The position numbers and the translations under genes are program-made. From positions 1 to 35,452 of the forward strand of contig JANQLP010000051.1 in assembly GCA_028280515.1 (NCBI GenBank): a stretch of DNA of 35,452 nt. The letters run 5' to 3'. Shown here piece by piece: positions 1 to 35,452 of this stretch; position 1 is the first letter of the stretch, and the number at the start of each line of letters is the position of its first letter. Under the pieces are notes generated by a model. The model did no database searches. It was not told the DNA's origin and saw only the letters and a program-made list of their open reading frames with translations. This stretch comes from Hyphomicrobiales bacterium. GTDB taxonomy: Bacteria > Pseudomonadota > Alphaproteobacteria > Rhizobiales > Methyloligellaceae.

Positions 1-77
1 AGCGATTCCGGTGCGGCCGACCCAAGCCGGGGGCCAAGTCCGGAGCTGCGTTCTGGTATCGCACCCGCCTTTCGCGG
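1..77 (+). promoter_or_regulatory. possible 3' end of a cobalamin riboswitch
   Basis: This leader precedes a cobalamin operon. Bases 24-40 (AGCCGGGGGCC then AAGTCC) and 35-46 (AGTCCGGAGCTGC) each loosely resemble the B12 box, whose consensus is approximately AGCCAGGAGACCTGCC. Neither is a clean match, and the 5' part of any aptamer would lie before base 1. Bases 63-68 and 74-79 form a 6-bp hairpin (ACCCGC/GCGGGT). The call rests mainly on position and on the ribosome-site hairpin that follows. An unrelated structured leader is equally possible. Confidence 0.3.
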
Positions 78-127
78 GTCTGCCTCCTGACGTGAACCGC
101 GCCGTCCCGAAACCACAGGAGGCAGAC
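78..127 (+). promoter_or_regulatory. ribosome-site-sequestering hairpin before the cob operon
   Basis: Bases 78-89 (GTCTGCCTCCTG) and 116-127 (CAGGAGGCAGAC) are perfect 12-bp reverse complements separated by a 26-base loop. The 3' arm contains the complete Shine-Dalgarno AGGAGG at 117-122 and ends directly against the ATG at 128. Folding would therefore block initiation. The 5' arm shares its first two bases with the upstream hairpin 63-79, so the two helices compete slightly. This is the layout expected of a translational riboswitch or attenuator. The helix is seen directly; its control by cobalamin is inferred. Confidence 0.7.
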
Positions 128-331
128 ATGACTGCACGCATTTCGACTTTTCTTTTCGCTCTTGTTGCATCCGCGACGCAGGCGCTGGCCCATCCCGGAC
201 ATATCGCCGAAAACGGACACGGACATGACCACTGGATTATCTATGTCCTGGCGATCTGCGTCGTTTCGGGCATCATCGCCTGGCGGCTTAATCGCGCCAA
301 GAATGCAACGAAAGCGAAGCGGCGGGACTGA
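128..331 (+). CDS. small His-rich membrane protein of the cobalamin operon
   Basis: A 67-residue protein. Residues 1-21 look like a signal peptide ending ALA, followed by a histidine-rich periplasmic stretch (HPGH, then HGHDH), one transmembrane segment (about residues 36-53) and a basic cytoplasmic tail. Small HPGH-type proteins of this shape occur next to cobalamin genes in alphaproteobacteria (I believe DUF6732, from memory). A role in binding or delivering cobalt to the neighbouring CbiX is plausible but inferred. The ATG at 128 is chosen because of the AGGAGG at 117-122. An upstream start at 11 would translate the structured leader and is unlikely. It ends 3 bases before cbiX. Confidence 0.75.
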   Translation: MTARISTFLFALVASATQALAHPGHIAENGHGHDHWIIYVLAICVVSGIIAWRLNRAKNATKAKRRD

Positions 332-334
332 ACC

Positions 335-1360
335 ATGGCTGACAAAATAGGCGTCATGGTCTGCGGACACGGCAGCCGTGACGAAGGTGCGGTGCGGGAG
401 TTTGCCCGCGTCGCCGAGGGCCTGCGCGAGCTCATGCCGGATACGCCGATCGAATATGGCTATCTGGAGTTCGCCCGTCCCATCATCCGCGATGGCCTCG
501 ACAAGTTACGCGATCAAGGCGTCACGCGCGTGCTCGCGGTACCGGGCATGCTGTTCGCCGCCGGCCACGTGAAGAACGACATCCCGTCGGTTCTGAACAC
601 CTATGCGGCCCAGAATGACGGGATCAGGATCGAACTCGGCAAGGAACTCGGGATCGATCCGAAGATGATCCGGGCCGCCGGTGCGCGAATTCAGGAAGCG
701 CTCGACAACGCGCCCCCCGACGTCCCGCGCGAGGAGACGCTACTCGTCGTCGTCGGACGCGGCGCGTCGGACCCGGACGCCAACGGCAACGTCACCAAGG
801 TGATGCGCCTGTTGTGGGAGGGGTTCGGCTTCGGCTGGGGCGAAACGGTCTATTCCGGCGTCACCTTTCCGCTCGTCGAGCCGGGGCTGGACCATGCCGC
901 CCGTCTCGGCTTCAAGCGGATCATCGTGTTCCCTTACTTCCTGTTCACCGGCGTGCTCATCCGGCGGATTTACGAGCACACCGACCGGGTCGCCGCACGG
1001 CATCCCGACATCGAGTTCATCAAGGCGCCCTACCTCAACGACCATCCGCTTCTCATCGAGACCTTCAAGGAACGGGCCGAGCAGATTCTCACCGGCGACA
1101 CGGCCATGAACTGCGGTGGTTGCAAGTACCGCACGCAAGTGCTTGGCTTTGAGGATCAGGTGGGTCTGGTGCAGGAAAGCCACCACCATCATGTGGAGGG
1201 CATCGGCACGGGACATGATCACGCCCACGACCACCACCATGCGCATCATCATGGACATGGGAATGGGCACGGCCACGACCATGGGCACGGGCACGGGCAC
1301 GATCACCACCACCCCTACCCCCATGCCGACCACCCGCTGGGGCCGAAGACACTGAAGTAA
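335..1360 (+). CDS. cbiX: sirohydrochlorin cobaltochelatase CbiX with His-rich tail
   Basis: CbiX inserts Co2+ into sirohydrochlorin, the committed step of the cobalt-early cobalamin route. The 341-residue protein has two tandem chelatase half-domains. The first begins with a VCGHGSRDEG motif (His12) and includes a GHVKNDIP segment. Residues 258-263 are MNCGGC, the MxCxxC motif that binds an Fe-S cluster in long CbiX proteins. Residues 283-333 contain 25 histidines in 51 positions, a likely metal store. The gene follows the small His-rich membrane protein and precedes cobH, so metal supply and insertion are encoded together. CbiX next to CbiG argues for early cobalt insertion rather than the CobNST route. 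Confidence 0.93.
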   Translation: MADKIGVMVCGHGSRDEGAVREFARVAEGLRELMPDTPIEYGYLEFARPIIRDGLDKLRDQGVTRVLAVPGMLFAAGHVKNDIPSVLNTYAAQNDGIRIELGKELGIDPKMIRAAGARIQEALDNAPPDVPREETLLVVVGRGASDPDANGNVTKVMRLLWEGFGFGWGETVYSGVTFPLVEPGLDHAARLGFKRIIVFPYFLFTGVLIRRIYEHTDRVAARHPDIEFIKAPYLNDHPLLIETFKERAEQILTGDTAMNCGGCKYRTQVLGFEDQVGLVQESHHHHVEGIGTGHDHAHDHHHAHHHGHGNGHGHDHGHGHGHDHHHPYPHADHPLGPKTLK

Positions 1361-1370
1361 GGGAAAAGGC

Positions 1371-2006
1371 GTGCCTGGTCTCGCGTACCTCAAGGATCCG
1401 AACGCGATCTATGCGCGTTCCTTCGAAGCGATCCTGCACGAGTCTGATCTCTCCGCTCTGCCCGAGCCGGTGCGTGATGTTGCCGTGCGCATGATCCACG
1501 CATGCGGCATGCCGGACATCGTCGAAGACCTGCGCTTCAGCGCCGACGTCGCCGACGCCGGGCGGGCGGCCCTCGCCGAAGGCGCTCCGGTGCTTGCCGA
1601 CTGCGAGGCGGTTTCCGCCGCCATCGCCCGGCGGTCCCTGCCGGCGGACAACGAGGTGATCTGTACGCTCAATGATCCGCGCACGCCGGACCTCGCGCGC
1701 GATCTTGGGACGACACGGTCGGCAGCCGCCACTTCACTGTGGGGGCCAAAGCTCGACGGTGCGGTCGTTGTGATCGGCAATGCGCCGACGGCGCTGTTCG
1801 CCTTGCTCGAGGCCCTGGACGCGGGCGCGCCACACCCCGCCGCACTCGTCGCCACACCAGTGGGGTTTGTCGGCGCGGCAGAGTCCAAACAAGAACTGGC
1901 GCGCGACCCGCGCGGCGTCCCCTTTCTGACTCTGGCCGGGCGGCGCGGCGGGTCGGCAATCGCCGCCGCCGCGCTCAACGCCATGTCGATCGCCGCCAGC
2001 AAATGA
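1371..2006 (+). CDS. cobH: precorrin-8X methylmutase CobH
   Basis: CobH/CbiC moves the methyl group from C11 to C12, producing hydrogenobyrinic acid or, with metal, cobyrinic acid. The protein has 211 residues, normal for the family. It begins with the expected LKDPNAIYARSFE-type N-terminus, and His43 in the segment RMIHACGM matches the catalytic histidine known from P. denitrificans CobH. The start is GTG at 1371, preceded by an AAGGGAAAAGG purine run. The stop overlaps the ATG of cobL (ATGA at 2003-2006), suggesting translational coupling. Confidence 0.95.
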   Translation: MPGLAYLKDPNAIYARSFEAILHESDLSALPEPVRDVAVRMIHACGMPDIVEDLRFSADVADAGRAALAEGAPVLADCEAVSAAIARRSLPADNEVICTLNDPRTPDLARDLGTTRSAAATSLWGPKLDGAVVVIGNAPTALFALLEALDAGAPHPAALVATPVGFVGAAESKQELARDPRGVPFLTLAGRRGGSAIAAAALNAMSIAASK

Positions 2007-3208
2007 GCGCGTGGCTCACCATACTCGGCGTCGGACCGGAAGGTGTGGATGGCCTCACCGCGCCGGCACGGGCCCTGCTCGATACTGCCGATGTGGTCGT
2101 GGGTTCAGAGCGCGTGCTCAAAGACGTCTCCCTCGAAAAGGCCGAACTCCATGCCTGGTCATCGCCGATGGACGACACGCTCGACCAGCTTGACGGCTGG
2201 AAAGGACGGAACGTCGTTGTCTTCGCAACAGGCGATCCGATGCATTTTGGCGTCGGCGCCACGCTCGCCCGGCGCATTCCGCTGGAGGAGATGGCGGTCG
2301 TTCCCACGTCTTCGGCCTTCAGTCTTGCTGCCGCGCGACTCAAATGGCCATTGCAGGACGTGGAGACGCTATCGCTTCATGGCCGCCCCGTTCCCGCACT
2401 GCATCCTTTTGTGCAACCCGGCGCCAGGCTGCTCGTCCTGACGGCAGGCAACGAGACCGTCCATGCCGTCTCGGCTTTGCTGATGGCGCGCGGTTTCGGA
2501 AAGAGCGTGCTGAGCGTGCTTGAGCATATGGGCGGCGCGGACGAGCGTACCGTCACGCTGCCTGCCGATGAGTGCGAGGGCAAGGAGTTCGCCGATTTCA
2601 ACACGCTTGCCATCGAGTGCGTCGCCGGGTCGGATGCGCAAGTGCTTCCCCGCGTTCCGGGCTTGCCCGACGACGCCTTCAGGAATGACGGGCAACTCAC
2701 CAAGCGCGATATTCGGGCCATAACCCTTTCCGCGCTCGCCCCTTCGCCCAAGGCCCTGCTGTGGGACGTAGGAGCCGGTTGCGGCTCCATTGCCATCGAA
2801 TGGATGCGTTCGGCACCGGGTGCGCGGGCAATTGCCTTTGAGCGTCATGAAGACCGCATTAGAATGATCGCGGAAAATGCGGTGGCGTTGGGCGCGCCCG
2901 ATCTCGACATTGTGTCGGGGGATGTTGCAGACTCGCTGGGCGGGCATCCGGCGCCGTCTGCAGTGTTCCACGGTGGCGCGACGACGAATGATGATGTCTT
3001 CGAGACGTGTTGGAAGGCACTCGCGCCGGGCGGACGGTTTGTCTCGAACGCGGTGACGCTCGAAGGCGACGCGGCGCTGATGGCACGGCACGGAAAGCAT
3101 GGCGGCGAGCTTGTTCGCATCGACGTGTCCCATGTCGGGCCTGTCGGATCGCGCCGGGTCATGCGTCCGCGTATGAGCGTGCTGCAGTGGCGTGCGGTGA
3201 AGGGGTAA
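2003..3208 (+). CDS. cobL: precorrin-6Y C5,15-methyltransferase (decarboxylating) CobL
   Basis: CobL methylates C5 and C15 of precorrin-6B and decarboxylates the C12 acetate side chain. The 401-residue protein is a fusion of the CbiE and CbiT activities. The N-terminal tetrapyrrole methylase domain (about 1-205) begins with ILGVGPEG. The C-terminal Rossmann methyltransferase domain shows SAM motif I, WDVGAGCGS, at residues 254-262. The start is the ATG overlapping the cobH stop. A much longer upstream reading frame exists but overlaps cobH out of frame and is rejected. cobI follows 5 bases after the stop. Confidence 0.95.
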   Translation: MSAWLTILGVGPEGVDGLTAPARALLDTADVVVGSERVLKDVSLEKAELHAWSSPMDDTLDQLDGWKGRNVVVFATGDPMHFGVGATLARRIPLEEMAVVPTSSAFSLAAARLKWPLQDVETLSLHGRPVPALHPFVQPGARLLVLTAGNETVHAVSALLMARGFGKSVLSVLEHMGGADERTVTLPADECEGKEFADFNTLAIECVAGSDAQVLPRVPGLPDDAFRNDGQLTKRDIRAITLSALAPSPKALLWDVGAGCGSIAIEWMRSAPGARAIAFERHEDRIRMIAENAVALGAPDLDIVSGDVADSLGGHPAPSAVFHGGATTNDDVFETCWKALAPGGRFVSNAVTLEGDAALMARHGKHGGELVRIDVSHVGPVGSRRVMRPRMSVLQWRAVKG

Positions 3209-3213
3209 ATGTT

Positions 3214-3918
3214 ATGGCGACGCAGGGAACCCTGTTTGGTGTTGGTGTGGGCCCTGGCGACCCGAAGCTGATGACCATCAAGGCAGGCGAAGTGATCCGC
3301 GCGGCCGACATCCTCGCCTATCCGGTGAACAGCGCCGGAGAAAGCCAGGCCCGGTCAATCGCTGCCCCGATCATCGACGACGCCGCGACGGAGCTGCCGC
3401 TCCATATCCCCATGAATGTCGATCCCGATCCCGCGCGCGACGCCTATGATTCAGCCGCGAACCAGATCTCGACCTTTCTGCTCTCCGGCAAGAGCGTCGC
3501 CTATCTGTGTCTCGGCGACCCGATGTTCTACGGCAGCTTCATGTACCTGGCCTCCCGGATGGGGCTTTCGCACAAGATCGAGATCGTGCCCGGCGTCACG
3601 TCGCTCTCCGCCTGCGCGGCGCAGACGCGCATGCCGCTCGCCGGGCGCACCGACATTCTCAGTGTCATTCCGGCAACGCTGGAGGAGCCGGAGCTCGAGG
3701 CGGCGCTGACGCACACCGACACCGCCGTCGTCATCAAGGTCGGACGCCACATGAAGAAGGTCCGCGACACGCTGCGCAGGCTCGGTCTGTCGGGCAACGC
3801 GCTCATGGTCGAGAACGGCAGCACCGAAGGGGAACGGATCACTCTCGTGGAACAGGTGACCGACGACACCAAGCCGTACTTCTCGACCATTCTCGTCGCC
3901 CGGCGGGACGCCTCGTGA
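3214..3918 (+). CDS. cobI: precorrin-2 C20-methyltransferase CobI
   Basis: CobI/CbiL adds the C20 methyl group to precorrin-2 or to cobalt-sirohydrochlorin. The 234-residue product has the usual length and fold of a tetrapyrrole methylase. Residues 10-16 are the SAM-loop GVGPGDP, followed by the DPKLMTIKA segment typical of the family, and later LGDPMFYGS and VPGVTSLSA. The chosen ATG at 3214 follows the GTGAAGGGG purine stretch at the end of cobL. The stop overlaps the GTG start of the next gene (GTGA at 3915-3918). Specificity for free or cobalt-loaded substrate cannot be read from the sequence. Confidence 0.94.
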   Translation: MATQGTLFGVGVGPGDPKLMTIKAGEVIRAADILAYPVNSAGESQARSIAAPIIDDAATELPLHIPMNVDPDPARDAYDSAANQISTFLLSGKSVAYLCLGDPMFYGSFMYLASRMGLSHKIEIVPGVTSLSACAAQTRMPLAGRTDILSVIPATLEEPELEAALTHTDTAVVIKVGRHMKKVRDTLRRLGLSGNALMVENGSTEGERITLVEQVTDDTKPYFSTILVARRDAS

Positions 3919-5729
3919 CGCCGCCCCCGGCCATTCTCGTGCTCGGACCGTCGGCCCTGGAGACGGCGCATCGCATCCGCGCGGGCCTTGGTCCTTGCGA
4001 GATACACGGACGCGCGGCCCGCGTGCCGGAGGCCGACGTCGCGTTCGAGGGAACCGCCGCGCACTTGCGGAAACTGTTCCAGAAAGGCGTGCCGATCATC
4101 GGTCTCTGCGCCTCGGGCATCCTCATCCGCGCACTGGCGCCTCTGCTGTCGGACAAGACGTCCGAACCGCCCGTCATTGCCGTGGCGGAGGACGGCTCGG
4201 CCGTCGTACCGCTGCTTGGCGGACATACCGGCGCAAACGAGCTGGCGCACCGAATTGCGGAGGCGCTGAATGCTGAACCCGCCATCACCACGGCCGGAGA
4301 TGTCCGCTTCGGCATTGCCCTCGATGACCCGCCCGACGGGTGGGCGCTGGCGAACCCGGCGAATGCAAAAGACGTGACTGCCGCGCTCCTTGCCGGTGCG
4401 CACGCTCAAATGCGCGGACACCTTCCCTGGCTCGAGGCGTCCGGTCTGCCGACCGCCGAGGGCGGTAACATCGAACTCGTGAGCACGGTTCGTGTGGACG
4501 CAGGATCACCTAAAAAACTGATCTACAACCCGAAAACATTGGCGCTTGGGCTGGGTTGCGAACGCAACTGCACGGCGGACGAGCTGATCGGTCTGGTCCG
4601 CTCGACGCTCGCTGAAAACGATCTGACATCCGCCTCCCTGGCCCTTGTCGCCTCGATCGAACTCAAGGCCGACGAGGACGCCGTCCACGCGGTTGCGGCA
4701 CATTTTGGCGTGCCCGCGAGATTCCTGTCCGCCGAAGTACTCAGCCGGGAGGGGCCGCGCCTCAAAAACCCGTCGACGGTGGTAATGCGCGAGGTCGGCT
4801 GTCCCGGCGTCGCCGAAGGTGCCGCGCTCGCCGGTGCCGGCCCGGACGGAACGTTGCTGGTCGAGAAAACGAAATCGCGACGCGCTACCTGCGCCGTCGG
4901 GGTCGCGCGCGAGCCGATCGACGCGCATTCCATCGGGCGCGCACGCGGCGCGCTCTCGGTGGTCGGGGTCGGCCCCGGCAGCGCGGACTGGCGCACGGCG
5001 GAAGCGGTCGCACTGCTCTCCGACGCGACGGACTGGGTCGGTTATGGCCTGTATCTCGATCTCGTGTCCGACCTCAGGGGTAAGACGCGCGAGCACCGCT
5101 TCGACCTCGGCCAGGAGGAAACACGCGCGCGCCATGCGCTGGAACTCGCCGGCGAGGGCCGCGACGTGGCGCTGGTCTGCTCCGGCGACGCGGGCATCTA
5201 CGCCATGGCGAGCCTTGTCCATGAGCTTCTCGACCCCGAAGGCGTGGCCGCACCGGTCTCGGATGCGGCGCGCCGCGTCAGAATCACCGTCGCGCCGGGC
5301 ATTTCCGCATTGCAGGCCGCGGCGGCGCGCGTGGGGGCTCCCATCGGCCATGATTTCTGCGCCATCTCACTGTCCGATCTGCTGACGCCGTGGGAGACCA
5401 TCGAAAAGCGTCTCTTGGCTGCCGCAAACGGCGATTTCGTCGTCGCACTGTACAATCCGCGGTCACGGCGGCGGCAACGTCAGCTTGAGCACGCGATCGA
5501 GATCCTTCGCGCGCACCGTCCGCCGACAACCCCCGTCGTGGTCGCCGCGAGCCTCGGGCGCGCCGACGAAAAGGTGCGTGTCACCACCCTGAGCGAACTC
5601 GATCCGGAAACCGTCGACATGATGAGCGTGCTGCTCATCGGCGCCACGCAGACGCGGCGCGCCGGTGCCGCCCATGAGCCACGCGTCTACACGCCGCGCG
5701 GTTACGACACCAAGGCGCGGCAGGGATGA
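3915..5729 (+). CDS. cobJ: CbiG-CobJ fusion: cobalt-precorrin-5A hydrolase / precorrin-3B C17-methyltransferase
   Basis: A 604-residue bifunctional protein. Residues 1 to about 200 are the CbiG N-terminal and middle regions (GLCASGILIRALAP at 63-76, GGHTGAN at 102-108). About 208-330 is the CbiG C-terminal/CobE domain (ALGLGCERN and the CPGVAEGAAL segment). About 346-604 is a complete tetrapyrrole methylase of the CobJ/CbiH type, opening with VVGVGPGSADW. CbiG opens the delta-lactone ring during cobalt-dependent ring contraction; CobJ/CbiH methylates C17 and contracts the ring, so the fusion joins consecutive steps. The GTG start overlaps the cobI stop, and the stop overlaps the cobM ATG. Confidence 0.93.
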   Translation: MTPPPAILVLGPSALETAHRIRAGLGPCEIHGRAARVPEADVAFEGTAAHLRKLFQKGVPIIGLCASGILIRALAPLLSDKTSEPPVIAVAEDGSAVVPLLGGHTGANELAHRIAEALNAEPAITTAGDVRFGIALDDPPDGWALANPANAKDVTAALLAGAHAQMRGHLPWLEASGLPTAEGGNIELVSTVRVDAGSPKKLIYNPKTLALGLGCERNCTADELIGLVRSTLAENDLTSASLALVASIELKADEDAVHAVAAHFGVPARFLSAEVLSREGPRLKNPSTVVMREVGCPGVAEGAALAGAGPDGTLLVEKTKSRRATCAVGVAREPIDAHSIGRARGALSVVGVGPGSADWRTAEAVALLSDATDWVGYGLYLDLVSDLRGKTREHRFDLGQEETRARHALELAGEGRDVALVCSGDAGIYAMASLVHELLDPEGVAAPVSDAARRVRITVAPGISALQAAAARVGAPIGHDFCAISLSDLLTPWETIEKRLLAAANGDFVVALYNPRSRRRQRQLEHAIEILRAHRPPTTPVVVAASLGRADEKVRVTTLSELDPETVDMMSVLLIGATQTRRAGAAHEPRVYTPRGYDTKARQG

Positions 5730-6499
5730 CCGTCCATTTCATCGGCGCCGGACCGGGCGCGGCGGACCTGATCACCGTGCGCGGGCTGGAACTCATCCGC
5801 CGCTGCCCCGTGTGTCTCTACGCCGGATCTCTGGTGCCGAAAGAGGTCGTCACGGCGGCGCCAACGGACGCCCGCGTGCGCGATACCGCGCCGATGACGC
5901 TCGGCGAAATCATCGGCGAAATGGAAACAGCACATGCTCAGGGGCACGATGTCGCCCGGGTCCATTCAGGCGACCCGTCGTTATACGGCGCCGTTGCCGA
6001 GCAGATGCGTGCGCTCGATGCGCGCGGCATTCCCTACGACGTGACGCCGGGCGTGCCGGCTTTCGCCGCGGCCGCGGCCGCACTCAAGACGGAACTCACC
6101 CTTCCCGAAATCGCACAGACGGTGATCCTCACCCGCACGTCGGGCAAGGCCTCACGCATGCCGGAGCGGGAAACACTCGATATATTGGGCCGCTCGGGCG
6201 CGACCCTCGCGATCCATCTTTCCGTCAGGAACCTCAAGGCCGTCGAGCGGGAGCTGACGCCGCATTACGGGACCGATTGCCCGGTCGTCGTCGTGTATCG
6301 GGCAAGCTGGCCGGATGAACAGATCATCAGAAGCACGCTTGGCGACATCTGGCGGAAGGTCCGCGAAGCCAAGATTACCCGCACGGCACTCGTGCTTGTC
6401 GGGCCTGTTCTGGGCGAGCGGGCATTTCGCGACTCCGCACTCTACGACGCGGCGCACGAGCACATTCTGCGCAACCGCAAGACCAAGGCAGCAACCTAG
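5726..6499 (+). CDS. cobM: precorrin-4 C11-methyltransferase CobM
   Basis: CobM/CbiF methylates C11 of precorrin-4. The 257-residue product is the normal length. It begins with the SAM loop GAGPGAADL at residues 7-15, followed by LIRRCPVCLYAGSLVP, a strong family signature. Later segments HSGDPSLYGA and TPGVPAFAAAA fit the methylase active site. It starts in an ATGA overlap with the cbiG-cobJ stop. It is the last gene of the first plus-strand block, and its 3' end overlaps the convergent cobK by 4 bases. Confidence 0.95.
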   Translation: MTVHFIGAGPGAADLITVRGLELIRRCPVCLYAGSLVPKEVVTAAPTDARVRDTAPMTLGEIIGEMETAHAQGHDVARVHSGDPSLYGAVAEQMRALDARGIPYDVTPGVPAFAAAAAALKTELTLPEIAQTVILTRTSGKASRMPERETLDILGRSGATLAIHLSVRNLKAVERELTPHYGTDCPVVVVYRASWPDEQIIRSTLGDIWRKVREAKITRTALVLVGPVLGERAFRDSALYDAAHEHILRNRKTKAAT

Positions 6500-7245
6500 T
6501 CTAACGCCCGCTCGATGAGCGCGATCATCTCGTCGACGCTTCGCACGGTCGAAACCACGGGTTTTTCGGGTCGCCCCACCATGATCACCGGCAAGTTGAG
6601 CGCACGGGCCGCGGAGATTTTCGCCACCGTCGCGTCGCCACCGGAATTCTTCGTCACCAGCACGTCGATTCGCCGGGCCGTCACCAATGCCTTCTCGTCC
6701 TCAAGCGTGAAAGGCGGTCGCGCGAGGATGATCTCGGCATGCTCCGGAACGGGACAATCGGGTCGCTCGATCATCCGCGCGATAACGGCGACATCGTCAC
6801 GCGCGAGAAACGGCGCGATCTCCTGACGGCCGACCGTCACCAGCGCGCGCGCGCCTTTCGGTATCGCCTGTGCGGCGGCGGCAATATCGGCAACCTCGGC
6901 CCAGCGATCGCCGGGCCGTTTTGTCCAGGGCGCACGTTCGAGACGCAGGCAGGCAATCCCCGCCGCGTCCGCCGCCTGTGCGGCATTCGACGACATCTGC
7001 ACGGCGAATGGATGTACCGCGTCGATGAGCAGATCAATGTCCCTCTCTTCAAGAAACGACCGCAAGCCTTCCGATCCGCCGAATCCGCCTGATCGGACCC
7101 GGCCCGCGATGGGTTTGGGTTCGCGCGTCACACCAGTCAGCGATGTCGTCACCGAGAACCGCGCGTCAACGTCGAGCCGTTCCGCCAAACGCCGTGCCTG
7201 CTCCGTGCCGCCAAGGATGAGGATGCTGGAGCGTTCACGGGGCAT
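6496..7245 (-). CDS. cobK: precorrin-6A reductase CobK
   Basis: CobK/CbiJ reduces precorrin-6A, or its cobalt form, with NADPH. The 249-residue product has the family length. The N-terminus SSILILGGTEQARRLAE carries the dinucleotide-binding GGT-A motif. LLIDAVHPFAVQMS and the C-terminal LVTKNSGGDATVAKI segment are characteristic. The ATG at 7245 is chosen; longer frames would cover the cbiD-like remnant. The gene runs opposite to cobM and cobA. Its start overlaps the end of the remnant by 11 bases, which suggests it was once the downstream partner of a full cbiD. Confidence 0.94.
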   Translation of the reverse strand: MPRERSSILILGGTEQARRLAERLDVDARFSVTTSLTGVTREPKPIAGRVRSGGFGGSEGLRSFLEERDIDLLIDAVHPFAVQMSSNAAQAADAAGIACLRLERAPWTKRPGDRWAEVADIAAAAQAIPKGARALVTVGRQEIAPFLARDDVAVIARMIERPDCPVPEHAEIILARPPFTLEDEKALVTARRIDVLVTKNSGGDATVAKISAARALNLPVIMVGRPEKPVVSTVRSVDEMIALIERALD

Positions 7246-7384
7246 GGGCGATGACCCTGCCCTGCCGGTCGACGATAACCACATCGGCCTTGACGATACC
7301 AACGCGCATCGCAGCGGTCGCGCACGCACCTGTCGTCCGTCCCCGCCGAAGCCTCCGGCCTTCCCGGTTTTCGGTAGCGGTCAT
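7235..7384 (-). pseudogene. cbiD: 49-codon remnant resembling CbiD
   Basis: The frame encodes 49 residues. Residues 11-24 (RLRRGRTTGACATA) closely match the conserved N-terminus of CbiD, the cobalt-precorrin-5B C1-methyltransferase, normally about 350-370 residues long. The rest (KADVVIVDRQGRVIAHAP) resembles, from memory, how CbiD proteins end. This would be explained by a large in-frame internal deletion joining the two termini. The frame ends inside the first codons of cobK, in a different frame. It could alternatively be a retained short peptide. The homology is read by eye from a short motif. Confidence 0.6.
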
Positions 7385-7445
7385 GGCCACGACTCTATAC
7401 ACCTGAGCCGCCAACTCTCCTACACTGGTTAGCTTCTTCAAATCT

Positions 7446-8327
7446 GTGCCCAATGAGATGAACGACACGCGAGACACGGGACGAGACGAAAACGCACGCG
7501 GGACCCCCGCTGCGGACGGTTTCGCCCGTTTGAGCCACGCGGATTTTCCGGACTTTGCACCGGGCTCCGTTTGGCTGGTGGGTGCAGGGCCCGGAGCACC
7601 GGGACTGCTGACCCTGCTCGGATTCCACGGGCTCTCCCATGCCGACATCGTCGTCTATGACGCGCTCGTCAATGAAGACATCCTCAACTGGAAACGGGAT
7701 GGTGCCGTCCTTGAGTTCGCCGGCAAGCGCGGCGGCAAGCCGTCTGCCAAGCAGCAGGATATCTCGCTGCGGCTCGTGGAACTCGCGCGGCAGAACAAGC
7801 GCGTCTTGCGGCTCAAGGGCGGCGACCCGCTGACGTTCGGGCGCGGCGGTGAGGAGTGCGAGACGCTCGCCTCCGTTGGAATTCCTTTCCGGATCGTTCC
7901 CGGCATCACATCAGGCGTCGGCGGACTTGCCTATGCCGGTATCCCGACCACCCACCGGGACACAAACCATTCCGTCCTGTTCCTGACCGGTCACGACGCA
8001 ACCGGCGATATTCCGCAAGGGGTCGACTGGAAAAACGTCGCCAGCGCGTCTCCCGTCGTGGTCATGTATATGGCGGTACGCAACCTGCCGAAGATCGCAC
8101 GGACGCTCCTGGGTTTCGGGCGCGATCCTGACGAACCCGTTGCCGTTGTCTCCAATGCGACACTGCCGCATCAGTCGATCCACACCACCACGCTGGGTCA
8201 AATTCCCGATGCCGAAGACATCGTGAAACTTCCGACGCCAGCCCTCGTCGTGCTCGGTAGGGTGGTCGACTTCCACGACAGGCTGGGCTGGTATGCGAAG
8301 GCCATGCGGGAGAACGCCGTTGGCTGA
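7446..8327 (+). CDS. cobA: uroporphyrinogen-III C-methyltransferase CobA
   Basis: CobA (SUMT) transfers two methyl groups from SAM to uroporphyrinogen III, giving precorrin-2, the branch point to cobalamin and siroheme. The 293-residue protein has a roughly 40-residue N-terminal extension, then the SAM loop LVGAGPGAPG at 44-53, LKGGDPLTFGRGGEE from residue 123, and VPGITSGVGG. No siroheme synthase (CysG N-terminal) domain is fused. The start is GTG at 7446 or ATG at 7458 in the same frame; neither has a strong ribosome site. The gene diverges from the cbiD remnant/cobK across about 60 bases that must hold both promoters. It overlaps cobB. Confidence 0.95.
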   Translation: MPNEMNDTRDTGRDENARGTPAADGFARLSHADFPDFAPGSVWLVGAGPGAPGLLTLLGFHGLSHADIVVYDALVNEDILNWKRDGAVLEFAGKRGGKPSAKQQDISLRLVELARQNKRVLRLKGGDPLTFGRGGEECETLASVGIPFRIVPGITSGVGGLAYAGIPTTHRDTNHSVLFLTGHDATGDIPQGVDWKNVASASPVVVMYMAVRNLPKIARTLLGFGRDPDEPVAVVSNATLPHQSIHTTTLGQIPDAEDIVKLPTPALVVLGRVVDFHDRLGWYAKAMRENAVG

Positions 8328-9624
8328 TGCAAAAGGTGTGGTGATCGCCGCCCCCGCGTCGGGCGCGGGCAAGACACTCGTCACCCTCGGCCTCTTGCGC
8401 GCCTATAGCAAACGCGGCATCGCCGTCTCATCCGCAAAAATCGGTCCGGACTATATCGATCCCCGGTTTCACGAGGCGGCGAGCGGACGGCCCTGTTTCA
8501 ACCTCGACGGCTGGGCCATGCGCGATGCACTGGTCCCGGACCTTGCGGCGGAGACGGCAACCGGGTCCGAGCTTGTGATCGTTGAAGGCGTGATGGGATT
8601 GTTCGACGGCGCGGCCGGCGGCGGCGGCACGACCGCGGACATGGCTATGCAACTCGATCTCCCCGTGATCCTCGTGGTCGACGCGCAAAGCCAGGGCCAG
8701 TCGGTGGCGGCGCTGGTCAGAGGGTTTGCGGACTATCAGACCGATTGCCAAATCGCCGGCGTCATCCTCAACAGGGTCGCCAGCCAGACCCACGAAGATC
8801 TGTTGCGGGGGGCGATCGAAGGCATCGGTCTGCCCGTTTTCGGTTCGCTCCGGCGCGAGCAGGGTCTGGCGCTGCCGTCGCGCCACCTGGGTTTGGTGCA
8901 GGCCAGCGAGCACGCGACGCTCGAGACCTTCATCGAACGCGCCGCGGATTTGAGCGCGCGCGCCGTCGACCTTGACGCGCTGACATCCGTCGCGCGACCC
9001 CTTCCGGCAAGCTCCGGTGGCATCGCCCTGCCTCCGCTTGGACAACGTATCGCTGTCGCTCAGGATCGTGCCTTCGGGTTTTCCTATCCGCATCTCCTGA
9101 CCGGCTGGTGCAAGGCGCGCGCCGAAGTCCGGTCCTTTTCGCCGCTCGCCAACGAGGCACCGGATGAAGACGCCGACGCAATCTACCTGCCCGGCGGATA
9201 TCCGGAACTGCATGCGGACCAGATCGCCGCCAGCGCCACGTTCCTCGACGGTCTTAGGAACGCTGCCGAGCGCGATGCGCTGATCTACGGCGAGTGCGGC
9301 GGGTTCATGGTTCTCGGCGACTATCTGATCGATGCGAAGGGCAAGCAGCATGCGATGGCGGGTTTGTTGCCGCTGGGAACGAGTTTCGCCGAACGGGGTC
9401 TGACGCTCGGCTATCGCAGACTTGAACATGACGGCGCGCTGCCATGGCCCAGGAAACTGCGCGGGCACGAGTTCCATTATTCGAAGCTGCACCGGCAGGG
9501 GGACGCCGATCCGCTTTATGAGACACAAGATTCCAAGGGACAGGATCTTGGGCCCGTCGGCTTGCGGCGTGGCCGGGTGATGGGCTCTTATGCCCATGTG
9601 ATCGATATGGAAGCTGAGGCATGA
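8320..9624 (+). CDS. cobB: hydrogenobyrinic/cobyrinic acid a,c-diamide synthase CobB
   Basis: CobB/CbiA amidates the a and c carboxylates of the corrin ring using glutamine and ATP. From the TTG start the protein has 434 residues. The N-terminal ATP-binding domain has the P-loop-like APASGAGKT at 11-19 and the segment [17 protein letters not shown]. The C-terminal class I glutamine amidotransferase domain has catalytic Cys326 in [14 protein letters not shown] at 8320 is favoured over ATG at 8293 because GGGAG at about 8309-8313 sits at proper spacing; the ATG would add 9 residues. The start overlaps cobA and the stop overlaps the cobQ ATG. CobB in aerobic organisms and CbiA in anaerobic ones are homologous. 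Confidence 0.94.
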
Positions 9625-11117
9625 CGCCGGCACTGATGATTCAGGGAACCGGCTCGGACGTGGGCAAATCGCTGATCGTTGCCGGGCTTGCACGCGCCTT
9701 CACGGCGCGCGGCCTTAACGTGCGTCCGTTCAAACCACAGAACATGTCGAACAACGCCGCTGTCGCCGTTGACGGCGGTGAGATCGGCCGCGCGCAGGCG
9801 CTGCAGGCAAAGGCATGCCGTGTTGCGCCGAGCGTTCATATGAACCCGGTGCTCCTGAAACCCGAGACCGACACCGGCGCGCAGGTCATCGTGCGCGGCA
9901 AGCGCGACGCGACCCTCTCGGCACGCGATTACATGACCGCGCGGGCGGACTATCTCCCTGCCATCCTGGAGAGTTTCCATGACATCTGCGCCGAGGCGGA
10001 TCTGGTACTGATCGAGGGCGCTGGCAGTCCGGCGGAAACCAATCTGCGGCAGCGCGACATTGCCAATATGGGGTTCGCCCACGCCGCTGACGTTCCGGTT
10101 GTGCTGGTGGGAGATATCCACCGCGGCGGCGTGATCGCCGCCATCGTCGGCACCTTTGCGGTGATCACACAGGAAGACTCGGATCGCATCGCCGCCTTCC
10201 TCATCAACAAGTTTCACGGTGACACCGCCCTGTTCGACGAGGGGGTCCGCACGCTCATCGACCGTACCGGCCGGCCCTGCGCCGGCGTCATTCCGCATTT
10301 CGCCGATGCGTACAGGCTGCCGGCGGAAGATGCGGTCGCCCTTGAACGGGAAGCGGCCATGCAGCAGGACAGCAGTGTCAAGATCGTCGTGCCGCGCCTG
10401 TCGCGCATCGCCAACTTCGACGACCTCGACCCCCTGCGGCAAACGCCGGGTGTGACGGTGCAGATCATCCAGCCGGGGCACCCGCTGCCCGGCGACGCCG
10501 ATCTCATCCTGCTGCCCGGCACCAAATCGACAGCCGGCGATCTGGCGTATTTGCGCGCCCAGGGCTGGGATATCGACATCCTCGCCCACGCACGGCGCGG
10601 GGGCCGGGTTCTGGGGCTGTGCGGCGGCTACCAGATGCTCGGGCGCAAGGTGCACGACCCGGACGGGCTGGAGGGCAGCGCGGGGAGCGTCGAGGCGCTT
10701 GGCCTGCTCGATATCGAAACCACGCTCGTTGCCGACAAATCGCTTGAGAATGTCGAGGCCCGGCATGTTCCGAACGGCACGCCGATTACCGGATACGAAA
10801 TCCATCTCGGAGAAAGCGACGGCACCGACTGTGCCCGGCCGTTTGCGCGCATCGGTAACCGCCATGACGGCGCGCGTTCACCCGACGGACTGATCGAGGG
10901 AACCTATCTGCACGGGGTATTCGCGTCCGATACGTTCCGGGCTGCCTACCTGAAGGACCTTGGCGCCGACGACGCAGGCGACTTTTCCTATGAGACCGCG
11001 GTCGAGGAGACGCTCGACGCCCTGGCGGCACACATGGATACGCACGCCGATCTCAATATGCTGTTTGAGATTGCGCAGCGCCGCTCCGCCAATCCCTCCC
11101 GTCTCAAGGCGGTCTGA
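9621..11117 (+). CDS. cobQ: cobyric acid synthase CobQ
   Basis: CobQ/CbiP amidates carboxylates b, d, e and g of adenosylcobyrinic acid a,c-diamide. The 498-residue product is full length. The N-terminal domain starts [18 protein letters not shown], with [11 protein letters not shown] and [10 protein letters not shown] following, both strong CobQ signatures. The C-terminal amidotransferase domain carries Cys334 in [11 protein letters not shown] and a YLHGVF segment near the end. It starts in an ATGA overlap with cobB. Its stop overlaps the bluB start (TGATG), so cobB-cobQ-bluB are likely translationally coupled. Confidence 0.96.
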
Positions 11118-11728
11118 TGCCGGGCGGTACATTCGACGACGCGTTTCGCGCCGAGCTGGAAGACCTCATCAAGTGGCGGCGCGACGTCAGGCGGTTTCGT
11201 CCCGATCCAGTCGATCCGGCTCTCGTCGAAAAGTTGCTCAAGCTCGCCGACCATGCCCCCTCGGTCGGGCTCAGCCAGCCCTGGCGGTTCGTTTCGGTGG
11301 CCGGCAAGGCGGAACGCGATGCCGTCATCGCGTCGTTCGAGCGCTGCAACCGCAAGGCCCTGGACGGGTATGACGGAGAGAACGCCAGCCTCTACGCGAC
11401 CCTGAAGCTTGAGGGGCTAAAGGAATCCCCGGTGCAGTTCGCCGTGTTCTGCGATGAAACAACGGAAAAGGGCAAAGGGCTCGGCTCCCAGACCATGCCG
11501 GAAACGCTGCGCTATTCCGTGGTGACCGCGGTTCAGACCTTCTGGCTCGCGGCGCGCGCCTGGGGCCTCGGTGTCGGCTGGGTTTCCATCCTCGAACCCG
11601 AAACGGTCAAGGAGGCGCTGTCGATTCCGGCATCATGGTCGCTGGTCGCCTATCTGTGCGTCGGGTACCCGCAGGAGGAGCATATCGACCCGGAACTTGA
11701 GCGCGCGGGATGGGAGAAGCGCCGGTGA
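11117..11728 (+). CDS. bluB: 5,6-dimethylbenzimidazole synthase BluB
   Basis: BluB is an oxygen-dependent, flavin-destructase nitroreductase-fold enzyme that converts FMNH2 into 5,6-dimethylbenzimidazole, the lower ligand of B12. The 203-residue product has WRRDVRRFRPDPVD near the N-terminus, ADHAPSVGLSQPWRF, and a C-terminal LCVGYPQEEHIDPELERAGW segment, all typical of BluB rather than generic nitroreductases. Because BluB needs oxygen, the host is likely aerobic or facultative even though the corrin-ring genes look cobalt-early. The start overlaps the cobQ stop, and the following cbiB start overlaps the bluB stop. Confidence 0.94.
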   Translation: MPGGTFDDAFRAELEDLIKWRRDVRRFRPDPVDPALVEKLLKLADHAPSVGLSQPWRFVSVAGKAERDAVIASFERCNRKALDGYDGENASLYATLKLEGLKESPVQFAVFCDETTEKGKGLGSQTMPETLRYSVVTAVQTFWLAARAWGLGVGWVSILEPETVKEALSIPASWSLVAYLCVGYPQEEHIDPELERAGWEKRR

Positions 11729-12711
11729 GCGCCGATGTCGCGGGTTCCCTGTTTTTCGAATTGAATTTCATCATCGCCGCGGTGGCCCTGCTGACCGAAC
11801 GGCTGTTTGGCTACCCGAAAGGTCTGCAACACCGGATCGGGCACCCAGTGGAGTGGATGGGCAAGCTGATCGGATGGCTGGACAAGTTCTTCAATGATCC
11901 GCCCACCGACAGATTGCGCGGCGTGCAGGCGCTTCTCGTGCTGCTCGGGATCACCCTCTCGGTGACGCTGCTGCTCACCCACTACCTGCGCGTGAGCGAA
12001 GCGGGCTGGATCATCGAAGCCTTGCTCGCCAGCACGCTGTTGTCGCAGAAGTCGCTCGAAGATCATGTGCGGGCCGTAGCGGACGGCCTGTCCAAGAGCC
12101 TCGAAGCCGGCCGGGATGCCGTCCGGCATATTGTCGGGCGAGATCCCCAGAAACTCGATGCGAGCGGCGTCGCGAAGGGCGCGGTCGAGAGCCTGGCGGA
12201 GAACATGTCGGACGGGGTGACGGCACCCCTTTTCTGGCTTCTCGTCGGCGGCCTGCCCGGCATCGCGCTCTACAAGGCGATCAATACGGCGGACAGCATG
12301 ATCGGCCACAAGACGGATCAGTATTTCGACTTCGGCTGGCCCGCTGCCCGTCTCGACGATCTGGTCAATCTCGTGCCGGCGCGCATGACGGGCTGGGTCA
12401 TTGCAGCCGCCGGCGCGCTGACGGGAGGCGCGTCGGGCGCCGAGGCAGTCCGGTCCATGGCGCGCGACGCCCCGCGCCACGTCTCTCCCAACGCCGGGTG
12501 GCCGGAAGCCGCCATGGCCGGCGCGCTTGGCATAAGCCTCGGCGGTCCGCGCAGCTATGGTGGGAAAGCGGTCAATCTCGCCTGGATGGGCAACGGCCGC
12601 AAAAAACTCAAAGGCGGCGACATCACCGACGCGCTGAAGCTCTACAATACCGGGCTGAACATACTGACCGCGCTCGTTGTCACCGGTTGCATCATTTCGT
12701 GGACGATTTGA
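11725..12711 (+). CDS. cbiB: adenosylcobinamide-phosphate synthase CbiB/CobD
   Basis: A membrane enzyme that attaches aminopropanol (or its phosphate) to adenosylcobyric acid; called CobD in P. denitrificans. The 328-residue protein has several hydrophobic helices (near the N-terminus at AAVALLTERLFGYP, then LLVLLGITLSVTLLL) and the conserved stretch ESLAENMSDGVTAPLFW. ALYKAINTADSMIGHK is a family signature. The GTG at 11725 is chosen because it overlaps the bluB stop and has GGGAGAAG about 8 bases upstream; an in-frame ATG at 11710 would add 5 residues. The 3' end overlaps the convergent cobU by 20 bases. Confidence 0.94.
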   Translation: MSADVAGSLFFELNFIIAAVALLTERLFGYPKGLQHRIGHPVEWMGKLIGWLDKFFNDPPTDRLRGVQALLVLLGITLSVTLLLTHYLRVSEAGWIIEALLASTLLSQKSLEDHVRAVADGLSKSLEAGRDAVRHIVGRDPQKLDASGVAKGAVESLAENMSDGVTAPLFWLLVGGLPGIALYKAINTADSMIGHKTDQYFDFGWPAARLDDLVNLVPARMTGWVIAAAGALTGGASGAEAVRSMARDAPRHVSPNAGWPEAAMAGALGISLGGPRSYGGKAVNLAWMGNGRKKLKGGDITDALKLYNTGLNILTALVVTGCIISWTI

Positions 12712-13222
12712 GCACCTGCGGCAGACCGGCGGTGACCAGAACCACTTCGTCGACAATGGCTGCGACCTTCTGATTGGTCTCGCCGGCAATATCGCGGAAA
12801 CGGCGCGCAAGGGCGTTTTCCGGCACGATGCCGCCGCCGACCTCATTGGAGACCAGCACGGTCATGCCCTGGGTATGGTCCAGCGCCTCGAGCAAATCCT
12901 CAACCGCCGTTGCGCAGTCGTTTTTGGCGAGAAACACGTTGGACAGCCAAATGGTCAGGCAGTCGATCAGAATGAAGGCGTCCTTGTCGGAACATTCGCG
13001 CAGCGCATCGGGCAGATTGAGCAACGCGGTGACGGTGTGCCAGTCCCTCCCGCGCCGCGCCCGGTGCGCCGCGATGCGCGCGGCCATTTCCTCATCGCCC
13101 GGTTCGGCGGTCGCGAAATAGATCTTCGAGCCATTCCAGGTGGCGGCAAGGGCCTCCGCGTACCGGCTCTTGCCGGAGCGCGCGCCGCCGATGACCAAAA
13201 TGGATTTACCGGTTCCCGTCAT
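12692..13222 (-). CDS. cobU: bifunctional adenosylcobinamide kinase / guanylyltransferase (CobU/CobP)
   Basis: It phosphorylates adenosylcobinamide and transfers GMP to give adenosylcobinamide-GDP. The 176-residue product is the standard size. The P-loop GGARSGKS is at residues 12-19. His53 in AAHRARRGRDW matches the guanylylated histidine of the family. LIDCLTIWLSN and LVSNEVGGGIVP are further signatures. The start at 13222 overlaps the cobS stop (ATGA on the minus strand), and translation is probably coupled to cobS. Longer frames starting near 13540 run antisense through cobS and are rejected. Confidence 0.95.
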   Translation of the reverse strand: MTGTGKSILVIGGARSGKSRYAEALAATWNGSKIYFATAEPGDEEMAARIAAHRARRGRDWHTVTALLNLPDALRECSDKDAFILIDCLTIWLSNVFLAKNDCATAVEDLLEALDHTQGMTVLVSNEVGGGIVPENALARRFRDIAGETNQKVAAIVDEVVLVTAGLPQVLKSSTK

Positions 13223-13968
13223 AATGCCGCCGCCAGTGTTACGAGCACCGCCATTTCCGTGAATTGCTCGCCGGCGCCCAGCACATCTCCGGTATAGCCT
13301 CCGATCCTGCGCTTGGCGAGCACCGCCACGACGGCGACCGCGACCGCCGCGACCGCAAAGGCGAGCCCTGCCACAAGAACCGGGAAGTGAAGAAACACGA
13401 TCGCCGCGCTGATCAGAAACGCAGTCAACACCGCGGCAAACGGGGGCGACGCGACCGTCGCACCGAGACCGTCGGTACGCGCGGGGGCCAACAGCACCAG
13501 CAACGCAACGATCGCGAGGCGGCCCAGAAGCCCTGCGCAAATGAGCCCGGCCAGCACCTGAAAGAGCGGCAATTCGGCGATGCCGCCCCAGCGCAGCCCG
13601 AGCACCAGCACAAGCGCCAGCACGCCATACGTTCCGATCCGGCTGTCGCGCATGATGGCAAGGGCACGCTCGCGGTCACGGCCACCACCGAGACCGTCGG
13701 CAAAGTCCGCCAGACCGTCTTCGTGAAGAGCACCGGTGACCAAGACCTGCGTGGCCAGCGCAAGTCCGGCGGACAGTCCCCCGCCGAGCCCCGCCAGTTG
13801 TCCGGCAAACCAGACGAGCGCGGCAACCGCGCCGACCACGGCGCCAACGATCGGATATGCCCAGACGCTGCGGGCGAGCGCGCCGGCCTCGCCGGAGTGC
13901 GTCGCGGGCACCGGAAGCCGCGTCAGCAAACCAAAGGCGTTGAACAGATCGACCGGGATGGCGCGCAC
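13219..13968 (-). CDS. cobS: adenosylcobinamide-GDP ribazoletransferase (CobS/CobV)
   Basis: Cobalamin synthase, an integral membrane enzyme joining alpha-ribazole (phosphate) to adenosylcobinamide-GDP, the last assembly step. The 249-residue protein has multiple hydrophobic helices. It carries the signature ALHEDGLADFADGLGGG followed by ALAIMRDSRIGTYG, whose acidic residues bind Mg2+ in this family. It lies between cobT (6 bases away) and cobU (overlapping) in a three-gene minus-strand unit. The residues around 170-230 are strongly hydrophobic and Ala/Val-rich. Confidence 0.94.
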   Translation of the reverse strand: MRAIPVDLFNAFGLLTRLPVPATHSGEAGALARSVWAYPIVGAVVGAVAALVWFAGQLAGLGGGLSAGLALATQVLVTGALHEDGLADFADGLGGGRDRERALAIMRDSRIGTYGVLALVLVLGLRWGGIAELPLFQVLAGLICAGLLGRLAIVALLVLLAPARTDGLGATVASPPFAAVLTAFLISAAIVFLHFPVLVAGLAFAVAAVAVAVVAVLAKRRIGGYTGDVLGAGEQFTEMAVLVTLAAAL

Positions 13969-13974
13969 GGTCGC

Positions 13975-15009
13975 TCAGGCCTTGTTGTCGACGCCGGCGG
14001 CCACGAAGGTCGACATGCCGTTATGCGTGGCGACCGCGCCCTGCAACACCGCATAGGCGACGGCGGCACCCGTGCCTTCGCCGAGCCGCATGGAGAGATC
14101 GACGAGCGGATCGAGACCGAGGGCGGCGAGCAGGCGGCCGTGACCCGGTTCGGCGGACAGGTGCCCGGCCAGACAGTGATCGAGCGCGCCAGGGCGCGTG
14201 CTCTCCGGGACAAGCGCCGCTGCGGTACACACAAAGCCGTCCAGAAGCACCGGAATATGGCGTGACCGCGCTTCCATGATGGCGCCCGCAATGGCGGCGA
14301 TCTCACGCCCTCCCAGCCGCCGGAGCGCCTCGAACGGTTCATGGCAAAACGGCATGTGCAGATCGACGGCGCGCGCCACGACTTCCGCCTTGCGGGCAAC
14401 GCCTAACGCGTCGAGACCGGTTCCCGGTCCCGTCCAGTCGGACGCTTCGCCGCCGAGCACCGCGCAGCACAGCGCAGCGGCGGCTGTGGTATTTCCGATC
14501 CCCATCTCGCCCAACACCAATAGGTCGCAAGCCGCATTGACCGCTCCGGCGCCTCGCGCGATCGCCGCGGCGCATTCCTCTTCGGACATTGCCGGCGCTT
14601 CGCTGATGTCTACGGTCGGGTTTTCCAGATCGAGCGGCACGACGCTCAGGTCGATCCCGTACGCGTCGCACAACTGGCAGATCGCCGCCCCGCCCGCCTT
14701 GAAGTTCTCCACCATCTGCGCGGTCACCGTCGATGGATAGGGAGAGACGCCCTGCATTGTCACGCCATGGTTCCCGGCGAATACCAGTGCTTCGACGGCT
14801 TCAAGCTGCGGCGCCTCGCTTTGCTGCCAGCCGGCCAGCCAGCAGGCAAGGTCCTCAAGCTTTCCAAGCGCACCGGGCGGTTTGGTCAGGTTCTCCTGCC
14901 GGGCGCGCGCGGCCTGACAGGCGGTCTGATCGGGCGATGTCAGGCTCTCGAGTTGGCGGGCGGCATGCGCCCACCACGCGACGTCTGTATCGAGGTTTGC
15001 CAACGGCAA
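13975..15009 (-). CDS. cobT: nicotinate-nucleotide-dimethylbenzimidazole phosphoribosyltransferase (CobT/CobU)
   Basis: It makes alpha-ribazole phosphate from the BluB product and nicotinate mononucleotide. The 344-residue protein has FAGNHGVTMQGVSPYP, LGEMGIGNTTAAAA, and the C-terminal MRLGEGTGAAVA, where Glu311 corresponds to the catalytic glutamate of the family. Translation most likely begins at TTG 15009, preceded by AAGGGA about 7 bases upstream; another TTG lies two codons later. It is the first gene of the minus-strand unit cobT-cobS-cobU. The 91 bases upstream (15010-15100) must hold its promoter; I see no B12 riboswitch there. Confidence 0.94.
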   Translation of the reverse strand: MPLANLDTDVAWWAHAARQLESLTSPDQTACQAARARQENLTKPPGALGKLEDLACWLAGWQQSEAPQLEAVEALVFAGNHGVTMQGVSPYPSTVTAQMVENFKAGGAAICQLCDAYGIDLSVVPLDLENPTVDISEAPAMSEEECAAAIARGAGAVNAACDLLVLGEMGIGNTTAAAALCCAVLGGEASDWTGPGTGLDALGVARKAEVVARAVDLHMPFCHEPFEALRRLGGREIAAIAGAIMEARSRHIPVLLDGFVCTAAALVPESTRPGALDHCLAGHLSAEPGHGRLLAALGLDPLVDLSMRLGEGTGAAVAYAVLQGAVATHNGMSTFVAAGVDNKA

Positions 15010-15100
15010 TCAGGTCCCTTCGATGTTCGACTGCACGTTCCAACCGTAAACATGCCACAGCGCTCGAGCCGAATCGAGGCGGCGTGTGCCCACACCCGCC

Positions 15101-16156
15101 TCAGGCCGCGGCAAGCTCGCCTTCACCGAGGCGTTTGAAGATCTCCGCCGCCTGCTCCACTTCCTTGCGCGTGACATCGAGGTGGGTCAGTGCGCGCAAG
15201 GTGTTCAGGCCGATCGGGGAGAGACGCACGCCTTCTTCTCCGAGCCGCTGGCTCCAGGTCGGCGCGTCGGAACCGGAGGCGGAAACGTCAATGATGACGA
15301 TGTTGGTGTCGACATGCGCCGGCTCGACGCCGAGCCCCGGAACCGATGCGAGACATGTGGCCAGCAGTTTCGCATTCGCATGGTCCTCGGCCAGCCGCTC
15401 GACGTGATGGTCGAGGGCATAGACCCCTGCCGCCGCAATGATGCCGGCCTGGCGCATGGAGCCGCCGACGCGCTGTTTCCAGCGCCAGGCCTGATCAATG
15501 AAGTCGGACGAGCCGGCCAGCACCGCACCGACCGGACAGCCCAGTCCCTTGGAAAGATCAACCCAGACGGAGTCGAACCCTTGCGCATAATCCTTTGCCG
15601 AAACGCCGGACGCGACCACGGCGTTGAGCACACGCGCGCCGTCCATATGCATCTTCAGTCCATGGTCTTGTGCTACGCCCACGATTTGCCGGACGGTGTC
15701 GAGCGGCCAGACCGTTCCGCCCACCAGATTTGCCGTCTGCTCGATCGAGATGACGCGGCTGCGCGGCGCGTAGCGCGACGGGAAGCGAATGGCGGCTTCC
15801 GCCTGTTCCGCCGTGAACACGCCCCGTTCGCCATCGATCGGATGCGGCGCCGCGCGCGCCAGCACCGACGCACCGCCGGCCTCCACACCGATGATGTGCG
15901 CGGAACGCTCGGCGATGATCTCATCACCCGGACCGCAATGGACCGCGGCCGAGATCTGGTTACACATGGTGCCCGACGGCAGGAAAACGGCGCGCTCCTT
16001 GCCGAACAGTTCGGCAACACGTTCCGTCAGTGCGTTGACGGTGGGGTCGTTGAACCCCTGCTCGTCGCCGACTTCGGCGGACGCCATCGCCTCGCGCATG
16101 GCAGGCGTCGGTCTGGTCTGGGTGTCGCTTTGCAGTTCGATATGGTTTTTGGCCAT
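15101..16156 (-). CDS. low-specificity threonine aldolase family protein
   Basis: A 351-residue PLP enzyme of the aspartate-aminotransferase-like fold, beta-eliminating lyase/threonine aldolase group. The family cleaves L-threonine or L-allo-threonine to glycine and acetaldehyde. Visible features are ELQSDTQTRPT at the N-terminus, SGTMCNQ (61-67), Asp172 in LKMHMDGAR (cofactor ring nitrogen), and the presumed PLP lysine K203 in DLSKGLGCPVG. The ATG at 16156 has AGGA upstream and matches family starts; a 474-residue upstream extension is rejected. It lies 91 bases upstream of cobT on the same strand. It is not the threonine-phosphate decarboxylase needed for aminopropanol, which is absent from the window. 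Confidence 0.9.
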   Translation of the reverse strand: MAKNHIELQSDTQTRPTPAMREAMASAEVGDEQGFNDPTVNALTERVAELFGKERAVFLPSGTMCNQISAAVHCGPGDEIIAERSAHIIGVEAGGASVLARAAPHPIDGERGVFTAEQAEAAIRFPSRYAPRSRVISIEQTANLVGGTVWPLDTVRQIVGVAQDHGLKMHMDGARVLNAVVASGVSAKDYAQGFDSVWVDLSKGLGCPVGAVLAGSSDFIDQAWRWKQRVGGSMRQAGIIAAAGVYALDHHVERLAEDHANAKLLATCLASVPGLGVEPAHVDTNIVIIDVSASGSDAPTWSQRLGEEGVRLSPIGLNTLRALTHLDVTRKEVEQAAEIFKRLGEGELAAA

Positions 16157-16343
16157 GTATCCTGTCCCCGTCGAATCTGTCGCGCGCCAGATAACACCTG
16201 CGCCCGATGCAGCGAAGTTTTTTTGCCGCGATGGCTGATCACTTTTGCACAATCGGCGCTTGCCCTGTTCCGCGCGCAGTTCTAACTCTTGTCCGCCGAC
16301 CCAATAAACCCCCTTCATGCGGGTCAGGAAAACAGGAAGATCC

Positions 16344-17936
16344 ATGAGAAATCTTGAACTCCCGGGCCGCTCGCCTGTCCATGCGACCGAGGGCATGGCC
16401 AGCACGTCGCATCCGCTCTCGACGCAGACGGCCGTCGATGTCCTCAAATCCGGCGGCAATGCCATGGATGCGGCGGTGGCCGCGTGCGCGGTGCAATGCG
16501 TCGTCGAACCGGAATCGACCGGCATCGGGGGCGACTGCTTCTGCCTCTATTCGAAGGGCGGCGGCGGCGAGATCGTTGCGTTCAATGGCTCGGGACGGGC
16601 GCCCAAGGCGGCGCATGTGGAGTGGTACCAGGAGCATGGCATTACCGAGATCGAACGCCAGACCCCGCATTCGGTCACGGTTCCGAGCGCGATCGACGGC
16701 TGGGACCGTTTGCTCAACGATCACGGCACCAGGCACTTCAATGAGTTGCTGCGTCCGGCGATCAAATATGCACGAGACGGCTATCCGGTCTCCTCTCGGG
16801 TCAGCGTCGACTTTGAGAGCCAGCACGATCTCATCAGCAACGACGAGAACCTGTCGCGCGTCTTCCTGCGCAACGGCAAGACGCCCGCCCGCGGGACGCT
16901 GCACCATCAGCCGGAACTCGCCAACACGCTCGAAAAGATCGCCGAGAACGGACGGGACGCCTTCTATTACGGCGAGATTGCACAGGACATGGTCGACTAT
17001 CTGCAATCGAAGGGCGGTCTCCACACCATGGAGGATTTCGCGGACGTCGAGGGCACCTATGTGGACCCGATCTCAACGGACTTCCGCGGCCACACCATGC
17101 ATCAGTGTCCGCCCAACGGTCAGGGCATCATCGCCCTCCTGCTGCTCAACATGATGAGCGAAATTGAGGTCGGCGACGATCCGCTCGACCCGGAGCGCCT
17201 GCACCAGGAAATCGAAGCGGGCCGCCTCGCCTACAATGATCGCGCAACCTATGTGGCCGACCCGGCCTACGCCAACGTGCCGATCGACTGGCTGCTGTCG
17301 AAGGAGCATGCCGCGGATTTGCGCGGTCACATCGACCCCGAACGGGCCATGACCGACATACCGCCGGTTTCCGGGCCGCAGCACAAGGACACGGTCTACA
17401 TCACCGTCGTGGACAAGGACCGCAACGCCTGCAGCTTCATCAACACGCTCTACTACAATTTCGGCTCCGGACTGATGGCGCCCAAATCCGGAATTGTCCT
17501 GCACAACCGCGCCATGGGCTTCAGCCTCGACCCGAGCCATCCCAACTGCATTGCGCCGGGCAAACGCCCCCTGCACACGATCATACCGGGCATGGTCACG
17601 AAGAACGGCAAGGCGGTCATGTCCTACGGCGTCATGGGCGGCGAGTATCAGGCCTACGGTCACATGCAGTTGCTCACCCGCATGTTCGACTACGGTCTCG
17701 ACATCCAGGAGGCGCAGGACTATCCGCGCATTTTCCCGAACCCCGGCGAGCACACGGTTCAGGCGGAAAGCGGCCTGCCCGCAAAAGTGGCCGACGCCCT
17801 CAAGGCCAAAGGCCACGATCTCATCGCCCCGCCGAAACCCATCGGCGGCAGCCAGGCGATCTGGATCGACTGGGACGAGGGCGTTCTGACAGGCGGCTCC
17901 GACCCGCGCAAGGACGGCTGCGCGATGGGCTACTAG
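16344..17936 (+). CDS. gamma-glutamyltransferase family protein (cytosolic, YwrD-like)
   Basis: The protein has 530 residues and belongs to the Ntn-hydrolase gamma-glutamyltransferase family, whose members self-cleave to expose a catalytic threonine. The N-terminal HATEGMASTSHPLSTQTA and GGNAMDAAVAA, and the later TGIGGDCF, are clear family motifs. The predicted nucleophile is Thr350 in HKDTVYITVVD, where classical enzymes have a TTH motif. SGLMAPKSGIVLHNR follows as in active members. No signal peptide is visible, so it should be cytosolic, unlike E. coli GGT. The start follows CAGGAAGA. It diverges from the threonine aldolase gene (187 bases between) and converges on the kinase fusion with 4 bases between stops. 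Confidence 0.9.
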   Translation: MRNLELPGRSPVHATEGMASTSHPLSTQTAVDVLKSGGNAMDAAVAACAVQCVVEPESTGIGGDCFCLYSKGGGGEIVAFNGSGRAPKAAHVEWYQEHGITEIERQTPHSVTVPSAIDGWDRLLNDHGTRHFNELLRPAIKYARDGYPVSSRVSVDFESQHDLISNDENLSRVFLRNGKTPARGTLHHQPELANTLEKIAENGRDAFYYGEIAQDMVDYLQSKGGLHTMEDFADVEGTYVDPISTDFRGHTMHQCPPNGQGIIALLLLNMMSEIEVGDDPLDPERLHQEIEAGRLAYNDRATYVADPAYANVPIDWLLSKEHAADLRGHIDPERAMTDIPPVSGPQHKDTVYITVVDKDRNACSFINTLYYNFGSGLMAPKSGIVLHNRAMGFSLDPSHPNCIAPGKRPLHTIIPGMVTKNGKAVMSYGVMGGEYQAYGHMQLLTRMFDYGLDIQEAQDYPRIFPNPGEHTVQAESGLPAKVADALKAKGHDLIAPPKPIGGSQAIWIDWDEGVLTGGSDPRKDGCAMGY

Positions 17937-17940
17937 AGCC

Positions 17941-19488
17941 TCACCGCAAGGCCTTGAGCACCTCCATTGCGCGCAAGTGCACGTCTTCCGGGCTGCCGCC
18001 GGCATCCACGTGGTGCCAGGCGATGGGGCCGGTGTCATAGGTCAATTGTTCTGTGACGACCCGCGCGTTGGCGTCGGATGCATCCCCTTTGCGCGCCTCG
18101 ACGCGTTCGACCATCGCCCGGTCCGGCGCCTCGAGCCAGAGTCCTGCGAACGGTGCACCTGCATCGCCGGCGATCTGCTCGATGCGCGCGCGTTGATCGG
18201 GACGGGCGAATACGGCGTCCACGACCACCGTCCGGCCTGCGCCAAGCGCCGCCTTTGCTTTCGCCGCGAGCGCGCGGTAGACGCGCCCCGTCGCCGCGGC
18301 CGTATATTGCGCCGCGTCCAGCCGCGTGGTCTCGCCAACGCCCGCCAGACGCTTGCGCTCGATGTCGCTGCGAAACACGACCGCGCCGGGTGCGGCGCCA
18401 ACCGCCGGTGCGAGCGCGACCGCGAGCGTGGACTTGCCGGTTCCCGACAGGCCGCCGATCACAATCAGTTGCGGCGCTTGCGGTTGCAGGAATTCACGCG
18501 CCATTCGGAAATAGACGGCCACGTCGTCGCGCGCCGCCTTCTGACCCGCCTTTTTCGTGAACGGCAGCCGGTCGAGCCCGACCATCGCCCGCACGCTCGC
18601 CCGCACCGACAGGAACAGCGGCAGCAGCGCCAGTCCGCGCAGCGATACAACCGGCCTATCTTGTCCCGTCTGGGCCAAATAGGCGTTGAGCAGAAGGTTT
18701 GCATGGGCGCGCAGATCACGATGCCACAAGTCCATCAGCAGGAACGCCACGTCGTACAGCGTGTCGATGGTCGCGATCCGCTCGTCAAACTCGATGGCAT
18801 CAAACAGCACAGGCGTGCCGTCGATCCGGACGATGTTCTGCAGATGCAAATCGCCATGGCAGTGGCGCACATAGCCCTGGCCGGCGCGGGCGCGCAACAG
18901 GCTCGATTGGGCGCGCAATTCGCGGCGCGCATCGGCGGCGTAGTCGGCGACTTCGCTCTTGTTCAGCACGGCCGGGTCACCGCCGAGCGAGGTCAGGACG
19001 GGTTCGATGACCTGCTTCATCATCTTCGCGCCGTCGCGGGAACGCTGCGGCCTTTCACCACTATGGAGATCCGCAACCTCTCTGGCCAGAGGCTGCATCA
19101 TTTCGAGGGGAAGCGCGCCGGCGCGCGCCAGCCGGTCAAACAGTTCCGCCTGATCGAAGCGGCGCATCTTGATGGCCCACTCGACGGGTTCACCCTTTCC
19201 GGCTATCGCGAGCAAGCCGTCGCACGTCCGGACGATGGGGAGGACCCCGAGATAGATGTCCGGCGCTGTGCGGCGATTGATCTCAACCTCCCGTTCGCAC
19301 ACGGCACGTCGTTTCTCAAGCGTGCTGAAGTCGAGATAGGGCAGCCTGACCGCCCGCTTGATCTTGTACGCGTAGTCACCGCTCAGAAAGACAACGGCCG
19401 CGTGCGTATCGATGCGCTCCACGCCGTCCGGGGCATGGTCATGGGAGTTGGGGTCCGCCATGTGCGCGAACACAGCGTGCTGCGACAC
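17941..19488 (-). CDS. fused phosphotransferase-like / P-loop kinase protein
   Basis: A 515-residue two-domain protein. The N-terminal domain (about 1-335) resembles aminoglycoside-phosphotransferase-fold kinases: YKIKRAVRLPYLDFSTLEKR (41-60), the catalytic loop HGDLHLQN at 211-218, and DAIEFD at 230-235 in place of the metal-binding DFG. The C-terminal domain (about 340-515) is a small P-loop NTPase with GLSGTGKST at 346-354 and DAVF later. Such fusions (COG2187 plus COG0645) are widespread and functionally uncharacterised; the substrate is unknown. GTG at 19488 is preferred because of GAAGG upstream and typical family N-termini; ATG at 19536 would add 16 residues and lies in a 7-bp hairpin (19531-19551). 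Confidence 0.85.
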   Translation of the reverse strand: MSQHAVFAHMADPNSHDHAPDGVERIDTHAAVVFLSGDYAYKIKRAVRLPYLDFSTLEKRRAVCEREVEINRRTAPDIYLGVLPIVRTCDGLLAIAGKGEPVEWAIKMRRFDQAELFDRLARAGALPLEMMQPLAREVADLHSGERPQRSRDGAKMMKQVIEPVLTSLGGDPAVLNKSEVADYAADARRELRAQSSLLRARAGQGYVRHCHGDLHLQNIVRIDGTPVLFDAIEFDERIATIDTLYDVAFLLMDLWHRDLRAHANLLLNAYLAQTGQDRPVVSLRGLALLPLFLSVRASVRAMVGLDRLPFTKKAGQKAARDDVAVYFRMAREFLQPQAPQLIVIGGLSGTGKSTLAVALAPAVGAAPGAVVFRSDIERKRLAGVGETTRLDAAQYTAAATGRVYRALAAKAKAALGAGRTVVVDAVFARPDQRARIEQIAGDAGAPFAGLWLEAPDRAMVERVEARKGDASDANARVVTEQLTYDTGPIAWHHVDAGGSPEDVHLRAMEVLKALR

Positions 19489-19593
19489 GGCTGTATCGCC
19501 TTCACTGCCTATCCGTCTTGAGCGTCTGGTCGCCATTGCGCCTTAATGGCGTGGAACGGGTGGCTGCGTCCATGACTCGTATCAGGAAAAAAC

Positions 19594-20466
19594 TCAGTTC
19601 GCGGCACCATTCATGCGCGGCACCACCTGCTGCTCGATCCAGTTGCGCACCTCGCGCAAGCGAATGTCTTCGTTCATGACGTCTTCATCGATCCCATAGC
19701 GCCAGGAGAGATCCGTGCGCGAGGGATCCTGATGCAGCGCCTCAAGGTCGTTGACGAACGTGTCGGCGGCATCCATGTCCTTGAAGAAGCCAAGCGCAAT
19801 CAGCTTCTCGCGGCGACAATAACAAAGGCGCGCCATTTCATGCAGGTCATATTCGGGGTGGTATTGCAGGCCCCAGAAATCGCCGCCCTGATATGTGACC
19901 GAGACCGCCTGCACCTGGGTGAAGTCATTCGATGCAAGGATCTGCGCCCCCGACGGGAGATGCGTGATCTCGTCGTCGTGGCTGATCCAGGCATCGAACA
20001 CACCCTTCTTGTCGCGGTAAAGCGGGTGTGCGCGCCCATCGCCGGTCAGCCCGATTTTGCGCGCCAGGAACATCTCCCGGCCCTTCGGATTGCGCGCGCA
20101 CGCGCCGCCGGCGGCGACAACGGCGATTTGCGCTGCCCAGCACGAACCGAAACTCGGGACCCGCGCCTCGAAGGCCGCGCGCGCGAATTCGATTTGCGGG
20201 GTCACGAACGGCCCGGGCTCAAACACGGTTAGGCTCGACCCCGTCCACGCGATGCCGTCGTACTGTCCGATCGCAGCCCCCTTGGGCAGGGTGGCGTCCG
20301 GGTCGGCGGGAAAGACGACGTCAATTTCGGCCTTACCTCCCGGAGTACATGCTTTCAGCATGCGCTTGTAAAGCTCGCCCGCCGTCGACGCGCCGCCGGC
20401 CTTCAGGTTTGCGCGGCCATCCTTCGCATATCCGTCAAGAACGAGATACCGGGGAACGCGGCTCAT
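19594..20466 (-). CDS. class I glutamine amidotransferase-like protein
   Basis: A 290-residue protein with a class I amidotransferase domain related to the GMP synthase amidotransferase domain. The nucleophile Cys109 lies in SFGSCWAAQI, and the His/Glu pair is H203 and E205 in GLQYHPEYD. A family protein would hydrolyse a gamma-glutamyl amide, but no partner synthetase domain is fused, so the acceptor is unknown. About 75 residues follow the catalytic HPE, ending in a charged region. The start overlaps the HAD stop (ATGA at 20466-20463), so the two are likely coupled and functionally linked. Proximity to a GGT-like enzyme hints at gamma-glutamyl compound metabolism, but only by context. Confidence 0.88.
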   Translation of the reverse strand: MSRVPRYLVLDGYAKDGRANLKAGGASTAGELYKRMLKACTPGGKAEIDVVFPADPDATLPKGAAIGQYDGIAWTGSSLTVFEPGPFVTPQIEFARAAFEARVPSFGSCWAAQIAVVAAGGACARNPKGREMFLARKIGLTGDGRAHPLYRDKKGVFDAWISHDDEITHLPSGAQILASNDFTQVQAVSVTYQGGDFWGLQYHPEYDLHEMARLCYCRREKLIALGFFKDMDAADTFVNDLEALHQDPSRTDLSWRYGIDEDVMNEDIRLREVRNWIEQQVVPRMNGAAN

Positions 20467-21242
20467 GCGGACGGTCCTTCCGCGTCGGCCCTTTCGGCCA
20501 CCTCGGCAATCACGCCGGGAAGGTCACGATGACTGCCGCAGATGGCATCGGCGGTGGTGGCGCCGGCATCGTCGGGACGCGTTGCGGTGAACAGAACGGC
20601 CTTCGCGCCGATCGCATGCGGGCCCTTTACGTCGTTCTGGTCGCGGTCGCCGACATGGATGATCTCATGGGGCTCGACCCCAAGGGCGCGCGCCGCGGTG
20701 TTGAACATGGATGCGTGGGGCTTCGAACGTCCGACCTCGTCGGAAAACGCAAACGCGCTGAAGTAGCGTTTCAGACCGTGTCCGTCGAGGATCTCGCGCA
20801 GTCCGGTGCCCGGCGTCACGATTGCATCGGAGACGACGCAGAGTTTGTAGTCTCTGGCCAGCGCCGCAAGCGATCCGGCGACCCCGTCAATCGGATTTGG
20901 GGGAATCTCCACTTCCATGTCCGCGGTGTCGTTGACCAGGCGCTCGAATGCGTCCGCCGGGAGCGTGCGGCCAAGCCCGTCGAGCACCACGCCCAAGCGC
21001 TGCTCCAGCGTCCAGTTGATATGGAGTTTCTTCCAAACGAGATTGAATCCGGCATCTGCCGTGTCATAGGCGAGCGCAACCCGCTCATAGTCCGTTGGCT
21101 CGATCTCATTCAGTGCCTGCCAGACCAGATGCCTGCGCTGATCCCGTTTCGACCGCAATCCGCGGGTGGCGCGGATGCCTTCGTCGGAGTCGTCGTCGAC
21201 AAGCGTGTCCCACATGTCGAAGCTGATAACCTTGATCGCCAT
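20463..21242 (-). CDS. HAD-superfamily hydrolase
   Basis: A 259-residue haloacid-dehalogenase-type hydrolase. Motif I is FDMWDTL with nucleophile Asp9 and acid/base Asp12. Motif II is the Ser of VVSDA, motif III the Lys of GRSKP, and motif IV GDRDQND. All catalytic positions are intact, so it is probably a phosphatase or dehalogenase; the substrate cannot be told. Start ATG 21242 is chosen because residues MAIKVISFDMWDTL begin the fold directly; a longer frame to 21404 adds low-complexity sequence. It is the first gene of a minus-strand pair with the amidotransferase and diverges from the peptide-transport operon. Confidence 0.88.
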   Translation of the reverse strand: MAIKVISFDMWDTLVDDDSDEGIRATRGLRSKRDQRRHLVWQALNEIEPTDYERVALAYDTADAGFNLVWKKLHINWTLEQRLGVVLDGLGRTLPADAFERLVNDTADMEVEIPPNPIDGVAGSLAALARDYKLCVVSDAIVTPGTGLREILDGHGLKRYFSAFAFSDEVGRSKPHASMFNTAARALGVEPHEIIHVGDRDQNDVKGPHAIGAKAVLFTATRPDDAGATTADAICGSHRDLPGVIAEVAERADAEGPSA

Positions 21243-21735
21243 TCGTCTGCTTTCGCCGATTTCTGTCTGGTCGCGGTATCGCATCAACCCGAGCGCAGCA
21301 CTAGGCGTCCACGACTTATGGATATCCCAAATCTGTTCGATAGATGGTCTCGAACACCCGGTGGGGCCGCCGAAATGTACATATGGAAGGCAAACTGCAA
21401 CCATGGATCATCTGGGTTAACGACGGCAGCGGTCGCTTTGGTTTTACCGGGCGAGACGCCCGGAGAACCGGTCTTTTTGGCGGTACTGCCAGCGCAAGAA
21501 AAATAGTTTCATCTTCAGCACGTATAATGCGACGGGCGCGGTGCGCGGCATCGAAGGGAATAATTCGATAGAAATTCGTTGATCAACGTAAACCAGTTTT
21601 GAGAGTTCACTTGACTTTCGCTGTCCCTTCCATTGCATTGTGACCCAAGGTGCACAGGGGGTGAGGCTGCGGCATGCGCAGCCAAACGAAGTAGTGCGCC
21701 AAAAAGATAAGTTGGTTCAGGGAGGGATTGGGTCA
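21243..21735 (+). promoter_or_regulatory. 493-bp divergent leader of the peptide ABC operon
   Basis: No credible gene fills this gap. It is markedly more AT-rich than its surroundings from about 21500. A possible plus-strand promoter is TTGACT at 21611-21616 with a 17-base spacer before a poor -10, TGCATT, at 21634-21639. Upstream of it is a perfect 12-bp palindrome, CGTTGATCAACG, at 21577-21588, a candidate operator. The transcribed leader contains a 7-bp stem with a 5-base loop at 21665-21683. A very strong Shine-Dalgarno GGGAGGG at 21720-21726 stands 9 bases before the TTG start. A 7-bp GC stem (21447-21463) lies further upstream without a convincing U-tract. Confidence 0.45.
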
Positions 21736-22764
21736 TTGCCCAAGTTAATTGAGATTGAGGGACTGAAAACTCAGTTCTACACATCGGCTGGAACGGTCAA
21801 GGCGGTCGATGGAATCACCTACGATGTGGACGAAGGCGAGACCGTCGCCATTGTCGGTGAGTCAGGGTGCGGAAAATCGGTCAGCGCAATGTCGATCTTG
21901 CGCCTGATCCCCGATCCCCCGGGCAAAATCGTCGAAGGCAGCATCATGTTTCAGGGCCGCGATATCCTGAAACTCAGCGAAGCCGAGATGCGGGACCTGC
22001 GCGGCAAGGATATCGGTATGGTGTTCCAGGAGCCGATGACCTCGCTCAACCCGGTGCTCACGATCGGCCGGCAACTGACCGAAACCCTTGAAGAGCATCT
22101 CGGCGTCACCGGCGAAGCGGCGGACGCACGGGCCATCGAACTGCTCGGTCTGGTTGGCATTGCCGAACCGGAACGCCGCCTGGTGCAGTACCCGCACCAT
22201 CTCAGCGGTGGCATGCGCCAGCGTGTGATGATCGCCATGGCGCTGGCGTGCGAGCCGAAACTCATCATTGCCGACGAGCCGACGACCGCACTCGACGTGA
22301 CAATTCAGGCGCAGATTCTGGAACTCATGAAGGATCTCACACGCCGTCTGGGCGTGGCGCTGATCGTCATCACCCACAATCTCGGAGTCGTGGCCCGCTA
22401 TGCCGACCGCGTGAACGTCATGTACGCCGGCAAGATCATCGAGAGCGGCACGGCACACGATATCTACCACAACCCGCGCCATCCCTACACGCTGGCGCTG
22501 CTGAAGTCGGTTCCGCGCATGGATATGCCGCGGCAGGCGAAGCTCGACCCGGTTGAGGGACAGCCGCCGGATCTGACGCGTCTCGACGACGGCTGCGCGT
22601 TCCGTCCGCGATGCGGGTTTGCAGTCGAAAAATGCGCAAAGGAGTTCCCTCCGCTTGAGAAGGTCAAAGGCCCGCACATCGCGGCCTGCTGGTCGAAAGA
22701 ACGGGTGGCCAAGAGCGCACGCGCCACCGCCGCTCAAACCAAAAAGCTGAGGAAGGCATCATGA
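21736..22764 (+). CDS. oligopeptide/dipeptide ABC transporter ATP-binding protein (DppD-like)
   Basis: The protein has 342 residues and is the first ATPase of a peptide/nickel-type ABC importer. Walker A is GESGCGKS at 41-48. The signature LSGGMRQRV and Walker [12 protein letters not shown] follow, as does the C-terminal oligopeptide-transporter domain with [14 protein letters not shown], typical of DppD/OppD and often binding Fe-S. TTG at 21736 is chosen because GGGAGGG lies 9 bases upstream and the protein then begins as DppD proteins do ([10 protein letters not shown]); GTG at 21640 would add 32 poorly conserved residues. The last 22 residues are basic and Ala-rich. The stop overlaps the next ATPase start (ATGA). 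Confidence 0.93.
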
Positions 22765-23879
22765 GCACGGCAAGGTCCAAACCGGCTGCAAAACGCAAGA
22801 CCGCAACAGCCCGGAAACCGGCGGGCACACGCAAGACGACGACAAAGCGCGGCACAGCCGCGAAACGGCGGACAACGCCGGCGCGCGCAACCAAACCCAA
22901 ATTTACCGAGACGCTGATAAATGTCCGTGGCCTGAAGATGCACTTCCCCGTAACCGAGGGCGCGCTGATCCCGAAGGTCGTCGCCCATGTGAAAGCGGTC
23001 GACGGCCTCAACTTCGACATCATGAGAGGCGAGACACTCGGCCTGGTTGGAGAGTCCGGTTGCGGCAAGACGACGACCGGACGCTGCATCCTGCAGCTTG
23101 AGAAGGCGACCAGTGGCGACATCATCTATGACGGCCACAATCTGAATACTCTGAACAAGCAGCAAATGCGCCCGTTGCGCCAGCGCATTCAGGTTATCTT
23201 CCAGGACCCGTATTCATCGCTCAATCCGCGCATGAAGATCGGTGAGATCATCACCGAGCCGATGAAGGTTCACAACACGGAACCGGATGAGGCCGCGCGG
23301 CGGAAACGCGCGCTCGAACTTCTCGAAGTGTGCGGTCTCAATCCCAAATTCGCCGACCGGTATCCGCACGAAATGAGCGGCGGCCAGCGCCAGCGTGTGG
23401 GCATTGCGCGCGCGCTGTCGGTGAAGCCGGAGTTCATCATCTGCGACGAGGCGGTCTCCGCCCTCGACGTCTCGATCCAGGCCCAGGTGATCAATCTGCT
23501 TGAGGATCTGAGGGACGAGTTCAATCTCACATATTTGTTTATTGCGCACGATCTGAGTGTCGTGCGTCATCTGTGTCATCGCGTGGCGGTGATGTATCTG
23601 GGCAAGATGGTCGAGTTGGCCGACTGCGATGAGTTGTTCGATCATCCCTTGCACCCTTACACGCAGGCGCTTCTCAACGCCGTGCCGATCCCCGACCCGG
23701 CGGTCGAGGAAAAACGCGCGCACCAGATCATCAAGGGCGAGATCCCGAGCCCGATCAATCCGCCGTCCGGCTGTGTGTTTCATCCACGCTGCCCCATCGC
23801 TGTTGATAGCTGCACGGAAGTTGTGCCAGAGTTCAGAGAAATCCGGCCAGGTCACTGGGTGGCCTGTAAGGAAATCTGA
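22761..23879 (+). CDS. peptide ABC transporter ATP-binding protein (DppF-like) with basic N-terminal tail
   Basis: The second ATPase of the importer has 372 residues. Residues 1-47 are an unusual extension made almost only of Lys, Arg, Ala, Thr, Pro and Gly: 17 Lys/Arg and no acidic residue, like a histone H1 tail. The normal DppF domain follows from about residue 50 ([14 protein letters not shown]), with Walker [13 protein letters not shown], signature MSGGQRQRV, Walker [12 protein letters not shown] and the C-terminal [14 protein letters not shown]. Asp of Walker B, the adjacent Glu and the signature are intact, so it should be active. The start overlaps dppD and has GAGGAAGG upstream. The tail might bind nucleic acid or membrane phospholipid. 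Confidence 0.92.
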
Positions 23880-23950
23880 AATGACCCCCCAGAAGGGTCT
23901 CGCGTTCCGGGAACACGCTAAGTTCCCAAAACTGTAAAGGGAGGAATAGT

Positions 23951-25564
23951 ATGAAATTCCCACGTTTGAAGTTTGCCGTACCGCTTGCGGCAGGGCTTGC
24001 CCTGGCCTTCGGTGCGGTTGACTTGGCGCATGCTGAAACCCCGAAAAAGGGTGGAGTTCTGAACTTCGTGGTCGGCTCCAAGATCCCGTCCTATGACGGG
24101 CATGTCGAGACGACGTTCGGCATGATCCATCCGATCGCGCCGTTCTACAGCCTGCTGATCCGCGTCAACCCTGATAACCCCTCTTCCCCGACCGATTTCG
24201 TCTGTGACGTCTGCGAAGGCGACGTTCCGAAGGGCGAAGACGGCGGCACGAAGTACACCTTCAAGATCAAGAAGGGCCTCAAGTTCCACGACGGAACGCC
24301 GATGACGGCCAAGGACGTTGCGGCGACATTCCAGAAGATCATTTTCCCGCCGGAGGGTGTTGCGAGCGCCCGTAAGGCGTTCTTCAAGATGGTTGAGTCC
24401 GTCGAAGCCCCGGACGACGAAACGGTTGTCTTCAAACTGAAGTTCCCGTCCGGCGCCTTCATGCCGGCGGTCGCGACCCCTTTCAACTTCATCTACTCGA
24501 AGAAGGATCTCGATACGCACGGTTACACCTGGCACAAGCAGAACATCAACGGCACCGGTCCGTTCACGTTTGTCCAGCATCAGCCGGGTTCGTTCGTGGA
24601 AGGCAAGAAGTACGACAACTACCATCACGAGGGTCAACCCCATCTTGATGGCTTCAAGGCCATTTCGGCTCCGAAGATGGCGCTGCGGCTTCAGGCCATT
24701 CGCGGCGACCGCGCGGCCATCGAATTCCGCGGTTTCCCGCCGAAAGCCCGTGACGACCTCGTCAAGGCTCTGGGCGACGACATCACGGTCCAGGAAAGCG
24801 ACTGGAACTGCGTGCTGATGTTCACGCCGAACCAGACCAAGAAGCCGTTTGATGACGCGCGCGTCCGCCGCGCCCTGACCCTCGCGGTCGACCGTTGGGG
24901 CGGCTCGAAGTACCTGTCGCGCATCGCGATCGTGAAGACGGTCGGCGGCGTGGCCTTCCCCGGTCATCCGCTCGCGGCGACCAAGGAAGAGCTGACGCAG
25001 CTTGCCGGGTATGGCACGGACATCGAAGCAAACCGCGCCGAGGCGCGCCGCCTTCTCAAGGAAGCCGGTCAGGAAAACCTCAAGTTCACGCTCAACAACC
25101 GCGGCGTCGACCAGCCGTACAAGGTCGTCGGCACGTGGCTGATCGACCAGTGGAAGAAGGTCGGCCTCGACGTTGAGCAGCAGGTGAACCCGAGCCCGGT
25201 GTTCTATGACATTCTGCGCAAGAAGAAGGACTTCGACGTGTCCATCGACTTCAACTGCCAGAGCGTCATCAACCCGATTGCGGACGTGACCAAGTTCCTT
25301 GGTTCCGCCGGCAACAACTACGGCGAATATGACGATCCGGAACTCGAGAAGATCTACGACAAGCTTCTCCGGGCCGAGACCGAGGAAGAGCAACGTAAGC
25401 TGATGCGCGAGTATGAGAAGCGTGCTCTGTCCGACCAGGCCCACATGGGCATTACGCTGTGGTGGTACAAGATCAACCCGCACCGTTCATACGTGAAGGG
25501 CTGGAAGATCGCACCGAGCCATTACCTGAACCAACAGCTCGACAACGTCTGGCTGGACAAGTAG
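23951..25564 (+). CDS. peptide ABC transporter substrate-binding protein
   Basis: The periplasmic solute receptor has 537 residues and belongs to the SBP family 5 (DppA/OppA/NikA). A signal peptide covers residues 1-28 (basic start, hydrophobic core, cleavage after AHA). The mature protein starts ETPKKGGVLNF, followed by family features FKIKKGLKFHDGTPMTAKDV and VRRALTLAVDR. The ligand (peptide, opine or other) cannot be predicted. It has the strong ribosome site AAGGGAGGAAT. It lies between the ATPase and permease genes, an ATPases-first order. A stable hairpin follows it, which fits high expression of the receptor relative to the permeases. Confidence 0.94.
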   Translation: MKFPRLKFAVPLAAGLALAFGAVDLAHAETPKKGGVLNFVVGSKIPSYDGHVETTFGMIHPIAPFYSLLIRVNPDNPSSPTDFVCDVCEGDVPKGEDGGTKYTFKIKKGLKFHDGTPMTAKDVAATFQKIIFPPEGVASARKAFFKMVESVEAPDDETVVFKLKFPSGAFMPAVATPFNFIYSKKDLDTHGYTWHKQNINGTGPFTFVQHQPGSFVEGKKYDNYHHEGQPHLDGFKAISAPKMALRLQAIRGDRAAIEFRGFPPKARDDLVKALGDDITVQESDWNCVLMFTPNQTKKPFDDARVRRALTLAVDRWGGSKYLSRIAIVKTVGGVAFPGHPLAATKEELTQLAGYGTDIEANRAEARRLLKEAGQENLKFTLNNRGVDQPYKVVGTWLIDQWKKVGLDVEQQVNPSPVFYDILRKKKDFDVSIDFNCQSVINPIADVTKFLGSAGNNYGEYDDPELEKIYDKLLRAETEEEQRKLMREYEKRALSDQAHMGITLWWYKINPHRSYVKGWKIAPSHYLNQQLDNVWLDK

Positions 25565-25591
25565 GGCGACGGCACGTCCATTTGCATGACT

Positions 25592-25634
25592 GAGGCTCCC
25601 GCTGGCGACCGCGAAAGTCGCCGGCGGGAGCCTC
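25592..25634 (+). terminator. intercistronic hairpin after the binding-protein gene
   Basis: Bases 25592-25609 and 25617-25634 form an 18-bp stem with a single G-U wobble and the 7-base loop CGCGAAA. No U-tract follows (the next bases are CCTTGGGG), so full Rho-independent termination is unlikely. In many binding-protein operons such a hairpin protects the upstream receptor mRNA from 3' exonucleases and reduces read-through into the permease genes. The stem is seen directly; the role is inferred from known operons such as malEFG. Confidence 0.75.
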
Positions 25635-25667
25635 CCTTGGGGCACAACTGGGGACAAACAAAACGCC

Positions 25668-26639
25668 ATGTGGCAATATATACTTAAGCGCGTCCTTCTG
25701 ATGATCCCGACCCTTATCGGGGCGGCGATCCTCGTCTTCTTCCTGATGCGCCTTATTCCCGGCGACGTCTGCGAGATCCGCCTTGCGGGCACCGGCCTTT
25801 ACGTCGACGAGGAACAAATCAATCTCTGCCGCGAAGAACTCGGGCTGAACGCACCCATGATTGTTCAGCTCTGGCACTTCCTGTCAGGCTTTTTCACTTT
25901 TGACCTCGGCACGTCCATGTGGACGGGCAAACCGATCACCTACGAGATCGGCCTGCGCTTCCAGCTCTCGCTGCAAGTGGCCATCATGGCGACGCTCGTG
26001 TCGATCCTGATCGCCATTCCGCTCGGCACGATCTCCGCCGTCCGGCAGAACACGTGGCTCGACTACTTCGTCCGCGCCTTCTCTATTGCCGGCATCGCGA
26101 TTCCGTCGTTCTGGCTCGGCATTCTGATCATTCTCGGATTGCTGGTGGTGAGCCAGGCCTGGTTCGGCACGCCATGGATGCCACCTATCGAATACGTCTC
26201 ACCGTTCGAGGACCCCATAGGCAACCTCACACAGCTCATATGGCCGGCGGTGGCGACCGGATACCGGTACTCTGCGGTGGCGACCCGTATGACGCGATCG
26301 GCCCTGCTTGAGGTGATGCGCGAGGACTATATCCGCACCGCGCGCGCGAAGGGTCTGATGGAGAAGATCATCATCAACCGGCACGCCCTGAAGAACTCTC
26401 TGCTGCCGGTCGTCACGGTGCTCGGCATCGAGTTCGCGTTTCTGATGGGCGGCCTCGTGGTCACCGAACAGGTGTTCAATCTCAACGGACTGGGCAAGCT
26501 GTTCGTGGAATCCGTCCTCAACAAGGACTATTCGCTGACCCAGGCCCTTGTGATGGTGGTGGTGACGGTGGCGGTGTTCACCAACTTCATCGTCGACATT
26601 GCCTATGCGTGGCTCGATCCGCGCATCAGATACGCTTAA
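25668..26639 (+). CDS. peptide ABC transporter permease (DppB-like)
   Basis: The inner-membrane permease has 323 residues. The first segment (KRVLLMIPTLIGAAILVFFLMRLIPGD) is the diagnostic DppB/OppB N-terminus. Further hydrophobic helices follow, and the EAA-type loop DYIRTARAKGLMEKIIINRHALKNSLLP contacts the ATPases. It ends LDPRIRYA as in the family. It begins 33 bases after the intercistronic hairpin, with only a weak purine stretch (GGGGACAAA) upstream. It is followed 13 bases later by its heterodimer partner. Confidence 0.94.
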   Translation: MWQYILKRVLLMIPTLIGAAILVFFLMRLIPGDVCEIRLAGTGLYVDEEQINLCREELGLNAPMIVQLWHFLSGFFTFDLGTSMWTGKPITYEIGLRFQLSLQVAIMATLVSILIAIPLGTISAVRQNTWLDYFVRAFSIAGIAIPSFWLGILIILGLLVVSQAWFGTPWMPPIEYVSPFEDPIGNLTQLIWPAVATGYRYSAVATRMTRSALLEVMREDYIRTARAKGLMEKIIINRHALKNSLLPVVTVLGIEFAFLMGGLVVTEQVFNLNGLGKLFVESVLNKDYSLTQALVMVVVTVAVFTNFIVDIAYAWLDPRIRYA

Positions 26640-26652
26640 GAGGTAAAGCGCC

Positions 26653-27555
26653 ATGGTTACGACATCGGAAGCCCGCGTCGAAGCTGAATTCGAGGAACTC
26701 GCCGACAAGCGGCCATACTGGGCCGTCGCACGTGACTTTGTCCGCAAACAGCCTCTCGGATCGGCCGGCCTCGCCATTGTCGCTATCATGATCATCGCGG
26801 CGATCTTCGCGCCCGTCCTGACGCCGTACGACCCGGAAGCGAACTCTTTCGAGCACATGCTGACGGCGCCGAATTTCGATTTCCTGCTGGGCACTGACCA
26901 GTTCGGGCGTGACCTGCTCTCGCGCATCATTTACGGCGCGCGGACCGCCTTGTTCGTCGGCTTCACGGCCGCGTTCGTCGGCGCGACGCTCGGGCTTATT
27001 CTCGGCGTCGCCAGCGCGTTTTTCGGCGGCAAGTTCGATCTCATCTTCCAGCGCATCATGGATATCCTGATGGCGTTTCCGCTGATCATCCTGGCACTTG
27101 CCGTCGTCGCGATCTTCGGCACCGGCGTCCAGAACGTGATCATCGCCATCACCATCCCGTTCGTACCGCGCTGCGCCCGGGTGGTGCGCTCGTCGGCCCT
27201 CGCAATCCGCGAGATTCCCTATATCGACGCGGCCCGCGCGAACGGCTTCTCCAACACCCGCATCATCATGCGCCACATGGTTCCCAACGTCATGGCGCCT
27301 TACCTCATCATGATCACCGCCTTCGTCGGCCAGGCGATCCTGCTGGAGGCCTCGCTGTCCTATCTCGGCCTCGGCGTGCAGGAGCCGACGCCGGCGTGGG
27401 GTCTGATGCTCCAAGGCGGCGCGGAAGAGTATGCGGAAAGCGCGCCGTGGGTTGCCATCTGGCCCGGCGTGGCCATTTCGCTCGCGGTGTTCGGCTTCAA
27501 CCTCTTTGGTGATGCCGTGCGCGACACGCTCGATCCCAAGCTGCGCTCGCAGTAG
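26653..27555 (+). CDS. peptide ABC transporter permease (DppC-like)
   Basis: The second permease has 300 residues. It has a soluble N-terminal region (about 1-30), a first helix GLAIVAIMIIAAIFAPVL, and the DppC/OppC hallmark FLLGTDQFGRDLLSRIIYGAR. The EAA loop is IPYIDAARANGFSNTRIIMRHMVPNV, and ASLSYLGLGVQEPTPAWG is a further signature. An AGAGGT sequence lies at 26640 just upstream of the ATG. It is the last gene of the importer operon, and a strong terminator begins about 20 bases after its stop. Confidence 0.94.
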   Translation: MVTTSEARVEAEFEELADKRPYWAVARDFVRKQPLGSAGLAIVAIMIIAAIFAPVLTPYDPEANSFEHMLTAPNFDFLLGTDQFGRDLLSRIIYGARTALFVGFTAAFVGATLGLILGVASAFFGGKFDLIFQRIMDILMAFPLIILALAVVAIFGTGVQNVIIAITIPFVPRCARVVRSSALAIREIPYIDAARANGFSNTRIIMRHMVPNVMAPYLIMITAFVGQAILLEASLSYLGLGVQEPTPAWGLMLQGGAEEYAESAPWVAIWPGVAISLAVFGFNLFGDAVRDTLDPKLRSQ

Positions 27556-27573
27556 CGACAGACCTCAGACAAA

Positions 27574-27605
27574 CAAAAAACCGGCGCCCCCTCGGGCGCC
27601 GGTTT
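27574..27605. terminator. bidirectional Rho-independent terminator
   Basis: A perfect 12-bp stem, AAACCGGCGCCC (27578-27589) with GGGCGCCGGTTT (27594-27605), encloses a 4-base loop. An A-run from 27571 flanks one side and TTT closes the other. On the minus strand the A-run becomes a U-run, so that direction is the stronger. It sits between the 3' ends of the plus-strand dppC-like gene and the convergent isocitrate-lyase-family gene and can serve both. Confidence 0.88.
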
Positions 27606-27628
27606 CGATTCTGCGGACAAATCCGATG

Positions 27629-28513
27629 TTACTCGGCGGCGGCCTTCGGCACCTCGCGCGTGTTGTATTTGTTGCGCAACGCGTCCCACTCGTCCGATCC
27701 GAAACGGCGAAACGCCTCGTGCGGGCTGAGGTCCCCGGGAGGCGTCGGGAAGGCATTGTTTTCTTTCAGCTCCGTCAGCAGGTGCTCGCACAGACCGATG
27801 ACGCTGCGGAACAGCAACGTCGGCAGAATGGCGACCTTGTAGCCCATCGCCTCCGCTTCATTCATATCGACCACCGGCGTCTTGCCTCTGTGCACCACAT
27901 TCAGAAGGCACGGACCGTTCACGATCTTGGGCACTTCCTTGACTTCCTCGAGCGTCATCGGCGCCTCGACGAAGGCGATGTCCGCCCCGGCCTCAAGCGC
28001 AGCGTTGGCACGCTTGATCGCCTCTTCGAAGCCGATCACGGCGCGGGCGTCGGTGCGCGCGATGATCATGAAATCAGGATCGGTGCGTGCGTCGTCGGCG
28101 GCACGGACCTTGGCGAGATAATCATCGAGCGGGATGACCTTCTTGTCGTCCAGATGCCCGCATTTCTTCGGGAACTCCTGATCCTCCATATGGATCGCGG
28201 CCACGCCGGCACGTTCGAATTCCTGGATCGTGCGCGCCACGTTCAGCTCGTTGCCGTAGCCCGTATCGGCGTCGGCGATCAGCGGCACGTCGATGCAGGC
28301 GTTCATGCGCGCCGCGTTCTGCACCATCTCGGTGAGTGTCAGCAGTCCGAAATCGGGGTAACCCATGGACCCGGATGTTCCCGCACCCGTCATATAGACG
28401 GCCGGGAAACCCGCTTTTCCAACGAGTGTTGCCGTCAGCCCGTCATAGGCTCCGGGAGCAATGGTCATGCCCTCGCCTTCGATCAGTTTCCGGAAAGTCT
28501 GTCTTTTGCTCAT
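27629..28513 (-). CDS. isocitrate lyase / PEP mutase family protein
   Basis: The protein has 294 residues and is a TIM-barrel enzyme of the ICL/PEP-mutase superfamily, which makes or breaks C-C or P-C bonds next to 2-oxo acids. Features are YMTGAGTS (40-47), the metal-binding DADTGYG at 81-87, MEDQEFPKKCGH ending at 120 with presumed catalytic Cys118, and IARTDA. KKCGH points to a lyase (2-methylisocitrate, dimethylmalate or related) rather than a phosphonate mutase; oxaloacetate decarboxylase is also possible. ATG 28513 is preferred, following GGGAAA; an upstream frame to 28630 adds 39 unlikely residues. It diverges from the AbrB-family gene and ends at the shared terminator. Confidence 0.88.
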   Translation of the reverse strand: MSKRQTFRKLIEGEGMTIAPGAYDGLTATLVGKAGFPAVYMTGAGTSGSMGYPDFGLLTLTEMVQNAARMNACIDVPLIADADTGYGNELNVARTIQEFERAGVAAIHMEDQEFPKKCGHLDDKKVIPLDDYLAKVRAADDARTDPDFMIIARTDARAVIGFEEAIKRANAALEAGADIAFVEAPMTLEEVKEVPKIVNGPCLLNVVHRGKTPVVDMNEAEAMGYKVAILPTLLFRSVIGLCEHLLTELKENNAFPTPPGDLSPHEAFRRFGSDEWDALRNKYNTREVPKAAAE

Positions 28514-28772
28514 GGTCGTTTCCCAACTCGTCGGTTTCTTGAAGGTGTTGTTGTCGTATGCGGTTTTCCTAGCGCCGATCGGCACCGGACTCAATGCCGG
28601 CTCACTTTCAAATAGTGCAGGAGCGTCCACGGCGTCAATTCACCTGTTTTGCGCTGTAGCTATCCCTGACAATCGATGCGCTGTATGTTCGCCGCCAACG
28701 CCCGCCGGCAGAGGCGGGCAGGGACCGGACGCGCCGTTCGGACGCGTCTCATCATACTGACGACGGGAAACC

Positions 28773-29879
28773 ATGCTGGATTGGCGGCAGATTTTTGCCC
28801 CCGGACAAGCGAAACGCGCCGCGTTCATCGTCCTCACCCTCCTGATCGGGGTCGTCGGCGCCGTCCTCTACGCCTTCACGAACCTGCCGTTGCCCTGGTT
28901 TCTGGGACCGATGCTTGCGTGTCTCGCCGTACTTACCGTGCGGGCGCCGATCGCGTCTTCACGCCGCCTCACCCGGCTCATGCGCATCGTTCTCGGCCTC
29001 GCCATCGGCAGCGCGTTCACGCCAGAGATGATCGACCGCGCCGGCGAGATGGCGATCAGTCTGATGTTCGTCTTCCCCTACGTGATCTTCCTGGGCGCCA
29101 TCGGCTACCCCTATTTCCGGCTTTTTCCCGGCTTCGACCGGGTCACCTCGTTTCTTGCCGCGGTCCCCGGCGGCTTCCAGACGATGATCGCCATCGGCGA
29201 GGACCGCAAGTGCGACATCCGCAAGCTTTCCATCGTTCACAGCACACGCATTCTTGTGATCGTCGTGCTCGTGCCGCTCTGGATCCAGTTCTCGGAGTCC
29301 ATCGAGTTGCCGAGCACCATCGCGGTCGTCGCGCATTTCACCGAACTCACATGGCAGGACGTGCTCATCCTGATCGCCTGCGGCGTGTTCGGCGACTGGG
29401 CCGCGCGGCGTCTCGGCATTTCCGGGGCGGCGATCATTGGTCCGATGCTTGTGAACGGTGCACTGCACATGTTCGGATGGGTCGAGACACGCATGCCGAT
29501 CGAGCTCGTCAACGCGGCACAGCTCGTTATCGGCGTGCATATCGGCTGTCAGTTCGTCGGGCTCACACTGCGCGACATCATCAACCCCGTGCTGATCGCG
29601 TTCGGCTATTCCATCCTGTTGCTCGCAGGCGCGGCCCTCTTCACCGTGCTCGTCGTATGGGCCACCGGCATCAACGAGTACGCGGTTGCCCTCGCCTACG
29701 CGCCCGGCGGCCAGCCTGAAATGAACCTGATCGCGCTGGTACTCAACTTCGACCCCGCCTATGTCGCCCTGCACCACCTTCTGCGCGTCATGATCATCAT
29801 CGTACTTGCGCAACTGGTCATTTCACGGCTGCTGAAAACGCCGCAGCGTGGCGGCAAGACCGGCGGACAAGGCGCGTAG
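28773..29879 (+). CDS. AbrB family membrane protein
   Basis: A 368-residue polytopic membrane protein with about ten hydrophobic helices. It has two repeated halves with the motifs LPWFLGPMLACL (first half) and ISGAAIIGPMLVNGALH (second half), PGGFQTMIAIGED, and YAPGGQPEMNLIAL near the C-terminus. This is the AbrB/ammonia-monooxygenase-like transporter family (unrelated to the AbrB DNA-binding regulator), often found near carboxylate or amidohydrolase genes and functionally poorly defined. The start follows GACGGGAAA. The 259-bp upstream gap shared with the ICL-family gene contains a 7-bp stem (28700-28719) and presumably both promoters. Confidence 0.86.
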   Translation: MLDWRQIFAPGQAKRAAFIVLTLLIGVVGAVLYAFTNLPLPWFLGPMLACLAVLTVRAPIASSRRLTRLMRIVLGLAIGSAFTPEMIDRAGEMAISLMFVFPYVIFLGAIGYPYFRLFPGFDRVTSFLAAVPGGFQTMIAIGEDRKCDIRKLSIVHSTRILVIVVLVPLWIQFSESIELPSTIAVVAHFTELTWQDVLILIACGVFGDWAARRLGISGAAIIGPMLVNGALHMFGWVETRMPIELVNAAQLVIGVHIGCQFVGLTLRDIINPVLIAFGYSILLLAGAALFTVLVVWATGINEYAVALAYAPGGQPEMNLIALVLNFDPAYVALHHLLRVMIIIVLAQLVISRLLKTPQRGGKTGGQGA

Positions 29880-29899
29880 TCATCGTCCATGCGGGCTTG

Positions 29900-29906
29900 C
29901 TATACT
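29900..29906 (+). promoter_or_regulatory. possible -10 element of the dioxygenase gene
   Basis: TATACT at 29901-29906 matches the sigma-70 -10 consensus at five of six positions and lies 35 bases before the GTG start of the TauD-like gene, just after the stop of the AbrB-family gene. No good -35 is visible at 17-18 bases, so read-through from the AbrB gene is also possible. Confidence 0.35.
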
Positions 29907-29940
29907 GCGCAAAACAAAAAGACGCAGGGAGGACCATAAA

Positions 29941-30807
29941 GTGGCACAACTCGCCAAAACCGCCAGCCCGGCAACGAACGCGCTCGACATTCGCCCCGTG
30001 GCCGGCGCAGTCGGCGCCGAGATATTCGGTGTCGATCTCTCGCAAGAGCTGAACGACGAGACAATTGCGCAAATCCGGGGCGCGCTTCTCGAGCACCTCG
30101 TCATCTTCTTCCGCGACCAGGATATCACACCCGAACAGCATCTCGCCTTCGCCAGGCGTTTCGGCGACACCGTGGAATATCCGCTGGTGAAGGGCGTTGA
30201 GGGCTATCCGGACATCATGCTGGTGATCAAACACGAGCATGAGACGGTGAATTTCGGCGGCCTTTGGCACTCCGACACCACCTATCTGGAAAAGCCACCC
30301 ATGGGCTCCATTCTGGTGGCGCGCGAACTCCCGCCCTATGGCGGCGACACTCTGTTCGCCAACATGTACATGGCCTACGAGACGCTCTCCGACGGGTTGA
30401 AGGAACTGCTCGCGCCGCTCAGGGGCGTGAGTGTGTCGAACCGGCCCCGGGTCTCGGAAACGCGGCAGGAGCGTATGGCCGACAGCGCCAAGGTCACGCC
30501 GGAAACGGTCCTGACCGCGGTTCATCCCGTTGTCCGCACGCACCCGGAAACGGGCCGCAAGGCGCTCTACGTCAACGGCGCGCATACCATCCGTTTCGAC
30601 GGCATGAGCGAGGCGGAAAGCGCTCCCTTGCTGGATTATCTGTTCAAGCACCAGACGCGACCCGAGTTCACCTGCCGGTTCCGGTGGGAGCCCGGTTCCA
30701 TCGCCTTCTGGGACAACCGCGCCACCCAGCACAATCCGATCAACGATTATCACGGCTTCAAACGGGTGATGCACCGCATCACCATCGCCGGTGAGATCCC
30801 CGAATAG
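29941..30807 (+). CDS. TauD/TfdA family Fe(II)/2-oxoglutarate dioxygenase
   Basis: A 288-residue non-haem iron enzyme. It hydroxylates an unknown substrate with decarboxylation of 2-oxoglutarate; relatives act on taurine, 2,4-D and alkyl sulfates. The facial triad is visible: H110 and D112 in LWHSDTTY, and H264 in RATQHNP. Arginines R275 and R279 in GFKRVMHRITI are placed to bind 2-oxoglutarate. The N-terminal RPVAGAVGAEIFGVDLS is diagnostic of the family. GTG 29941 is chosen because GGGAGGA (29927-29933) stands 7 bases upstream; the upstream ATG frame from 29848 lacks a ribosome site. It is 20 bases before the SDR gene, so the two are probably co-transcribed. Confidence 0.92.
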   Translation: MAQLAKTASPATNALDIRPVAGAVGAEIFGVDLSQELNDETIAQIRGALLEHLVIFFRDQDITPEQHLAFARRFGDTVEYPLVKGVEGYPDIMLVIKHEHETVNFGGLWHSDTTYLEKPPMGSILVARELPPYGGDTLFANMYMAYETLSDGLKELLAPLRGVSVSNRPRVSETRQERMADSAKVTPETVLTAVHPVVRTHPETGRKALYVNGAHTIRFDGMSEAESAPLLDYLFKHQTRPEFTCRFRWEPGSIAFWDNRATQHNPINDYHGFKRVMHRITIAGEIPE

Positions 30808-30827
30808 TCACCTGAACAGAGGACATG

Positions 30828-31574
30828 ATGACGGAGCTTCGCAGAACGGCCCTGATTACGGGCTCGGGACGAAACATCGGCCGCGCGACGGCACTCGCGC
30901 TCGCCGCAAAGGGACACAATGTGGTGGTCAACGGATCACGAAACAAGGACGCGTGCGACGCGGTCGCGGCGGAAGCGGCGAAACTGGGCGTCAAGACGCT
31001 GGTCGCCATGGGAGACGTCGGTGACGCCAGGACGTGCGGCGACATCGCCGGCGCCGCGCTCGATGAATTCGGGACGGTGGACATCCTCGTCAACAATGCC
31101 GCCATCCGTCCGGAAAGCCCGTTCCTCGACATGAGCGAGGAGGAATGGAACCGCGTGCTGGCGGTGGATATGTCGGCGGCCTTCTGGCTGTCGCGCGCCT
31201 GTTTGCCCGGGATGATCGACAAGGGCTGGGGACGCATCGTCAACGTCGCCGGCATGAACGCCATTCACGGGTATAAGGGACGCGCGCATGTCTCCGTGGC
31301 CAAGCACGCCGCCTGGGGCCTGACCAAGGCGCTGGCGAAGGAGTTCGGCGCGCGCGGCATTTCCACCAATATCGTCTCGCCGGGACCGATTGCCGGCGAC
31401 CACCCCGACGATCCGGACATGGCGGCGCATATCGCCGCGCAGGAGTCGAAAATCCCGTTGGGCCGGCTCGGATTGCCCGAGGAGGTCGCGGCAACCATCA
31501 GCCTGCTCACGTCCGACGACGGCGCCTTCATCAACGGTCAGCTCATACAGGTGAACGGCGGCACCCAGACCTGA
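30828..31574 (+). CDS. short-chain dehydrogenase/reductase-like protein with altered active site
   Basis: A 248-residue Rossmann-fold SDR protein. The cofactor motif TGSGRNIG (11-18), the structural NNAA (89-92) and the C-terminal SPGPIAG are normal. The catalytic tetrad Asn-Ser-Tyr-Lys reads Asp114, Gly142, Val155 and Lys159, so only the lysine remains. The local sequence is NVAGMNAIHGYKGRAHVSVAK, with Tyr149 and His154 nearby as possible substitutes. It may bind NAD(P)H without being a classical dehydrogenase. ATG 30828 is preferred over 30825 because GAGG at 30819-30822 is then 5 bases away. It follows the dioxygenase gene. Confidence 0.88.
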   Translation: MTELRRTALITGSGRNIGRATALALAAKGHNVVVNGSRNKDACDAVAAEAAKLGVKTLVAMGDVGDARTCGDIAGAALDEFGTVDILVNNAAIRPESPFLDMSEEEWNRVLAVDMSAAFWLSRACLPGMIDKGWGRIVNVAGMNAIHGYKGRAHVSVAKHAAWGLTKALAKEFGARGISTNIVSPGPIAGDHPDDPDMAAHIAAQESKIPLGRLGLPEEVAATISLLTSDDGAFINGQLIQVNGGTQT

Positions 31575-31699
31575 GTTGTCCGTTCACAAGCTGGTGTTGG
31601 CGGTCCGGCGATGTGTGACTCGCCGGGACGGCTATTCTAGAATTCATGGTCCTGTGATCAGGACGGCTCGTGCCCTCATCGACGGGGGAAGGAGGTCAC

Positions 31700-32317
31700 T
31701 TGGCGCACCGCTACCTTCTCATATTGCGCTATGCATTGATCAATATCGTTGCCGCCGGACTGGCGGTCGCCGCGTGGATACAGGGTTGGCTCGCGGGCAT
31801 GCTGGAGCCGAGCACGGCGATCCTCTCCGCCATCATTTTCGCGGTGTTTCTCTATGGTCTGGCTCTGTGCGGCAGCCGGATCTGGCAGACATCAGTCGCC
31901 CTCAATGACCTGAAGGAGGGCGGCAAGGCGGCTACCGCGCGCGCCGCCAGATACATGGCGTCGGCCCGCACCAAAGACGCGGAAAGCCGCGCCCTCCAGG
32001 TCACCACGTTACGGATGAAGCTCTCGCACCGCATCCAGATCGTGCGCACCATCGCCAACCTGCTGGTCTTTCTCGGCCTGATCGGCACGGTCATCGGTTT
32101 CATCATTGCGCTTTCCGGGGTCAACGCGCAGGCGGTCTCGCAGGCCGACAGCGTGGCGAGCATGGTGGCGACGCTGATCCAGGGCATGTCGATCGCCCTG
32201 TACACCACGCTGCTGGGCGCGGTGCTCAATGTCTGGCTGAACATCAATTACCGCGTTCTGGCGACGGGTACGGTCAATCTCATTTCCGAGATCGTCCGGT
32301 TTGGGGAGAGCAAGTGA
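31700..32317 (+). CDS. MotA/TolQ/ExbB-like proton-channel membrane protein
   Basis: A 205-residue inner-membrane protein with four predicted helices (about 5-30, 40-60, 115-140, 155-182) and a charged cytoplasmic loop between the second and third. The last two helices read LLVFLGLIGTVIGFIIAL and SMVATLIQGMSIALYTTLLGAVLNV, matching the channel-domain pattern (LLGTV-G, then A-L-TT-LG) of TolQ, ExbB and MotA. It would form a pentameric stator with the next product. TTG 31700 is chosen because AAGGAGG lies immediately upstream (spacing about 4); GTG 31670 would add 10 residues covering that site. A 6-bp stem (31649-31664) and TATTCT (31633) lie upstream. The stop overlaps the next gene (GTGA). 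Confidence 0.82.
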   Translation: MAHRYLLILRYALINIVAAGLAVAAWIQGWLAGMLEPSTAILSAIIFAVFLYGLALCGSRIWQTSVALNDLKEGGKAATARAARYMASARTKDAESRALQVTTLRMKLSHRIQIVRTIANLLVFLGLIGTVIGFIIALSGVNAQAVSQADSVASMVATLIQGMSIALYTTLLGAVLNVWLNINYRVLATGTVNLISEIVRFGESK

Positions 32318-32934
32318 CTCCGCTCGACGAATTTGACGACGACACCACGGATACTGTCTTTCGCGACGTCATCCTGCTCACGCTCGTCGGCTTCGTCGCC
32401 ATGGTCATCATGCTGCTGCCGCACATCACCAAGAAGGAAGAGGATTCCGAGGACCACAAGGCGCCCGGCAACGTGATCGTCGAACTGCACTGGCCGAGCG
32501 AAATGAACGTCGACGTCGATCTGTGGGTCAAGGGACCGAAATCGACGCCGGTGGGTTTCTGGAATCAGGGCAACGACGTGTTCAACCTGTTGCGCGACGA
32601 CCTCGGAACCGAGGGCGACGCGACCAACGAGAATTACGAGATCAGCTACAGCCGCGGCATTCCGCCGGGCGAGTACATCGTGAACGTTCACATGTATGGT
32701 ATCGTTCCGTCAGGCCTCGTGGTCCCGGCCAAGGTCGTCGTCTCCGTGCGCAGCAAGTATGAATCGGCACGGCAGATCCTCACGTCGACCGTGGAGCTGC
32801 GCCAGCGCAATCAGGAGGAAACCGCCTTCCGCTTCCGCCTGACGGCCGAAGGCGACCTCGTGGAGGGCAGCGTGTCGACCCTGCGCCGCCCGCTGATCAC
32901 CGGCTACGAACGCGGCCAGTCCAGGAAGGACTAG
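32314..32934 (+). CDS. ExbD-like membrane anchor with DUF2135-like periplasmic domain
   Basis: The protein has 206 residues: a short acidic cytoplasmic N-terminus, one transmembrane helix (about 19-38), and a soluble domain, probably periplasmic. The helix begins FRDVILLTLVGF, which lines up without gaps with ExbD FIDVMLVLLIIF, placing Asp18 at the proton-carrying aspartate. Residues 53-130 (VELHW, then VDVDLWVKGP, NYEISYSRG, IPPGEYIVNVHMYG) resemble the DUF2135/YfaP beta-sandwich rather than the usual ExbD/TolR or OmpA domain. These matches are from memory and by eye. The GTG start overlaps the channel gene stop, with GGGGAGAG upstream, so the two are translationally coupled. Confidence 0.75.
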   Translation: MTPLDEFDDDTTDTVFRDVILLTLVGFVAMVIMLLPHITKKEEDSEDHKAPGNVIVELHWPSEMNVDVDLWVKGPKSTPVGFWNQGNDVFNLLRDDLGTEGDATNENYEISYSRGIPPGEYIVNVHMYGIVPSGLVVPAKVVVSVRSKYESARQILTSTVELRQRNQEETAFRFRLTAEGDLVEGSVSTLRRPLITGYERGQSRKD

Positions 32935-32951
32935 ACCGAAAGGAACCCGCC

Positions 32952-33470
32952 ATGGACGTGATCTACTACATCTTTGCCGCGGCGGTCGGGACAGCCGCCC
33001 TGCTGGCGTCCATTGCGATCTGGGCACCGCGCAACACGCCTATCCGGGTCCTGGCGCTCGCCGCCATGACGCTGTTCCTGCCGATTGTCTACGTTCAGTT
33101 CGTCGGACTGCTGTCGAAGCCAAAGCCCGTCGAATGGGCATGGCTGGAACGCGACGTGGACCGCGCCGAAGTCCTGAGTGTCAGCTTCGACGAGGGCAAG
33201 GCGATCTATATGTGGTTGCGCCTCAACGGCATGATCGAGCCCCGCTTCTATTCGCTGCCGTGGCGCCAGCAGGACGCCGAGGACCTGGAAGACGCCATGG
33301 AGCAGGCCTCACGCACGCGCTCCAGCGTGATCGTCAAGGACCCGTTTTCCAGGCGTTCGCTGGAAGAACGCGGCGGTGTCACGGTAGAGATCATTCCACC
33401 GGCCACGCAGCCGCGCAAACAGCCGGTCGTGCCGCCGCGCGTCTACAACCCGCGCAGTCCGGAAATCTAA
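32952..33470 (+). CDS. uncharacterised two-helix membrane protein of the channel cassette
   Basis: A 172-residue protein I do not recognise. Two hydrophobic helices (about 5-24 and 31-53) form a hairpin. A soluble domain follows (about 60-145) with the segment AIYMWLRLNGMIEPRFYSLPW, then a proline- and arginine-rich C-terminus (PPATQPRKQPVVPPRVYNPR). No enzyme motif is visible. It begins 17 bases after the ExbD-like gene with GAAAGGAAC as ribosome site, and it is the last gene of the three-gene set, so a structural or regulatory role in the putative energised complex is likely. It converges on the class II aldolase gene 28 bases later. Confidence 0.78.
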   Translation: MDVIYYIFAAAVGTAALLASIAIWAPRNTPIRVLALAAMTLFLPIVYVQFVGLLSKPKPVEWAWLERDVDRAEVLSVSFDEGKAIYMWLRLNGMIEPRFYSLPWRQQDAEDLEDAMEQASRTRSSVIVKDPFSRRSLEERGGVTVEIIPPATQPRKQPVVPPRVYNPRSPEI

Positions 33471-33498
33471 GTCCGGGATTTCAGCCGCGTACGGTGGC

Positions 33499-34272
33499 TC
33501 AGGTCTTGTAGCTCTGATCCGCCCGGTCGAGCTTGCGCAGAAGCGCGGGCCATTCCCTGATACCGACGGGACGGTGGCCGCCCGGCGCGTTTGCCTCGCG
33601 GTTGCGCTCGATCGTGATGTCCTGGATATCCTGCGGGATCTGCACCAGCTCGACACCTGCCTGCTGGCAGGCGAGCTGCATGCGGCATGCGCGCTCGGCA
33701 CGGTACATCCACACGAACGCCTCGCCGACCGTCCGCCCGACGGTGAGGAGGCCATGGTTGCGCAGAACGAGTACGCGATTGTCGCCGAGATCGCGCACGA
33801 TCCGTTCCCGTTCGTCGAGGTCCGTCGCGATGCCCTCATAGTCGTGATAAGAGGTCGTGGCGATTACCGCGAGCGCGTGCTGGGTGAGCGGCAGGATGCC
33901 GTCCTTCTGCGTCGCGACGCCCGTGCCGGCGGCCGTATGCGTGTGCATGACGCAGGCGATGTCCGGCTGCGCCATATGCACGGCGGAGTGAATGACGAAA
34001 CCTGCAGGATTGACGTCATATTCGGTCGGCGACAGGACGTTGCCTTCCTCATCGACCTTGATGAGCGACGAAGCGGTGATTTCCTCAAACAGCAGACCGT
34101 AGGGGTTGATCAGGAACTGGTCCTTCGCGTCGGGCACACGCACCGAGAGGTGCGTGCCGAGCAGATCAGTCCAGCCGAACATGTCGACGAGGCGGTAGGC
34201 GGCTGCCAGGTCGACGCGGGCCTGCCACTCGGCCTCGGTCATTTGCTCGCGGTAGTCTTCTGCAACTGACAT
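33499..34272 (-). CDS. class II aldolase/adducin family protein
   Basis: A 257-residue protein of the class II aldolase fold. Three metal-binding histidines are present: H110 and H112 in MHTHTAAGTG and H173 in LRNHGLLTVG. In classical fuculose-phosphate aldolase the catalytic acid Glu73 lies in the segment before the conserved PD; here that position is Gly91 (NPAGFVIHSAVH). An ordinary retro-aldol reaction is therefore doubtful, as in many adducin-like members. The ATG at 34272 fits the fold start; a longer frame to 34377 overlaps the crotonase end. It lies 26 bases downstream of the crotonase gene on the same strand, probably in one operon with the CoA-transferase. Confidence 0.87.
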   Translation of the reverse strand: MSVAEDYREQMTEAEWQARVDLAAAYRLVDMFGWTDLLGTHLSVRVPDAKDQFLINPYGLLFEEITASSLIKVDEEGNVLSPTEYDVNPAGFVIHSAVHMAQPDIACVMHTHTAAGTGVATQKDGILPLTQHALAVIATTSYHDYEGIATDLDERERIVRDLGDNRVLVLRNHGLLTVGRTVGEAFVWMYRAERACRMQLACQQAGVELVQIPQDIQDITIERNREANAPGGHRPVGIREWPALLRKLDRADQSYKT

Positions 34273-34298
34273 TGTTCCTGTCCTTCCTGTCCGGCCGT

Positions 34299-35102
34299 TC
34301 AGCGGCCCTTGAATACCGGCTTGCGCTTCTCCATGAACGCCCGGCGTCCCTCCACATAGTCTTCCGAGTCGAAGCACGCCTGGACCATGTCTTCCAGCGC
34401 CTTCAGATCGCGGTCGTCCGGATCCCTGGTGATCTCGCGGGCGGCGCGCTTGACCGCGGCGATGGTCAAGGGCGCGTTTTGCCCGATGCGGGTCGTAATG
34501 TCATCGACCGCCTGATCAAGCTCATTGTCCGGCACGGCGGCGTTCACGAGCCCCATATCGTAGGCTTCCTGCGCGGAAAACTGCCGCGCCGTATAGAAAA
34601 TCTCCATCGCACGGGAGATGCCGACGATATCCGACAGGCGCTTCAGGCCGTCATAACCATAGCCCAGCCCGAGCTTCGCCGCGGGGACCGCGAACCGCGC
34701 GCTCTCGTTGCACACACGCAAATCGCAGCACACGGCGAGCGCGGCGCCACCGCCGATGCAATACCCCTCGATGCGGGCGATCGTCGGCTTGGGGAAGTTG
34801 TACAGCCGTTCGTAAGCCGCCTTGGAGGCCTCCGCGTAAGCGGCGACCGCTTCCTTGGTGGCACGCTCCGATTCGAATTTGGAAATGTCGGCGCCGGAAA
34901 CGAAGGCCTTGCCGCCCGCCCCCGTCACCACCAGCACGCGAATGTCGTCGTCGGCGAGGAAGTCGTCCATCACCGTGGCCATGGCCTGCCACATATCGAG
35001 TGACACGGCGTTGTGCCTTTCCGGATTGTTGAAAATCACGTGTCCGACCGGACCGTCCCTGCGGCCGATCAGCTTTTCTTCGGTTTTGGCAATATCAAGC
35101 AT
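34299..35102 (-). CDS. enoyl-CoA hydratase/isomerase (crotonase) family protein
   Basis: A 267-residue crotonase-fold protein. The CoA-binding and oxyanion segments are recognisable (NNPERHNAVSLDMW, GAGGKAFVSGADI, GYCIGGGAALA). Aligned by eye to rat mitochondrial enoyl-CoA hydratase, catalytic Glu144 (GGGCELA) is Ala121 and Glu164 (GQPEI) is Ala141. Both catalytic acids are therefore absent, and hydratase activity is unlikely; an isomerase, decarboxylase or thioesterase-like role is possible. The start at 35102 has a CAGGGACAG purine run upstream. It stands 29 bases after the CoA-transferase gene, so both probably act on one acyl-CoA. Confidence 0.9.
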   Translation of the reverse strand: MLDIAKTEEKLIGRRDGPVGHVIFNNPERHNAVSLDMWQAMATVMDDFLADDDIRVLVVTGAGGKAFVSGADISKFESERATKEAVAAYAEASKAAYERLYNFPKPTIARIEGYCIGGGAALAVCCDLRVCNESARFAVPAAKLGLGYGYDGLKRLSDIVGISRAMEIFYTARQFSAQEAYDMGLVNAAVPDNELDQAVDDITTRIGQNAPLTIAAVKRAAREITRDPDDRDLKALEDMVQACFDSEDYVEGRRAFMEKRKPVFKGR

Positions 35103-35131
35103 CTAACTGTCCCTGTGCGTCGAACGCAGGC

Positions 35132-35452
35132 CTACACGACCCCGCGCTCGCGCAATCCCTTTATCTCATCCGTGCTGTATCCGAGAGAGGAGAGAATGTC
35201 GTCCGTGTGCTCTCCGCGTCCCGGCGGCGGCAGACGCACGCCTGTCTCCATACGGCTCATGAAAATCGGCTGACCGACAAACCGTGTGTCGCCGCGCTCA
35301 TGGCTCTTGCCCTCCCAGGCAAGTCCCAGATGCTCGACCTGCGGCGATGCAAACACCTTGTCGATGGTGTTGATCTCGCCACACGGCACCCCGGCCTCGT
35401 TCAGCCGCACGATCCAGTTCTCCGACGTGTCTTTGACGGTACTCTTCTCGAT
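35132..35452 (-). CDS. CaiB/BaiF family CoA-transferase, C-terminal part (cut by window end)
   Basis: The frame is open to the window edge, giving the last 106 residues. Features typical of family III (formyl-CoA/carnitine type) CoA-transferases are WIVRLNEAGVPCGEINTIDKV, VFASPQVEHLGL and the terminal PPPGRGEHTDDILSSLGYS. The catalytic Asp lies in the missing N-terminal part. It is upstream of the crotonase-like gene in the same orientation, suggesting CoA activation followed by an acyl-CoA transformation. Confidence 0.88.
   Translation of the reverse strand: MEKSTVKDTSENWIVRLNEAGVPCGEINTIDKVFASPQVEHLGLAWEGKSHERGDTRFVGQPIFMSRMETGVRLPPPGRGEHTDDILSSLGYSTDEIKGLRERGVV

Follow-up and report, generated by a model that had tools for sequence, protein, structure and literature searches.

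What kind of machine is encoded by three closely packed genes for membrane proteins, the first of which resembles the channel subunits of ion-driven 5:2 motors? Motors of this class drive the uptake of nutrients, the maintenance of the envelope, motility and one defence system. The genes lie in a contig of a Hyphomicrobiales bacterium, analysed as a stretch of 35,452 nucleotides (the window), and run head to tail on the plus strand. Gene 1 (31700-32317, 205 amino acids) starts with TTG, gene 2 (32314-32934) with GTG and gene 3 (32952-33470) with ATG. The first two overlap by 4 bases and the last two are 17 bases apart, as described in an initial annotation made from the sequence of the window. 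The TTG codon is preceded by AGGAGGT at 31690-31696, and a longer gene 1 frame beginning at GTG 31670 is possible. A weak promoter-like match on the same strand at 31615-31643 (1 found, 0.5 expected in shuffles) is not evidence of function. The GC content of the cassette (0.625) is close to that of its surroundings (0.636, s.d. 0.024, in 1771-base tiles).

The eight flanking window genes that were scanned are metabolic or transport genes, encoding an OppC-type permease, PEP mutase/ICL-like, AbrB, TauD, SDR and Aldolase_II proteins, an enoyl-CoA hydratase and a CoA transferase. As initially reported, none of the eight is a Tol or Ton partner (TolA, TolB, Pal or TonB), a flagellar gene or a Zorya partner (ZorC or ZorD). 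Three ExbD genes and four other MotA_ExbB genes reside at other places in the same genome, so the trio is an additional set.

The assignment of gene 1 as TolQ/ExbB/MotA-like is borne out by Pfam family MotA_ExbB (PF01618), which it matches with 41.5 bits against a cut-off of 22.9. A profile of its relatives (55 aligned sequences, that of the window included) matches solved chains of TolQ (2.6e-7), MotA, ZorA and ExbB. The protein has four hydrophobic helices, with a stretch rich in lysine and arginine between the second and the third. Threonines T130, kept in 49 of the 55 aligned sequences, and T170, kept in 54, correspond by eye to the motifs GLFGT and ALFATALG of a TolQ/ExbB-type protein of the host genome (L255). 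The initial annotation had set the trio apart from known systems, and gene 1 indeed reaches no curated cut-off for a named Tol, Exb, Mot or Zorya family. Its scores are far under the NCBIfam equivalog cut-offs for tolQ (TIGR02796, 26.5 against 221 bits) and exbB2 (20.5 against 135), and under those for ZorA (NF033915, 25 against 100; NF033917, 21.9 against 500). PADLOC models of ZorA match with a best E value of 9.9e-8, covering the channel part.

Gene 2 contributes a predicted membrane helix (residues 10-38) and a periplasmic domain. The helix carries an aspartate, D18 (codon at 32365-32367, plus strand), which is present in 79 of 80 aligned sequences and aligns with the aspartate of ExbD over a short stretch (pairwise E values of 0.005 and 2e-4). 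This alignment covers the helix only. Gene 2 has no Pfam match to ExbD/TolR (PF02472), and a search of its own genome returns the three ExbD genes without it. The description of gene 2 as ExbD-like is right for the helix and wrong for the periplasmic part. The output domain differs from that of ExbD, as the initial annotation had expected.

The periplasmic part of gene 2 gives a confident all-beta model, a predicted beta-sandwich at residues 53-176 that has TerD among its best structural matches. Five acidic residues, D67, D69, D95, D96 and E109 (encoded at 32512-32640, plus strand), are each invariant in all 80 aligned sequences, and the order of the acidic motifs is like that of TerD by eye. 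The head differs from TerD (PF02342) in being tethered to a motor helix, in its predicted periplasmic location and in having no detected sequence kinship. None of the 80 gene 2 sequences matches the TerD family at E ≤ 0.01, and comparing profiles gives no match either, the TerD profiles used being small (10 and 6 rows). Foldseek alone gives no PDB match for the gene 2 model at E ≤ 0.001. The case for a metal site therefore rests on the fold match and the conserved acids. On this basis the head can be modelled as TerD-like, and its acids most likely bind Ca2+ or another divalent ion.

The only Pfam result for gene 2 is a sub-cut-off match to RbmA-like_FnIII (14.5 against 27 bits), and none of the 80 sequences has a vWA match at E ≤ 0.01. 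DUF2135 (PF09906) weakly matches three of the 80 (best E 0.0012) and does not match the window protein or the other 77. In PHROGs, NCBIfam and PADLOC, window genes 2 and 3 have no match up to E 1. A phage family of unknown function with 673 positions, phrog_1735, matches 27 of the 80 gene 2 sequences (best E 4e-8); a search with this family finds E. coli matches among the control genomes as well.

A TerD-like head with invariant acids might belong to a sensor or a regulated ion channel instead of a machine that generates force. Divalent ion binding at the head would then gate proton flux and signal envelope or ion stress, which is compatible with the binding of Ca2+ by TerD (PMC8123226, in excerpt). 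This is quite unlikely, since the cassette keeps all the motor residues and a simple gated channel could do without the complete set.

The third gene encodes a two-helix membrane protein, as first described. Its model (pLDDT 91.3) consists of a hairpin of helices 2-24 and 30-53 and a small, mainly beta domain. The loop that joins the two helices is positively charged, with a mean K+R of 1.22 in 77 sequences versus 0.01 at the N-terminus, which by the positive-inside rule places the domain in the periplasm. A fold search yields no match that stands out. Pfam returns only a sub-cut-off match to Phage_holin_2 (13.4 against 32 bits, E 0.098), and at most three of 77 members match any Pfam family at E ≤ 0.01, in each case one of unknown function. 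Gene 3 is presumably a dedicated third subunit that docks to the products of genes 1 and 2.

This dedication, proposed earlier from the window alone, is reflected in the distribution of the genes. Among 199 genomes of the window's order, 22 have gene 2, 24 have gene 3 and 21 have both, so that gene 3 is matched in 21 of the 22 genomes with gene 2 versus 3 of the 177 without it. The remaining gene 2 genome (G022) lacks a match to this gene 3 profile; a two-helix open reading frame follows gene 2 there and was accepted by an earlier profile built with it. Gene 3 occurs without gene 2 in G013 and G166, where the matches are weak, and in G090. The lone relative in G090 (L330, G090:C1:1386500-1391500, minus strand 2104-2679) is broken by a stop codon, and the 5 kb examined around it contain neither gene 1 nor gene 2; it is probably a cassette remnant.

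Gene order is kept as well. A total of 251 gene 2 loci were compared: 20 from whole genomes of the order (one being the window), 80 from GTDB contigs (the best 80 of 465 relatives), 145 from viral contigs (including the best 80 of 186 in one scan), five from phage records and one from a plasmid. Genes 1, 2 and 3 follow one another on the same strand within 6 kb in 237 of these loci, and both gaps between matched parts are shorter than 150 bases in 184 of the 237. Outside the 20 loci used for profile building, the trio is in order in 217 of 231. Some viral contigs were fetched twice, and the count is therefore also given by distinct gene 2 sequence (205 of 216). In 77 control loci around ExbD, ExbB and TerD genes, the gene 1 profile finds 36 canonical relatives and the gene 2 and gene 3 profiles are silent. 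This silence, together with the 237 ordered loci, indicates that the trio is not due to chance, and the three-gene cassette of the initial annotation stands.

Four of the 14 exceptions are explained solely by a contig end. A gene 1 match is missing despite room for it in five loci (L221, L227, L235, L236 and L239), and a downstream gene 3 match is missing despite room in another five (L205-L208 and L237). L205 (6165-6416) and L208 (910-1149) have a weak gene 3 match upstream of gene 1 rather than downstream of gene 2, which hints at a rearranged cassette. In a survey of the phylum, 23 of 398 genomes match, 16 with a full-length gene 2 and seven by a part inside open frames of 577-1150 amino acids. 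Seven Azospirillum plasmid records each have two gene 2 places, so some bacteria keep two copies.

We favour, with a probability of about 0.5, a self-contained ion-driven motor of the 5:2 class that has a TerD-like head and its own third subunit, acts on the periplasm or cell wall, and is carried by phages as well as bacteria. Gene 1 would form the channel ring, and the gene 2 helix would be the axle within it, its aspartate binding the ion. The axle would end in the TerD-like head rather than in an ExbD or OmpA-like domain. Gene 3 would be an inner-membrane hairpin whose periplasmic domain most likely couples to or regulates this head. The motor's output would be exerted in the periplasm, mechanically or through a change of conformation, with peptidoglycan or a partner in the outer membrane as the most likely target. 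Phages would use the motor to keep control of the envelope of the infected host, for instance by preserving it or by shutting out other phages. The identity of ring and axle is well supported; the 5:2 stoichiometry, the ion flux, the target and the job of the cassette are what we infer. The analysis supports the earlier reading of the locus and adds to it the phage copies, the TerD-like predicted fold and the grouping of the window copy with phage copies.

Neighbouring genes in bacterial relatives, for which one representative per cluster was scanned, point to the envelope, though they differ by lineage. On the 5' side of gene 1, mostly gammaproteobacterial loci encode a YkuD L,D-transpeptidase (in 26 loci) and a lipoprotein-like DUF302 protein (in 23); directly after gene 3 they encode a VWA+FHA membrane protein (in 24). 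The last of these, for example at 7124-8623 of L052, has a VWA domain, a membrane helix and a C-terminal FHA domain. Mostly alphaproteobacterial loci have a lipoprotein-like gene (DUF3108-like, below cut-off) right after gene 3 (27 loci), and a Sel1-repeat protein is encoded 5' of gene 1 in 18 loci. None of these neighbours flanks the window copy, and they are absent from most phage copies too.

Energizing outer-membrane transport or secretion in the manner of ExbBD-TonB, with gene 3 as a short transducer, would use the same motor class. It would also suit the membrane anchor and periplasmic domain of gene 3 and the long low-complexity linker present in several phage copies of it. However, no receptor or transporter recurs beside the cassette among the 45 largest neighbour clusters, and the host genome has other Exb-type genes, which makes this role very unlikely.

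Genes resembling tilS, accA, apt and rodA (named by eye) also recur as neighbours. Such housekeeping-like places speak against the cassette being a mobile defence island in the main bacterial clade, and they bear on whether the cassette is a Zorya-like anti-phage or superinfection-exclusion machine. A machine of this type would sense the envelope disturbance of an incoming phage and use its motor to stop infection, and phages would carry it against competitors. The cassette shares the motor class of ZorAB, and the best PADLOC matches of gene 1 are the channel parts of ZorA. It also occurs in both temperate and non-temperate-looking phages, and the immX genes of phage 16-3 are about 5 kb away from it. 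Yet gene 1 has 205 amino acids, whereas ZorA has several hundred, and it leaves the NCBIfam ZorA cut-offs unmet; none of the 80 gene 2 sequences matches any PADLOC model, and the main clade does not occupy varied islands. A Zorya-like function is thus unlikely.

Phage copies are numerous in viral contigs and also occur in named phages. Of 50,697 phage records surveyed, 27 match, all from Rhizobium or Sinorhizobium phages and several of them GenBank/RefSeq duplicates. These phages are of different kinds, from the 16-3 group near 60 kb, with an integrase, and 68-kb N3_19 types to 150-160-kb phages such as Pootjesviridae N34 and the 171-kb RHph_I1_18. None of the cassette genes carries a functional name in the five phage records that were read. 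Extra open reading frames sit between cassette members in phage 16-3 (p038, p040 and p042) and in NV1.1.1, where one inserted frame has a NUMOD3 motif, known from homing endonucleases. A PHROGs scan of ten proteins encoded near the cassette in six viral contigs gave matches for eight (tail, portal, head-closure, helicase, endolysin and exonuclease families among them); the sole protein scanned from a 527-kb contig (L137) had no match. In phages of the 16-3 kind, about 1.4 kb separates gene 2 from an upstream gene for a trypsin-like protease, the N-terminus of which is signal-like (29 loci; for example, L216 6720-7442 and L031 6208-7104). A GDP-mannose 4,6-dehydratase gene lies directly 3' of gene 3 in L128 (2701-3718) and in 26 other viral loci, many of marine type.

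Small membrane proteins in phages can suggest a lysis module, in which genes 1 and 3 would leak protons or make holin-like lesions that time phage release. The weak Phage_holin_2 match of gene 3 and an endolysin gene about 5 kb downstream in one contig (L198) lean this way. But the genes annotated next to the cassette in those five records have roles in replication or repair, encode tRNAs or proteases, or are accessory, and none is a lysis gene; the motor residues are conserved on chromosomes too. A lysis function is most improbable.

An unrooted gene 2 tree of 120 sequences (79 viral and 41 bacterial, from loci picked by motif patterns) requires four changes between virus and bacteria labels, at least three of which are forced by well-supported branches. 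The main bacterial clade (37 rows, 100/99) is nested among viral branches. The window copy, L002 and an Azospirillum copy (L036) stand apart from this clade and group with viral contigs L195 and L196 (98/87). Judged from these sequences, exchange of the cassette between phages and bacteria is well supported. A more tentative history, which we hold at somewhat less than an even chance, is that this kind of motor, an ion-driven ring, axle and coupler with a Ca2+-type head, diversified in phages of alphaproteobacteria and marine bacteria. Bacteria, including the window host, would have acquired it from phages several times and built it into their envelope machinery.

No description of the cassette was found in the open-licence papers searched. 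In excerpt, these include a review of 5:2 motors (PMC9389320), an account of non-flagellar motors with extra domains of unknown function (PMC12505986) and a report of terD genes in huge gut phages (PMC12363816). The closest published idea, in section 8 of PMC12204202, is that TolQ-like genes with ExbD-helix (TPH)-vWA partners encode motors. Both those proposed motors and the cassette have a TolQ-like gene without tolR or exbD and an ExbD-like Asp helix on a periplasmic domain that is not that of ExbD. The TPH-vWA motors have a vWA head and are mostly heterologous gene pairs, whereas the cassette has a single gene whose head is a predicted TerD-like beta-sandwich, together with a third gene for a two-helix protein and numerous copies in phages. 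With ExbBD (Ton) and TolQR (Tol-Pal) the cassette shares the channel domain, the threonine positions, the Asp-bearing anchor helix and gene order; it differs in lacking the ExbD/TolR periplasmic domain and in scoring far under the equivalog cut-offs.

A motor this widespread, with its different head, its own third component and its numerous phage copies, would demonstrate that phages put ion-driven machines to work in the envelope of their hosts. It would also be a small system in which to ask how a single axle design can power different outputs. The cassette is present in cultivated phages, among them Rhizobium phage 16-3, in which its role can be probed by deleting the genes.
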